Assembly: GCA_016278505.1 (NCBI GenBank)
Contig: JADQBQ010000016.1
Span: 1-64,000 of the forward strand
DNA length: 64,000 nt
Source of the DNA: Clostridiales bacterium
GTDB taxonomy: Bacteria > Bacillota > Desulfotomaculia > Desulfotomaculales > VENG01
Direction: 5' to 3'
Part shown: positions 1 to 64,000 of the stretch, in pieces
Layout of the letters: each line of letters begins with the position of its first letter
Numbering within the stretch: position 1 is the first letter of the stretch
Program-made: the position numbers and the translations under genes
The notes under the pieces: generated by a model
Databases searched by the model: none
Told to the model about the DNA's origin: nothing
What the model saw: the letters and a program-made list of their open reading frames with translations, nothing else

Positions 1-52
1 ACGTACAGTTCTTAGGCGAGAAGGAGGGAGCAATCCCTCCGACTTAGCCGAC
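1..52 (+). mobile_element. 3' terminus of a group II intron (3' strand of domain V plus domain VI), truncated by the window edge
   Basis: ACGTACAGTTC resembles the 3' strand of group II domain V (as in ...ACGTACGGTTC). It is followed by a domain VI-like hairpin GGAGGGA-GCAA-TCCCTCC (23-40), GACTTA and a terminal ..CCGAC (3' AY). Confidence 0.6.
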
Positions 53-574
53 AGTAACATATTGTCGGGAGAAGATCCGGTCATTGGGCTAGGATGTTGA
101 AACTTGCCTTATGGTTAAAAAAAGAAATCTAGGTGTTATTAGCTTCGGGTATACGCTCGAAGTTTTCTGCATTTTATGGGGGGGGGTGATGGCTACTGCA
201 AGAGGGTGTTAATGTGGCTTACATGCATTGTTTTTGGCGGCAGAAGCTTCAGCTGAAGCTTTGGCGTTTACAGCGTTGGTATTGGCAGAATTTGCTTTTG
301 AGTAAGCGTTATATGACCGGATACACCCGAAGCAAAAAATAATAATTTTTTACTCATAGGGTAGTTTCTTATGCCAGCCTGAGACCGGATCCCGCAAATA
401 AAACAAGTGCTTCGTAATCCAGACAAAATATGCATCAATTAATAGTCGTTCCCAATTATTAAAGAAAAAATCTCGGTTAAAGCTTTAAAAAACAAACGAA
501 GGAAGTTTCCCATTTTGTCATTTTTTTGATAAAATTGCATTTAGCTGTTTTTCAAAAAAAGGGGGGGCGCTGCT

Positions 575-1234
575 ATGAAGAACAAGCAACTTGCTGTCAT
601 TGGCCTTGGCCGATTTGGCATGAATTTAACAAAAGAATTAAGTCGTATGAATTATGATGTGCTAGCTATGGATAATGATGAGGATAAAATTAATGAAATT
701 GCAGAAATAGCTACTCATGCCTTTCAAGCCGATGCAATGGATGAAAAGGCTTTGCAATCTGTTGGTATCAGGAATTTTGACATAGTTGTAGTTTCTATTG
801 CAGAAAACATCCAGGTCAATATATTAACAACCATCCTATTAAAAGAGATGGGCGTTAAGAAGGTTGTTGCAAAAGCTCGAAATAACCTTCATGGCAAAGT
901 GCTAGAAAAAATAGGAGCAGACGTAATCATCTACCCTGAAAGGGATATGGCTGTAAAACTTGCACGGTCACTTGTTTCCAAAAACATTTTGGAGCATATC
1001 GATTTATCACCAACTCACAGTATTGTGGAAGTATTATCTCCCAAAATCTTTTGGGGAAGCACTTTAATGGAATTAGATGTACGGAGAAAACTAGGTATCA
1101 CCGCCCTAGCCATCAAGCGTAATCAAGAAATTATTGTCGCTCCACGTGCAAGTCAGGAAATTTTGGAAGGGGATATTCTAGTTATCATTGGGAAGAATAC
1201 GGATCTTGACCATATAAGCGAAATGGAATCTTGA
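575..1234 (+). CDS. ktrA: TrkA/KtrA-type potassium uptake regulatory protein (RCK_N + RCK_C)
   Basis: N-terminal Rossmann motif VIGLGRFGMNL and RCK_C-like tail; RBS GGGGGGGCG upstream; followed by ktrB-like sequence. Confidence 0.9.
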   Translation: MKNKQLAVIGLGRFGMNLTKELSRMNYDVLAMDNDEDKINEIAEIATHAFQADAMDEKALQSVGIRNFDIVVVSIAENIQVNILTTILLKEMGVKKVVAKARNNLHGKVLEKIGADVIIYPERDMAVKLARSLVSKNILEHIDLSPTHSIVEVLSPKIFWGSTLMELDVRRKLGITALAIKRNQEIIVAPRASQEILEGDILVIIGKNTDLDHISEMES

Positions 1235-1253
1235 TTTTAACGAGGTAATTTAA

Positions 1254-2091
1254 ATGTACAAACGACAGTTAACCCCTCCACAGTTGCTGGTTGTCAGCTT
1301 TGGAGTGCTAATTCTTATCGGCAGCATCTTACTGTCTACGCCATGGGCGATAAAAGAAGGTACGCCAGATTGGTTGACATCCATATTTACGGCTACTTCC
1401 GCTGTATGCGTTACCGGACTGGTAGTGGTGGATACTGGAACACACTGGTCTTTATTTGGACAACTTGTTATTATGTTGTTAATCCAGGTAGGTGGTTTAG
1501 GTATAATGTCTTTTGCCACCTTCTTTGCATTACTTTTAGGAAAAAGGATTTATCTTAAACAACGGCTGGTAATGCAGCAAGCTTTAAACCAACCTTCAAT
1601 CGAAGGAATCGTTAGGATTTTCCGTTATCTTTTGATATTCTCTTTTGCGATCGAGGCAATTGCTGGATTAATACTGGCTATGCACTGGTCAGGTTCTTTG
1701 GATATGCCAAAGGCACTCTGGTTTGGCATTTTCCATTCGATTTCCGCTTTCAATAATGCAGGGTTTGACTTATTTGGAGGATTTAGTAGTTTAACGACGT
1801 ATACTGCTGATCCTATAACAAATCTGGTTATATCAAGCCTATTTATTTTTGGAGGACTTGGATTTGTAGTACTCTATGAGATTTACACTTTTCGAAGAAA
1901 TAAAAGGTTTTCTTTGCATTCAAAAGTAGTGCCTTGGATTAACAACTGAATTAAATAATATGGGACGCGTGTTGATAATAATTACGATGTTTGTTGGGCG
2001 TTTGGGACCAATTACTATTGGATACGCATTGGCATATCAACATAAACAACCTAATATTCATCGCCCTAAAGGTAAAATTATGATAGGCTAA
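1254..2091 (+). pseudogene. ktrB: KtrB/TrkH potassium transporter with internal deletion (N-terminal part 1254-1949, C-terminal remnant about 1960-2091)
   Basis: The 231-aa ORF has TATSAVCVTGLVVVDTG and SAFNNAGFDLFGG pore loops, then stops. Another frame downstream encodes MGRVLIIITMFVGRLGPITIGYALAYQ, the typical KtrB C-terminus. The middle is absent. Confidence 0.8.
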
Positions 2092-2220
2092 TTACTTACT
2101 GCAACTACCACCAAAATAACACATCATTTGGGATCTTTTGCTTTTCTCTGGATATTTTCATTTTCACTCAATTTATTGAATGGCTAAATACACAATATGA
2201 AGTTTTAGAGGTGTTTTCCT

Positions 2221-3219
2221 GTGAAATCACAAAACAGGGCGATTATTATTGCTACTATAGCTTTATTATTTGTAATATTAGGTGGAAGCATTGCATTTAT
2301 GATTGTTGAGGATTTTACTTTTGTTGATGCTATTTGGTTGACTATAATTAGTATTACCACTGTGGGATTCGGCGATATTGTACCCAATTCTGTAGCCGGG
2401 CGAATTATTGTACTGTTCATTGTGATAAGCGGTTTATGGCTTTTTACATATGTTCTGGGAAATTTCTTTTCAAGTTTAGTAGAGGGTCACTTAATTGACT
2501 TATGGGGGAAAAGAATAATGATGAAAAAAGTTAAGGCTTTAAATAATCACATTATTGTTTGTGGTGCAGGACGAGTGGGCCACGAAGTAATCATGGAACT
2601 TAAAAATAACGGCACACCTTTCGTAGTAATAGAAAAAGAGGAAAAAAAATTTAAAGACCTACGGGGAGACAATGTATTATACATAGAAGGCGATGCTACT
2701 GAAGATAAAACTTTAAACTTGGCTGGCATTGAAAAAGCAAAAGGTATTATTATTTCCCTTGCTGATGATGCCGGCAATCTATTTGTTACTATGTCAGCAA
2801 GAACCATTAATCCTGGGATGAAAATAATAGCCAGGGCAAATAGGCCGGGAAACATCAATAAAATAAAGCGTGCCGGTGCAGATTCGGTATTTTGCCCATC
2901 TTTGATGGCTGGAAAAAGAATGGCTTTATCTATTATAAAACCTGCCAGCGTTGCCTATGTACAGGCTTTGACCGACACTAACAAAGTCAATTTAGAACTG
3001 GAAGAACTAATATTGGGCAAAAGTTGTCCTATAGTAAACAAGCCACTTAAGGATTCTGGAATGCGTGAAGATTTTAATACTTTACTACTAGCCTTAAAGA
3101 GAGATAACGATACAATTCTAAACCCTGGCCCAAACGAAGTACTATTACCAGGAGATATTATGATTGTTTGTGGTCCCGCAAATGAATTGTCAAAATTAGA
3201 AAAACTAGCTTTGGGATAA
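2221..3219 (+). CDS. Potassium channel protein, 2TM ion channel + TrkA-N (RCK) domain
   Basis: Selectivity filter TTVGFGDI, then NHIIVCGAGRVGHEV Rossmann motif; GTG start. Confidence 0.9.
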   Translation: MKSQNRAIIIATIALLFVILGGSIAFMIVEDFTFVDAIWLTIISITTVGFGDIVPNSVAGRIIVLFIVISGLWLFTYVLGNFFSSLVEGHLIDLWGKRIMMKKVKALNNHIIVCGAGRVGHEVIMELKNNGTPFVVIEKEEKKFKDLRGDNVLYIEGDATEDKTLNLAGIEKAKGIIISLADDAGNLFVTMSARTINPGMKIIARANRPGNINKIKRAGADSVFCPSLMAGKRMALSIIKPASVAYVQALTDTNKVNLELEELILGKSCPIVNKPLKDSGMREDFNTLLLALKRDNDTILNPGPNEVLLPGDIMIVCGPANELSKLEKLALG

Positions 3220-3328
3220 AAGTTCCTTAGAAATTGCCAAATAGTTCAGCATAAAAAAGGATAGAGGGCACTTTGCCAGTAACCCTGCTATCCCCTGCAA
3301 AACTTCATCGGGCATTATGGTTCTTGAA

Positions 3329-4270
3329 TTAATAAGCTTGCTGCACAACCTTCTGTGCATCTTGCCCGTCAACAGTTTTGACTCCTTCCAACCAAGGATT
3401 AACTACATCTAAATTATCTGCAACCCATTCCTTGGCTACTACTTCCGGATCGCGTTTTTTCTTCCCGTATTCCATGATCCACGCACTTTGAATTTCACTG
3501 TTGATTTTAAATTGCTTTAAGAACCTGGTCAGGTTAGGATCATCTTCAGGCAGCCCGCTCCTGGCAATGGTACCGATCTTACTGGGCTTGCCCCAAATAC
3601 TTTCCGGGTCATCCAGGTACTTCATATCATAAGCCACATTCATCCAGTGGGGCTTCCAACCACTGAACACAATCCATTCCTTGGACTCGGTAGCTCTCTC
3701 CACGGAAGCCAGCATGGCGGATGTGCTGCTCTCCAGCACCTTCCAGTCACCCAAACCATAGGTGTCATTGTCAACAGCTTTCATCATAATTTCATTACCG
3801 GCATTACCCGGTTCGATTCCATAAATCTTGCGGTCAAATTTGTCTGCATACTTGTCCAAATCCGCCAGGGATTTAACCCCTGCTTCATATACATAAGTGG
3901 GGACAGCTGACCGGTACAGACTCTTTTCCACATTATTACCCAACACCACAATGGTGCCGTCATCAATGTATTGCTGCAAAGTATCTCCCAGGCTATTAAA
4001 CCAGGTTCCGGCAAAGGCATCTACATCACCCGTGGACACGGCCTTAAGCAGTATGGGCACCGTAAAGGTATTAATTTTAACTTCATAGCCAAGGTTGTCT
4101 AAAACTTCCTTTAATACATAGGTTTTTTGAGTTACTCCCGGCCATTCAACAATGCCTAAAGTAACATCTTTCTGAAAGGTCTGTTCACTACCGGTGTTTT
4201 CTTCTTGCTGCTGTGGTGCTTGCTCACCACATGCAGTAAGGGTACCTACAGATAGAATCAACAGCAACAT
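3329..4270 (-). CDS. Glycine betaine/proline ABC transporter substrate-binding protein (OpuAC/ProX-like lipoprotein), orphan
   Basis: Lipobox-like LTACGE; similar in type to the OpuAC protein at 47850-48719; no permease/ATPase adjacent. Confidence 0.8.
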   Translation of the reverse strand: MLLLILSVGTLTACGEQAPQQQEENTGSEQTFQKDVTLGIVEWPGVTQKTYVLKEVLDNLGYEVKINTFTVPILLKAVSTGDVDAFAGTWFNSLGDTLQQYIDDGTIVVLGNNVEKSLYRSAVPTYVYEAGVKSLADLDKYADKFDRKIYGIEPGNAGNEIMMKAVDNDTYGLGDWKVLESSTSAMLASVERATESKEWIVFSGWKPHWMNVAYDMKYLDDPESIWGKPSKIGTIARSGLPEDDPNLTRFLKQFKINSEIQSAWIMEYGKKKRDPEVVAKEWVADNLDVVNPWLEGVKTVDGQDAQKVVQQAY

Positions 4271-4395
4271 AACTACTAAAGAAATATGTTTTCTTATAAT
4301 GGTGAAAACCTCCCTGTAAATTTATTCATACTATATGTGTAGTCACATCAAATTGCATAGCAGATAAAATTTCACCCCCAATATTTTCAATTGTT

Positions 4396-4743
4396 TTACC
4401 TGTTGCCAAGAACTTCTGCTATTTTTTCCTTGACTTCTTTAGCCTCGACTGCACCCGCGAGTTTTCCTTTATATTCGCCCTCATTGAAAAAAACTATTTG
4501 CGGAACTCCCATTAAGGAAAATCTTTGGCATAAGTTGTTATTTTCTTCAGCATCAACAAAATAGAAACCAAATTCACCTTCATATTGAGATTGTAATTTT
4601 TCTAACACCGAAAGGACCTCTTTACATATGTGGCAACTTTTTCTGGAGAAGATCACCAGGCAGGGCTCACAGTTATCATAGATAGTTTCTTCAAATTGGT
4701 TTGAGTTTAATTGTTGCAAAGACATATTTTTCCACCCCTCCAA
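4396..4743 (-). CDS. Thioredoxin-family protein
   Basis: CHIC redox motif (SRKSCHICKEV), cis-Pro region MGVPQIVFF. Confidence 0.8.
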   Translation of the reverse strand: MEGWKNMSLQQLNSNQFEETIYDNCEPCLVIFSRKSCHICKEVLSVLEKLQSQYEGEFGFYFVDAEENNNLCQRFSLMGVPQIVFFNEGEYKGKLAGAVEAKEVKEKIAEVLGNR

Positions 4744-4823
4744 TTAACCAGGCTTATGTTGCGCTTTTATTTTACCTCGCTTTAAAAAACAGCTATCGGA
4801 GTGTTACCCCGATAGCTTGTTTA

Positions 4824-6872
4824 TTAAATATCTTCTGACAGAATCTGATAAACCGGAGCGCCTTCACATTGCGCAGGGTAACGCAAACCTAACAATGCTG
4901 AAATTGAAGGTGTAACGTCAACTTGTCTGATAATACGTTCTGTTTTACATCCGGGCTTAATGCCAGGACCTGCCGCTACAAAAATTGGTGAAACTGATGA
5001 TTCAAAATATCCCTCTGAAGTTGAAATACCATCGCCATGCAATCTGTTGTATCCTTCTTCAATGGAGAAGAAAATATCACCACATTCCGGACCATTAGCA
5101 CCAAGTAGCACTGCGTCTTTGTTTCTTAAAGCGATACCGATAACACGTTTACCTGTCCTATGATCTCTGTAATTGTACAAATCAGAGATTATTTGTTCTT
5201 CCAAATCATACTTATCTTTCGGATCTACAATACCATATTTGTCTCGACCTTTGAGATTGACATAAATATAGTTACTACGGATCTGAACAGCCCTTGTCTT
5301 TTCCCAATCTACTTCTCTTAGGGAATTGCCGTTTTCATCTTTTTTCATCACTGTATAGCCCAATTCTTCCATCACCGGTGTACTAAGGCCGCCATATTCA
5401 CCAATAATAGGAGGTACGTTTTCCCCAACTATCAGACCATGGTCACTTACAAGTAACACGGTCCAACCTTCATCCAATAAATGCATGAATTCACCGAGAT
5501 AATCATCTGTTTGCAGATAGAATTTTTCAATAAAATCTTGATAGGTTTTTTCATCTGTATAATTCCAAGGTTCCAGTGTCTTCGCCAGATGCCATAACTG
5601 GTGACCTGCACAATCAATATTATGGAGATGGGATATAACTACTTCATATCCCTTTTCTTTAATGCAATAATTCAGGCAGTCGGCTTGCCATTTGTTATAA
5701 GGTACCCAAGAAGGTTCAAATACTTCACGAACTATATCATCCTCTTCACCACCGATTAAACTAACAGGTGGAACATGACCAACATTTTCAATTATTTCTT
5801 TATAAAGAGATTTGGGATGCCATAATTGGTCACTAGAAATATCTAAAGCATTACTAATCCAAAGTCTAACCTTTTCACCTGCTGGATCGAGTTCCATAAT
5901 CTTCATCGAGCGGCATGCCGGCTTAGTAACTTCATTTTTTGTAACATCATCAATAATACCGGTAACCATTTTATCTTTTTCTAAAGTAACAATGGGCGTT
6001 TCTGCCTTCTTATTCTTATAAATAGCCACTCGATCATATTCGCCGGCTTCATTTTTAAGAATTAAGGCTGGACGTCTCATTACACCACCGGAAGTAAGGA
6101 TGGTGAATTCTTTAGCCCCTTCCGGAGCATTTACCCAACCTGCAGCATCTCTAAGAGGAGAGTTGACAATATCATAAGCTACCTTACTACCAATAACAAC
6201 TTCTGTATCCTCTTCCTCCATAACATAAGTACGAATTTCTTCACCTTCACGGGATTTATCGCCCCACCAAAGTTCCATCATTTCATCATCAACATCATCG
6301 TCTAAAGTGTCTTCCAAATCGGTAATTATGCAACCAACACCGGCTTGCTTCTCCACTCTTGGCGCGTAACGTACTTCTTCAATTTCAGGTGTAGCGACAA
6401 TAATTTTTTCCCAATCAAGCTGTGCAACGCCCATATTAACTGAACCTGGTTGTGTACCATCCACAACACTCAGATTTTCACTGGTAGATGACGGGGGCCA
6501 AGCGCTCCCGGGCCAATGCCAAACCATAGTTTTCAAACCTGCTTCGGCAGTAATATTCCATATTTGTTCTGCGGTGCAATTACGAGAATCTAAATTATAA
6601 ACAACCGCATCTAGACTTTTGGGAGATTGCTTCCAAAAACAGGTGATATTATGAGTTCCTGGATAAGCACCCGTAGCAAGTGTGGTCCAACAAGGCGGTG
6701 TAATCGTTGGAATAGCACCAAGTAGGGTCAAATCTTCTCTAGCAGCTCCCCGGTCAATCAATTTTTGCAAGTTAGGCATTTTCCCCTCAGCTAAGAATTT
6801 CCGGCTAATTCTGGGATCCATGCCATCAACGCCTAATACCAATACTTTATTGGTAAGTGCCTTTCTTTTCAT
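4824..6872 (-). CDS. Alkaline phosphatase superfamily protein (type I phosphodiesterase / nucleotide pyrophosphatase-like)
   Basis: VLGVDGMDPR, TPPCWTTLATGAYPG, VSDHGL motifs. Confidence 0.85.
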   Translation of the reverse strand: MKRKALTNKVLVLGVDGMDPRISRKFLAEGKMPNLQKLIDRGAAREDLTLLGAIPTITPPCWTTLATGAYPGTHNITCFWKQSPKSLDAVVYNLDSRNCTAEQIWNITAEAGLKTMVWHWPGSAWPPSSTSENLSVVDGTQPGSVNMGVAQLDWEKIIVATPEIEEVRYAPRVEKQAGVGCIITDLEDTLDDDVDDEMMELWWGDKSREGEEIRTYVMEEEDTEVVIGSKVAYDIVNSPLRDAAGWVNAPEGAKEFTILTSGGVMRRPALILKNEAGEYDRVAIYKNKKAETPIVTLEKDKMVTGIIDDVTKNEVTKPACRSMKIMELDPAGEKVRLWISNALDISSDQLWHPKSLYKEIIENVGHVPPVSLIGGEEDDIVREVFEPSWVPYNKWQADCLNYCIKEKGYEVVISHLHNIDCAGHQLWHLAKTLEPWNYTDEKTYQDFIEKFYLQTDDYLGEFMHLLDEGWTVLLVSDHGLIVGENVPPIIGEYGGLSTPVMEELGYTVMKKDENGNSLREVDWEKTRAVQIRSNYIYVNLKGRDKYGIVDPKDKYDLEEQIISDLYNYRDHRTGKRVIGIALRNKDAVLLGANGPECGDIFFSIEEGYNRLHGDGISTSEGYFESSVSPIFVAAGPGIKPGCKTERIIRQVDVTPSISALLGLRYPAQCEGAPVYQILSEDI

Positions 6873-7117
6873 AAATTTAATCTCCCTCCCTTACCAATAT
6901 TTCACTAATTAACATTTAATTGTTTAATATTGAGTTATCAATAATCTATTTGTGGTCATCAAAAACCAACTATGTGTTCACTTTATCACTCTCACTTTTT
7001 TTTGGGAATCAACAAAAATAGATACGGGATATCGGATAAATAGAATGGTAGACTAGAATTTACTGTTTCAAAGGTTTAAAATAAGAATATAAATAACTCG
7101 ACACAATAACGAAGGGA

Positions 7118-8020
7118 GTGTTAGCTGTGAAACTTACTCAACTGCATTATTTTATCGAAGCAGCCAAGTATAATTCTATTTCTATTGCTGCTGAAAAAAA
7201 TTACATTTCGCAATCAGCATTAAGCGCTTCTATTGCAAATTTAGAGAAAGAGCTCAATATCCTTTTGCTTGAGCGGAACTGCAAAGGAGTACAGCCCACT
7301 GAGGTCGGTAATCAGGTTATCGAAAAAGCTGTTGAAATTTTTTCAATTATTGATGAAATACGTGCTTTCTCACCAGACTATCAATCAGAAATGATTCATA
7401 TATCAGCCATTCCCTGTATTTGTGATTTTCTAATTCCCGAATGTATTATGAGGCTAACAAAGAATAATCTGCCTCTCAAATTATCCGTTCATACTGATGA
7501 AACTACGGAAGTTATCCGCAAGGTAACTTCCGGTTTTTCAAGTATAGGTCTACTTATTCATGACAGCACTTTATATTTAGGTACTCTTGAATATTATCCA
7601 TTATTTACCGATCGCTATGTACTATATGTGGGACAGGCTTCTCCGTTATACAATAAACAAAGTATCACTTTACAAGAAGCTCTATTAGAACCATATATCG
7701 CTTATCGTGAAGAATTTCAAACCCAAAACTCAGGGTTAAGCTCACTTTTTAATGGCATACAAAAGCCAAATATCGCTTTTCGTACAGATGAACTCAGCAA
7801 CATCCGTAGAATGATACAATACTCAAATTATGTTGCTTTTTTTCCAGAAAAAATGTCACAAAAAGACATCTATTTGCAAAACGGGGCAATTCGTGCCATA
7901 CCGATCTCTGACTTCGATACTAACATTTCCGTCGGCTATGTTATAAATCCAAAATATAGGATTCCTAATATTATCAATGATTTTATAAAATCAATATGCG
8001 AAAACTTTGAAGCCTTATAA
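7118..8020 (+). CDS. LysR-family transcriptional regulator
   Basis: N-terminal HTH: LTQLHYFIEAAKYNSISIAAEKNYISQSALSASIANLEKELN; divergent from the phosphodiesterase gene. Confidence 0.88.
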   Translation: MLAVKLTQLHYFIEAAKYNSISIAAEKNYISQSALSASIANLEKELNILLLERNCKGVQPTEVGNQVIEKAVEIFSIIDEIRAFSPDYQSEMIHISAIPCICDFLIPECIMRLTKNNLPLKLSVHTDETTEVIRKVTSGFSSIGLLIHDSTLYLGTLEYYPLFTDRYVLYVGQASPLYNKQSITLQEALLEPYIAYREEFQTQNSGLSSLFNGIQKPNIAFRTDELSNIRRMIQYSNYVAFFPEKMSQKDIYLQNGAIRAIPISDFDTNISVGYVINPKYRIPNIINDFIKSICENFEAL

Positions 8021-8098
8021 TTTTTATGCCGGTCAAGGTGAAATGGACCCTAACCGGCAAATACAACATTTTATTCAATTTGATTTAGAAGAATGAAA

Positions 8099-8587
8099 TT
8101 AGTCTGCTTTTAACCATAAGGGCATTTCTAATATGGACACTGCTGCTGCTCCTCGCGTATGGGGCGGTAAACGGTATTTTATTGTTTTTTTGGACACCAA
8201 ACTGCCCAGCGCTGTGTAGCGGCGCATTTGTGATTTGACCCTGGCCATAAGCTCCAGCGGGTTAAATGGTTTGGTTACATAATCATCAGCACCAAAGTTT
8301 AGCCCGGTAATTTTATCCGTATCCTCTGATTTGGCGGATAGTATTATAATAGGGATATTTAGTTCCTCACGAATCTTTATCGTTGTAGACAGGCCATCCA
8401 GTTCCGGCATCATGATATCCAGCAGAACCAGATGGATTTTCTGTTCAGACAAAGCCTTTAAGACCTGAATTCCGTTATAGGCTTTTACTACCCCGTAATT
8501 TTCTTGCTTTAGGTATATTTCCAAAGCATCAACTATTGCGCTATCATCATCACACACTAAGACATTCAGTTTATCCATTAAGATCAC
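8099..8587 (-). pseudogene. Response regulator receiver protein, probable truncated OmpR/PhoB-type regulator
   Basis: Intact receiver (DDD, VLLDIMMPELDG, TKPF) but only an unrelated ~33-aa tail where a winged helix would be expected. Confidence 0.6.
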
Positions 8588-8845
8588 CCCACTATATTGT
8601 TATATTATCTTACAATTAAATCACCTGCCTTTATAAAATAATTCTGACAGGCAATCTTTGCAAAACATTTGATAAAATTATTAAGACTTTCTTAAGATTA
8701 CCTACGCAATAATTCATCTCTTTCACCGGTCACTCCAATGATAATAAAGTACTTTTTGCGAAAGGTAATGTATAAAGCGTAGACGCTTAAAAAATATTTT
8801 TATGTTCCATGCAAACAGGAACAATACTTCTGTCATGTCGAAGAA

Positions 8846-9961
8846 TTGAACATAGTCCAAGACAAACTAGAAAGCATGAGGGGGATTATTAATTTGAAAG
8901 AAGCCGAGGAATTTAAGGTAATCGAATGCAAGGGAAATCCTTATGAAATAGGCAGGCAGCACGGCGCGGCGTGCAGGGAAAATATCTTAAAATCTCTGGA
9001 GATGAATTTTGGTGCCCTTATACACGGGCAAAAGGCCACCAAAGAAGACGTGATTAACAATGCCCTGAAATTTCTCCCCAATGTAAAAAGCTTTGACCCG
9101 GCTATTATTGAGATGGTTAATGGGCAGGCAGACGGTGCCGGCATCAGCTTTGAAGAAGCTTTTTCGCTGAAATGCATGTTGGAACTGGGCTTATATTACA
9201 ACCAGATTATAGGCCTGTGCACATCCTTTGCCGCCACCGGAGATGCTACCGCAGACGGGAAGACCATCCTGGGGCAGAACATTGATTGGATGGCCGGCTT
9301 TCCCATGGACCTTTTAAAATTTGAACACAAAAGCGGACAGAAACAGCTTATTCTTTCCCTGGGCGGTATTGCCGAATACACCCTTAGCTCAGCCGGCTTT
9401 GGTATATGTGCAAACTCTGTATTTAACCCCGTGGAAGATTATTACATGGGTATCCCCCTGGGCTGTTACCTGCCCAAGGCCATGCGGCAGAAAAAAATGG
9501 GCGACGCCCTGGGTATCCTCTGCCTGGCCGCACGGGGCATAGGGTACTACCAGCTGGCCAGCGCCGAAGGTGATATGGCCGGTATAGAAAGCGTTCTGGA
9601 TGACTTTAATGTTTTACAGCCTGAAAATGATATGCTGGTTCATGCCAACCATTATCTAACGGACAACTTTAAAAAAGGGGACTGGGCATACATAATGCTG
9701 CCGGACAGCTACCTGCGTGTAACCCGCATGCAAAGGCTCATGGACAAGCAGCGCGGCAGCATCACCCCGCAGGTAATGATGGACATATTATCTGACCATA
9801 ACAACTACCCGGCTTCGATTTGCAGGCACGTGGACAACGACAAGCCGCCGCAATTCCGGTCGGAAACACTAGCTTCATTTATTATGGTTCCAGAAGACGG
9901 GGTAATGTATATTGCCTATGGGAACCCTTGTGAATACGAGTTTGTGGAATACAAATTATAA
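8846..9961 (+). CDS. C45-family autoproteolytic acyltransferase/hydrolase-like protein
   Basis: GNPYEIGRQHGAACRENI and GLCTSFAATGDAT around the likely Ntn Cys; true start may be TTG at 8894, preceded by GAGGGGG. Confidence 0.75.
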   Translation: MNIVQDKLESMRGIINLKEAEEFKVIECKGNPYEIGRQHGAACRENILKSLEMNFGALIHGQKATKEDVINNALKFLPNVKSFDPAIIEMVNGQADGAGISFEEAFSLKCMLELGLYYNQIIGLCTSFAATGDATADGKTILGQNIDWMAGFPMDLLKFEHKSGQKQLILSLGGIAEYTLSSAGFGICANSVFNPVEDYYMGIPLGCYLPKAMRQKKMGDALGILCLAARGIGYYQLASAEGDMAGIESVLDDFNVLQPENDMLVHANHYLTDNFKKGDWAYIMLPDSYLRVTRMQRLMDKQRGSITPQVMMDILSDHNNYPASICRHVDNDKPPQFRSETLASFIMVPEDGVMYIAYGNPCEYEFVEYKL

Positions 9962-9991
9962 TATTACTACCCAGCCTGCAACGAAGGTATG

Positions 9992-10408
9992 TCAGGCCGG
10001 GCTAAATTTAAACCCGTACCTGATTACCCCTTCTTCCTCATAAATTTTTCTGAATACTGCTTGTACCGACATGCCTATGGCAATCCCCTCTTCAGGGGGG
10101 TTAACCATCTGGGTAATCACCCGGGGGCCTTCTTCCAGCTCAACGATTAATACGGGATAGCTTCCCTTACACCGGGCTTCCGTTTCAAATTCGGGCGGTG
10201 CGCCACCCCCGGCAATTACAGTGTAGGAATATACCGCGCCCCTGCCGCTCAGCCGGACATCCTCAAAGCTTGCACCCTGCAAACAGTATTTGCACACCGC
10301 CTTAGGGGGAAAATTGATCTTACCACAGGACTTACAGAGCTTACCGGTTAACCTGTAGCGCTGGGGAACCGCCCTCTGGTACATGGGAATGGATATATGA
10401 GCGCTCAT
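9992..10408 (-). CDS. DUF35 / OB-fold zinc-ribbon protein (thiolase accessory)
   Basis: CKSCGKINFPPKAVCKYC rubredoxin-like Zn ribbon followed by OB-fold; directly downstream of HMGCS-like and thiolase-like genes. Confidence 0.85.
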   Translation of the reverse strand: MSAHISIPMYQRAVPQRYRLTGKLCKSCGKINFPPKAVCKYCLQGASFEDVRLSGRGAVYSYTVIAGGGAPPEFETEARCKGSYPVLIVELEEGPRVITQMVNPPEEGIAIGMSVQAVFRKIYEEEGVIRYGFKFSPA

Positions 10409-10422
10409 ATTATCACCTCTGA

Positions 10423-11427
10423 TCAGATACTTCTTTTTTGCTTCAGGTATTGGATATAGCTAATATATCTTTTGTACCCAAGCACAGCCTCGAAAACAAC
10501 GCTTTTGGGCACGGGTGTTTCCAAACAAAAGCTAAGGGCTTGGCTTCCGGAACCCGAGCCGTGGGAAGAAATCAATATACAGTCCCCGGCACAGGCTGAT
10601 TCCAGTACCCGGCATAAACCCAGCAAAGACGAACAGGCCCCGGTATCACCGGTGTAGGGATAAACAACCCCCTCTTTTATCTGCTCATCTGTGCAGCCCA
10701 TCTTTTTGGCCAAAGCAGTAGCGCTTTTGGCATCTGCCTGGTGTAAAACCACATGACGGTAATCCGTCAGGTTCCGGCCCAATTTATTAGCCAGCCCTGT
10801 TACCGCACCCTTGACCGTTTCATTATAGTCAAGCATGGCAAAGGTTTTCACTCCGATATCCCGGATATCTGTTTCCCCCGGCAACCGGTAGCGCAAGCCC
10901 ATGGCTTCCCCGGATTGGGCATAAACGCCTTCAAATACCAGGCCCGGCTCATCTTTAGCAAGCACAAAGGCACAGGCGGCGGCACCGAAGCCGTGCTCCA
11001 GGTCCACATCAGGCCCGGACACCGGAGCATCGGATACAACTACCAGGGCATATGGCTGTTCCGTTTGGTCCAGCAGGGACAGCGCCGTAAGGAGAGATTC
11101 GGTGCCCGACACGGTGGAATTGCTATGTTGGGCAGTGAGCACATTTTTTTCCAGTCCCAGCGCCTCCACCAGCGTACCGGCCTGCGCCTTTTCCTGGTAA
11201 GGGAAACCGGTGGACGCCACGGTGACCACACCTACGCGGGAAACATCAATCCCCGCCAAAGCGACCCTGGACGCTTCCACCGCCATAGTGATCACATCCT
11301 CATCTATGTCTAAAACCGTTTTTTCCCTCATGCCGGCAGAGCATCTGCCCAGGGCACTCAGATATTCATCCCGCTTGATCCGCAGGTACGGCAGGTAGAC
11401 TCCACAGGATATAATACTCTTGGTCAT
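10423..11427 (-). CDS. Hydroxymethylglutaryl-CoA synthase-like (KASIII-fold) protein
   Basis: Overall HMGCS/KASIII layout (GVYLPYLRI.., VVLHQADAKSATALAKKMG), but STVSGTES where A-C-x-A-G-T-x-A is expected. Confidence 0.75.
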   Translation of the reverse strand: MTKSIISCGVYLPYLRIKRDEYLSALGRCSAGMREKTVLDIDEDVITMAVEASRVALAGIDVSRVGVVTVASTGFPYQEKAQAGTLVEALGLEKNVLTAQHSNSTVSGTESLLTALSLLDQTEQPYALVVVSDAPVSGPDVDLEHGFGAAACAFVLAKDEPGLVFEGVYAQSGEAMGLRYRLPGETDIRDIGVKTFAMLDYNETVKGAVTGLANKLGRNLTDYRHVVLHQADAKSATALAKKMGCTDEQIKEGVVYPYTGDTGACSSLLGLCRVLESACAGDCILISSHGSGSGSQALSFCLETPVPKSVVFEAVLGYKRYISYIQYLKQKRSI

Positions 11428-12614
11428 TAGGCATCCCCCCTCTGATAAATGAATACCGCGGCTGTTCCTCCGGAACCACCTACATTGTGGGATAAAGCGT
11501 ACCTGGCATTTTTAATCTGCCGGCTGGGCTCTTGGGCCTCATCCCGCAGTTGTTTAAATACTTCGCTAGCCATACCGCACCCGGTAGCACCAATGGGGTG
11601 CCCTTTGGCCTTTAAGCCGCCGCTGGCATTAACCGGCAGTTTGCCATCCGCCCGGGTAAAACCTTCTTCCAATAAGTACTGCGCCAGTCCCTCCTCGGCA
11701 AAGCCTAAATCACCGTAAGCCAATATCTCAGCAATGGTAAAACAATCGTGTACCTCAGCGAAATTTATATCTTCGGGTCCGACACCGGCCTGCTTATACG
11801 CCTCAGTAGCTGCCCTGCGGGTTGCAAGCAGCCTGGTCATGCTGTCCCGGTCGTGTATGGCCAAATAATCACTGGCCGCTCCGAAACCTTTTAGATAAAC
11901 CGGCTTATTAGTAAACTCTTTGGCAATCTTGGCGTTGCACAGCAGTACTACCGCCGCACCATCTGAGGTAGGGCTGCAATCCCATACGTTAAAGGGATGA
12001 GCCACCGGGACACCCTGCATGGCCTGTTCAATTGTTATTTCTTTACGGAACTGGGCTTTGGGGTTGGCTACCGCGTGGCAGTGGTTTTTTGCCGCTACCA
12101 TCGATAGATGCTCCCTTTTTAGACCATATTCGTGCATATACCTGGATGCCATCAGGGCATAGATGCCGGCAAAGGTGGAACCGGCCAGTCGCTCATACTC
12201 TGTATCTCCGGATACCCCCAACCAGTAACGGCCTTTGTTGGAAGAAACATCCCGCATCTTTTCCACACCTGCGGCCAACACCATGTCAAATTTACCGGAG
12301 GCCACCGCGCAGGCAGCGTTATATAAGGCATACCCTCCTGAGGCACAGGCATTTTCAATGCGTACCGCATTAACGTGCGGCAGGCCCACATGACCCATAA
12401 GCAGCGGGGCCAGCTGGCCCAGTTGAAATCCGCTGCCTGCGCTCAGACTGCCGATATAGGCGGCCCCTATCCGCTGCTGCTCCAGGCCCCGATCTACACT
12501 CTGCAGCATTTCCAGGTAAGCTTCTGCAAACAGTTCTTTTACGCCCATGCCGGGAAAATCACCGTATTTGGTCTGCCCGGCACCAATAATGGCCACATTT
12601 TCCACCCGAGTCAC
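11427..12614 (-). CDS. Thiolase-family protein (SCP2/acetyl-CoA acetyltransferase type)
   Basis: IIGAGQTKYGDFPG, ENACASGGYAL (nucleophilic Cys), GHPIGATGC, SHNVGGSGGTA. Confidence 0.9.
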   Translation of the reverse strand: MTRVENVAIIGAGQTKYGDFPGMGVKELFAEAYLEMLQSVDRGLEQQRIGAAYIGSLSAGSGFQLGQLAPLLMGHVGLPHVNAVRIENACASGGYALYNAACAVASGKFDMVLAAGVEKMRDVSSNKGRYWLGVSGDTEYERLAGSTFAGIYALMASRYMHEYGLKREHLSMVAAKNHCHAVANPKAQFRKEITIEQAMQGVPVAHPFNVWDCSPTSDGAAVVLLCNAKIAKEFTNKPVYLKGFGAASDYLAIHDRDSMTRLLATRRAATEAYKQAGVGPEDINFAEVHDCFTIAEILAYGDLGFAEEGLAQYLLEEGFTRADGKLPVNASGGLKAKGHPIGATGCGMASEVFKQLRDEAQEPSRQIKNARYALSHNVGGSGGTAAVFIYQRGDA

Positions 12615-12676
12615 CTTCTTTCTTCCACAACATTCTATCTTCGCACAGCCTGTAAGCTCAAAATAAGTGCGACTAA

Positions 12677-12725
12677 GGTTCAGATGGGGTCCTTGTACCC
12701 GGAGGGTGAAAACCCCATCTGAACC
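12677..12725. promoter_or_regulatory. Intercistronic 13-bp perfect inverted repeat (GGTTCAGATGGGG ... CCCCATCTGAACC)
   Basis: Read directly; lies between the acyl-CoA dehydrogenase and thiolase genes of the same minus-strand operon; no poly-U tail. Confidence 0.7.
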
Positions 12726-12734
12726 AAGTCTTCT

Positions 12735-13919
12735 TTATATCTCCATTTCTTTTAGCAGCTCACCGGCTATCACCATGCGCTGAATTTCATTGGTTCCCTC
12801 GTAAATGCGGGTCAGCCTGGCATCCCGGTAAAAACGTTCCACCGGAAATTCCTTCATATATCCCATGCCGCCGTGTACCTGAACCGCCTTGTCAGCCACT
12901 CGTCCCAGGGCTTCGGAGGCAAACAGTTTTACCATGGGGCCTTCTTTCATCACCGGTTTGCCCTGGTCAACCATCCAGGCCACCCGGTAAGTCAGGGCCC
13001 GGGCTGCTTCGGTGTCGGTGGCCATTTCCGCCAGCATCCACTGGATAGCCTGAAAAGCGGCAATTGGTTGGCCGAACTGCACCCGCTGTTGCGCGTATTT
13101 GGCCGACAGCTCAATTAATTTGTCACAGGCGCCCACACAGCGGGCGCCCAGGGCCACCCGGCCTTTGCTCAATATTTTCAGTGCGCTGGAGTAACCTTTG
13201 CCTTCCAGCCCCAGCACATTTTCCCTGGGTACTTCACAGTCCTCAAAAATTACCTCCGAGGTATGCGAGCCGCGCAGGCCCATCTTCTTTTCAACAGTAC
13301 CTATGGAAAAGCCCGGAAAGTCTTTTCCCACTACAAATGCAGTGAAGCCACCACGGGCACCTTTTTCCTTGTCCGTTACGGCAATAACGGTAAATACATC
13401 TGCTTCAGGAGCATTGGTGATAAAGTGCTTCATGCCGTTTAAAATCCACTTGTCGCCCTTTAAAACAGCGGAGGTTTTCATATTGGTGGCATCCGACCCG
13501 GAATCGGGTTCGGTAAGGGCGAAAGCACCCAATTTTTCCCCGCTGGCCAGTCCGGGTAGATATTTTTGTTTGATCTCCTCCCCGGCCAGTTCTAAAATAC
13601 CGGTGGTACCGATGCCCGTGTGGGCAGCAATATAAGTAGTGAAACTCATATTGGCCCGGCCCAGCTCTTCCAGCAGCAGGCATTTTTCCACCATGTTCAG
13701 GCCCAGCCCACCATATTGTTCCGGGATGCTTATGCCGAAAAGTCCCATCTCCCTGGCCTGGTCAATCAGGTGGCGGGGAATACGGTCTTCATCTTCTATT
13801 TGCATAGAACAAGGTTCCACTTCGTTATCCACAAAATCGCGAATAGTGCGCTTCATGTCTCTCATTTCATCAGTCAGGCTAAAGTCCACAGCTGGTCCCC
13901 CCTCGTACTGATTAGTCAA
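12735..13919 (-). CDS. Acyl-CoA dehydrogenase
   Basis: FALTEPDSGSDA, QVHGGMGYMKEFPVERFYRDARLTRIYEGTNEIQR. Confidence 0.95.
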   Translation of the reverse strand: MTNQYEGGPAVDFSLTDEMRDMKRTIRDFVDNEVEPCSMQIEDEDRIPRHLIDQAREMGLFGISIPEQYGGLGLNMVEKCLLLEELGRANMSFTTYIAAHTGIGTTGILELAGEEIKQKYLPGLASGEKLGAFALTEPDSGSDATNMKTSAVLKGDKWILNGMKHFITNAPEADVFTVIAVTDKEKGARGGFTAFVVGKDFPGFSIGTVEKKMGLRGSHTSEVIFEDCEVPRENVLGLEGKGYSSALKILSKGRVALGARCVGACDKLIELSAKYAQQRVQFGQPIAAFQAIQWMLAEMATDTEAARALTYRVAWMVDQGKPVMKEGPMVKLFASEALGRVADKAVQVHGGMGYMKEFPVERFYRDARLTRIYEGTNEIQRMVIAGELLKEMEI

Positions 13920-13938
13920 TTAAATCCTAAAAGGAAAT

Positions 13939-14718
13939 TTATTTACTTTTAAAGTCAGGATTGCGCTTTTCCAGGAAGGCGGTTGTGCCTTCAATACGGT
14001 CTTCGGTGGAAAAGGCAATTGTCTGGGCCAACTTTTCAAAAAGCAGTCCGGAGTGAATATCAGTATTAGCGCCCACATTAATAGAGGCTTTAGCCAGGCT
14101 GACCGCCATGGGCCCCTTGCCCAGTATTTTATTAGCCATTTCTTTGGCCGCCGGCAATAAGTCTTCACTCTGCTCTACTACTTTATTTACCAGGCCAATT
14201 TCTCTGGCTTCCCGGGCGCTGATAATATCACCGGTAAAAATAAGTTCCTTGGCCTTGCCTATACCCACAACTCTCTGCAGGCGCTGGGTGCCTCCGGCCC
14301 CGGGGATGATGCCCAGATTAACCTCGGGCTGGCCCAGTTTGGAGCTACTGGTGGCGATTCTTATGTCACAGGCCAGTGCCAACTCGCACCCGCCACCCAG
14401 GGCAAACCCGTCGATGGCGGCAATTACCGGTTTATCAAGGTTCTCCACATCATTTAATGTTTCCTGAGCTTCACTTTTCAACACTTCCAGGGTTTCGCGC
14501 TCACTTAGGGTGCGAATATCCGCTCCGGATGCAAATGCTTTACCGCCCGCCCCGGTAATGATGACCACGCGCACATCCTGGTCATAACGACAGTCCCGGG
14601 CGGCCCGGCGAATTTCCGCCCATGTTTTAGAATCCAGTGCATTACGCACTTCCGGGCGGTTTAAAGTAATGACGGCAATATGCCCTTCTTTTTGCAATAG
14701 CAAATTTTGAAATTCCAT
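13939..14718 (-). CDS. Enoyl-CoA hydratase/isomerase
   Basis: AAIDGFALGGGCELALACDIRIA, PEVNLGIIPGAGGTQRL; start at 14718 (MEFQNLLLQ). Confidence 0.95.
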   Translation of the reverse strand: MEFQNLLLQKEGHIAVITLNRPEVRNALDSKTWAEIRRAARDCRYDQDVRVVIITGAGGKAFASGADIRTLSERETLEVLKSEAQETLNDVENLDKPVIAAIDGFALGGGCELALACDIRIATSSSKLGQPEVNLGIIPGAGGTQRLQRVVGIGKAKELIFTGDIISAREAREIGLVNKVVEQSEDLLPAAKEMANKILGKGPMAVSLAKASINVGANTDIHSGLLFEKLAQTIAFSTEDRIEGTTAFLEKRNPDFKSK

Positions 14719-14768
14719 AGAAGTCCCTTCCTTTGATAACAATTCTTAAATCTATTTATAGGTAATTG

Positions 14769-15953
14769 CTAGCCAACCCACTCCCATATGGCCGCAGCAC
14801 CCTGCCCATGCCCTATACACATGCTCTCCACTGCGTACTTTGCACCGTAATAGGGCATCTCGTGCATAATAGTTGTGGCTATACGGGCGCCGGTGCAGCC
14901 CAGAGGGTGACCCAGTGCAATGCCGCTGCCTCTGGGATTAAGAAGTGGGTGGTTCCTAATGCCTAATTGTTCAACGCAATATAGAGCCTGGGAGGCAAAG
15001 GCTTCATTTATTTCCCACAGGTCAATCTGATCTATGGTCATACCGGCCTGCTTCAACGCCTTGGGAATGGCCACCGCCGGGCCGATACCCATAATCTGTG
15101 GATCAACCCCGACAACTGCGTAAGTTACCAGTCTCATTTTGGGTTTTAATCCCAGCTCCTTAATTTTTTCCTTGCTGGCCACCAGTACAGTAGCTGCGGC
15201 ATCGTTGGTCTGGCTGGCGTTGCCGGCGGTAACGGTAGCCTTTTCATCCTGCATAAATACGGGCTCTAACTTGGCCAGTGTCTCCATTGTGGTACCGGGT
15301 CTAATGCCCTGGTCCCGGTTGACCACCATTTTTTCGGCACCCCCGTCACCGGTAGGCACAACGGCTTCAATGGGCAATATTTCTTCCTGAAACAGGCCTT
15401 CCACAGTGGCTTGATGGGCTTTAGTATGACTTTCCACGGCAAACTGATCCTGTTTTTCCCTACCGATATTGAACTTGCGGGCTACCATCTCAGCCGTGTA
15501 GCCCATGGAACTGGCATTGGGGTCGCAGAATTCCCCCAGCCTGGGATTGGGATTTGCTCCCATACCCATGGGAATATGGGTCATGTGCTGCACTCCGCCG
15601 GCAATGATCATGTCAGCCCATCCCATGGCGATGGTGGAAACCGCAAAGGCTATAGTCTGCAAGCCTGATGAACAGAATCGATCCACCGTGCAGCCCGGCA
15701 CACTGTAAGGCATGCCGGCCATAATCGTTGCGTAACGGCCTATATTCGCGCCCATTTCCCCGGTAAGGGCGGTGCCGCCCAACAAAACATCATCTACTTG
15801 CTCTCTCTTAGCGCCCGCTATGTCTGCCCGTTCCAAGACCGAATTAATTACTTTGGCGGCTAAATCATCGGCTCTTATATTGCTAAACCATGATTTTTTG
15901 CCCGCCTTGGCTATGCCTGTGCGCACCCCTTCAACCAGATAAACCTCTCTCAT
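14769..15953 (-). CDS. Acetyl-CoA acyltransferase (thiolase)
   Basis: VDRFCSSGLQTIA, NEAFASQAL, GHPLGCTGAR, CIGHGQGAA. Confidence 0.95.
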   Translation of the reverse strand: MREVYLVEGVRTGIAKAGKKSWFSNIRADDLAAKVINSVLERADIAGAKREQVDDVLLGGTALTGEMGANIGRYATIMAGMPYSVPGCTVDRFCSSGLQTIAFAVSTIAMGWADMIIAGGVQHMTHIPMGMGANPNPRLGEFCDPNASSMGYTAEMVARKFNIGREKQDQFAVESHTKAHQATVEGLFQEEILPIEAVVPTGDGGAEKMVVNRDQGIRPGTTMETLAKLEPVFMQDEKATVTAGNASQTNDAAATVLVASKEKIKELGLKPKMRLVTYAVVGVDPQIMGIGPAVAIPKALKQAGMTIDQIDLWEINEAFASQALYCVEQLGIRNHPLLNPRGSGIALGHPLGCTGARIATTIMHEMPYYGAKYAVESMCIGHGQGAAAIWEWVG

Positions 15954-15979
15954 GTCAATCTTTACCTCCTCTGCACGGT

Positions 15980-16849
15980 CTATTTACAGTAGTTATAAAA
16001 TCCCTTTCCGGTTTTGCGTCCCCATTCTTTGTTCACAAATTTCTCCACAACAATGGGTGAGGGTTTATACTTAGGGTCACCTGTTTCCTGGTAGCGCTCC
16101 ATGCCAACATAGTAAGTAAGATCTATACCGGTGAGATCAAGGAGCCTAAACGGTCCCATGGGGTGACCCAGGGCATGTACCACCGCAGCGTCGATATCCT
16201 CCGGCGAAGCCACACCCATGTCGTGAATATACAGGGCTTCAGTTTTTATGGCCGACACAATTCGGTTGACCAAAAAACCGTATATTTCTTTTTGCAGCAT
16301 AACGGGTATCTTACCCATCTTTTTACATACATCCATTACTGTTTCCACGGTCTCATCGGATACATGCGCTCCCTTGACCACTTCCACCAGCTTCATGGCC
16401 AGTGCCGGGTTGAAAAAGTGCATGTTGCATACCTGGGCCGGGCGTTTGGTAACACCGGCTATTTTAGAACTGACGATGTAGGAGCTGTTGGTGGCTAAAA
16501 TAGTATGTGGCGGACAGATTCTGTCCAGGTCGGCAAATATTTTGTGTTTAAGATTAAGTTTTTCGATGGCAGCCTCGATTACCATGTCGGCATCTTGTGC
16601 TGCTTCTGTTAAATCACCGGTAAAGGATATCCTGGCCCGGGCAGCCCGGGCCTCATCCTCGGCAAGTTTACCCTTGGCTACCCTCTCCGGCAGGTAAGTA
16701 TCAGCAAATTTTTCCGCCATTGTTAAAATTTCTTCGCTTATGTCGGTACATATAACTTTGTAGCCTGCCAGGGCCGCAGAAAGGGCTATCTGGTGCCCCA
16801 TATTGCCCGCCCCGACCACACAAATATTCTTAACTTCAACACTTGCCAT
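15980..16849 (-). CDS. 3-hydroxyacyl-CoA dehydrogenase
   Basis: ICVVGAGNMGHQIALSAALAGY NAD site; C-terminal 3HCDH; start at 16849 (MASVEVKNI). Confidence 0.95.
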   Translation of the reverse strand: MASVEVKNICVVGAGNMGHQIALSAALAGYKVICTDISEEILTMAEKFADTYLPERVAKGKLAEDEARAARARISFTGDLTEAAQDADMVIEAAIEKLNLKHKIFADLDRICPPHTILATNSSYIVSSKIAGVTKRPAQVCNMHFFNPALAMKLVEVVKGAHVSDETVETVMDVCKKMGKIPVMLQKEIYGFLVNRIVSAIKTEALYIHDMGVASPEDIDAAVVHALGHPMGPFRLLDLTGIDLTYYVGMERYQETGDPKYKPSPIVVEKFVNKEWGRKTGKGFYNYCK

Positions 16850-16877
16850 GCTTATACACCCCTTTAATTCTGTAATG

Positions 16878-18716
16878 TTAACTGACCACCAACGCCTCCT
16901 CCGGACACTCAATGGCCGACTGATCAGCATTCATAATTGATTCGGCCAGCATAACCACGTTGGGCAGAATATTGTTGGCAAAATACCGGGCGGCGGCAAC
17001 TTTCCCCGCATAGTAGTTATAATCATGGTGTGCCGTGCCCAGTTCATCCATCTTGGCCGCTGCCACCAGCGCCTGGTCTAATAGAGCCTCTCCCGAAAAC
17101 AGCTGGGCACAGCAGGTTAGTACTTGAGTTGCGTAAAGCGGTATCAAATGGCCCTTTTCTGCTTTGTTAGCGTAGTAAGAGGCATAAATGTCCCTGATTT
17201 GGGCCACATTCCGGTAAGCCTTTTCCAGGTTAGTAAACTCAGCCACAAATCCTACGGCATCTTTATTCTTTTCCAGGAACTCTTGCCGGTCTTGCATCCA
17301 GTTTTCAAAGGCCTGGCCTTTTTGCATCCTCATTTTTCTACCCACCAGGTCCATGGCATGGATAAATGAAGTCCCCTCCCAGATGGAGAGTATCTTCACA
17401 TCCCGGGCGTACTGCGAAACCGGGTACTCTTCGGTGTAGCCCACCCCGCCGTATACCTGGACAGCCTGCCCGATCATGGGCCAGGCTGTCTCGCTGGCAT
17501 AGGTTTTGATCATGGGGGTGAGTACATCGGCCAGCCCCTGACACCGGGCGGATTTCTCCTGTTCACTGCCGTGCTCGGCAATATCCAGGTAGTAAAAGCC
17601 CCTGAAAATCATGGCCCGTACAGCCTCCACCTGGGCCTTCATTTCCAATAGCATTCTTTTTACATCTTCGTGCTTAATTATCGGCACCCGGCCCTCCTTA
17701 GGATTGGTAAACGGCCGACCCTGGATACGCTCGGTGGCATAGCGGCCGGCAAAATAGTATGCCGCGGCCATTTGGGCCAGCGCGTTATGTCCGGTGCCAA
17801 TGCGAGATTCATTCATCATATTAAACATCATGGCCAAACCCTGGGAAAATCCTTCATCATCTGCCGGGCTGCCCACCAGTATGCCGTGGCAATTATCATT
17901 CTCACCAAAGTTCAGCATAGCCGTGGCTGACGCCCTGAGCCCCATCTTGTGCTCCACCCCGATGCAGGTAACATCATTGGGCTCACCCAGACTGCCGTCA
18001 TCGTTAACCCAAATTTTAGGTACTATATAAAGGCCCAGACCTTTGGAACCGGGGGCCCCTCCTTCAGGGCGGGCCAGCACCATGTGAATAATATTTTCGC
18101 CTAAATCCACTTCCCCGCCGGTAATGAACATCTTAGTGCCCTTTATCTTGTATATGGCCGGATCGCCGGTGGGATATGCCCTGGTGGTGGAGTCACCCAC
18201 ATCGGAACCGGCATTGGGCTCGGTAAGGCACATAGTGCCGCTCCACCGGCCGCTCAGCATATTTTCGATAAACAGTTCCCGGTCCTTGTCGTGGCCAAAC
18301 TTGTGAATCAGATTGGACGCCCCGGTGGTGAGCTTGATGTAAGACGACAGCGCCGGGCAGGCTGCCATAATCATTTCGTTGTAGGCCCTGTATAATGTTA
18401 GCGGCATCAGAGTATCTGAGCCCAGCGACTCATTGGTGGAACCCCAGCCATTCTTCTGTAGAAATTTATAAGCCTCTATGTATGACGGCGGTAGTTTAAC
18501 CACACCGTTTTTAAATACAACCCCATTTTCGTCTCCCTCTTTATTAACAGGAAAAACCACTTCTTTGGCGATCTTATAAACTTCGTTTAGAATAAAATCC
18601 ACATCGTCCATTTCATAATTTTCTTTAAATTTAGCCAGGTTAAAAATCTCTTCCATATCCAGCCATTCATTCAATATGAACTTGAGGTCCCGCACATCGT
18701 ATGCAAAATCAGCCAT
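16878..18716 (-). CDS. Acyl-CoA dehydrogenase, long form with C-terminal extension
   Basis: MCLTEPNAGSDVGDSTT, QVYGGVGYTEEYPVSQYARDVKILSIWEGTSFIHAMDL. Confidence 0.95.
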   Translation of the reverse strand: MADFAYDVRDLKFILNEWLDMEEIFNLAKFKENYEMDDVDFILNEVYKIAKEVVFPVNKEGDENGVVFKNGVVKLPPSYIEAYKFLQKNGWGSTNESLGSDTLMPLTLYRAYNEMIMAACPALSSYIKLTTGASNLIHKFGHDKDRELFIENMLSGRWSGTMCLTEPNAGSDVGDSTTRAYPTGDPAIYKIKGTKMFITGGEVDLGENIIHMVLARPEGGAPGSKGLGLYIVPKIWVNDDGSLGEPNDVTCIGVEHKMGLRASATAMLNFGENDNCHGILVGSPADDEGFSQGLAMMFNMMNESRIGTGHNALAQMAAAYYFAGRYATERIQGRPFTNPKEGRVPIIKHEDVKRMLLEMKAQVEAVRAMIFRGFYYLDIAEHGSEQEKSARCQGLADVLTPMIKTYASETAWPMIGQAVQVYGGVGYTEEYPVSQYARDVKILSIWEGTSFIHAMDLVGRKMRMQKGQAFENWMQDRQEFLEKNKDAVGFVAEFTNLEKAYRNVAQIRDIYASYYANKAEKGHLIPLYATQVLTCCAQLFSGEALLDQALVAAAKMDELGTAHHDYNYYAGKVAAARYFANNILPNVVMLAESIMNADQSAIECPEEALVVS

Positions 18717-18763
18717 TTAATTAAACCTCCCCGCTTTGCAAACTTTTTGCTAAACCTTAATTG

Positions 18764-18779
18764 AGCAAAAGGCATGCCA
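18764..18779 (-). promoter_or_regulatory. Sigma54 -24/-12 promoter (TGGCATGCCTTTTGCT) for the minus-strand beta-oxidation operon
   Basis: GG-N10-GC spacing exact; about 50 bp upstream of the ATG at 18716. Confidence 0.7.
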
Positions 18780-18866
18780 CTACTCCAAAACTCAAACAAA
18801 CAGGCTAAATACCCCCAATAGGCGGCATTAATGCTACCTGTTGGGTTTCAATTTGTTACCTCCGGG

Positions 18867-18882
18867 TTGCTTAATTAAACAA
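18867..18882. promoter_or_regulatory. Candidate activator (UAS) site TTGCTTAATTAAACAA between divergent sigma54 promoters
   Basis: Near-palindrome; a 14/16 match (TTTCTTATTTAAACAA) lies upstream of the third sigma54 promoter at 28597-28612. Confidence 0.4.
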
Positions 18883-19054
18883 AAAAACCATATATCACAC
18901 TAAAAAAATGACCACCCATGTTGGTGGCCGGCTTCATTTACAAAACATTAGTCAAAAAAAGTTCGCCAAACAGATAGACCTGAAGGGGTATTCAGGCTGC
19001 CGAATAATATAGCACCTGCTGCAGATGTTGAAGTTATCTAACATAAACACCTTT

Positions 19055-19071
19055 TTGGCACAGGGCTTGCA
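19055..19071 (+). promoter_or_regulatory. Sigma54 -24/-12 promoter (TTGGCACAGGGCTTGCA) for the plus-strand beta-oxidation operon
   Basis: Essentially consensus TTGGCAC-N5-TTGCA with GG-N10-GC spacing. Confidence 0.85.
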
Positions 19072-19152
19072 CTATTATGACATTTAATAAATGAGTATAG
19101 TCCTTTCGGAGCACCCCCAACAATTTCTATAGAACAAAGGAGAGGTTTGAAG

Positions 19153-20028
19153 ATGACAATAGCAGGCATTAACAAAATTTGCGTGGTTGGCGCGGGCAAC
19201 ATGGGGCACCAAATAGCCCTTTGCTGTGCTGTGGCAGGCTATCAGGTAAAGTGCACCGACATCAAGGCAGAAATCTTAAAAACTGCAGAGAACTTTGCCG
19301 ATACTTACCTTCCCAAGCGGGTAGCCAAAGGCAAAATGACTGAGGAAACTGCCCGGCAAGCCAGGGCTAACATTTCCTTTACCACGAGCTTAAAGGAAGC
19401 TGCCCAAGACGCCGATGTAGTTATTGAAGCTGTGTTGGAAAATCTGGATCTTAAGTTAAAGCTCTTTGCTCAATTGGATGAAATATGCCCATCCCATACC
19501 ATCCTGGCCACCAATAGTTCATTTATTGTCAGCTCAAAAATTGCACCGGCCACCAAGCGTCAGGATAAGGTTTGCAATATGCACTTTTTTAATCCCGCTA
19601 TGGTTATGAAGCTGGTGGAAGTGGTCAAAGGACCACATACCTCGGAAGAAACGGCCAATATAATTTTTGACCTGTGCAAAGACATTGGCAAAATGCCGGT
19701 AATGCTGCAAAAAGAAATATACGGTTTTTTGGTAAATCGCATTGTGTCGGCTATTAACCGGGAGGCTATGTATATCTACGATATGGGTGTTGCCTCTTAT
19801 GAAGATATTGATACCGCTGTAGTAAACGCGCTGGGACATCCCATGGGACCGTTCCGCATGATGGACCTTACCGGTATCGACCTGGCCTATCACATTGGCA
19901 TGGAGCGTTACCAGGAAAGCGGAGACCCGGCCTCTAAGCCCTCCCCCATTGTGGTGGAGAAATTTGTTAAAAAAGAATGGGGCCAGAAAACCGGTAAAGG
20001 TTTCTATGACTACACTAAAAAGAAATAA
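19153..20028 (+). CDS. 3-hydroxyacyl-CoA dehydrogenase (paralog of 15980-16849)
   Basis: ICVVGAGNMGHQIALCCAVAGY; RBS AAGGAGAGG; ATG at 19153. Confidence 0.95.
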   Translation: MTIAGINKICVVGAGNMGHQIALCCAVAGYQVKCTDIKAEILKTAENFADTYLPKRVAKGKMTEETARQARANISFTTSLKEAAQDADVVIEAVLENLDLKLKLFAQLDEICPSHTILATNSSFIVSSKIAPATKRQDKVCNMHFFNPAMVMKLVEVVKGPHTSEETANIIFDLCKDIGKMPVMLQKEIYGFLVNRIVSAINREAMYIYDMGVASYEDIDTAVVNALGHPMGPFRMMDLTGIDLAYHIGMERYQESGDPASKPSPIVVEKFVKKEWGQKTGKGFYDYTKKK

Positions 20029-20087
20029 CTTTGATAGTTTAATATGGTGAACCCAACCATTTATTACGTTTTTAAGGAGGAATTGAC

Positions 20088-20861
20088 TTGGAAAATACCA
20101 AACTTGTAGTGGCCAAAGAAGAAGGCTATATTGTTGCTACCATCAATAATCCCCCGGCTAATGCACTGGGCCAGCCAGTACTAGGTGACTTAAATAATCT
20201 ACTGGATGAATGTTTAAATGACGATACAGTTAGGGCAATCGTCTTAACCGGTGCCGGGGAAAAATTATTTTCCGCCGGCGCCGATATTAAAGAGTTTGCA
20301 TCTATTCAAGCAGGTAACCGACCTAAAATAAGCGGGCATGACCTTTTCCTTAAAATAGAAAATTACCCTAAACCCATTATCGCTGCGATACAAGGTAGTG
20401 CCTTTGGCGGTGGTAATGAGCTGGCTATGAGCTGCCACCTTAGAATTTTAGCCGATTCGGCTAAAATTGGCTTACCGGAAGCAAAACTGGGCATTATCCC
20501 CGGTTGGGGAGGTACCCAGCGTTTACCCAGACTAATTGGCAAAACCAGGGCATTAGAAGTGATCCTTACCGGTGAACCCTTGAGTGCCGAACAGGCTTAT
20601 GAATTTGGGTTGGTAAACAAGACTGTTCCCGCCGGACAAGTGCTTGAAGAAGCAAAAAAACTGGCCGCTAAAATGGCTAAAGGCGCCCCCCTGGCCATTC
20701 GGGAAATCCTCAAAGCGGTAACCCAGGGCCTTAACACCACCCTTGAAGAAGGTATCAAAATAGAGCAATCCGGGACTCATATAGTATTTGCCAGTGAAGA
20801 TGCTAAAGAGGGCAGCAAGGCTTTTTTACAAAAACGTACGCCTAATTTTCAGGGGAAATAA
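20088..20861 (+). CDS. Enoyl-CoA hydratase/isomerase
   Basis: AAIQGSAFGGGNELAMSCHLRI, PEAKLGIIPGWGGTQRLPRLIG; TTG start after AAGGAGG. Confidence 0.95.
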   Translation: MENTKLVVAKEEGYIVATINNPPANALGQPVLGDLNNLLDECLNDDTVRAIVLTGAGEKLFSAGADIKEFASIQAGNRPKISGHDLFLKIENYPKPIIAAIQGSAFGGGNELAMSCHLRILADSAKIGLPEAKLGIIPGWGGTQRLPRLIGKTRALEVILTGEPLSAEQAYEFGLVNKTVPAGQVLEEAKKLAAKMAKGAPLAIREILKAVTQGLNTTLEEGIKIEQSGTHIVFASEDAKEGSKAFLQKRTPNFQGK

Positions 20862-20898
20862 TCTACAATACTTAACTTCAGATAAAGGAGTGCTACAC

Positions 20899-22722
20899 AT
20901 GTCCAGCAACTTTATTTATTCTAACCGCGACCATAAATTTATCCTCAACGAATGGTTGGATACAGAGAAAGTGTTAGGCTTTGACGCCTTTAGAGATGAT
21001 TACGAGATGGATGACATCGATATGATCATGGATGAGGCGCTGAAGGTGGCCAAAGAAGTAGTTGCACCCACCAACATTGACGGGGACCGCATGGGGGCGA
21101 AACTTGAAGACGGCAAAGTAACTACCCCTCCCTCATTTCATAAGCTATATAACTTTATGCAGGAAAATGGGTACGGTAATTCCCAGTATGACCCCAATGA
21201 AGAAGGCAAACTGCCGGCAACGCTGCACTTGCCCATAAGCGAATTCTTTAATGCCGCCAACCCGGCCTTCCATCCCTATATAGGACTGGCCGGGGGCTCT
21301 ACCAATTTAATCAACACTTTCGGCCGGGAAGAGGATAAAGAAAAGTTTCTACCAAAAATGTTCAGCGGTGAATGGGCGGGCACCATGTGCTTAACCGAAC
21401 CTTGCTGCGGTTCGGATGTGGGTGAAATTACTACCAAAGCTTTTCCCACGGACAACCCGAGGGTATATAAAATAAAGGGCACCAAGTGCTTTATTACTGC
21501 CGGAGATCATGACCTTACCGGTAACATCGTTCATTTATTACTGGCTAAATGTGAAGGAGCCGCACCGGGTACTAAAGGCATTTCTTTGTTCATTGTACCT
21601 AAAATTTGGGTTAACGATGACGGTAGTTTGGGTGAGCCAAACGATGTTACCACAGTAGCCCTGGAACACAAAATGGGCATTAAAGGTTCCGCAACGGCTA
21701 TGTTAAGCTTTGGTGATGAAGGCACCTGCCGCGGCATTCTACTGGGCAGCCCGCCGGATGAAAAGGGCAAAGCTGAAGGTATGTCCCAAATGTTCGTAAT
21801 GATGAACGGTGCCAGGCAAGGTACGGGCATTACCGCTATGTCCATTGCACAGGCCGCTTACAATTATTCTCTGCAGTATGCCCAAGAACGCGTTCAAGGT
21901 AAGTCCTTAAGCAATCCCAAAGGTGAGCGGGTAAGAATTATTGATCATGCCGATATAAGGAGAATGCTATTATTTCAAAAATCCATAGTTGAAGCCTGCC
22001 GGGCCATGCTGATGAAGAATGCTTATTACCTGGACCTCACCCGTTACAGTAATGATCCGGAAGAAAGAAAAATGGCCATGCGAAGAATTGAAGTCAATAA
22101 CCCTCTGGTCAAAGCTTATCCCTCCGACATGGTATGGCAAACCACCGCTGAAGCTATACAGATTCATGGCGGTTACGGTTTCACCGAAGAATACCCGGTA
22201 GCACAGTGCGCCCGGGATGCAAAAATACTTTCCATTTGGGAAGGTACTAACTTTATTCAGTCGCTGGACCTAGTTTTTAGAAAATGGACTTTGGATAAAG
22301 GGGTCATTTTTACTGAATGGTTTAGAGAAATAGAAAAATCTATTGAGGATAATAAAGATCGTGACGGGTTAGCCAGGGAATATGAAATTATGCGTGAAGC
22401 AGTGGGTGCCTACAGGGAAATTCAGGGTTTTATTACCTCAATCCTTCCTCAAAATATGGGAAAAGCCCCATTATATACTACGAGAATCCTTCACGCTACC
22501 TCCATGCTCTGGGGCGGGTCCCTTTTGTTTGAACAAGCTGCCATAGCGACCAATAAAATGCAGGAGATTGGTACAGATCATTTTGATTACCCGTTTTACC
22601 AGGGCAAAGTCCAAACGGCTAAATATTATATTAGAAACATAGTACCGGAAGTATTTAAAACAGCTGAGGTTATTAAGGATTGTGATACTTCGGCCATCGA
22701 TATCCTGGAAGAAGGTCTATAG
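20899..22722 (+). CDS. Acyl-CoA dehydrogenase, long form (paralog of 16878-18716)
   Basis: MCLTEPCCGSDVGEITT, QIHGGYGFTEEYPVAQCARDAKILSIWEGTNFIQSLDL; ATG at 20899 after AAAGGAG. Confidence 0.95.
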   Translation: MSSNFIYSNRDHKFILNEWLDTEKVLGFDAFRDDYEMDDIDMIMDEALKVAKEVVAPTNIDGDRMGAKLEDGKVTTPPSFHKLYNFMQENGYGNSQYDPNEEGKLPATLHLPISEFFNAANPAFHPYIGLAGGSTNLINTFGREEDKEKFLPKMFSGEWAGTMCLTEPCCGSDVGEITTKAFPTDNPRVYKIKGTKCFITAGDHDLTGNIVHLLLAKCEGAAPGTKGISLFIVPKIWVNDDGSLGEPNDVTTVALEHKMGIKGSATAMLSFGDEGTCRGILLGSPPDEKGKAEGMSQMFVMMNGARQGTGITAMSIAQAAYNYSLQYAQERVQGKSLSNPKGERVRIIDHADIRRMLLFQKSIVEACRAMLMKNAYYLDLTRYSNDPEERKMAMRRIEVNNPLVKAYPSDMVWQTTAEAIQIHGGYGFTEEYPVAQCARDAKILSIWEGTNFIQSLDLVFRKWTLDKGVIFTEWFREIEKSIEDNKDRDGLAREYEIMREAVGAYREIQGFITSILPQNMGKAPLYTTRILHATSMLWGGSLLFEQAAIATNKMQEIGTDHFDYPFYQGKVQTAKYYIRNIVPEVFKTAEVIKDCDTSAIDILEEGL

Positions 22723-22761
22723 GAGGATTCAGGGGGCGCACAGGCATTAGAGCACATATAT

Positions 22762-22794
22762 AAACTACCTCAGAGGTTTTTCCCGAGGTAGTTT
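22762..22794. terminator. Bidirectional hairpin terminator between convergent genes
   Basis: AAACTACCTC ... GAGGTAGTTT. Confidence 0.7.
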
Positions 22795-22798
22795 ATAT

Positions 22799-24724
22799 TC
22801 ACCGAACCATAGCTCCATCCAGATCTTTTAATTTTCTCCATATAGTAGTGCGACTTGTACCGGTAATTTGAGAAATTTCCTTTATGGGTGCGCCGGTGGA
22901 AATAAGGTATTCAATAATCTCCCGCTCCATGTCTTCCATTGTGCCAATTTTTATATTTATTCTGTTTTCATCTCCTGCGGGGACCGTATATGATTTTTTT
23001 ATTTTTTCGTTAATTAGACCGGTAATCAGTTCTTCCGCATTTTGATTTTCTTCAATTAAAAAAACGTACTTTTGGATTATGTTCTGCAGTTCCCTAACGT
23101 TTCCGGGCCAATTGTATTTTTGCAACTTTTCTATAGCAGCCTTGGTTAAAGGTGGAACACTTTTTTTCTCCTCGTTACTGAATTTATTGACCAGAAATTC
23201 AGCCAGCAATGCTATATCTTCTTTTCTCTTGCGCAAAAGCGGGATATCCAGGTTGAGTACTTCCAGGCGGTGAAAAAGATCGCTGCGGAAATTGCCCTCC
23301 CGGACAGCCAAAGTGAGTTCATAGTTGGTAGCCGCAATTATCCTGACATCCACGGGAAGCACCCTGTCGCTACCCAGCCTCATTATTTCCCGTTCCTGCA
23401 AAACACGCAATAGCCGGGCTTGTACGGGTAAGGTCATTCCACTGATCTCATCCAGGAAAATAGTTCCCCCGTGGGCCATTTCAAATAATCCGGTTTTACC
23501 GCCTTTTTTGGCTCCTGTAAAAGCACCTTCCTCATAGCCAAACAATTCGCTTTCCAGCAGGTTTTCGGGTAGGGCGGCGCAATTAACGGCCACAAAAGGA
23601 CCTTCACGCCTTTCGCTCTCATTATGAATACTCTGGGCAAATAGTTCCTTCCCGGTGCCGCTTTCGCCACAAATCAATACGGTAGCATTTGCCCCGGCAT
23701 ATTTCTTAGCCCTGGTAATGGTATCCATAAGCAGTTCACTGCTACCGATAATATCGCTAAAGGTATGCCTGGCGTAAAGTCCCTTTTTATAAAGTTGGCG
23801 CCGCAAATTCTGCTCCATTACCTGAATACGGTCCACACTCTGGAACATGGTAACAATACCGTTTCTTTTATTACCCAGAAAGATAGGCATAGTGTTCACC
23901 CAGAACTTCTTGCGGCCCACCTCTTTATAAGTTTCCGTGCCCACCTTATCAATATTAATTAAAGCCCCCAAGATGGTGGATTCCCGTAAGTTATCGATAT
24001 GCCTGCCCACCAGGGTACGGGCTTCCATTTCTAAAAGATTTTCCGCTGCTTTATTCATAAAAGTAATTCGGTGGTGCTCATCAATGGTCAGAATACCATC
24101 ATTGGATGATTCCAATACCGCCTTATATTTTTTAAAGCGATCTTGGTCTCTTCGAATCCCCCGCAGCAATTCCACTGCCCTTTTTATGGAGCCATATATA
24201 GCATCATTCCCCGAATGCACCAGCACAGCATTGGTACCTGAGCTTTTTGCCATTTCATAAACACACAGCCCCGTACTTACAATTACTTCTAAATCCGATC
24301 TTAATATTCTGGTTACTTGTTCATCCATCTCATAAATATTGGTGTACGGGTAGCACTCAACTTCTATATCCAATATGTCAACTACAGTCTTGAATTCAGG
24401 GCTAAAATCCTTAGTCTTATGACCCAAAAATGCAATTTTACGCCCCATGCCCCGGGCTGCATGCAACGCCTTTAATATATCAAATGAAGTTACCTCAATT
24501 AAAACAACGGGAAGGGAAACTTCTTTCTTAATTTTTTCACCGGTGACCCCCCGGCTGATGATTATATCTACTCCTTCATGTTCAAATTGATACGCTAGTG
24601 AAACCCCTTCCTCCAATACCCCCTCCCTTACCTCCAAATTCAAATTCATTTCACCGGCCAATGTCCTGATCATCTTGGTCATCTCCGGGTAAGTGGAAAC
24701 AACCCCTATCTTGGTATTATCCAT
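22799..24724 (-). CDS. Sigma54-dependent transcriptional activator with PrpR_N and PAS domains
   Basis: PrpR_N-like N-terminus ([16 protein letters not shown]), AAA+ with [12 protein letters not shown] and GAFTGA, Fis-type HTH at C-terminus. Confidence 0.92.
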
Positions 24725-24961
24725 GTTATAAAGATACCCCCTATCACACTCAACTGGGAACTGGGATAACAGGCAAAATTTTCGGAATATATTAGCTACC
24801 AGTTTACCATTTTGCAACTATTTGAACAATACAGAAAAATCTATCACTAAGCCTGCACTTAACACCTAAAAGAAAAACTAAGGAGTTATGCTTTAACTAA
24901 CCATAACTTCTTAGTCTTTTAATCAAAGATCATAATATTTGAGTTAGCTAACATACAATTG

Positions 24962-26254
24962 CTATCTCACATATAATTCCATGTCAAACCCTTCCTTACT
25001 GAGATAGCGGTCAAAAATATAATGACGGTACTTTACATATTCCTCATAATCACAATGTATACCCTCTTCTTTTAATAACTTTTGAAACTCTTTTAAGTCC
25101 GGAGGGCAGCCTTTAATGAAAATGGGTTTGTTTATGTTGGGGTTGCCTTTGTTGCGGTGGTAGGCACACTTACCAAACAAAACTGTTTTCTCAAAACCCG
25201 GTGAGGCATCCTGCCTTTTGCCACTTACAAACTCAACCCCCGGAAACGGCTCACCCTTAAAAGCCGACATAAATAAAAGTAAAACCGGGTTAAAAGCAGC
25301 AGCGCAGGCTGTGCAAAGAGAGTCATCATATTTCCTAAGGGCCAACCCCTTAATACCACGTTTTTGAAAACCAGCCGGCATGGTATTGTCCTCTGTCCAC
25401 TTCCAAGTATAATCCAAAAAATCGGCATGATCCGCTATTGCTTCTCCACGGGTTTCAAGCTCCGGCAGCTCAATACTGCCCCCGTTACGCGCGGCAAAAT
25501 ATTTAATATGCTCCACCTCGCCGGCATCGTAACCAAGTAAAGCTGCACCAACTACATCACAGGCTAAGATATCTCTGGAAGCCGCCAGAATATCTTTTCG
25601 GAATGCCTTCCCTGAATGGCCCGGCCCTTTTTCCAGCGCAAAGATACCATCAATAATAGTAAGCTCCATGGGCAGCACTTCAGCTATTCTTGGGAACATA
25701 TGCTCCAAATTTTCATCCCGGGCGTGGCAAAACTTTTTGGACTTCCGATGCAGGCAGCCTTTTAAGTTTTTAATACCCAGTGAAACTTTACACTGGTTAT
25801 GTGTTTTTAAGACCGGAATATTAATAATTTTATCCACTTCTAGCGCCGTGCGGGCTATAGAAAAATTAAAACCGCCAACATCCACGTCCTCAAATTCGTC
25901 CTTATTAAAGTCAATCAAATTTACTCCGTATTTTTCACGTAGTTTTTCATAACCTAGCACCTGAAATATTCTTTCTGTGGTTGATCCGAAACTACCAAGA
26001 GAAGCCTCCCCAATGGTTAAATCATTAAAACCGGCCTCATGCAGTATCTGCACCAGTGCAAATATTACCGCACTAGTGGTAAGCACACCATAGGGAGGAA
26101 AAGGTAATTCAAAATCCCAGGATACTAAGTTAGGCTTAATTAGGATTTTATCTTGCTTACTAAAACCTTGCAGCCCGTCGCACAGTTCCAACGCTTCTTT
26201 TATTGAATTATAAGTATCGTTATGTTTAACGATAGAAACTACCGGTTTGGTCAT
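24962..26254 (-). CDS. DUF362-family protein
   Basis: KPNLVSWDFELPFPPYGVLTTSAV, PVLKTHNQCKVSLGIKNLKGCLHRKSK; start at 26254. Confidence 0.8.
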   Translation of the reverse strand: MTKPVVSIVKHNDTYNSIKEALELCDGLQGFSKQDKILIKPNLVSWDFELPFPPYGVLTTSAVIFALVQILHEAGFNDLTIGEASLGSFGSTTERIFQVLGYEKLREKYGVNLIDFNKDEFEDVDVGGFNFSIARTALEVDKIINIPVLKTHNQCKVSLGIKNLKGCLHRKSKKFCHARDENLEHMFPRIAEVLPMELTIIDGIFALEKGPGHSGKAFRKDILAASRDILACDVVGAALLGYDAGEVEHIKYFAARNGGSIELPELETRGEAIADHADFLDYTWKWTEDNTMPAGFQKRGIKGLALRKYDDSLCTACAAAFNPVLLLFMSAFKGEPFPGVEFVSGKRQDASPGFEKTVLFGKCAYHRNKGNPNINKPIFIKGCPPDLKEFQKLLKEEGIHCDYEEYVKYRHYIFDRYLSKEGFDMELYVR

Positions 26255-26286
26255 AATAATATCCCCGTAAAATTTGATAAAGTTTA

Positions 26287-26808
26287 TTAATGCGCACTTT
26301 GTTGCGTACCCATAATTGAGGCAACAATTTTTTGAATCCCATACACGCCCATAACCAGTGCAGTACCACCAACTAATTGGATGGCAATCCATAAATACGG
26401 CTCTGGTGCCGGTGGAACCTTAGCAGCAACGGCTGTAATCACCAACAGCATGAAGGCATTGGTATTGAAGACCAAGGGTAAATGATCCTTTAGCAGAACA
26501 ATAGCGCCTACAAATAAACCAATATATATAAGCTGGCCCGGAAAGGAGCCAATTACCGGGGCCAACACTTTAACAAACATCACAAGTAAAGGGTAATTAA
26601 GGATACCAAAGAAGGCACCAATGAGGATATGGGGTATCTGTTTATGATCCATATGGGCCAGGAAATATAGAATCATACAGGCAAATGCGGGCCAGGTGGC
26701 TAAATGGTTTAAATGCAACACTGTTTCAGCAATCAAAACCAGGGCAACAAGTAAAGTGCAAAAAATGATTTTACCCTTGGAAAATAACGGAGGCTTTTGT
26801 TGTTCCAT
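26287..26808 (-). CDS. Hypothetical multi-pass membrane protein
   Basis: Several hydrophobic segments; in operon with DUF362 and acyl-CoA ligase. Confidence 0.7.
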   Translation of the reverse strand: MEQQKPPLFSKGKIIFCTLLVALVLIAETVLHLNHLATWPAFACMILYFLAHMDHKQIPHILIGAFFGILNYPLLVMFVKVLAPVIGSFPGQLIYIGLFVGAIVLLKDHLPLVFNTNAFMLLVITAVAAKVPPAPEPYLWIAIQLVGGTALVMGVYGIQKIVASIMGTQQSAH

Positions 26809-26838
26809 AGTTTGTTTCTCCTTTCAATTATTAATTAA

Positions 26839-28479
26839 TCAATGGGCTCTCTGCTTCTGTTCTTCCTCTTCGATTAACTTCCGTTTCAACAACTTACCCA
26901 CCACAGATTTGGGTAATTCCTGCCTAAACTCCACCAGCTTGGGCACTTTATAAGGAGCTAATCTTTCTTTGCAAAAGGCAATTATCTCTTCTTCAGTACC
27001 ACTTTGCCCTTCTTTTAATACCAAAAATGCTTTTACTGTTTCGCCCCGGTATTTATGGGGTACGCCTGCCACAATGGCCTCACCAACCTTGGGGTTCTCA
27101 TAGAGCACTTCCTCCACCTCACGCGGGTAAATATTATAGCCGCCGGCAATTATGGTATCCTTTTTCCTGTCCACAATATAAAAATAACCGTCTTCATCCA
27201 TTCTGGCCATATCGCCGGTGTATAACCAGCCATTCCTTAGCGCTTTCTCGGTTTCATCAGGCCGGTTCCAGTAGCCTTTCATAACCTGTGGGCCACTTAT
27301 AACCAGCTCACCAACCTCACCTACCTGCAGTGACTTAGTACCTGTTTCAATATCGACTACCGCCGCATGAGTGCCCGGGTAAGGGACACCAATACTGCCT
27401 GTTTTATCCCTTAAGTCAAAAATGGGACAGCTGATAGCCACCGGTGAAGCTTCGGAAAGGCCATAACCTTCATTGATAATGGAGTTTGTCCCCTCCAGCT
27501 TGGCTTTCATGCGATTTAATGTTTCCAGGGGGATGGGGCCGGACCCGCTTTTATATAAACCAACCTTGCCAAAATCTTGGAAATCCTTAAGTTCAGGGCT
27601 ATTTAACAAAGCGGTGTACATAGTTGGCACCCCGTTAAAGAAAGTGGGTTCATATTCGCTGATTACTTTGGCCACGTCCGCAGGTACAAAGTTAGGCAAC
27701 GGGATCATGGTAGTCCCTGCCGCTACACAAATATTCATGCACGAAGTCATGCCGGCCACATGGAAGAAAGGTAGCACGCCTATAATACGTTTTTTCCATG
27801 TCCCACCGGCGAAGAACTGGTCGGCCTGACAGGTATTAGCGTAAAGGTTGAAATGAGTTAACATGGCCGCTTTAGGCACACCGGTAGTACCTCCTGTGTA
27901 CTGAAGAAGAGCCACATCCTCAACAGGATCAACATCCACCCGGGGCGGTGCAGGACGCTCCTCGCCGTACAAATTCGGGAGCCATATGGTGTCACCCGGC
28001 ATTTCACTTGGTTTACCTGAGAGGCTGGTGAGAATAACCTTTTCCAGACCGGTGTTTGATTTTATGTTCTTTATCCGGGGGTACAGGTGGGCCAGTGTTA
28101 TAATCATCTTGGAGCCGGAATCGTTTACTTGGTATTCTATTTCTCTTTCCACGTACATGGGGTTAGTGTTTACCACTATACCGCCCAAACTTAAAATAGC
28201 ATAATAAGAGATGACAAAATCCGGACAATTGGGCAGCATTAGCGAAACCCTGTCTCCTTTATGCAAGCCCAATTCATAAAGGGCAAATGCCACCCTTCTT
28301 ACAGAACCGGCCAATTGTTGATAAGTAATTTTCTTACCGTAAAAGATTATTGCCGTATTGTCCGGAGTACTTTGCGCGGAACTAAAAAGCAGGCTGTGTA
28401 GCGTCCGGGGTTCTATTTTAAATTCCCAGGCGACTCCCCCGGCCCTATACACATCCAAATATGGCTTTGAAAAATCCAA
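26839..28479 (-). CDS. Long-chain fatty acid--CoA ligase (AMP-binding)
   Basis: LLQYTGGTTGVPKAAMLTH, GWLYTGDMARMDEDGYFYIVDRKKDTIIAGGYNIYPREVEE. Confidence 0.95.
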   Translation of the reverse strand: MDFSKPYLDVYRAGGVAWEFKIEPRTLHSLLFSSAQSTPDNTAIIFYGKKITYQQLAGSVRRVAFALYELGLHKGDRVSLMLPNCPDFVISYYAILSLGGIVVNTNPMYVEREIEYQVNDSGSKMIITLAHLYPRIKNIKSNTGLEKVILTSLSGKPSEMPGDTIWLPNLYGEERPAPPRVDVDPVEDVALLQYTGGTTGVPKAAMLTHFNLYANTCQADQFFAGGTWKKRIIGVLPFFHVAGMTSCMNICVAAGTTMIPLPNFVPADVAKVISEYEPTFFNGVPTMYTALLNSPELKDFQDFGKVGLYKSGSGPIPLETLNRMKAKLEGTNSIINEGYGLSEASPVAISCPIFDLRDKTGSIGVPYPGTHAAVVDIETGTKSLQVGEVGELVISGPQVMKGYWNRPDETEKALRNGWLYTGDMARMDEDGYFYIVDRKKDTIIAGGYNIYPREVEEVLYENPKVGEAIVAGVPHKYRGETVKAFLVLKEGQSGTEEEIIAFCKERLAPYKVPKLVEFRQELPKSVVGKLLKRKLIEEEEQKQRAH

Positions 28480-28539
28480 ACTCTGTTCCCCCCCTCGGAT
28501 TAAATAAAATTATTTTTACTTTACGGCAATTTTAAAAAG

Positions 28540-28555
28540 TGCAAATCTTGTGCCA
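28540..28555 (-). promoter_or_regulatory. Sigma54 -24/-12 promoter (TGGCACAAGATTTGCA) upstream of the acyl-CoA ligase operon
   Basis: Consensus TGGCAC-N5-TTGCA, GG-N10-GC spacing, about 60 bp before the CDS start. Confidence 0.85.
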
Positions 28556-28653
28556 TTTTTAAAAAGGCTTTTGGTGCGGGAATATCAACGAATTGGTTTC
28601 TTATTTAAACAATGGCTGTTTCATTATGAATTCAAGCACATTTAGCATGGGAC

Positions 28654-28676
28654 AAAAAAAGACCACTTTCGTGGTC
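28654..28676 (-). terminator. Rho-independent terminator of the aor/MoaD operon
   Basis: Minus strand: GACCAC-GAAA-GTGGTC-TTTTTTT. Confidence 0.8.
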
Positions 28677-28730
28677 GCAATTTGGTAAGCACTTACAGAA
28701 ATGCCGCTTTTAGTTACGCTATTGGTTACC

Positions 28731-28931
28731 CTATCCCCCCGAAACTAGGGTTATCAGTTTTATGTTTGCGCCGTCAACCAGTGGTTTCGTATGCAATTGG
28801 CCGCAGGGTAAAACCTTTCCGTCCACTATTACCAATGTCATGGCATCGGCGGTTTCCCCTGCCGCTTCCAGAGCATCGGCCACAGTAATACCCTTTTCAA
28901 AATTGATTTCTCGCCCGTTTACCGTAATCAT
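28731..28931 (-). CDS. MoaD/ThiS-family sulfur carrier-like protein
   Basis: 66 aa ubiquitin-like (MITVNGREINFEKGITVADALEA...) ending in GG; ATGA overlap with upstream aor. Confidence 0.85.
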   Translation of the reverse strand: MITVNGREINFEKGITVADALEAAGETADAMTLVIVDGKVLPCGQLHTKPLVDGANIKLITLVSGG

Positions 28932-30655
28932 CAGAAATCGAAAAGCACCTCTAATTCATAGTCGTTGATATCGAACTGTGAACCGGTTGCGGCAGAACGT
29001 TCGTTATAGAAGAAATCCGGTAGTCTGTCGTCTTCCATAGTCATTCCCGCCATTTTGTTGAATGCTCTCTCGGTCAACAGCGTTTTTACACCCATCATTG
29101 TAACCCTTGTGACGTCGGATTTCCCACCGTACAGAGCTGCCATGAGTTCTCCCAGTAGTGGTATTCCGGGAACCATATGGGAAAAGGCAAAAATACACAT
29201 CATACTATCCGCAAAACTCATGGCTACTTGCAACTTGTTAGAGACATATGCTTGTGCCGCCCGCCCGCAATCATCAAAAGCACGACCCATGGTAAGACCT
29301 GCGGTATGGTCTGCTCCCATAGGACTCATGGCATAGGTGATCCCCGTACCCTTGGTGTTGCGTGGATCATATCCGGCTATTGCCTGGTGTTTTACCACCG
29401 GAATACGCTTACACCCTAGGTTTTGGCCCGTAGCCTCACACCCGTTTCCAAGAAGATTGCCAAATTGTGTACCGTCCGCCATTTCCTTCAATAAACCAAG
29501 AGCGGCATCCGCGTCACCCCACTTAATCTTACCGACTTCCATGCACATAGCAACGGCGTTGGCGATTTCAATGGTATCCACACCGAGATCATCACAGATG
29601 CGATCCATCCTGGCAATAGCATCTAAATCAGTAATGTGACAGTTGGGCCCAAAAAGTGCTATGGTTTCATATTCGAAGCCGGAGGTGAGATAATTCCCGT
29701 CCTTATCATTGTATACATTTGAGCACTGCAACACACAGCCTGGCTGGCAGGAAAGCTTATTTCGCCCACCCCGGGTAGCCAAATTGGCCATAAACCTGTT
29801 TGTTCCAACCTCTTGGTATTCAGGAAATAGGTTGCCGGAAAAATTATCCACCGGGAGAATGCCGTTAGCGCCAGTTACTTCGATAGTTGAAATTGTACCG
29901 AATTTCTGGAAGGGATCATTTTTAGCACCCTCGGCAATCATTTTATTAAGCTTTTTACATACCTCTTTAAACTTGGCCTCATCTGCATATTTAACGTTAT
30001 ACGGCTCCTCGGGCTTTTCTATTACCACACCCTTAATACGCTTGCTTCCCATTAACGCACCCAGACCACCGCGTGCAGCGGCACGACTTGGATGGCCTGA
30101 GGCAAACTCGGAAACCTGTATCGAGGCACTTCTATAAAGGCGTTCTCCTGCACTACCTATGGACACAGTGGCCAGCTTATTACCGAACAGTTCATTTATT
30201 TTATTGACCAAATCGTAATTATTTATTCCTTCATAGTTGCTAAAGTCCTTCAATGATACTTTACCCTTAGCATCAATATGCACAAGCCAAAGGCCGTTAC
30301 TGGCGGGAAGCTCCTTGATTACAATTAATTTTATGCCTTGTTCTGCCAATAGGTATGCCGCATAGCCCCCTACGTTGCTTTCTTTGATCCCTCCGGTCAG
30401 GGGGCTTTTACCACCAACGGACATGCGGTGTGTCGTTGTTAAATTAGTACCCGCAAATACGGTCGTACAGAAAATAAGTTGGTTTTGACTGCCCAATGGA
30501 TCACATTGGGGAGGAACATTCTTTATCATGTATTGTGCAATTAGTGCCTTGCCTCCCAGCTCACGGTATTCTTCATCCAGAGGTTCTTTGCTGACCGTTA
30601 AGGTTTTCATATCAATCATTAATTTTGACCACATAGTCATACTCTCTCCTTTCAT
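28931..30655 (-). CDS. Aldehyde:ferredoxin oxidoreductase (tungsten enzyme family)
   Basis: GGKALIAQYMI, KSPLTGGIKESNVGGY, AARGGLGALMGSKRIKGVVI, cluster-type cysteines CQPGCVLQCS. Confidence 0.93.
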   Translation of the reverse strand: MKGESMTMWSKLMIDMKTLTVSKEPLDEEYRELGGKALIAQYMIKNVPPQCDPLGSQNQLIFCTTVFAGTNLTTTHRMSVGGKSPLTGGIKESNVGGYAAYLLAEQGIKLIVIKELPASNGLWLVHIDAKGKVSLKDFSNYEGINNYDLVNKINELFGNKLATVSIGSAGERLYRSASIQVSEFASGHPSRAAARGGLGALMGSKRIKGVVIEKPEEPYNVKYADEAKFKEVCKKLNKMIAEGAKNDPFQKFGTISTIEVTGANGILPVDNFSGNLFPEYQEVGTNRFMANLATRGGRNKLSCQPGCVLQCSNVYNDKDGNYLTSGFEYETIALFGPNCHITDLDAIARMDRICDDLGVDTIEIANAVAMCMEVGKIKWGDADAALGLLKEMADGTQFGNLLGNGCEATGQNLGCKRIPVVKHQAIAGYDPRNTKGTGITYAMSPMGADHTAGLTMGRAFDDCGRAAQAYVSNKLQVAMSFADSMMCIFAFSHMVPGIPLLGELMAALYGGKSDVTRVTMMGVKTLLTERAFNKMAGMTMEDDRLPDFFYNERSAATGSQFDINDYELEVLFDF

Positions 30656-30675
30656 TTATTGGAACAACCGATTCA

Positions 30676-31830
30676 TTAAGCATCGTAGGCAGACTTTATC
30701 ATTTCTTCCACCTTGGCGGCAGTGATGCGGTAGGGCACCAGGGCGAAGCCTGTATCTGCTGTGACTAAAGGTGCCACTTTGATTGCTGCTTCAAGGGAAA
30801 CTCCCAATCCTTTCAGATTAGTTATTTCCACCGATTTGATTAGAGAGCGTATGGCCTTACGGGCAATGGCACCTATTTCTTGGGGAGTTGCTTCCTCTGC
30901 AACTTCCACTCCCAAACACTCGCAGATCATCCGTACCTTTTTGTATTCTGTTTTAGCTGCATATTCAGCTACCTCAGGTAGAATTACTGCACAGGCAATT
31001 CCGTGGGGAATGTGAAAATGAGAACCCAACGTATGGCCAATGGAATGACCAATATGGACAAGACCATTAGTAAACGCCATTCCCGCAAACATGGAGGCGA
31101 GTATCATCTGCTCTCTTGCTTCGGCGTTAGAACCGTCACGGTAAGCTACAGTAAGCCATTTAGCAATAGAGCGAATTGATTCCCGCGCCAAAGCATCCGA
31201 GAGAGGATTTGACTGTCCTCCGGTAAGAGATTCCACAGCATGAGCTAAGGCATCCACACCGGTTGCTGCAGTCATCTTGGGAGGCAGTCCCAGCGTAAGG
31301 TCAGGATCTATTATCGCCAGTGTGCCCACGCATACCGGGCTTACCACACTATCTTTATTTCCTCGCGAGGTGCAAGAGACGACGCACATATTAGTGACCT
31401 CACTGCCGGTACCGCTGGTAGTGGGTATGAAAACCATGGGCACGCCCGGTTTGAGATTCCTTTGCACACCAAAGTAATTCATAATAGGAGGTGTATTGTT
31501 AATTAAGACATTGATACCCTTTGCTGAGTCCATGGCACTACCTCCGCCTACTGCTACAATGCCGTCAATTGCTTCATTGCGTGCCATTTCTGCCGCCTCC
31601 TCAATCATGGTATCCGGAGGATCAGGGAGTACACCGTCAAAGCAAATGGTATTAATTCCGGCATTTTGAATATTCTCCACAATGGTATCGGCAATACCAA
31701 CCGCCTTAAGCCCCTTGTCATAGACCACAAGGACTTTTTTGCATCCCAGCTCGCGGACCTTGAGACCGGTTCGCAAGGATGCACCGCTACCCATGATAAC
31801 GGGAACAAAAATTTCGTATGATGTGATCAT
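30676..31830 (-). CDS. Iron-containing alcohol dehydrogenase
   Basis: GGGSAMDSAKGI, PTTSGTGSEVTN, GLVHIGHSIGHTLGSHFHIPHGIACAVILP. Confidence 0.95.
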   Translation of the reverse strand: MITSYEIFVPVIMGSGASLRTGLKVRELGCKKVLVVYDKGLKAVGIADTIVENIQNAGINTICFDGVLPDPPDTMIEEAAEMARNEAIDGIVAVGGGSAMDSAKGINVLINNTPPIMNYFGVQRNLKPGVPMVFIPTTSGTGSEVTNMCVVSCTSRGNKDSVVSPVCVGTLAIIDPDLTLGLPPKMTAATGVDALAHAVESLTGGQSNPLSDALARESIRSIAKWLTVAYRDGSNAEAREQMILASMFAGMAFTNGLVHIGHSIGHTLGSHFHIPHGIACAVILPEVAEYAAKTEYKKVRMICECLGVEVAEEATPQEIGAIARKAIRSLIKSVEITNLKGLGVSLEAAIKVAPLVTADTGFALVPYRITAAKVEEMIKSAYDA

Positions 31831-32064
31831 TTACCTAACTACTCCTTCCTTTTTAACACTTTTTTAACTCTTTAAATAAAAAATTGGTTATTATTAATTG
31901 GTCCACTGCCAAATTGCATTATTCTAATGGTATCACTGCGACTGTTTAATGATATACGTACTACTCATACGAAAAAAAGCGTTATATTTGTGCAATTTGC
32001 ACTATTGCGAATTGCGCCACTTAATCAAACTATATTATTATACAGAAAAAGGCGAGGTGAGAGG

Positions 32065-33555
32065 GTGCGTTATAACGAGCTGATAGACACACTGCAACAG
32101 AAATATGAAATACAGGTACAGGTGACTGGTGATTCTCCTACCATTATTGATATTCGGCTACTGGATGGGAACGAACAACACTGGGATGAACACATATTGT
32201 ATGTGGGAAGGTTAAAAGATCCACCGGATCGGCCGATCATGTTGCTTGCTGCGGATGAGCCTTTCACATTGCCTGAGGGTAGTAATTATACTCACATCCG
32301 CCGTGAGGATTTGTACCATTTATTCAATACGGCGAAAGATTTGATTTTTGAGGATTTGCGAGGAGACGGCATATTCTTTCAATTAGCACAAATGGCCTTA
32401 AACAAAAAAAGCATTACCTGTGTCATTAACACCGCAGCCACACTGCTTGGAAATGCGTTGATTCTCGTAAATTCCGGCCAGAAGGTACTGGCACATTCAA
32501 CAACTTGTGAAATTCTGGACCCCCTGTGGGTCCAGAACATAGAAAGGGGATACTGCTCCTATGAATTCGTTCAGAAGGTTCGTTCCAACAGGCATATGAA
32601 GGAGTGGAGCAAACAAGGGAGTGAAACCCGGCTCATTACATTACCTGGCGATCTGCAACCGAAACTAGTGGCTCGCATTACCCAAGAAGGTCATGTCGCC
32701 GGCGCGTTAATCATGATTGAACATCATACGTCCATCGGACATATTCATCGACGTTTGCTTCCCGTGGTTGGCAGATTACTTTTCGATATCTTTAATCGCG
32801 ATTCTGCCTCCGAAGGAGTACACGGATCGTTTTACGGCGCCATTCTTTACAACCTATTGGATGATACAGACATTTCGAATACCCTTGAATACATATCTAT
32901 ATCAGGGATTGATTTCCCGGTGGAGATGCGTGTAGTAGTTGCCCGCTTTGTGCACCGTATGGAAAACCGTTACCTCAAGAGCACTTTTAGCATGGAATTG
33001 GAACGCATCTTCCCCGAAGGGCATTCTGTGCACTATAAAAGTTACATTGGAATTCTGGTACCATTGGTTTCCGAAAAAAAAACGAAGGAACTTGTTAAGC
33101 TGGCTCTGAACGAGGATGTAAGTATAGGTCTGAGCTGGCCTTTTAATAATATTGTAGAATTCAAAAGACATTTTAACCAGGCAGTGGTATCAATAAAGCT
33201 TGCCCAGCGTTTTGGCCGGACTAAACAGGTTTTCGACTATAGCGATTTTTACTACTATGACTTACTGAACAACTACATGGGGAAGAAACCTCTGGAACAG
33301 TACCGCCATCCTGCTTTGCAGGTTCTTCGCGAGTATGACAAGGCCAACAACACTGAACTTTACGCCACTTTACGCACCTATTTGGAGCATAAAAAAAACC
33401 TCCGGGCAACAGCGGAGGCATTGTTCATACATAGAAACACGCTAGTTTATAGAATTAATCGCATTAATCAGCTGGTAAAATTAAACCTCAACAATATTAA
33501 CGTTTTTAATTCTCTTCTGGATTCTTTTAGGATTGAGACTTTTCTACATCAATAG
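32065..33555 (+). CDS. PucR/CdaR-family transcriptional regulator
   Basis: C-terminal LRTYLEHKKNLRATAEALFIHRNTLVYRINRI (HTH_30); GTG start at 32065 after GGCGAGGTGAGAGG. Confidence 0.88.
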   Translation: MRYNELIDTLQQKYEIQVQVTGDSPTIIDIRLLDGNEQHWDEHILYVGRLKDPPDRPIMLLAADEPFTLPEGSNYTHIRREDLYHLFNTAKDLIFEDLRGDGIFFQLAQMALNKKSITCVINTAATLLGNALILVNSGQKVLAHSTTCEILDPLWVQNIERGYCSYEFVQKVRSNRHMKEWSKQGSETRLITLPGDLQPKLVARITQEGHVAGALIMIEHHTSIGHIHRRLLPVVGRLLFDIFNRDSASEGVHGSFYGAILYNLLDDTDISNTLEYISISGIDFPVEMRVVVARFVHRMENRYLKSTFSMELERIFPEGHSVHYKSYIGILVPLVSEKKTKELVKLALNEDVSIGLSWPFNNIVEFKRHFNQAVVSIKLAQRFGRTKQVFDYSDFYYYDLLNNYMGKKPLEQYRHPALQVLREYDKANNTELYATLRTYLEHKKNLRATAEALFIHRNTLVYRINRINQLVKLNLNNINVFNSLLDSFRIETFLHQ

Positions 33556-33574
33556 CACAATGATAAAAAAACCA

Positions 33575-33970
33575 TCACTTATAAAACAGTTCAACCTTGA
33601 AAAATTCCACTGCCACAGTAGACTGGTCCAATTTATCCTTAACCCTCTTTACTACATCCAGCACAGCTTTTTTCCAATTATCTTTATCAATTTCCGGGTT
33701 CCTGGTGCCCCGGATTTGAACCACATGCTCTCCGCCTACCGGGCATCCCATTGCCGTATCGTAGACTATACGGTCGTCTTTCCCGCTGACAACGGCCGAA
33801 ATATAAATTTTTTGGTCGTTGAAGATCTCTTTGGCAGCTTCTTGCCACTTTCCCGCCACCACACGTACTGGGTTGCTGGTAACACTGCTGTTAGTACCAT
33901 AAAGCCTTGGATCAATTCCCACCACGGCCACGAATTTTTCTGTTAAAATGCCTGTGTATTCTTCTCCCAT
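33575..33970 (-). CDS. Conserved hypothetical protein (131 aa)
   Basis: Intact ORF convergent to the regulator; no family recognised. Confidence 0.6.
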   Translation of the reverse strand: MGEEYTGILTEKFVAVVGIDPRLYGTNSSVTSNPVRVVAGKWQEAAKEIFNDQKIYISAVVSGKDDRIVYDTAMGCPVGGEHVVQIRGTRNPEIDKDNWKKAVLDVVKRVKDKLDQSTVAVEFFKVELFYK

Positions 33971-34221
33971 AAAAAGCTCCCTCCCGTAAATATTTTAAGC
34001 TGTTACTCGGTTTACAGTCATCTTCCCGAGGAAGTTTAGCCTGAACCATCTTTAGCACTTGAACTGTTGGCATTTCTTATCTTATATAATATCAGAATTT
34101 TACAAACAAAAACACCCTGAACTTGCTGCCCCGCTTACTGATTCATTTTTACGTGACAATCGTCACAGACAGGCAGGAAGGATTATCCTATAATATAAAG
34201 AAAGAGCTGGAGGTGGTACAA

Positions 34222-35250
34222 GTGAAATTAACGGGAAATTGTATGACTACCGCAATGGGAATACTGCCCCACAACAATATTCGCGACTCTTTTAAATTGG
34301 CTTTTGCCGTTGATATCCCCTTTTGGCCACAATTACCCAAATTCAGTTTCCATGAGGATATGTACGTGCAGGTGTGTGAGCACTTTCCTGGCATCCGGGT
34401 GGATAAAGAGAACCTCCGAGTAAGCCTGGAAACCGAAGCTTTTTACAAAGAATTGGATTTCTACGCGGCAAAAAGCGCCCATGAAGACTATTTTGAGCTG
34501 TCTCCCCAATACTCAGCGACCCTCAATGAATTCCTGCGGCAAGATTTTAGTGAGTACCGCTATATAAGAGGGCAAAACATAGGTCCCATAAGTTTCGGCC
34601 TTAAGATCACGGATGAAAACCGCAAACCTATAATTTATAACGATGAAATAAGGGATTTTCTTTATGAATTTATAGCTCAAAAGGTTAATGCCCAGTACCG
34701 GCAACTAAAAAAAGTCCATGATCAACCCTTTGTCTGGGTGGATGAACCAGGATTGGAAATGCTCTTCACTTCCTTCACCGGCTACCCCGGCAGTAAGGCC
34801 AAAGAAGATTTCCTGCGATTTCTGGACAGAGTGGATGGCCCGCGGGGTGTGCATCTCTGCGGCAATCCCGACTGGTCCTTCCTACTCAGTGATCTCAATC
34901 TGGACATCCTTTCCATTGATATATTCGGTAACGGCGAGATATTCACCCGGTACACAGCTGAGATAAAGGATTTCCTGCAAAGGGGAGGCATCATAAGCTG
35001 GGGCATAGTACCTACCTTGACCGAGGAAGTGGATGCGGAAGGGGTTAATACTCTCACCGGAAAAATGGAAGCTTTCTGGACTTACCTTGACGGTAAAGGG
35101 ATAGACTTAGAAATGATATTATCCCAGGCCTGGCTTGCCCCGGCCCGCTGCTGCCTGGTAAACAGCGACGGGGCAAAAACCGTGCACAAGTCCTTTGACC
35201 TTTTAAACCGGGTAGCTGAAAATCTCAAGGGAAAATACAAGTTGGTATAA
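34222..35250 (+). CDS. Cobalamin-independent methionine synthase / UROD-like (MetE C-terminal-like) protein
   Basis: FVWVDEPGLEM, GVHLCGNPDWSFLLS, SIDIFGNGE; GTG start after GGAGGTGG. Confidence 0.75.
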   Translation: MKLTGNCMTTAMGILPHNNIRDSFKLAFAVDIPFWPQLPKFSFHEDMYVQVCEHFPGIRVDKENLRVSLETEAFYKELDFYAAKSAHEDYFELSPQYSATLNEFLRQDFSEYRYIRGQNIGPISFGLKITDENRKPIIYNDEIRDFLYEFIAQKVNAQYRQLKKVHDQPFVWVDEPGLEMLFTSFTGYPGSKAKEDFLRFLDRVDGPRGVHLCGNPDWSFLLSDLNLDILSIDIFGNGEIFTRYTAEIKDFLQRGGIISWGIVPTLTEEVDAEGVNTLTGKMEAFWTYLDGKGIDLEMILSQAWLAPARCCLVNSDGAKTVHKSFDLLNRVAENLKGKYKLV

Positions 35251-35273
35251 ATTTTACCGCTGGGAAGACCCAC

Positions 35274-35310
35274 AAAACCAGGGAAGCCTTGTAAGGTCTT
35301 CCCTGGTTTT
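35274..35310 (+). terminator. Rho-independent terminator
   Basis: AAAACCAGGGAAG ... CTTCCCTGGTTTT. Confidence 0.75.
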
Positions 35311-35530
35311 AATTTGGGATTTCACTACTCATTCAGCTTACCGGAGCTGTCCCACTCTTCCTATCATAAACTAGCGATGCTACCGTCGACATTGGGTTCC
35401 ACCAGGGCCACAAGATTAGGACGGCCGTTATTTCATCCTGCATTAATTACACGTCGTTTTTTTGTGCTTAGCAGCAGGAAATTAGCCTTAAGAAAAATAA
35501 TGTATGTTTTAGCATAAGGGGGTTATTGGT

Positions 35531-36382
35531 ATGTTTAAGGAACTGCCCGATGACGTTATCGAAATAATACTCGAACAAGTCCAGGTGGGTCTTACATTAG
35601 TGGACCATGAAGGAAGAATTATTTATTTCAACGCGCTGGCAGGTAAACTTTTAACCTGGGGCAAGGAAAATACCGAGAATAATTCTGTACTGGGGTGTCA
35701 CCCACCCCAGCTGCGTGAAAAAGTAATGGACAAGTTAAACAACAATACGGGTGGATCAATGTGGCATAGGACTTTGAAAATCAGGGATAGGTATATTGAA
35801 AACGTCTACTCCCCCATAAATGTTCCCGGGCATATTAAAGGTATAATGATAGTCACCAGGGACGTCACCGAAAGAGAAGAAATGAACCGTCAAATCAGAA
35901 AAAATGCCGTCACTGACAGTTTGACCGGTCTGTATAACAGAAAACATTTTAACGACATGCATAAAGACTTATTAGAGCAATCAAAACCCTTTGGGATCAT
36001 CATGCTGGACGTTAACGGTCTCAAATATGTTAATGATAAGTGCGGTCACGAGTCTGGGGATAAATTACTGGTTCAAGCCGCCGACACCATCTCCCGGTGC
36101 GTACGCAAAACTGATTATGTGTTTCGTTTCGGGGGAGATGAATTTGTAGTGCTTGTTCCCGGAGGCACTATAAAAGACCTGCATGCTATCTATGCCAGAA
36201 TTAAGGCCCAAAACCAAGACCTTTCACCGGGCTGCCCGGTAGGATTAAACTTAAGTGTCGGTGGCTGCTCGTCACTGGAGACGGATAACCCTTGGGAGGT
36301 TTTGAACTGTGCCGATGAAGAAATGTATAAAGACAAACGCAATTTTTATGCCAATGACGGTGCCGCTTTAAAGAGAGAATAA
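35531..36382 (+). CDS. PAS domain diguanylate cyclase
   Basis: PAS region then GGDEF (VFRFGGDEFVVLVPGG). Confidence 0.9.
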   Translation: MFKELPDDVIEIILEQVQVGLTLVDHEGRIIYFNALAGKLLTWGKENTENNSVLGCHPPQLREKVMDKLNNNTGGSMWHRTLKIRDRYIENVYSPINVPGHIKGIMIVTRDVTEREEMNRQIRKNAVTDSLTGLYNRKHFNDMHKDLLEQSKPFGIIMLDVNGLKYVNDKCGHESGDKLLVQAADTISRCVRKTDYVFRFGGDEFVVLVPGGTIKDLHAIYARIKAQNQDLSPGCPVGLNLSVGGCSSLETDNPWEVLNCADEEMYKDKRNFYANDGAALKRE

Positions 36383-36418
36383 TGTCCAAACATATCATCA
36401 AGATAGGAGAGATACTTT

Positions 36419-37588
36419 TTGCAAAATAATAGCATTGTTTTCAGCCCGGTACGTTTAGGTACGCTGGAGATACCTAACCGCATCATGCGCTCGGCCACCT
36501 GGGAAGGCCTGGGTGATAAGAACGGCTTTGTCTCAGATAAATATACAGAGTTGTACGAACAGCTGGCAGCAGGAGGAACAGGACTTATTGTTTCCGGATT
36601 TTTATTTATCAGTCAGGAAGGGAAAGGTCCCACAGGAATGGCCGGTATCAGTGACGACCACCACGTTGAAGGACTGCGAAAAGCAACCACAGCTGTACAT
36701 AATAAAGGGGGCAGGATCATAGCCCAGCTGGCCCACTGCGGCAGGCGGGTGGCACCCCCACGGCAGCCGGCGGTGGTTTCATCTGATTCAGATACAGCCA
36801 TCATACTGGACGATGAGGCAATCCAAAAAATAATATCTGATTTTGTGCAGGCTGCCCGCAGGGCTAAGGAAGCCGGCTTCGACGGAATCCAGCTGCACAG
36901 TGCCCACGGCTACCTCCTTAGCGATTTTCTATCTCCCCATATTAATAAGAGAAATGATAACTGGGGCGGAACACCCGAAGGGCGGTTCCTTATTGTAGCT
37001 AAGATCCTAGAAAAAGCCAGGGGGTTATTGGGATCTGACTTCCCCATCCTCTTAAAGTTAAACGGCTCCGACAATATTGCCGGCGGAGTTGACCCGGAAT
37101 TGTGCGCCAAATACACCGGAATGGCCCAGGAACAAGGTGCTGACGCAGTGGAAATCAGCGGCGGCATTCCCGAATCGGGTTTCACCACCATTCGCGGTGA
37201 CATCCCCCTTATATTGTTCACCCAGGGAAAAACCGATTTAGAATCAATTCAAACAGCACAAAAGAAGGCAGACGCCGTCAAGGAAGTTTCAGCTTTTAAA
37301 TACTGCTACAACAGAGACTTAGCCCGAAAAGTAAAAAAATTAACACCGGGAGTGACCGTTATTTCGGTGGGCGGTTACCGCACCCTTTCAGATATGGAAG
37401 AGACACTTTCCCGGGATGATGCAGATTTAATTGCCATGTCCCGCCCTCTGATTATAGAACCTGATTTACCAGATAAACTAAAAAACGGACAGGCTGCAAA
37501 GTCCAAGTGCATCAACTGCAATATCTGTTTACCGTACGCACCCATAAGTGGTTTACAATGTTTCTACGGCCAGGAACCAGCCATATAA
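36419..37588 (+). CDS. NADH:flavin oxidoreductase (Old Yellow Enzyme family)
   Basis: NRIMRSATWEGLGD, GFDGIQLHSAHGYLLSDFLSPHINKRNDNWGG. Confidence 0.92.
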   Translation: MQNNSIVFSPVRLGTLEIPNRIMRSATWEGLGDKNGFVSDKYTELYEQLAAGGTGLIVSGFLFISQEGKGPTGMAGISDDHHVEGLRKATTAVHNKGGRIIAQLAHCGRRVAPPRQPAVVSSDSDTAIILDDEAIQKIISDFVQAARRAKEAGFDGIQLHSAHGYLLSDFLSPHINKRNDNWGGTPEGRFLIVAKILEKARGLLGSDFPILLKLNGSDNIAGGVDPELCAKYTGMAQEQGADAVEISGGIPESGFTTIRGDIPLILFTQGKTDLESIQTAQKKADAVKEVSAFKYCYNRDLARKVKKLTPGVTVISVGGYRTLSDMEETLSRDDADLIAMSRPLIIEPDLPDKLKNGQAAKSKCINCNICLPYAPISGLQCFYGQEPAI

Positions 37589-37597
37589 TATTTCACG

Positions 37598-37626
37598 CTG
37601 CAGTGCTCACGCGCTGCAGCTTTTTT
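37598..37626 (+). terminator. Rho-independent terminator
   Basis: GCTGCAG ... CTGCAGC TTTTTT. Confidence 0.75.
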
Positions 37627-37776
37627 ATGATAACTAACCAGCGTTAACTGTGATAAAGTTCTTTTCCCAGTGTGACATAGCTCATATTTTAAACCTTACT
37701 AATGGATTAAAATAACAATCAACATAAATCAAATTCGCTATATAAAATACTTTCATTTAGAAAGGGGGTACCCTCC

Positions 37777-38085
37777 GTGGGAATAAAAAATGTTTGCGCT
37801 AAGGAAAAAGTGTTACAGGAAGAGCTGAGCAGCATCAATATGCAGCTCACTGCTCTGGGACAAAGGTTGATTGAACTGGGTTATCATCTTAAGGAAAACC
37901 CGGCCCAAATCAAACTTATTAACTGTGATATAAATAATCCCAATTCAGCTTGCACATTTTCCATGAACTTTCATGATCTACAGGAGTGTCCGACATTAGT
38001 CGAAAAATTATTATCTTCGTACCACCAGCTGCAAAGACAATTAACCGAAATCAGCTCCCAAGTTGAAGATTCTTGTTCGGATTAG
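37777..38085 (+). CDS. Hypothetical protein (102 aa, coiled-coil-like)
   Basis: RBS AAAGGGGG; heptad-like N-terminus; upstream of ferredoxin. Confidence 0.65.
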   Translation: MGIKNVCAKEKVLQEELSSINMQLTALGQRLIELGYHLKENPAQIKLINCDINNPNSACTFSMNFHDLQECPTLVEKLLSSYHQLQRQLTEISSQVEDSCSD

Positions 38086-38129
38086 TTTAAAAGAATATAA
38101 ATTCTAAGGCTAAAGGAGGCCAAAATGAT

Positions 38130-38312
38130 ATGAAGCCGGTAGTGAACGAAGAAACCTGTATTGCTTGCGGCACCTGTGAATCAGTTTGTCCAGCTACTCC
38201 CAATGTTTTTGAGGTCGGCGATTATTCAAAAGTGATTAACCCTGATGCTTGCACCGAATGCGGCGAATGTGTGGATAGCTGCCCCACCGACTCTATTGAA
38301 CTAGTTAATTAA
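38130..38312 (+). CDS. 4Fe-4S dicluster ferredoxin
   Basis: CIACGTCESVCP and CTECGECVDSCP. Confidence 0.92.
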   Translation: MKPVVNEETCIACGTCESVCPATPNVFEVGDYSKVINPDACTECGECVDSCPTDSIELVN

Positions 38313-38354
38313 AAGATAACCACCGGTGTGTGTGATTAAAAAATTGTAGATGTG

Positions 38355-38366
38355 TGATGTATATCA
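38355..38366. promoter_or_regulatory. Candidate CRP/FNR-type operator TGAT-GTAT-ATCA upstream of hcp
   Basis: Perfect TGAT-N4-ATCA dyad about 80 bp before the hcp start. Confidence 0.4.
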
Positions 38367-38442
38367 TATCTTGCAACCGGGCTGACAGTTAAACTAGATA
38401 TAACCTGAATAAAAGAAAAACATTTCAATAGGAGGTAATATA

Positions 38443-39726
38443 ATGTTTTGCTACCAGTGTGAACAAACAGCCAAGGGAACCGGATGTACTAAAGTAGGGG
38501 TTTGCGGCAAAAATGAAGATGTAGCCAGCCTGCAGGATACATTAATTATTGGACTTAAAGGTGTGGCGGCATACGCCTACCACGCCAGAGAACTGGGCCA
38601 GCGAGATGAAAGAGTGGATGCCTTCATGCACGATGCCCTGTTCAGCACATTGACCAACGTAAACTTTGACTTAAACAACCACGTGGAAAAAGCGCTGGAG
38701 CTGGGTGAGATGAACTACAGGGCTATGGAACTTTTAGACAATGCAAACGTGGGTAAGTTCGGTACCCCGGAGCCCACCACTGTCTCCACCGGCTTTAAGC
38801 CCGGACCGGCTATTGTAGTTACCGGACATGACTTTTTGGACCTTTATGAACTGTTAAAGCAGGCTGAGCCGGAAGGGGTTAATGTCTATACCCACGGTGA
38901 AATGCTGCCGGCCCATGCTTATCCCGAGCTGAAGAAGTTTTCTAACCTAGTAGGGCATTTCGGCTCAGCCTGGCAGAACCAGAAAAAAGAGTTTGAGGAA
39001 TTCCCCGGTGCTATCCTGGGAACTACCAACTGCGTGCTGCTGCCCAAGGATTCTTACAAGGATCGCATGTTTACCTGCGGCATCGCTAGATTGCCGGAAG
39101 TAACCCATATCAAGGACCGTAACTTCAAAGAAGTCATTGAGAAGGCGAAGTCCCTGGGTTCACTGCCTGGGAAAGATGGCGGTCAACTAACCACCGGTTT
39201 CCACCATACCCCGGTGCTGTCACTGGCAGACAAAATTGTGGGCGCAGTTAAAGCCGGTAAAATACGCCACTTCTTCCTGGTGGGTGGTTGTGACGGGGGT
39301 AAGTCTTCCCGCAGCTATTACACTGATTTTGTCAAACAGTTGCCCGAAGACTGCGTAGTACTCACCCTGGGCTGCGGTAAATACCGCTTCAACCATTTAG
39401 AGCTGGGGGACATTGACGGCATACCGCGCCTTCTGGACATGGGCCAGTGTAATAATGCTTACTCTGCAGTACAGGTAGCAGTAGCCCTGGCGGATGCCTT
39501 CGATTGTGATGTTAACGAGCTGCCTCTAACCCTGGTACTTTCCTGGTTTGAGCAAAAGGCTGTTTCCATTCTGCTCTCATTGCTGCACCTGGGTATCAAG
39601 AACATCCGTATCGGCCCGTCACTGCCGGCTTTCTTGACCCCCAACGTACTACAGGTGCTCCAGGCAAACTTTGATCTGAAACCAATTACTACACCGGAAG
39701 AAGACCTGAAAGCAATCTTGGGCTAA
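38443..39726 (+). CDS. hcp: Hybrid-cluster protein / hydroxylamine reductase (short form)
   Basis: MFCYQCEQTAKGTGCTKVGVCGK; GGCDGGKSSRSYYTDF; CGKYRFN; 427 aa, shorter than ~550-aa class I/II proteins. Confidence 0.93.
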   Translation: MFCYQCEQTAKGTGCTKVGVCGKNEDVASLQDTLIIGLKGVAAYAYHARELGQRDERVDAFMHDALFSTLTNVNFDLNNHVEKALELGEMNYRAMELLDNANVGKFGTPEPTTVSTGFKPGPAIVVTGHDFLDLYELLKQAEPEGVNVYTHGEMLPAHAYPELKKFSNLVGHFGSAWQNQKKEFEEFPGAILGTTNCVLLPKDSYKDRMFTCGIARLPEVTHIKDRNFKEVIEKAKSLGSLPGKDGGQLTTGFHHTPVLSLADKIVGAVKAGKIRHFFLVGGCDGGKSSRSYYTDFVKQLPEDCVVLTLGCGKYRFNHLELGDIDGIPRLLDMGQCNNAYSAVQVAVALADAFDCDVNELPLTLVLSWFEQKAVSILLSLLHLGIKNIRIGPSLPAFLTPNVLQVLQANFDLKPITTPEEDLKAILG

Positions 39727-39750
39727 AAACCAAATCCACCTCTCCCATCG

Positions 39751-39788
39751 ATAAACAAAGAGAACCCGGCCGGGTTCTCTTTGTTTAT
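39751..39788. terminator. 38-bp perfect palindrome, terminator-like
   Basis: ATAAACAAAGAGAACCCGG|CCGGGTTCTCTTTGTTTAT immediately after hcp. Confidence 0.75.
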
Positions 39789-39956
39789 TTAAGTAAATGA
39801 CTATAGTTTACAAAAAATGTTTGACAATCTTGGATATTAATGAAAAACTAAAGTTAATATTATTCATGCTTGACAAAGTATTTTGGGGTACATAAATTTA
39901 ATTTTGTAGGTCCTACATAACAATACCATATGGTTCAGATTATAGGAGTGTAAACA

Positions 39957-42900
39957 TTGAAACAGCACTTATCTAATCTCATTGCTAGCCATGAGGAATG
40001 GCTATTCAACCGGGTACTTGATTACGCCAAACGGCATAATTATGTAAAGTATGCTTCAACATTGAGAGAAGCGTGGCGCATGTCGGTTGCCGTACTCTCC
40101 GAAGGCCTCTTGGACGCCCTCAAGGTTTATGATCAACCACCGGAATTGAGCCCGGATGATAATTACATGCAAGACCCCATTGCATCCATTGGTATTCGAG
40201 AGGCTCGCAAACACCGGCAGCGTGGAGTGGGTCTGGGAATGTTTTTAGGCATGCTCAAATACTACCGACAAAGTTATATGGATCTCGTAAGCCAGGCCTG
40301 TTTCTCAAAAGGACGCGAGGAAAAGTGCAGGCTGTTTGTGGCACGTTTTTTTGACCGCCTGGAAATAGGTGTCAGCCTGGAAGCAGCCGAAGCGGAAAAA
40401 AGCAAGGTGATCAGCGAGGTACAGACAGCCAACAGGGGAATGACCAACGAAAAGAATAAGTACTTAACTATTTTTGAGAGCATTGCCACTCCTATAATCC
40501 TATTTAATGAAAACAACAAAGTTGAGGATATGAATCTGGCAGCAGCCTACCTTTGGCAAAATTCCGGCACTCCTGGAGGGCGCTATTACGGGCAGGAGAA
40601 AACCGGCATGGCTATTTCTTGGCTGGCAGGTGACCTTGAATCCTTTACACCGGTTAACACACCGGAAGTTACCATTGAAAAGGAACTACGGGATGAGAGC
40701 AGCACCCGGTATTTTGAAGTTAAACTTAAACAAATGCTCGATATCAGCGGAAAGTTTTCCGGTACAGTGGCCATCCTTAACGAATTCACGGATTACAAGC
40801 ACGCCCAAGCAGCTACGGAAAACGCATATAAAGAACTTAACCAAATATTCAACAGCGCATCCAGCGGCATGCGCGTTATTGATAAAGACTATAACGTTTT
40901 GAGGGTCAATGATACCTTTGTAAACCTGGCCGGCATACATGAAGAAGAGGCTAAGGGGAAAAAATGTTTTGAAATCTTTCCCGGAGATGCCTGCCATACC
41001 TCTGCATGTCCGTTAAAAAGGGTTATTAACGGCGCAGAATTTGTAAAGTATGACGTGGAAAAAATGCATAGACGCGGCCAACATATCCCGTGCAGCGTCC
41101 TAACCACCCCACTTAAGTCCCCCCAAGGTGAACTCACAGGTATTGTACAAGATTTCAGAGACATCACCCAGCGTAAGCAGGACGAAAAAACTCTGCAAAA
41201 TACGAACCGCCGCTTGCAGGATATAATTGAGTTCCTTCCCGATGCCACTTTTGCCATTAACCAGGACAGTGAAATAATTGCATGGAACCGCGCAACCGAG
41301 AAAATGACCGGAGTACGTAAAGAAGATATTATTGGCAAGAAAGACCAGGCCTATGCTCTGCCCTTTTACGGGCAGCAAAGGCCCATGTTAATTGACATGG
41401 CACTAACCGGAAATAAAAAAATTGAAAATCTGTATAGTAAAATTAACCAAAGAGGCAACGTCTCTTGGACGGAATCCTTTGTACCTGCATTATATAATGG
41501 CAAGGGAGCATTTTTATGGGGTAAAGCCTCACCTTTGTATGATACCAATGGAAACATAGTGGGAGCCATTGAATCTCTCCGGGATATTACTAATCAGAAA
41601 CGAACGGAAACGGCCTTGTTTGAAGAAGCGGAACGCCTGGCGGTCACCCTTTCCAGTATTGGGGACGGTGTAATCACTGTTGACGATAACTGTGAGGTTA
41701 CCCTCATCAACCCGGTGGCTGAAGCTCTTACAGGATGGAGCCAAAATGAAGCCATAGGCCGGCCAATGCAGGAAATATTCCAAATAATTAACGAATATTC
41801 GCAAGAGCCGGTGGAAAACCCTGTAATTAAGGTTTTTACCGAAGGTAGTATAGTGGGGCTTGCCAATCATACGGTACTTATCGCTAAAGACGGCAGTAAA
41901 CGTGCTATTTCTGACAGCGCCTCCCCCATCAAGAATGATCTGGGAAAAATTCTGGGCGCGGTTCTGGTTTTCCGTGATGAAACGGAAAAAAGAAGGGCAG
42001 AAAGGTTGATGCAGCAACAAGCAGCAGCCATGGAAAACTCCATGGACGGTATTGCCATTTTGGATCATAAGGGCTGTTTTATTTATCTTAATGATGCCCA
42101 CGCTAAAATTTACGGATATAGCAATCCCCGGGATTTACTGGGTAAGACATGGCAGATTCTTTACGATGAACAAGAGTTGAAGCGATTTCAAAAAGAAATA
42201 CTGCCTATACTTGCAAAGAATGGACAGTGGCGGGGAGAGACAATGGGGAAGAAACGAAACGGAACCATGTACTGCCAGGAGATTTCTTTAAACATGCTAG
42301 ATGACGGTGGCATCGTGTGTGTTGTACGTGATATTGACGAACGTAAAAAAAATGAGGAACAGCTAAAGTTTTTAAGTTTTCATGATCCGCTCTCCGGGTT
42401 ACATAACCGCAACTATTTCGAGCAAGAAATGAACCGTTTCGAAAACAGCCGTTACAGACCAATGGGTATAATTGTTTGCGATGTAGACGGGCTTAAGATT
42501 ATCAACGATACGCTGGGGCATCATGCGGGAGATAACTTATTAAGAGCGGTGGCGGGCATTCTAAAGGCTTCTTTCCGTGACGGTGATATGGTGGCCAGAA
42601 TCGGTGGAGACGAGTTTGCAGTAATTTTGCCTAACACTGACTTCAAAGCCACGGAAAATGCCAGTCAAAGAATCAAGAATGCGGTGGAAGACTATAATGG
42701 TGATAATCCGCAACTTCCTCTAACTGTTTCAGTGGGCCTTGCTGTAGGCGATAAAGAGTCCTCCATGAATAGCATTTTTAGAGAAGCGGATAATAACATG
42801 TATCGTGAAAAACTTCTTCGCAACCAAAGTGCCCGTAGTTCCATAGTACAAACCTTAATCAAGGCCCTAGAGGCCCGAGACCATATTACTGAAGGCCATG

Positions 42901-43418
42901 CCGACCGCTTACAGGATTTAGTGGTTGAAATGGCTAAAGCTGCAGGTATACAAAGCAATAAATTGTCAGATCTACGCTTATTTGCACAATTTCACGATGT
43001 GGGTAAAGTGGGTATTCCTGACCGCATTTTGTTTAAACCGGACGCACTGAACGAAGAAGAATATTCACAAATGCAAGCACACTGTGAAATAGGATACCGC
43101 ATTGCCCGCTCCGCTCCGGACTTAAATCACCTGGCAGATTGGATTCTAAAACACCATGAACGCTGGGACGGCAATGGTTACCCCCTTGGTTCAAAAGGCG
43201 AGGAGATTCCGCTGGAGTGTCGTATTTTGGCTATTTGTGATGCATATGACGCTATGACCAGTGACCGCCCTTACCGCTTGGCCGTATCCCACGCGGAAGC
43301 GGTAGCTGAACTAAGAAGATGTGCTGGAATTCAGTTTGACCCTTTATTGGTACAAAAGTTTCTCTCATTACTAGAATGTAAAAAACCTCTAATGAAACAA
43401 AAGCCGCCATTGTCCTAA
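39957..43418 (+). CDS. Multi-PAS sensor protein with GGDEF and HD-GYP domains
   Basis: Several PAS repeats, ARIGGDEFAVILP, HDVGKVGIPD and HHERWDGNGYP. Confidence 0.93.
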   Translation: MKQHLSNLIASHEEWLFNRVLDYAKRHNYVKYASTLREAWRMSVAVLSEGLLDALKVYDQPPELSPDDNYMQDPIASIGIREARKHRQRGVGLGMFLGMLKYYRQSYMDLVSQACFSKGREEKCRLFVARFFDRLEIGVSLEAAEAEKSKVISEVQTANRGMTNEKNKYLTIFESIATPIILFNENNKVEDMNLAAAYLWQNSGTPGGRYYGQEKTGMAISWLAGDLESFTPVNTPEVTIEKELRDESSTRYFEVKLKQMLDISGKFSGTVAILNEFTDYKHAQAATENAYKELNQIFNSASSGMRVIDKDYNVLRVNDTFVNLAGIHEEEAKGKKCFEIFPGDACHTSACPLKRVINGAEFVKYDVEKMHRRGQHIPCSVLTTPLKSPQGELTGIVQDFRDITQRKQDEKTLQNTNRRLQDIIEFLPDATFAINQDSEIIAWNRATEKMTGVRKEDIIGKKDQAYALPFYGQQRPMLIDMALTGNKKIENLYSKINQRGNVSWTESFVPALYNGKGAFLWGKASPLYDTNGNIVGAIESLRDITNQKRTETALFEEAERLAVTLSSIGDGVITVDDNCEVTLINPVAEALTGWSQNEAIGRPMQEIFQIINEYSQEPVENPVIKVFTEGSIVGLANHTVLIAKDGSKRAISDSASPIKNDLGKILGAVLVFRDETEKRRAERLMQQQAAAMENSMDGIAILDHKGCFIYLNDAHAKIYGYSNPRDLLGKTWQILYDEQELKRFQKEILPILAKNGQWRGETMGKKRNGTMYCQEISLNMLDDGGIVCVVRDIDERKKNEEQLKFLSFHDPLSGLHNRNYFEQEMNRFENSRYRPMGIIVCDVDGLKIINDTLGHHAGDNLLRAVAGILKASFRDGDMVARIGGDEFAVILPNTDFKATENASQRIKNAVEDYNGDNPQLPLTVSVGLAVGDKESSMNSIFREADNNMYREKLLRNQSARSSIVQTLIKALEARDHITEGHADRLQDLVVEMAKAAGIQSNKLSDLRLFAQFHDVGKVGIPDRILFKPDALNEEEYSQMQAHCEIGYRIARSAPDLNHLADWILKHHERWDGNGYPLGSKGEEIPLECRILAICDAYDAMTSDRPYRLAVSHAEAVAELRRCAGIQFDPLLVQKFLSLLECKKPLMKQKPPLS

Positions 43419-43542
43419 AAATCCTCATCTTTAGTGGGAAATATTTAATGTATTTTTAAGGTTTATGTAAATACAACGTAATGTTTAAGGGGTAAATTAT
43501 ATTATAGAATACACTACAGTGGCTATAAAAGGAGGTTTTAAA

Positions 43543-44244
43543 GTGGTAGATAATTTTAACCCGAAAACTTTACACAAGATAAGTTACGGTCTTTACATTA
43601 TCACATCCAAGCAAGGAAAGCGAATTAACGGGCAGACAGCAAATACTCTGGTACAAATCTCCGCTGATCCCGTTACTATTGCCGTAAGTATTAATAAACA
43701 AAACCTTACCAATGAATTCATTAGACAGAGCAAAGTTTTTAACGTTTCCATTCTGGCCCAGGAAGCTCCCCTGTCCTTAATTGGCCAATTTGGATTCAAG
43801 AGTGGCAGAGATGTCGATAAGTTCGAGGCTGTTGAATATAAATTGGGGGCCAACGGGGCACCTTATATCATTGACAGTGTACTGGCCTACATGGAAACGG
43901 AAGTGATTCAGGAAGTTGATGCCGGTACTCATAGCATATTCATAGGTAAGGTAACCGGAGGGGAAGTTTTAAAAGAAGGAACTCCTATGACATATGCGCA
44001 TTATCACCAGATAAAAAGAGGCTCGGTACCCAAAACGGCACCTTCTTATACCCCACCACAAAAAGAAAGGAAGGATAACACCATGGATAAATATATATGC
44101 AATGTTTGCGGTTACGTTTATGACCCAGCCCTAGGCGACCCGGAAAACGATATTGCGCCGGATACCCCCTTTGAAAAGCTTCCCGATGATTGGGTTTGCC
44201 CTGTATGCGGGGCCGGGAAAGATGAGTTTGAAAAAGAAAGCTAA
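43543..44244 (+). CDS. Flavin reductase-like domain fused to rubredoxin (high-molecular-weight rubredoxin type)
   Basis: N-terminal FMN-binding flavin reductase fold; C-terminal [21 protein letters not shown]...[17 protein letters not shown] at 43543 after AAAGGAGG. Confidence 0.9.
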
Positions 44245-44277
44245 GAATTAATTTTACCTAACCCCCTCTTTTTTACA

Positions 44278-44319
44278 AATATAGTAGGACCCCGGCCTGG
44301 ACCGGGGTCCTACTATATT
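44278..44319. terminator. Strong 18-bp stem terminator
   Basis: AAATAGTAGGACCCCGG-type arm and CCGGGGTCCTACTAT-type arm, loop CCTGGA. Confidence 0.75.
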
Positions 44320-44366
44320 AAATCCTTACAAGGCGTGTGCCCTTCTTACACATTTATAGTTGGATC

Positions 44367-44978
44367 TTAGTCCACCTGAGAGCCCTTTAGTTTAATAGGC
44401 TTCTTAAATTTGCTCTTTGGGCTTTCTTTCTGCCCTTTCCTGGCATCAGAACTAATGATCTTCTTAGCCGGCACCGGGACAACCCGTTTAAACATACGCT
44501 CTTCCTCTGACTCTTCCTTTGGGACTTCTTCATTTCCGTCGGAATAAAGCATCCGAGCAAATCCAGCCAAACCTAAGCCAAAAACTAAATGCGCTGCAAT
44601 GGTAACCATAATCCCCGACGGTGCCTGTGGTAACTTCGCTTGCACCGCTTGTCCCAACAATGTACCAAAAAGTCCTACCCACACCACTAATCCGAAACCG
44701 ACACCTTTCATCCACAAGTAATTCTTCCCTGTAAAATAAATAACATAAACAAAAACTATGCCTAAAGTTACAGTGACGGTAAGGTCAGCTATCGCACCTA
44801 TAAAATAAGCCGCCGGCTTAAAAAGGTCATTGCGATCCAAAAAACGGGCTGCGGTGATTTGCCAAAAGACAACATTCGTAAAGTTAAACAAATAAAATAA
44901 ATAATTAATAATTAGCTTTACAACATCTGCAAACAATCCAATCAATACCCCGGCCAAAACCTTATCCTGTATCATCAA
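44367..44978 (-). CDS. Hypothetical membrane protein (203 aa) with basic C-terminal tail
   Basis: Four or more hydrophobic segments; Lys-rich C-terminus. Confidence 0.7.
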   Translation of the reverse strand: MMIQDKVLAGVLIGLFADVVKLIINYLFYLFNFTNVVFWQITAARFLDRNDLFKPAAYFIGAIADLTVTVTLGIVFVYVIYFTGKNYLWMKGVGFGLVVWVGLFGTLLGQAVQAKLPQAPSGIMVTIAAHLVFGLGLAGFARMLYSDGNEEVPKEESEEERMFKRVVPVPAKKIISSDARKGQKESPKSKFKKPIKLKGSQVD

Positions 44979-45030
44979 AGCCCTCCTTTATTCCACTTGC
45001 CGGACACATCTAAAACAACGGGCAAAGATT

Positions 45031-45606
45031 CTATTTAAGTTTATTTTTGGAAAAAGGATTTAGTTTCAATTTTGGCATTCTGATTACGCGATTTTTCAAG
45101 GCAGGTCTGCGGGCAACTTGGGCAGTGTTACTTAATTGCACAGGTTGCTGCTGTTTATAATAACTATGCAAACGGTAATAAGCCCAGGTAAAAAATGCAA
45201 ACCAAGATATAAAAAAAATGTACGGGATTAGCAAATTGCCGTAATGCCATTGGAAAACATTTAAGTTTTGAAGTATATTAGAAAACATAGTAGCATAACC
45301 AGCTGCCGCAGCAACATATAAATAATTCCAGGGTTTTACACGGGGTAAAAAATATAAAAATAAAATAAAGAATGCAGTCCACGCAATCGGTGGAAAGAAC
45401 GGTATGTTTAGGAAGCCAAAAGGACCCAAATTTCTATAGCCAGCCAATCCTGAAACATGCAATAGTAAAATAAGGATTACATCCGGAATGGCACCTAAGA
45501 ACAAACCGTAAAAGGCTAACCGGTGAATATCCTTTCTTGGTACTAACGCCAGCACGGATACAAACAAAACTAATGTATATATGGGAAAAATAAAGTATTT
45601 AGGCAT
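45031..45606 (-). CDS. Hypothetical membrane protein (191 aa)
   Basis: Multiple hydrophobic segments; cotranscribed orientation with 44367-44978. Confidence 0.7.
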   Translation of the reverse strand: MPKYFIFPIYTLVLFVSVLALVPRKDIHRLAFYGLFLGAIPDVILILLLHVSGLAGYRNLGPFGFLNIPFFPPIAWTAFFILFLYFLPRVKPWNYLYVAAAAGYATMFSNILQNLNVFQWHYGNLLIPYIFFISWFAFFTWAYYRLHSYYKQQQPVQLSNTAQVARRPALKNRVIRMPKLKLNPFSKNKLK

Positions 45607-45785
45607 GGTTTTATCCTTTCACATAACCTGCAGTTTATAAGATATCCTCTTAAAAGTCCATCTTAAAAAGGTCTGCAAGTTATTTTGTGTAAGATTACAA
45701 GAATTATAACCACAATGCCTAAATTATTTTAAATTAACACCATCCCACGGATTTACGCTTGAATACATGGTTGGTGGGTATTATT

Positions 45786-46631
45786 CTATATATCCCTACC
45801 CGCTTTCTGCTTGCGGGATATGGTTTCTGTCAATCGATCGAGAAGAATGGCCAATATAACTATGCTGATGCCACCTACCGCCCCCATACCAATATCAAGG
45901 GTCTGCATGGATCGTAAGACCACCAGGCCCAGTCCGCCAGCCCCGATCATAGAAGCTATAACTGTCATTGCCAATGACATCATGATACACTGATTCACTC
46001 CCGCCATGATAGTAGGCAGGGCCAGAGGCAGCTGCACATCCATTAGTGTTTGCCACCTGTTTGAACCGAATGCCCGTGCCGCTTCCACCATTTCCCGGGA
46101 CACCTCGCGTATGCCCAGATTGGTTAAACGCACAGCGGGCGGCATGGCAAATATCATGGTTGCCACCAGGGCCGCAACCTTCCCCATGCCAAAAAACATA
46201 ACTGCCGGGATAAGATAAACAAAACTGGGCAGAGTTTGCATAAAATCCAATAGCGGCCGAATAATACGCTCAGCTACGTTATTTTGGGAGGCCAAAATTC
46301 CCAGTGGAACCCCAACAAGGAGAGAAACGGCTGTTCCCGAAAGAGCCAGGGCAATAGTGGCCATTGTTTCCGCCCAAACCCCCATGCCGAAGGCAGCGAG
46401 AAACCCTATTACAGCAAAAACGGCTAAGCGGGGGGTTGCCAGCCGCCAAACAATTAGCCCGGTAAGAACCATAAAAACAGCTTCAGGAGGCCACAATAAA
46501 ATAGATTCAAATAGCCTAATTAAGACTTCTAAAATTTCACTTAATGAGCGTAAAATGGGACTAAGGTGATAGCTTACCACCTTAAACCCGGCATTAACCC
46601 AATCTGCCAGCGGAATCACAAAATCAATCAT
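45786..46631 (-). CDS. proW: Glycine betaine/proline ABC transporter permease
   Basis: BPD-type permease, GTAVSLLVGVPLGILASQN, EAARAFGSNRWQTLMDVQLPLALPTIMAG. Confidence 0.92.
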   Translation of the reverse strand: MIDFVIPLADWVNAGFKVVSYHLSPILRSLSEILEVLIRLFESILLWPPEAVFMVLTGLIVWRLATPRLAVFAVIGFLAAFGMGVWAETMATIALALSGTAVSLLVGVPLGILASQNNVAERIIRPLLDFMQTLPSFVYLIPAVMFFGMGKVAALVATMIFAMPPAVRLTNLGIREVSREMVEAARAFGSNRWQTLMDVQLPLALPTIMAGVNQCIMMSLAMTVIASMIGAGGLGLVVLRSMQTLDIGMGAVGGISIVILAILLDRLTETISRKQKAGRDI

Positions 46632-47820
46632 TGACCATGCCCCCTTCTGCCAGCTTGGCCATCACGGAACCACGCACAACAACTCCCTGTAATTTTCTTT
46701 CCTCGTTAATTATAGCAAGGGGCAGGCTCTTTCCGGTCAGCAGTGAAAACATGTCTTTTACGGACGTATCAGGAAGTGCAGTGGGTATGTCGGTTATTAA
46801 TATCTCGTCCAGATCTTTCTTATTGTTTTCCACCGCAGTTAAAGCGTCTTCAGCCATAACCAACCCCTTTAAGTGACGCTCCCTGTCAATAACAAAAATA
46901 CTGGAAATACTATATTCTTCCATGCGGCGCAGCGCAACACGGGGCCCATCCTTCGGGAAGTAAACCACTACCGTGGGCTTTTTCATTACCATCTCGGCTG
47001 TTAGTACCCTTGACCGGTCAACGTCTTCTACAAACTTTTGCACATACTTTGTGGACGGGGACATAAGGATTTCTTCAGGCGTACCGATTTGAACTATTTC
47101 ACCGTCTTTCATAAGTGCTATGCGGTCGCCGATTCTTAATGCTTCGTCAAGGTCGTGGGTAATGAATAAAATGCTCTTCCGCATCCTCTCCTGCAATTCC
47201 AGCAATTCATTCTGCATTTCTTTTCTAATAAGGGGATCCAGAGCACTAAAAGCCTCATCCATTAAAAGAATCTCCGGCTCAGTTGCTAAAGCGCGGGCTA
47301 ACCCTACCCGCTGCTGCATGCCCCCGCTGAGCTGGGAGGGAAGGGAATGCTCCCAACCCTTCAGGCCCACCATCTCCAGAGCTTCAAAAGCCTTTTCTTC
47401 CCGCTCTTTGGGTGAAACCCCTCTAACCTTAAGGCCATAGGCTGCGTTTTCTAAAACAGTTCTATGAGGGAAAATAGCAAAACTTTGAAAAACCATACTT
47501 ACCTTTTTACGCCGAATTTCCTGTAAATCTTCTACATCCATATTAGTGATGTCCTTACCCTCAATCAAAACATGCCCGGAGGTAGGCTCAATTAAGCGGT
47601 TCAAACAGCGTATCAGGGTGGACTTCCCGCTGCCCGATAGTCCCATGACTACAAAAGACTCCCCGGCTTTAACTGTGAAGGATACATTGTTAATTCCTAC
47701 AGTTTGGCCGGTATCTGCCAGGATGTCTTCTTTGCTATAACCTTGAGATATCATTTCCAGGGCCTTTTTTGGTTTTTTACCAAATATTTTATAAAGGTTC
47801 TGCACTTCAATAATGTTCAT
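46624..47820 (-). CDS. proV: Glycine betaine/proline ABC transporter ATP-binding protein with CBS domains
   Basis: MGLSGSGKSTLIRCLNRL, LSGGMQQRVGLARALA, C-terminal CBS pair. Confidence 0.95.
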   Translation of the reverse strand: MNIIEVQNLYKIFGKKPKKALEMISQGYSKEDILADTGQTVGINNVSFTVKAGESFVVMGLSGSGKSTLIRCLNRLIEPTSGHVLIEGKDITNMDVEDLQEIRRKKVSMVFQSFAIFPHRTVLENAAYGLKVRGVSPKEREEKAFEALEMVGLKGWEHSLPSQLSGGMQQRVGLARALATEPEILLMDEAFSALDPLIRKEMQNELLELQERMRKSILFITHDLDEALRIGDRIALMKDGEIVQIGTPEEILMSPSTKYVQKFVEDVDRSRVLTAEMVMKKPTVVVYFPKDGPRVALRRMEEYSISSIFVIDRERHLKGLVMAEDALTAVENNKKDLDEILITDIPTALPDTSVKDMFSLLTGKSLPLAIINEERKLQGVVVRGSVMAKLAEGGMVND

Positions 47821-47849
47821 GTAAAAGCTCCTTTAAGAAGGGGGGACAC

Positions 47850-48719
47850 TTACTCTTCAAGCCAGGAATCTATTTTAGAACGATTATCTTCAATCCAGCT
47901 TTTGGCTAAATCTTTGACATCCTTATCCTGCTCCTGGTACGCATACAGAAACTCTTCAGTCTCATCAATACTCATCTTAAAATTATTGACAAAGTTATAT
48001 ATCTCAGGGGATTTATCCTTAAATCCTTCACGAATTCCCCAGTATTCGGTGTCATATTCCCAGTATCCTTTGGGATCATCTAAAATCTTAATATCGTATT
48101 TACGCATCATAGTATGGGGACGCCAAGCCAGGAAAACAATAGGTTCTTTATGCTCAATCGAATAGTCCACCTCAGCCATCATGGCGGCTAGAGTGCCCGG
48201 CACCAAATCCAGGTCAAGATCGTAGCCTTCGATGATCTTCTTGGAGACCAGCATCATGCCTGAGCCCGGTTCGAAACCCACCAGTTTACCACCAACTGCA
48301 CTTTCATTTCCCTTCAGATCGGCAGTAGAATCCACATCAACATATTCCGGTACTCCCCATCCAATGGGAGCATCTTTAAAAATTGCGCTGCCCAGCTCAT
48401 ACTGGTCTTTATACTTTTCCTGGTAGGATTTATGGATAGAGGGAAGCCATATGCCTGGCCAGATATCGATATCCCCCTGTACCAGTGATAAAAACATAAA
48501 ACCAATATTACCTTCCACTACCTCTACTTCATAACCCTTTTCTGCTGCAATTTGCTTGGTTATTTCGATGACAGGAACTTCATAATCGTAAGGAGCATGG
48601 CCAATCTTGATCACCTTATCCTTTTTGGCCTCTTCCCCACCACCAGCACAGCCAAGTGCCGGCAGGGTACTTATGATCAAAATGGTGGCTAACAATAAAA
48701 TCTTAATAGTTTTCTTCAA
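47850..48719 (-). CDS. proX: Glycine betaine ABC transporter substrate-binding protein
   Basis: Lipobox LGCAGG; OpuAC-like; first gene of proXVW operon. Confidence 0.92.
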   Translation of the reverse strand: MKKTIKILLLATILIISTLPALGCAGGGEEAKKDKVIKIGHAPYDYEVPVIEITKQIAAEKGYEVEVVEGNIGFMFLSLVQGDIDIWPGIWLPSIHKSYQEKYKDQYELGSAIFKDAPIGWGVPEYVDVDSTADLKGNESAVGGKLVGFEPGSGMMLVSKKIIEGYDLDLDLVPGTLAAMMAEVDYSIEHKEPIVFLAWRPHTMMRKYDIKILDDPKGYWEYDTEYWGIREGFKDKSPEIYNFVNNFKMSIDETEEFLYAYQEQDKDVKDLAKSWIEDNRSKIDSWLEE

Positions 48720-49110
48720 TTAATAGACCTCCCTAAAGTAACAATTCTACATTTTAAGTAAGTATTTGATAAAAAAGCCGAGAAAATACTTGCACCTCCT
48801 TGTGTATTATAGTCTATACATTTATCCAACAGGGTTTTCAAACCATTAAGTTTGAGGTGGGTTAAAAATAGTTTTTAAAAACAGGCCTGAGGCAGAATGG
48901 ATTAAAAACGGCGTGCGAGGAGTATCATGGTAGTTTATACCAAGACATAATTATACAAGATGATATAGAAAAAGACAAGGTATGATCGTCAATTATCTAA
49001 TGTAGTCGATTTTTCGACTGATGGCATTATTTTCTCCATCTTGACGCCTTGATTTATGTATGCTACTATTGTTGTTGCAGTTCATTTAGTATCACTTTTA
49101 TATGTTTCAT

Positions 49111-49195
49111 GCGGGCGTGGCGGAACGGCAGACGCGCTGGACTTAGGATCCAGTGGGATTTTCCCGTGGAGGTTCAAATCCTCTCGCCCGCACCA
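49111..49195 (+). tRNA. tRNA-Leu (anticodon TAG)
   Basis: GCGGGCG ... CGCCCGC acceptor, ACTTAGGAT anticodon region, GGTTCAAATCC T-arm, encoded CCA. Confidence 0.95.
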
Positions 49196-49293
49196 AATAA
49201 AGGCTTCTAGCATTTTTGATGACCACCGTCTGGTGGTCATTTTTGTTTATACAGAACACCAAACATTAGATTTCCAGTATAGTATTTAAAGTA

Positions 49294-49829
49294 ATGCAAA
49301 ATTTTGCACACGATAAATCGTTACTACTAATGATGAATGAAGATTTAAAAACATACAGAAAACAAGCTGCAGGCTTAGAAGATAAATTAAGCCAGTTTAG
49401 GATAAAGGCACCTCATAAACCGCCTAAGCAAGTAAAGTTCACATCTGACATCGATGCAATTACAGACGAAATGGTATTCAGGTTTACATTGGATGATATT
49501 CAAACAGAATTATACAACCTCAAACGTTCATTAGTAAGTTCTACTACAAGTGAACAATTGAGAAAGATGTTCATTGATTACACTAACGAACATTTAGATA
49601 TATTTAATAAATTTTATAAATACGGTAAATTAAAAGGTTGGACAGAAATAGCTCCTGCTTTTAAAACCAAACCAGTGCATAAAGAACCTTTGTCTGTTAG
49701 TGAGGCTAATCATATTTGGGATCATATGATCTGCTTCAGAACGAATATAACAACCTTGATAACCTTTTTAAGTATGGAAAAATCAAAGGATGGTTACACA
49801 TAGTTCCAACATATAGAATCAAATCTTAA
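49294..49829 (+). pseudogene. DUF3231-family protein remnant with internal deletion/frameshift
   Basis: First repeat NFAHDKSLLLMM...KFYKYGKLKGWTEI; second repeat starts SEANHIWDHMICFRTNI, then another frame reads NNLDNLFKYGKIKGWLHIVPTYRIKS*. Confidence 0.7.
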
Positions 49830-49844
49830 GTAAGCAGGGTTCTG

Positions 49845-52076
49845 TCAGCCCATTAATTTGAACCGCACAGAGAAAGTTGTTCCCTCTGAGGTTGACACAG
49901 CACCTATACTGGCGTTATGCCTGGCAGATATACTGTAACATACCGCCAATCCAAGACCTGTCCCATTATCTTTGGTAGTGAAAAAGGGAGTGCCCAAGTT
50001 TTCCATCACTTCAGGCTGCATGCCTTTACCTTCATCTGCCACAGATAGGACCACCTCTTCATCCTCAGCATACGTCGTTATACTTAAAGTGCCACCGGGA
50101 GACATTGCCTCCATGCCGTTACGGCAAAGGTTAAGAATGAGTTGGCGCATTTCCTTTTCATCCAGAGATAGGTCTGGTATCTCTGGCAGTTTTAACTCCA
50201 GGTACATATCGTATCTAAACACATTGGCCTGTATCATTGGTGATAGAGCTTCCACAATAGAATTTAAATTTTGCACCTTTTTATCGACGGGCTTATCCTT
50301 GGCCAGAGACAGAAAATGGCCGATAATGGAATTAGCCCGGTCTAACTCTTCGATCATCAAATTAAGATGGTTTTTATACGGCATGAGATCATTTTTTCCC
50401 TGGAACATCTGCAAGAAGCCTCGTACAGTAGTCATTGGATTTCTCACTTCATGACCAATCCCTGCAGCCATTTGCCCAACGAGGTTAAGCTGCTCCAGAC
50501 GAGACATTTCCCTTTCCCACTGTTTACGCTCCGTGATATCCCTGGCAACAACTAGAACAGCCGGACCACCGCGGAAATGCAGCGGCACTCCTGTAGCTTC
50601 TACTTCAAAGGGGGACCCGTCTAGGGTTAGAAGTTTCTGTTCAAACCAATGCAAGGGCTCATTTGTTTCAAGCATTTTTTGCATTGCTTCGGTGACTGCT
50701 TGCATGCAGTCGGGGTGGATAAATTGTGTTATGTTCTTACCTATTATTTCCGCTTCATTTTTAGCATTTAGGAGTTTTACACCGGCCTGGTTTGAAAAGA
50801 CTATTTCACCGGTAAAATCATGAACTCCTATTAATTCCGGCGAAAGTTCAACCAACCTGCGATAAAGATCTTCACTCTCACTAAGCGCCCTTTGTGTTTC
50901 TTTACTCTTCGTAACGTCTATAATTACTCCCACCAACCCGGCAACCCCGCCATTACTGTCTGTAAAAACACCTTTATACAAAACTACATCATGCATCGTT
51001 CCGTCAGCATAAGGGATCACTGTCTCGTAGACCTGCTTCCCGTTTGTACGGAACAGCTCGCAATCCTTCTCCGTATAAATATCAGCCAGATCTTTAGTGC
51101 GAAGTTCATAAATGGATCTTCCCATTATTTCTTCTTTGGTAAACCCCATATCAGTTTCAAAGGCGGCATTACACCCCCTAAATATTCCGTTATTATCCTT
51201 GTAATAAACTGGATTGGGAATGGTGTCAATAAGTTTTTGCAAGAAGCGAAGATTTTCTATTAGCTTCCTTTCGGCCTGAACGCGTTCACTCACATCACGT
51301 ATAATCCCCTCAACTGCGGGATTACCGTATCTATCATTGACTACAATACTTTTAACTTCCACCCATTTTGTAGTCCCGTCCTTATGTACTAGCCTAATAG
51401 TAGCGGACAACGGCTGGGGTGATTGCAATTGAGCATTAATCAGCGGGCGGTCGTCCGGATGCACACCTGAAAACGCACGATAAGCATTTTCGTATAATTC
51501 CTCTGGCCTATGTCCTGCAATAACACTGGAAGCGGGGCTTACATACTCAAACTGGAAGCTGGGCACCAAACGGTAGCGGAAGATTAAATCTTGAGCATTT
51601 TCCGCCAGCAGTTTATACATATTATCCTTTAGAGCATGCTCTGTTATGTCCACTGCACAACCGCACGCCCCGAGAAGGTTTTCTTCTTCGTCATAAATGA
51701 AATCACCGACAAGTAGAACATCCCTAAGAGTGCCATTCTTGGTACAAAGAGTGGTTTCATTCATCTCATAAATACTTTTTTTAAAATAACTGCTATCTTT
51801 CTGAGGATCTTTCATTTTAATGGCTTTGCCTTGCTTTATATGCAGTTGTTTTAAATACTCATCCCTGGAAAGCCCTACAAGTTCTTGGTGCTCATACCCA
51901 TCAATAGCCTTGCTGGCTCTGTTTCTATAGATAACGGTTTCGGAAGCATCATAAAGGATAGTGCACACAGGCAACTGGTCGAGCACTGCCTTATAAAACT
52001 TTAACTCTTGAACTTCTTCACGTAGCTCTGAAATTTCAGCCCAAAGTTGGTCCCTTGATTTTTCCTTATCCTTCAT
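49845..52076 (-). CDS. Multi-PAS sensor histidine kinase
   Basis: Repeated PAS; HisKA GIGHEVRNPMTTVRGFL; HATPase DNGTGLGLAVCY; start at 52076. Confidence 0.93.
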   Translation of the reverse strand: MKDKEKSRDQLWAEISELREEVQELKFYKAVLDQLPVCTILYDASETVIYRNRASKAIDGYEHQELVGLSRDEYLKQLHIKQGKAIKMKDPQKDSSYFKKSIYEMNETTLCTKNGTLRDVLLVGDFIYDEEENLLGACGCAVDITEHALKDNMYKLLAENAQDLIFRYRLVPSFQFEYVSPASSVIAGHRPEELYENAYRAFSGVHPDDRPLINAQLQSPQPLSATIRLVHKDGTTKWVEVKSIVVNDRYGNPAVEGIIRDVSERVQAERKLIENLRFLQKLIDTIPNPVYYKDNNGIFRGCNAAFETDMGFTKEEIMGRSIYELRTKDLADIYTEKDCELFRTNGKQVYETVIPYADGTMHDVVLYKGVFTDSNGGVAGLVGVIIDVTKSKETQRALSESEDLYRRLVELSPELIGVHDFTGEIVFSNQAGVKLLNAKNEAEIIGKNITQFIHPDCMQAVTEAMQKMLETNEPLHWFEQKLLTLDGSPFEVEATGVPLHFRGGPAVLVVARDITERKQWEREMSRLEQLNLVGQMAAGIGHEVRNPMTTVRGFLQMFQGKNDLMPYKNHLNLMIEELDRANSIIGHFLSLAKDKPVDKKVQNLNSIVEALSPMIQANVFRYDMYLELKLPEIPDLSLDEKEMRQLILNLCRNGMEAMSPGGTLSITTYAEDEEVVLSVADEGKGMQPEVMENLGTPFFTTKDNGTGLGLAVCYSISARHNASIGAVSTSEGTTFSVRFKLMG

Positions 52077-52260
52077 GTTACCGCCCCCGAAGGTATTTGT
52101 TTTAATGTTCTGGTTATTGTTTGCATTGCATATTTTTTGACATACAAAACCCATTTCCCTTCGGGAAAGCTGTCGAACTTAGTCTTTTTTTCAATTCTTT
52201 GCCAGGAACACAAAAAAGGGGACAGACACCTTGGGGGTAGACTTTCCTTAACAATCAAAA

Positions 52261-52290
52261 AAAGCTCCTGCCAATGTTGGCAGGAGCTTT
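52261..52290. terminator. Hairpin terminator
   Basis: AAAGCTCCTGCCA-ATGT-TGGCAGGAGCTTT flanked by A and T tracts. Confidence 0.8.
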
Positions 52291-52300
52291 TTGTTTACGT

Positions 52301-53533
52301 TTAATCAATAACCATGGCATTACTGATCAAGTGATGAATATGCTTGATCTCTACATCCAGTTTATAGTGCTTCACTATATCATGTAATGCGTCGTAGCAG
52401 TTATGGCAGGGGCTAATCAGAACTTTTGCTCCGGTATTGGTAATCTGATCCGCCTTCATTTTACCCTTAGCCATCCTGACACGCTTTATTTCCTCGCCCA
52501 TGGCCAGTGCGCCACCACCACCACCGCAGCAGAAGTTATACTTGCGGTTTGGCCACATATCTCTGAAGTCTTCACAGACTGCATTCAAGCAGTACCTCTG
52601 GGGCTCTACGATACCTTCTTTACGTACAGCGTTACAAGGATCGTGCATGGTTACAGGGTCTGGGTTCTTGCTGGGATCTACCTTGATGAGACCCTTTTCC
52701 AGGATTTCCGCTTCCAACTCCGGGAACCAGGTTACATCGTAATTACCATCTTCCTCACTCAACCATACTTTACGTCCCCAACTTTGGGCCCGCATAGCAT
52801 GGCCGCACTCGGTAACTAGTATGCCTTTTTTGGGCTTAAGCCTTTTCACCTCTTCGGCAACCCTTTGCAGCATAATCTTGGAAGCTTCGTCATCACCATT
52901 AAACAGGCCGTAGTGGGTAGCATCCCACCAGTTACTGGGACTCGTCCAGCTTATGCCCGCATAATGCATGATTTTGCCGATACTTTGAATGTCCATGGGA
53001 TAATACTTAATTTCCCTGGGGTCCCAAAGAAAAACGTAGTCGGCACCCTCTACATCAACCGGGATCTTAATACTGGTATCGTCCATCTCCATCTGCAGCT
53101 CTTCTTCCATCCACTCCAGGGTATCCAGGTATTCCTCCTTGGTAATTTCCATCTGGTTACCTGTTTTTACCTGGGAGTCAACAATATCCTGCAGGAAGCC
53201 CGGAGACCTAAGCCCAAAGTTGCCACGGATAGCACGCACCATACCGGCAATGTCCACTTTCATCGGGCAGTCCATGGTACAGCGGGCACACTGGTTACAT
53301 ACCCAGATCATTGGGTCATTGAGCACATCTTCCTTCATGCCCAGCATTACTTTACGAATAAGTTTCCGCGGATCTGAGTTTTCAACTACATCGCTATAAG
53401 GGCATCCCGCCGTGCACATACCACAGGTTAGGCAGTTATTCAAGTCTGCAGGGTTCTTGTCCGTACACAGAGCAGAAACTACCTCATCCCTAAAACTTGG
53501 ATCTAATTTTTTAGCTTCAATTTCGTTGCTCAC
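52301..53533 (-). CDS. HdrD-like (heterodisulfide reductase-related) Fe-S protein: 2x[4Fe-4S] + CCG domain
   Basis: CLTCGMCTAGCPYS, CNQCARCTMDCPM, HDPCNAVRKEG, CCGGGGG, SPCHNC. Confidence 0.9.
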   Translation of the reverse strand: MSNEIEAKKLDPSFRDEVVSALCTDKNPADLNNCLTCGMCTAGCPYSDVVENSDPRKLIRKVMLGMKEDVLNDPMIWVCNQCARCTMDCPMKVDIAGMVRAIRGNFGLRSPGFLQDIVDSQVKTGNQMEITKEEYLDTLEWMEEELQMEMDDTSIKIPVDVEGADYVFLWDPREIKYYPMDIQSIGKIMHYAGISWTSPSNWWDATHYGLFNGDDEASKIMLQRVAEEVKRLKPKKGILVTECGHAMRAQSWGRKVWLSEEDGNYDVTWFPELEAEILEKGLIKVDPSKNPDPVTMHDPCNAVRKEGIVEPQRYCLNAVCEDFRDMWPNRKYNFCCGGGGGALAMGEEIKRVRMAKGKMKADQITNTGAKVLISPCHNCYDALHDIVKHYKLDVEIKHIHHLISNAMVID

Positions 53534-53974
53534 TAAGAATCTCCCCCCATTTCTTAGTTTCGTGCAGTCAGGGGTTCCTAACTGGCCCGACCAAGGAATT
53601 TTTTAACATAAAATGATTCCTAAAGCTTAACATAGGTATATATATAGTATATCAACTGACAAATTTATCTGTCAATTGTTAATACACAATTTAAAACATA
53701 GGTTCATAAAAACGGTAAAAAACTTCTTATTATTTAATTCTATTTTAAAATTAAAACTCCTACCTTAAAACTAATTATATTTATAAATTTTTGGACATAT
53801 ATAAAATTACATTGATTCACATGGTAAAACATGCTAATTAATTGACTTATGAAAATGGTTTCATTATATTATTGAACATAGTTCCATAAAACTATAATTT
53901 AGACCTTCACCTATTATGATCAAATGTAAGAAAACTTTATAGAACCGGTATAATATGCCATGACTTGCATAAAA

Positions 53975-54007
53975 AAAGTCCCGGCATCTAACCGATGCCG
54001 GGACTTT
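53975..54007. terminator. Hairpin terminator
   Basis: AAAGTCCCGGCAT-CTAACCG-ATGCCGGGACTTT. Confidence 0.8.
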
Positions 54008-54016
54008 AGCTTTTTT

Positions 54017-55246
54017 TTAATCAATTACCATTGCATTGCTTAACAGGTGGTGAATGTGTTTGATCTCCACATCCAACTCGTAGTGTTTAACAATGTCTGA
54101 CAACTGGTCAAAACAGTTATGGCAAGGACTGATCAAAACCTTAGCTCCCGTGTTGGTGATTTGGTCTGCCTTTAACTTACCTTTATCCATCCGGTAGCGT
54201 TTTATTTCTTCGCCCATGGCCAATGTGCCGCCGCCGCCTCCACAGCAGAGATTATACTTGCGGTTGGGCCACATCTCCCTGAAATCCTCACAAACATGGT
54301 TTAAAACATATCGTTGCTCTTCTACAATCCCCTCTTTACGCACGGCATTACAAGGATCGTGCATGGTCACAGGATCAGGATTTCTGCTGGGGTCCACCTT
54401 CACAAGACCCTTTTTAATTATCTCAGCCTCCAGCTGGGGCAGCCAAGTTACATCGTAATTCCCATCTTCAGGACTCAACCATACTTTACGCCCCCAACTT
54501 TGAGCCCTCATTGCGTGGCCGCACTCAGTGACCAACACACCTTTCTTGGGTTTAAGCCTTTTTACTTCTTCAGCTATTCTTTCCAGCATTATTTTAGAGT
54601 CTTTGTCATCACCGTTAAACAGGCCATAGTGGGTAGCATCCCACCAGTTACTGGGACTCGTCCAACTTATGCCCGCATAATGCATGATTTTGCCGATGCT
54701 TTGAATGTCCATGGGATAATACTTAATTTCCCTGGGGTCCCAGAGGAACATGTAGTCGGCTCCCTCTACATCAACCGGGATCTTAACGCTGGTATCGTCC
54801 AACTCCATCTGCAGCTCTTCTTCCATCCACTCCAGGGTATCCAGGTATTCCTCCTTGGTAATTTCCATCTGGTTACCTGTTTTTACCTGGGAGTCAACAA
54901 TATCCTGCAGGAAGCCCGGAGACCTAAGCCCAAAGTTGCCGCGGATGGTACGTACTAGACCGGCAACGTCTACTCCCATAGGACAATCCATGGTACACCG
55001 GGCACACTGAGTACACTGCCAGATAAATATATCATTAAGTACTTCTTCTTTCATACCCAACAAAACCTTGCGGATTAATTTTCGCGGGTCTGCATTCTCA
55101 TGCACCTCGTTGAAGGCGCAGCCTGCCGTACACATGCCGCATGTCAAGCAATTATAAAGATCCGCGGCATTCTTGTCCGTACAAAAATTGGCAACCACAT
55201 CTTCCCTAAAAGTGGGATCTAACTTCTTGGCTTCTATTTCACGCAC
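54017..55246 (-). CDS. HdrD-like Fe-S protein, paralog of 52301-53533
   Basis: Same motifs and length (409 vs 410 aa); long nucleotide-identical central tract. Confidence 0.9.
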   Translation of the reverse strand: MREIEAKKLDPTFREDVVANFCTDKNAADLYNCLTCGMCTAGCAFNEVHENADPRKLIRKVLLGMKEEVLNDIFIWQCTQCARCTMDCPMGVDVAGLVRTIRGNFGLRSPGFLQDIVDSQVKTGNQMEITKEEYLDTLEWMEEELQMELDDTSVKIPVDVEGADYMFLWDPREIKYYPMDIQSIGKIMHYAGISWTSPSNWWDATHYGLFNGDDKDSKIMLERIAEEVKRLKPKKGVLVTECGHAMRAQSWGRKVWLSPEDGNYDVTWLPQLEAEIIKKGLVKVDPSRNPDPVTMHDPCNAVRKEGIVEEQRYVLNHVCEDFREMWPNRKYNLCCGGGGGTLAMGEEIKRYRMDKGKLKADQITNTGAKVLISPCHNCFDQLSDIVKHYELDVEIKHIHHLLSNAMVID

Positions 55247-55400
55247 CTTTTATTCCCCCTCACTTTCTAAATTTGGCTCCTGCTTTTAACAGCCCGTCAC
55301 CTATATTAAATGAACTCTATTTCTTTTATTCTGTTCATAACATAAAATTCCTACCTTCAGACAAAAAAAACTCCGGTTTTTAACCGGAATTTTTTTCTCC

Positions 55401-56375
55401 TTATTTGAGAGGTAAATAAAATGATAATCTGTCAATCACCGGCTCTAAGATTTTATGGCATTCTCGGGCAGCCGTCTCATCTTTCGTAGCCAGGTTATGA
55501 TATTGATTTACCAAGGTCTCCAGGGCCTGATCAGCGGCACGAATACCAAGGCAGATTTTCCGCATCACTTCCGGCGTACACTCAGCCGGCCTGCACCAAC
55601 CAGGGATTCCATCTTCTACTGTCAAGGCTAAGGAACCGGGGGAATGTGCTAATATTTCCAGGACTTTACTTCCCAACCGGGGGTCAGATAGATACTCTTC
55701 CATTTCTTCCAGGCGGTGGTCACCACCCGGGCCTCTCAGGCAGCTAACCATGGAGTTGGCTGCGGCCTCATAAGCTTCATCCGCTATCACATCCAAAAGA
55801 GCACGGCTCAAGAATAGTTGCCTGGCCTCCCCGGAACCCAAGGTCATTTTAGCGCGGGCATCTTGTGTCCCCTCAAGACATGTCCCTAGAACCTGCAGCA
55901 TCCACTTCAAATCACTGGTACCATCCATTTCCGGCTGCCAGCGATAAAAGCTTACTTGCAGGAAAGATAGTAGTGCCCCGGTTTCACTTTGTCGCTTTAG
56001 ATAGCTTACTACTTTATCCCTATCCGGGCAAAGGGGCAGGTTAAACTGCTGCTTTTTTTCAGGTATTGCGGCCAGGGCTATAATCAGCTCATATCTTAGC
56101 TCCGCCTCTGAGGGCCACTGCGCCAGCCCGGCCAGCAGGTGGGTAATATGAGGGTTTTCAGCTAAGTATTCAGGTGCTTTCCGGGCTACCAATACCGCAG
56201 CACGCATATGTAAATCTTTTTCTCTTTCCTGCAACAGGCACAGCAATTCCTGCAGCAGCGCAGGGGTTAATGACAATTCATCTTTTTCAAGGTATTCCAG
56301 AGCTTCTGCTGCCTCTTCCCTGGTACCGCGAAGGCCTTGCCGCAACATATACTCTCTTCCGGGCTCTTGCCTCAA
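55401..56375 (-). CDS. Hypothetical protein, possibly alpha-helical repeat (HEAT-like)
   Basis: Helix-rich Leu/Ala/Glu composition; N-terminal REEAAEALEYLEKDELSL; family not established. Confidence 0.6.
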   Translation of the reverse strand: MRQEPGREYMLRQGLRGTREEAAEALEYLEKDELSLTPALLQELLCLLQEREKDLHMRAAVLVARKAPEYLAENPHITHLLAGLAQWPSEAELRYELIIALAAIPEKKQQFNLPLCPDRDKVVSYLKRQSETGALLSFLQVSFYRWQPEMDGTSDLKWMLQVLGTCLEGTQDARAKMTLGSGEARQLFLSRALLDVIADEAYEAAANSMVSCLRGPGGDHRLEEMEEYLSDPRLGSKVLEILAHSPGSLALTVEDGIPGWCRPAECTPEVMRKICLGIRAADQALETLVNQYHNLATKDETAARECHKILEPVIDRLSFYLPLK

Positions 56376-56428
56376 ATTAGTCCCCCCCTAAGAAAAATAC
56401 TCCGGATTACTCAATCCGGAGTATTTTT

Positions 56429-56505
56429 TGGTGAGCCATCCAGGACTCGAACCTGGGACACCCTGATTAAAAGTCAGGTGCTCTAGCCAACTGAGCTAAT
56501 GGCCC
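56429..56505 (-). tRNA. tRNA-Lys (anticodon TTT)
   Basis: GGGCCAT ... CTGACTTTTAATCAG ... ATGGCTCACCA on minus strand. Confidence 0.95.
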
Positions 56506-56537
56506 CAATACGGCACACTGGCCGTTAATATTTTGTA

Positions 56538-56612
56538 TGGCTGGGGTAGCAGGATTCGAACCTACGCATGCCGGGACCAAAACCCGGTGCCTTACCGCTT
56601 GGCTACACCCCA
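56538..56612 (-). tRNA. tRNA-Gln (anticodon TTG)
   Basis: TGGGGTG ... CGGGTTTTGGTCCCG ... TACCCCAGCCA on minus strand. Confidence 0.95.
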
Positions 56613-56629
56613 GCGATTTATTTTTTAAA

Positions 56630-56708
<79 letters not shown>

Positions 56709-56885
56709 ATATTAGCAAAATATAAAGCACTGCGTAAAACCTGCAAGAATTATACTACCAAATCTCCGGCACTATGTCAAGAAATCTGAACCAGAAGTTT
56801 ATGGAATAGTAAATAATTAATGAAGAAAACCATTTCATAACATTTCTTCTATAGGAAAGACTATTTTAATAATTCTAATTTACAG

Positions 56886-57344
56886 GTGATAACCTTGAAT
56901 CAAGATTTGGAAATAATACTGCGAATCTTACTTTCTTTTTTCCTGGGTGCCCTGGTAGGAATAGAGCGCGAGAAACGGCACAAGCCGGCAGGGGTGCGCA
57001 CGCACGCCCTGGTCAGCATGGGCGCGGGTCTGTTTACCGTGATCAGCGCTTACGGCTTCGCAGAATTTGCAGGCATGCCTCATTACGGGAATATGGATCC
57101 GGCCCGGGTAGCGGCACAAATAGTTTCGGGAGTAGGCTTCATTGGGGCCGGCCTGATTTTTAAGAACAGAGATCATGTCCGTGGTCTCACCACCGCCGCC
57201 AGTATCTGGATGGCCGCGGCAATCGGCACCGGTGTCGGAGCGGGAATGTACGCCCCGGTGATGGTCAGTACGGCCCTCGCCCTGATAGCACTGAAATTTA
57301 ATAGCGTGCTCAAACGTTTCGGAATGGCTGATGAAGGAAAATAA
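56886..57344 (+). CDS. MgtC/SapB-family membrane protein
   Basis: GALVGIEREKRHKPAGVRTHALVSMGAGLFTV, GVGFIGAGLIFKNRDHVRGLTTAASIWMAAAIG. Confidence 0.93.
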   Translation: MITLNQDLEIILRILLSFFLGALVGIEREKRHKPAGVRTHALVSMGAGLFTVISAYGFAEFAGMPHYGNMDPARVAAQIVSGVGFIGAGLIFKNRDHVRGLTTAASIWMAAAIGTGVGAGMYAPVMVSTALALIALKFNSVLKRFGMADEGK

Positions 57345-57420
57345 ATAAAGCGGTTGAATTTATGGTATAAAGTTTTTTTAACAGCTATTACTATAACAAT
57401 TCCCGAAAGGTGATGCCAAA

Positions 57421-58272
57421 ATGCAGCGATACTTAAATCTTTCTATTATTCAAATGCCCATCAGCCCTGATACGCAGGAAAATGTGGAATACCTGGAAAA
57501 TAAAATAAACAGCCTTTTTGCTGATAATCGGCGACCGGAGTTAGTGGTGGGGGTGGAATTTGGAATTGCCCCCTCCACCCCGGAGCCTTTAGAGGGAAAG
57601 GCTTTGAAAAAGCTGGCAGCCATAGCCGCCAGACATGGCATTTATATCATTCCGGGCACCTTGAAACTGGATAACGGCAACGGTGGTTTCTATAACAGCG
57701 CTCCAGTTTTTAATCCCCGGGGAGAACTATTAGGCACCTACTCTAAAATGGTTCCCTGGAATACAAAACTGGAAGAAGGAACGGTACCGGGGACAGAGTA
57801 CCGGGTATTCGAATTGCCGGAAAAAAACACGCGCGTAGGGGTGCAAATCTGTTTTGATGCAGACTTCCCCGAGATATCCAGGACACAGACCCTTATGGGG
57901 GCTGAGATTTTAATTCAGCTTTCCATGGATCCGGACAGCATCCCATTGCGTTATAATACCGTTAAGACCGCCCGGGCAATTGAGAATCAGGCTTATTACG
58001 TTTACACCAACGGTGTAGGGGATTTTGATAACTTCCACCTGCGAGGGCATTCCACAGTGATAGACCCGGAGGGAAACATAATCTTCGAAGCGGGAGAAGT
58101 TCCCACCTTTCCGGTGCTAACGTTGGACCTGGATAAGGTAAAGCAGTGCCGGGAGTTAGGTACATGGCACCAGGTATCCATTTTAAAAACACTGGGCGAA
58201 TATCGGCCCGGGCAGCCTTATGCCGGTAAAGAATTGGAAAGCCCTTTATTTAAAAAATACCTCAAACCCTAA
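57421..58272 (+). CDS. Carbon-nitrogen hydrolase (nitrilase superfamily)
   Basis: E (VVGVEFG), K (YSKMVPW), C (VQICFDADFPE) triad context. Confidence 0.9.
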   Translation: MQRYLNLSIIQMPISPDTQENVEYLENKINSLFADNRRPELVVGVEFGIAPSTPEPLEGKALKKLAAIAARHGIYIIPGTLKLDNGNGGFYNSAPVFNPRGELLGTYSKMVPWNTKLEEGTVPGTEYRVFELPEKNTRVGVQICFDADFPEISRTQTLMGAEILIQLSMDPDSIPLRYNTVKTARAIENQAYYVYTNGVGDFDNFHLRGHSTVIDPEGNIIFEAGEVPTFPVLTLDLDKVKQCRELGTWHQVSILKTLGEYRPGQPYAGKELESPLFKKYLKP

Positions 58273-58279
58273 GCTGTAT

Positions 58280-58312
58280 AAAGGCCCTTTGCTTAAGCCT
58301 GAGGGCCTTTTC
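58280..58312 (+). terminator. Rho-independent terminator
   Basis: AAAGGCCC ... GGGCCTTTT. Confidence 0.7.
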
Positions 58313-58374
58313 ACACAAATGTGATATTCGCAAGGCTTGACATTATGCAGACGAGAAATTCTCGCCATTTTTAC

Positions 58375-58602
58375 TTAGGTTCCTTTATCCTCCGCCTGGT
58401 AAGGACCTCCCGTGTAACCCCCGGGGCAATCATCTTTTACCATACTATACCAAAAGTCCAGTTCGCGCCTTTCATGCTCCGCCATATTTAAAATCATATT
58501 ACGCAAGCACTCAGTGGGAGCACCTTGGGCAATTCTATTGTACAATTCTATTTCTTGCTTTTCGCACTCTATAATCTGATTAACTAAATAGTGCCAGGCC
58601 AT
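58375..58602 (-). CDS. Small helical protein with acidic/Gly tail, possible spore-coat-type
   Basis: MAWHYLVNQIIECEKQEIELYNRIAQGAP...HERRELDFWYSMVKDDCPGGYTGG; RBS upstream. Confidence 0.6.
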   Translation of the reverse strand: MAWHYLVNQIIECEKQEIELYNRIAQGAPTECLRNMILNMAEHERRELDFWYSMVKDDCPGGYTGGPYQAEDKGT

Positions 58603-58632
58603 TGTATTTACCTCCTTTTAGCCAATAAAACG

Positions 58633-59055
58633 CTATTTATTATCCTTCTTATCTTCGTTTCCCTTGCCGGTTTTCTCATTTTCACCATCTTTTGCCTGGT
58701 ATGCTTCAGAGCAGCCCCCCGGACAGTCCGGACCATATCCCGGCCCGTAACCGTATCCGGGTCCATATTCGGGACTCGGGTTGTATCCAGGGCTGTATCC
58801 GGGTCCATAGCCGGGACCATAACCCGGTCCGCCTCCGGGACAAGGACCAGAGAAATCAGCACCATCATAGTAGGATGCATATACTGTATTCCAAAAACCT
58901 GCCTCACCGGCCTCTTCAACAATTTTCCCCAAAACTTCTTGGCGCATTGCTGCACTGGGAAGCTGCTCAGCCAATTGGGCCATCAATGCTATTTCCCGCA
59001 GTTCCAGTTGCATAGCCGTCTTGACCATTCGCAACCACTGTTCATGCATAATCAT
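58633..59055 (-). CDS. Small helical protein with Gly-Pro-Gly-Tyr repeat tail, possible spore-coat-type
   Basis: Helical N-terminus like 58375-58602, then GPGYGPGYGPGYSPGYNPSPEYGPGYGYGPGYGPDCPGG. Confidence 0.65.
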   Translation of the reverse strand: MIMHEQWLRMVKTAMQLELREIALMAQLAEQLPSAAMRQEVLGKIVEEAGEAGFWNTVYASYYDGADFSGPCPGGGPGYGPGYGPGYSPGYNPSPEYGPGYGYGPGYGPDCPGGCSEAYQAKDGENEKTGKGNEDKKDNK

Positions 59056-59156
59056 TCCTCCCTATGTTTTAATGGCATATTATGCAATTTAAGTAATAAA
59101 TGTTACATTTTACCTGGGTAACCTTTGACCGTTGTATATGCATAAAAACAAGAAAA

Positions 59157-59184
59157 ACGCGCTAAATACTTCCCTTAGCGCGCT
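59157..59184 (-). terminator. Rho-independent terminator (minus strand)
   Basis: Minus strand GCGCGCTAA ... TTAGCGCG-TTTTTC. Confidence 0.75.
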
Positions 59185-59220
59185 TCAGTACTTCCTTCCT
59201 TTCCTAAAAGTGGAACATAA

Positions 59221-59252
59221 AGAAACCCCCTTTCAAAGAAAGAGGGTTTCAA
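59221..59252 (-). terminator. Terminator-like hairpin at the 3' end of the candidate ncRNA (minus strand)
   Basis: Minus strand GAAACCCTCTTT-CTTTG-AAAGGGGGTTTC-TTTATG. Confidence 0.65.
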
Positions 59253-59680
59253 AGTGAGCTCACAATGACCTACGCTACAGCCACTACGAATACCTGCATA
59301 GCCCACGACAACCTTTCGGCTGCCATAGACCATTACGATACCCGCAATAGCCTTTGCTTGACTACCATGGATATCTAATGAGCCTGCAGCAATCTCCCGA
59401 CCACTACAAACCCATAATCCCGGACAACAAGGGATTATTCGACACCCATGATAATCTTAGCTCGACCAATACATATCCCTTACGACCATATTGCAATCCT
59501 TGGACCGCAATATAGCCTGCCGGAACATGCACTGATCTGCCCTCCGGCTAATACCGAGCCCAATGACCCGATATTAACCTTCGGCCGGCTGCCACAGAGC
59601 CTTACGACCCTGTAACAGTCTGGGCTCGGCCATTGCGAACCCGACGCTACTATTATGGCCCCACTGCGGAAAAATATAAG
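59221..59680 (-). ncRNA. Candidate structured non-coding RNA of about 430-460 nt with degenerate repeats and multiple hairpins
   Basis: No ORF of 60 aa or more on either strand; repeated motif GGT(A/-)TCGTARTGG on the minus strand; local stems ATATTGC/GCAATAT, AATCCC/GGGATT, GCCGGA/TCCGGC, GAGCCCA/TGGGCTC; tandem minus-strand terminators. Confidence 0.45.
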
Positions 59681-59899
59681 TAAAATTTAAATCCATTTTA
59701 TTCCATTAAACGAATGTGTGATAGTAAACTGCTAAAAATTCGACATACCCTGTAAAAATGTTGCTTTCTGGGATCCCTACCTCCTACAGGGTGTCAAGTA
59801 TACCCGAGAAGTAATAGAAAAGGTCTAGAACTATTTGAACTACAACCGCAAAGAATATAAAATAAATAACAAATGAAATAAATAAGGGAGGCAATTACG

Positions 59900-61219
59900 A
59901 TTAGTACTTCAACAGAAGACGTCTACAGTCTAGTGAAAGAACGGGGAATTGAGTTTATCCGTCTCCAGTTTACAGACATCTTCGGCATAATGAAAAGCAT
60001 GACAATTATGAGCGATGAGCTGGACAAGGCATTTGCCGGCGAGTTAATGTTTGATGGTTCTTCCATTGACGGCTTTGCCCGCATTGAGGAATCCGACCAG
60101 TGTGTAGTTCCCGACCCCGCAACCTTTGAAGTAATGCCCTGGCGACCCAGGGAAGAAGGTGTGGCCCGCATGATTTGCGACATATATACGCCGGACGGTA
60201 CACCCTTTGCAGGATGCCCGCGTCATGCACTAAAAAGAGCCATCAAAGAAGCAGAAGATATGGGTTATACCTTAAACATCGGCCCGGAAGGGGAATTTTT
60301 CCTGTTCTATACTGATGAGAAAGGACACCCCACCTTCGACATCCACGACACAGCCGGATATTTTGACCTGGCACCCGTGGATATGGGAGAAGACGCTCGC
60401 AGAGACATTATTCTGACCCTTAAAAAAATGGGATTTAAAATAGAGGCCTCACACCACGAGGTGGCACCAGGCCAACATGAGATTGATTTTAAATACGATG
60501 AAGCCCTGATTACGGCTGATAACTGGGTGACATTCAGGGACGTAGTAAAGAACGTGGCCAAGCAATATAATCTTTATGCCACCTTTATGCCTAAACCCTT
60601 TTCCGGTGAAAACGGCAATGCTATGCACTGTAACCAATCACTGTTTACGGAAGACACCAACGCCTTTTGTAACCCGGATAACCAGGAAGGACTAAGCGAC
60701 ATAGCTCGGTATTATATTGGCGGGCTTTTGCAGCACTCCAGAGGCATGGCTGCCATTACCAACCCCATTGTTAACAGCTACAAACGGCTGAGGCCGGGGT
60801 ACGAAGCCCCTATACATGTAGCCTGGTCTACTTCCAATCGCAGCACCTTGATTAGAATCCCCGCCTCCAGGGGCAATTCCACCAGGATAGAACTACGTAA
60901 TCCTGACCCTACAGCAAACCCTTATCTGGTTTTTGCGCTGATGTTACGGGCAGGTTTAGAAGGTATAAAAAATAAAATAACTCCTCCGGAGGCCATAAAC
61001 GGTAATCTTTACAACATGCCTGATTTAGCCCAGGAAATCCCCATGTTTCCGCGTGACTTGCAGGAAGCCATAGATGAAATGAAGGAAGATCCCCTGGTCA
61101 AAGAAACACTGGGAGATCATATTATGAGCCGCTATATAGACGCTAAACAAAAGGAATGGGACGATTACGCCGAGAGTGTTCATAATTGGGAGATAAGGCG
61201 TTACCTGGATAAGTTTTAA
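59900..61219 (+). CDS. glnA: Glutamine synthetase type I
   Basis: ERGIEFIRLQFTDIFG, MFDGSSIDGFARIEESD, NPIVNSYKRLRPGYEAP; likely start is ATT at 59900 after GGGAGG (or GTG at 59933). Confidence 0.95.
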   Translation: MSTSTEDVYSLVKERGIEFIRLQFTDIFGIMKSMTIMSDELDKAFAGELMFDGSSIDGFARIEESDQCVVPDPATFEVMPWRPREEGVARMICDIYTPDGTPFAGCPRHALKRAIKEAEDMGYTLNIGPEGEFFLFYTDEKGHPTFDIHDTAGYFDLAPVDMGEDARRDIILTLKKMGFKIEASHHEVAPGQHEIDFKYDEALITADNWVTFRDVVKNVAKQYNLYATFMPKPFSGENGNAMHCNQSLFTEDTNAFCNPDNQEGLSDIARYYIGGLLQHSRGMAAITNPIVNSYKRLRPGYEAPIHVAWSTSNRSTLIRIPASRGNSTRIELRNPDPTANPYLVFALMLRAGLEGIKNKITPPEAINGNLYNMPDLAQEIPMFPRDLQEAIDEMKEDPLVKETLGDHIMSRYIDAKQKEWDDYAESVHNWEIRRYLDKF

Positions 61220-61231
61220 CCTTAAAAAGTT

Positions 61232-61258
61232 CGGTCCCCTGAGGGCCGGATTTTTTTT
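61232..61258 (+). terminator. glnA terminator
   Basis: CGGTCC-CCTGA-GGGCCG then T8. Confidence 0.7.
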
Positions 61259-61350
61259 GGTTTATATTTGGGAGATGAAGGAATTTTTTACATTTACAGT
61301 GAATTAAAATATTATAATTGCCTGACGCCCAAAAGCAAGGGGGAAATACA

Positions 61351-61491
61351 TTGGTTTTCATATTTGTCTTTGGGATCGGAACCATAACCATAATCCTTGG
61401 GATATTGGCTCTGTCAATAGGGCTGTGGGATTTCTCAAAACACCCTGATGCTTACAAATGTAATCTTGACCGGGAGCCCTGGTTGAGATAA
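61351..61491 (+). CDS. Small membrane protein (46 aa)
   Basis: TTG start after AAGGGGG; MVFIFVFGIGTITIILGILALSIGLWDFSKHPDAYKCNLDREPWLR; below ORF-track length cut-off. Confidence 0.5.
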   Translation: MVFIFVFGIGTITIILGILALSIGLWDFSKHPDAYKCNLDREPWLR

Positions 61492-61560
61492 GATGCTCCT
61501 GCACACAGAAGGTGGCTTGATTTAGCAGTTGACGAATAATCAAAAAAAATGTAGAATAAT

Positions 61561-61647
61561 GTTGGTTAGGGGCTAATACCCCGCCGCCTCCAACGTATAA
61601 GTTTTTATTATTATTTAATATACGTCCCTTAGTGGGGCGCTTTTTTT
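61561..61647 (+). ncRNA. Candidate small RNA or 3' structured element: three successive stem-loops ending in a terminator
   Basis: GTTGG-TTA-GGGG-CTAATA-CCCC-GCCGCCT-CCAAC; CGTATA/TATACG; CGTCCC-TTAGT-GGGGCG then T7. Confidence 0.4.
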
Positions 61648-61778
61648 ATGCTTTAAAAAAGCACTGAAAAGCGCGCAATAGGGGAACAGATTTAACGCAC
61701 TTTTTTACATAAAACAACGGCCTAGTACAAAATATAGAGACTACGACCGAATTCGAAAAAGAAAAGGAGCGGTTATAT

Positions 61779-62504
61779 TTGCCGCCCAGCCTAAAAATTA
61801 TCCTTTACTCTTTGATAGTTTATTTACTTTTGATCATACTTACCAGATTTATCGGCAAGAAACTGTTATCACAGATGACATTTTTTGATTTCGTAATTGG
61901 AATCACTATAGGCACGGTGGGTGGTGCCTTTATCACAACTGAGATAAGGGGCTTTTATGTCTTACTTAGCCCCATTGTGTTGACACTGGCGGTTTTTCTC
62001 ACCGGCATGCTAACCTTCAAAAGCTCACCCGCCAGAAAACTTGTGGAGGGTGAGCCCATTGTAATCATACAGAACGGCAAAATATTTGAGAAAAACATGA
62101 AAAAGAGCCGGTATAATGTGGATGACTTGATGATGCAGCTAAGGGTCAAAAATGTTTTTGATTTAGGTGAAGTGGAATTTGCAATTTTAGAAGGTAACGG
62201 GCAGTTGAGCGTGTTGAAAAAAAGCCAGTATCTGCCCGCAACCCCTAAAGACATGAATATCAACACCGGTTATCAAGGCGTATCCTCGGAAATAATACGC
62301 AACGGGCGAATTGTGGAACAAAATCTTAAGCAAAATAATCTCACGCACGAGTGGCTTTACAATGAGCTGGCTTCAAGGAAGATCACAAATATAAGAGACG
62401 TTTTCCTGGCCACCCTGTCCACCGACGGTAATCTTTACACTGATGTAAACAAAGACAACCCTTCCTACATACAAGAAGTGGAAGACGACGATTCGGTGAT
62501 TTAA
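61779..62504 (+). CDS. DUF421 / YetF-family membrane protein
   Basis: N-terminal TM segments, RFIGKKLLSQMTFFDFVIGITIGTVGG; C-terminal GEPIVIIQNGKI...NVDDLMMQLR. Confidence 0.88.
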   Translation: MPPSLKIILYSLIVYLLLIILTRFIGKKLLSQMTFFDFVIGITIGTVGGAFITTEIRGFYVLLSPIVLTLAVFLTGMLTFKSSPARKLVEGEPIVIIQNGKIFEKNMKKSRYNVDDLMMQLRVKNVFDLGEVEFAILEGNGQLSVLKKSQYLPATPKDMNINTGYQGVSSEIIRNGRIVEQNLKQNNLTHEWLYNELASRKITNIRDVFLATLSTDGNLYTDVNKDNPSYIQEVEDDDSVI

Positions 62505-62648
62505 ATGATGAACTTGCAGATTCCTGGCATCCTTCAATATCGATAAGTAAGAGCCACTATTTATGTCGTAATATGTCGCCAGGTTGTATCATACCCGGCC
62601 GGTTTCTTCGTTTTTTGGTCCTTGCCGCCGGTTTATCTAATTTCTTGA

Positions 62649-63038
62649 TTACTTGCCCCAAAGCCGGCGAATCGAATAAACAAGTCCTTTAACTACTAAT
62701 AAGCCACCGAACATGACCACAAAACCCCACAGTCCGGCAACTATATCGTCAAAGTCCATTTTCCCCCTACCGGTTATCTTCTGCTGTATTTCTAAGCCAA
62801 ATACCAACACTACCAAAACTGTAAATGTATATACAAAGGATAATACGGATATATTCCACCGAGATATCTGCTTGAACATAGCATCAACCACAAAAAACAA
62901 AACCAACCCAATAAACCCAATCAGCCAAAAATGTAAATCTTTATCAGATACACTTATTCCTAATATACCAAAGGCGCTGACAATAAAATCATGCAGGTCA
63001 TTTATAAGGTTTGCTAGAACCTTCAATACCTCGGCCAT
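62649..63038 (-). CDS. Hypothetical membrane protein (129 aa)
   Basis: Four hydrophobic segments. Confidence 0.6.
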   Translation of the reverse strand: MAEVLKVLANLINDLHDFIVSAFGILGISVSDKDLHFWLIGFIGLVLFFVVDAMFKQISRWNISVLSFVYTFTVLVVLVFGLEIQQKITGRGKMDFDDIVAGLWGFVVMFGGLLVVKGLVYSIRRLWGK

Positions 63039-63082
63039 ACTAAATCACACCCAGATCCTCCGCTAGATTTAAAAACCTAAAC

Positions 63083-63286
63083 TCAGGTTTCAAGCAGATC
63101 TTTATTCATTTGCGCTTGCAAATTATTTATTAATTTCTCCTTCGTTTCTCCCCGGCATACCGGCGGGTAATGGCTGGTCTCAAAAGCTTGGCCGCACCAG
63201 AGTTTTTCTTCTTCTACATACCAAATGGAACAAAGATACTTTTCACCGTTTACTTCAATGGGTTTATAGCTTTTTTTGCCTGGCAA
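63083..63286 (-). CDS. Hypothetical small protein (67 aa)
   Basis: Compact ORF MPGKKSYKPIEVNGEKYLCSIWYVEEEKLWCGQAFETSHYPP... Confidence 0.5.
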   Translation of the reverse strand: MPGKKSYKPIEVNGEKYLCSIWYVEEEKLWCGQAFETSHYPPVCRGETKEKLINNLQAQMNKDLLET

Positions 63287-63489
63287 GAATATTCTCCCCC
63301 TTGTGCTGTTTTTGTATCTTTACATTCGGCGGAGAAGGCTGAACATCCTTTTCATAATTTTTTTCTTTCCTACCCCTAAAGCGTACAAGTGCTTACGAAA
63401 CTTGTAATTGAATGTCCTCACAAAAACGAATCTTGTCCTATGTTTGGTAGGGGGAGGAATTCAATCTCTCCCCTACCCCCCTCTTTTTC

Positions 63490-64000
63490 CTAATACCCAA
63501 ATGAATCAGGTAACCAACGGACAGCTGCAATACCTAAATACTCTTTCAAAGCTATTCTCGTTTCTTCCAGAGATGACGGAATAAATAGATTATAATGTAT
63601 ATCTGGTTCCACATTTGCCATATAGTCCGTGGGATACGGTATCACTTCCAAATTAAACCGCTCAAAGTCTAACACGGAACGCTCCATGTGAAAGGCAGAG
63701 GTAATTAGAATAGGCTTATCATACCCCAGTGATTTCATAACTCGTGAAGTATTTGCAGCATTCTCCATGGTATTCCGGCTGGAATCCTCTAAAATAATTT
63801 TGCTATCAGGCACTTCCAGGTCATTCAAAATACGTTTTGCTACCTGTGCTTCATTACCGGAATTACTGTACACCTGCCCCCCGGAAAAGATTACAGGCAG
63901 CCTCGTTTTCTTCTGCAGTCGCGCCGTAGTCAGCAGGCGGTTAGCCGCGCTACCGGACAGGTGCCCCAGGCCGTTAATATCAGGAGTATCAAGAGTGGCG
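63490..64000 (-). CDS. YdcF/SanA-like DUF218 protein, 5' end beyond the window
   Basis: Frame stays open to the window edge: ..GLGHLSGSAANRLLTTARLQKKTRLPVIFSGGQVYSNSGNEAQVAKRIL..ITSAFHMERSV. Confidence 0.85.
   Translation of the reverse strand, partial: ATLDTPDINGLGHLSGSAANRLLTTARLQKKTRLPVIFSGGQVYSNSGNEAQVAKRILNDLEVPDSKIILEDSSRNTMENAANTSRVMKSLGYDKPILITSAFHMERSVLDFERFNLEVIPYPTDYMANVEPDIHYNLFIPSSLEETRIALKEYLGIAAVRWLPDSFGY

Follow-up and report, generated by a model that had tools for sequence, protein, structure and literature searches.

On the minus strand of the window, the 64,000-nucleotide stretch of Clostridiales DNA analysed here, we identified a gene for a conserved structured RNA of about 424 nt (59222–59645, terminator included). 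Our analysis establishes its structure and conservation at the RNA level, its independence of neighbouring genes and a shared promoter motif. With moderate confidence, we interpret it as a trans-acting structural RNA gene of spore-formers that is transcribed in the forespore under sigma-F/sigma-G and likely plays an architectural role.

The RNA region is flanked by a glutamine synthetase gene (59933–61219, plus strand, Pfam match) and, on its other side, by a small Gly/Tyr/Pro-rich gene (58633–59055, minus strand). The product of the latter, for which Pfam gives no match, is helical in its N-terminal part, ends in a tail of the PGYGPGYGPGYS type and is possibly a spore-coat protein; another small gene (58375–58602, minus strand) has only sub-threshold similarity to rubrerythrin/Coat F. 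Elsewhere in the window, two closely similar tandem ORFs (52301–53533 and 54017–55246, minus strand), cysteine-rich and heterodisulfide-reductase-like, are apparently a duplication. A first, sequence-only reading had described about 400 bp between the coat-like genes and glnA as devoid of ORFs yet not random, and it was right on both counts. The ORF list of the region contains no credible ORF in 59221–59680, and the minus strand of this interval folds at −241 kcal/mol as compared to −148±6 kcal/mol for dinucleotide shuffles (z −15.9). The plus strand reaches a z of only −4.8, an asymmetry which places the signal at the RNA level, where many G-U pairs are used. When trimmed to the inferred transcript (59645–59222, minus strand), the minimum free energy is −237 kcal/mol (z −17.4). 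The start near 59645 is inferred from the promoter position and is not exact; the terminator ends near 59222. A decayed coding gene could be ruled out, because there is no credible ORF and copy lengths vary freely (364–457 nt).

Is this structure conserved? In 100 relatives, a DNA search found full-length matches (64–80% identity) in most genomes, several copies being present in some of them (two in tandem in G093), and an iterated profile search retrieved 88 full-length copies of 376–431 nt. Among the named hosts are Pelotomaculum, Desulfotomaculum, Desulfoscipio, Desulfotruncus, Desulfallas, Desulforudis and Carboxydocella; Sporotomaculum gave a partial match only. Base covariation was scored with a G-test and average-product correction, first in a class alignment of 79 non-redundant sequences (71% mean identity), where all of the 10 top-scoring column pairs, out of 78,210, belong to the consensus fold as base pairs, as do 44 of the first 50. 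In a broad alignment, whose 120 sequences (63% mean identity) extend to distant classes, every one of the 70 strongest signals among 78,606 column pairs is a base pair of a single structure, and 75 base pairs score above the best non-pair. RNAalifold detects two-sided changes in 105 of 144 pairs. An independent count gives 97.4% standard pairs and 739 two-sided cells, as compared to 201±15 in shuffles, and none of 500 shuffles reached any covariation measure. When the partners are slid, pairing falls from 97% in the consensus to 31–41%; the consensus, having been built from these very sequences, is favoured over the slid versions, yet not to the observed degree. Compensatory changes beyond the controls, the criterion for a conserved structured RNA, are thus present. 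The covarying stems whose absence would have refuted the sequence-only reading of a structured RNA were found in overwhelming number across homologs, all within one conserved fold.

The fold of the window copy is regular, with main helices of 13–16 bp containing 4–7 G-U pairs each under one closing stem (all positions on the minus strand). This outer stem, P1, pairs 59628–59642 with 59256–59270 (canonical pairs in 99%) and encloses two hairpins, P2 (59587–59620) and P3 (59546–59579, 15 bp), each with a wobble motif adjoining its loop; all three are supported by the fold and by covariation. The layout is completed by three homologous two-tier arms, each about 31 bp long: P4/P5 (59464–59537; P4 59537–59522/59479–59464, P5 59517–59503/59498–59484), P6/P7 (59360–59456; P6 59456–59441/59375–59360, P7 59413–59399/59394–59380) and P8/P9 (59279–59352; P8 59352–59337/59294–59279, P9 59333–59318/59313–59298). 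The second arm contains a variable insert (59414–59438), here an 8-bp hairpin, which differs in length and sequence between homologs. The P9 loop is C-GAAA-G in 126 of 146 sequences, as it is GAAA here, and the P7 loop is of GNRA type in most sequences. An intrinsic terminator, a 13-bp hairpin and then a T-rich stretch, closes the unit (59222–59250).

Two features of the arms bear on the origin of the RNA: (i) the upper arms P5, P7 and P9 resemble each other in sequence beyond shuffles; and (ii) R1, a covariance model of 124 positions built on one domain (the first arm, P4/P5, and P3), also recognises the 3′ half of these RNAs with E around 1e-7. Judging from these sequence likenesses, the RNA probably arose by internal duplication. 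Six helices (P1, P2, P3, P5, P7 and P9) moreover share a G•U–N–U•G element, in which two wobbles surround one Watson-Crick pair, and its individual wobble pairs are conserved in 88–97% of sequences. The retention of wobble instead of Watson-Crick pairs at set positions suggests a reader, which could be a protein, a metal ion or a docking loop. Conserved unpaired adenosines are also present, and no conserved unpaired stretch exceeds a few nucleotides.

This architecture accounts for much of what had been noticed in the bare sequence. The degenerate minus-strand repeat (GGTnnCGTAATGG type) exists, but rather than a tandem array it reflects homologous, wobble-bearing helices together with the intervening junctions. 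The ATATTGC-N12-GCAATAT hairpin is real and corresponds to helix P5, and the AATCCC/GGGATT hairpin does form in the window copy, but within the variable insert, and is specific to the window. By contrast, neither the GCCGGA/TCCGGC pair nor the outer GAGCCCA/TGGGCTC pair that had been proposed is part of the conserved fold, the real outer stem being P1. GTAGCGT(C/A)GG does occur at both ends, its 5′ copy overlapping the promoter and start region and its 3′ copy lying inside the RNA; the two do not pair with each other. As to the two tandem terminator-like hairpins, the first is the terminator of the RNA, but the second falls outside the conserved unit: at 59155–59185 (minus strand), AAACGCGCTAA/TTAGCGCGCTT form a hairpin that precedes T residues, between the RNA terminator and the next gene. 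A tandem-repeat or DNA-binding array is ruled out by the strand-asymmetric folding and the covarying copies. An array of protein-binding elements at the RNA level is plausible because six helices bear the same conserved wobble motif, and remains unproven.

The RNA is widespread. With R1, it was detected in 84 of the 113 genomes examined from the order; in a sample of 399 genomes drawn from the whole phylum, 125 were positive. Of 60 further loci, 55 came from outside the class, and almost every one of the 60 matches the RNA along its entire length. Exact-pattern matches in contigs labelled 'Burkholderia', 'Acidiferrales' and 'Cytophagales' were rejected as chance 19-mers without homology to the profile. 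The genome of the window itself has one full copy and one 3′ remnant adjoining ileS. This remnant (L002 1490–1561; contig C52:293975–294035) retains about 49 nt of the RNA 3′ end and the terminator just downstream of ileS. In 12 relatives, the copy near ileS is a full one, which suggests that a copy was lost at this site and survived at another. Other variants were observed. The sole copy of G041 (L122, about 310–500) keeps the promoter, P1, P8/P9 and the terminator with P2–P7 deleted, and is either a decaying copy or the smallest functional core; G021 (L317) has a shortened version of 364 nt, and of the G018 copy (L318) the profile recognises no more than the 5′ part.

Does the RNA belong to its neighbours? 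In the class, it is found next to ileS and spoIVA (both convergent), downstream of a spoVT-like gene on the same strand, next to thiC, mgsA or recJ, and in many single settings (neighbour names were assigned from sequence, without a family search); in G090 and G095, the RNA directly follows a SASP gene of the same strand. In distant classes, the neighbours are unrelated and occur in all orientations. No neighbouring gene co-occurs with the RNA throughout, and proximity to glnA or to Gly/Tyr-rich coat-like genes, raised earlier as a possible signature of homologs, is not conserved across copies. A glnA or coat-gene leader is therefore ruled out. Most of the 88 copies precede a terminator-like hairpin whose sequence differs between copies. 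The minus-strand RNA is an independent gene between its two neighbours, with its own promoter and terminator; together with the lack of a conserved neighbour, these fulfil the definition of an autonomous ncRNA gene. Action in trans is itself an inference: because the copies occupy unrelated intergenic sites, the RNA probably acts in trans. We consider it practically untenable that the region is instead a cis element (coat-gene or glnA leader), a decayed gene, a DNA-level repeat or a mobile element. The repeats and hairpins, and the multiple copies in some genomes, might have invited such a view, which is contradicted by the strand asymmetry, the conserved G-U pairs and two-sided changes, the unrelated neighbours in all orientations and the RNA's own terminator; searches of plasmid and phage collections moreover gave no match to the RNA.

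When is the RNA made? Immediately upstream of nearly all 88 copies, we found a two-box motif, (G/T)nATAAT and, after about 14 nt, GGnCATAATA. In the window, its −35 region is TTACTTATATTT (59672–59683, minus strand) and its −10 region GGGGCCATAATAGT (59649–59662, minus strand). In Bacillus, the sigma-F consensus is GYATA-N15-GGNNANANTR and the sigma-G consensus GHATR-N17/18-CATNHTA; as far as a sequence motif can tell, the RNA promoter fits this sigma-F/sigma-G type. In C. difficile, the sigma-F and sigma-G consensus sequences overlap, and several SASP genes and spoVT have mixed-type promoters (PMC7438776). A matrix trained on the single class scored above the 95% level of shuffled sequences in 95% of the 60 further loci (55 from other classes). 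The same matrix placed 21 of 29 SASP upstream regions above the 95% level of 454 ordinary gene upstream regions (p = 6e-16), so that a sigma-F/G-type promoter is common to the RNA and to known forespore (SASP) genes. In the 64-kb window, the RNA promoter is the best match of the matrix, with the caveat that it is among the 88 training sequences. In 29 of 88 copies (2.2 expected), a TACCA element is located no more than 22 nt from the −35 box; it may be the binding site of a regulator, perhaps a forespore one. Transcription in the forespore is inferred from the promoter; there are no expression data.

The distribution of the RNA is consistent with a link to sporulation. Outside the class, SpoIVA is encoded by 98 of the 100 RNA-positive genomes that were tested; those without it are 75% and 61% complete. 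If the comparison is restricted to genomes with a completeness of at least 90% and a contamination of at most 5%, SpoIVA occurs in 90 of 90 RNA-positive and 44 of 55 RNA-negative genomes (p = 1.2e-5, without correction for phylogeny, which partly confounds the association). RNA-positive genomes are thus demonstrably those of spore-formers. Three genomes of the class that are at least 90% complete gave no SASP match (G041, G048 and G056); two of them have no RNA and G041 has only its reduced copy. Conversely, several complete SASP-positive genomes, including most of genus g13, have no detectable copy, showing that the widespread RNA can be lost and is not essential to sporulation in general. 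It could be argued that the RNA is vegetative, made under sigma-A or a stress sigma factor, and that the promoter resemblance is coincidental, since the −10 box CATAAT resembles TATAAT and expression data are lacking. We regard this as very doubtful: no TTGACA-like −35 box is present, the −35 position is conserved as (G/T)nATAAT, and both the selection of SASP promoters by the same matrix and the spore-forming hosts speak against it.

A forespore promoter would also suit a regulatory sRNA that pairs with mRNAs and is merely stabilised by its structure. The model here is Bvs196 of Bacillus velezensis, which is expressed in the forespore under sigma-F/G, has its own terminator, contacts mRNAs and affects spore resistance (PMC9147052); Bvs196 and CsfG are intergenic ncRNAs of Bacillus, like our RNA in position and, as inferred for it, independently transcribed and forespore-specific under sigma-F/sigma-G. 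The promoter kind and the autonomous unit are indeed as in Bvs196 (PMC9147052). Bvs196, however, is a 294-nt RNA of about −82 kcal/mol at one fixed locus, hinT-ecsA, in Bacillus (PMC9147052), as opposed to about 400 nt, −237 kcal/mol (about −0.56 kcal/mol per nt) and many loci here. Our RNA is almost wholly paired, with the 75 pairs that covary above every non-pair, and offers almost no long conserved single-stranded stretch, which makes mRNA pairing less likely; we judge it rather improbable.

What could the RNA do instead? In the trans-acting structural RNA that we favour, forespore sigma-F/sigma-G polymerase would transcribe the gene up to its own terminator, and the transcript would fold into the closing stem, the two hairpins and the three arms. 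The wobble elements, GNRA loops and unpaired adenosines may then provide regular docking for several protein copies or for the arms themselves, and the outcome would be a stable ribonucleoprotein or a compact RNA particle in the spore core. The idea of a scaffold, whether a multivalent RNP scaffold or a compact RNA particle, stems from the six helices with one conserved wobble motif, the loose adenosines and the GNRA loops. It is speculative: no protein partner has been identified, and the wobble motif may be there merely for folding or for metal binding. Bolder still, and held only tentatively, is the possibility of an ancient, phylum-wide RNA particle of the spore core, a structural non-coding component of the dormant endospore, made only in the developing spore and using the recurring wobble pairs of its three arms as a docking code.

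Alternatively, the RNA could assemble with itself alone into a cage or filament, like GOLLD, ROOL and OLE, its GNRA loops and wobble receptors packing the arms. The ornate multi-arm fold, the GNRA loops at P7 and P9 and the conserved unpaired adenosines would all agree with this, as would the variable loop, which ROOL and GOLLD likewise have within a fold that is rigid elsewhere. On the other hand, neither pseudoknots nor kissing loops appear among the top 70 covarying pairs, the RNA is smaller than GOLLD, ROOL and OLE, and there are no oligomerisation data, so that we view such an assembly as unlikely, if worth keeping in mind. CsrB/RsmZ and 6S RNAs titrate a protein through repeated recognition elements or long helices, and in a decoy of this kind the wobble helices would be sites for a double-stranded-RNA-binding regulator. 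Six near-identical motif copies are what such a decoy would display. CsrB motifs, however, are GGA in loops and vary in number, whereas the element here is repeated inside helices in a nearly fixed layout, without any Rfam match. The fixed number and strict order of the arms across the phylum suggest a defined architecture rather than a loose array, and no partner is known; a decoy thus seems distinctly unlikely.

That the RNA belongs to no recognised class, as the sequence-only reading had stated, was upheld by Rfam 15. At gathering score, the whole window yielded only tRNAs; in the RNA region, nothing rose above gathering score even when hits with E≤10 were admitted; and neither 18 full-length homologs nor one partial homolog matched any RNA family, OLE, ROOL, GOLLD, raiA and 6S included. 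In the literature, limited to open-licence papers, we found no description of the RNA. Its broad kinds, the large ornate ncRNA and the forespore ncRNA, are already known. Like OLE, ROOL and GOLLD (PMC12286853), it has hundreds of nucleotides, a conserved multi-arm fold, a variable insert and no coding capacity; unlike them, it has three homologous arms, a repeated wobble motif and a forespore-type promoter, and matches nothing in Rfam. The raiA motif (ModT) is likewise a conserved, structured, trans-acting RNA of Bacillota, and loss of the raiA RNA reduces sporulation (PMC11706538). The raiA RNA, however, is abundant in exponential growth (PMC11706538), as opposed to the forespore-type promoter here, and the copies tested lack an Rfam raiA match. 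The family, the three-arm architecture with its repeated wobble code and their combination are new as far as our tools show, homology to CsfG and Bvs196 not having been compared.

Few structured RNAs of several hundred nucleotides are widespread, and 6S, OLE, raiA/ModT, ROOL and GOLLD each started a field of study. The RNA described here spans many families of spore-formers, including the cultured Carboxydocella, Desulfoscipio and Desulfotruncus, and explains a recurrent, conserved and seemingly 'empty' intergenic region of these genomes. Its repeated G•U–N–U•G element is a concrete recognition code to probe. To our knowledge, no RNA is known as a structural component of endospores; if expression in the forespore holds, a dedicated RNA component of the endospore would become directly testable.
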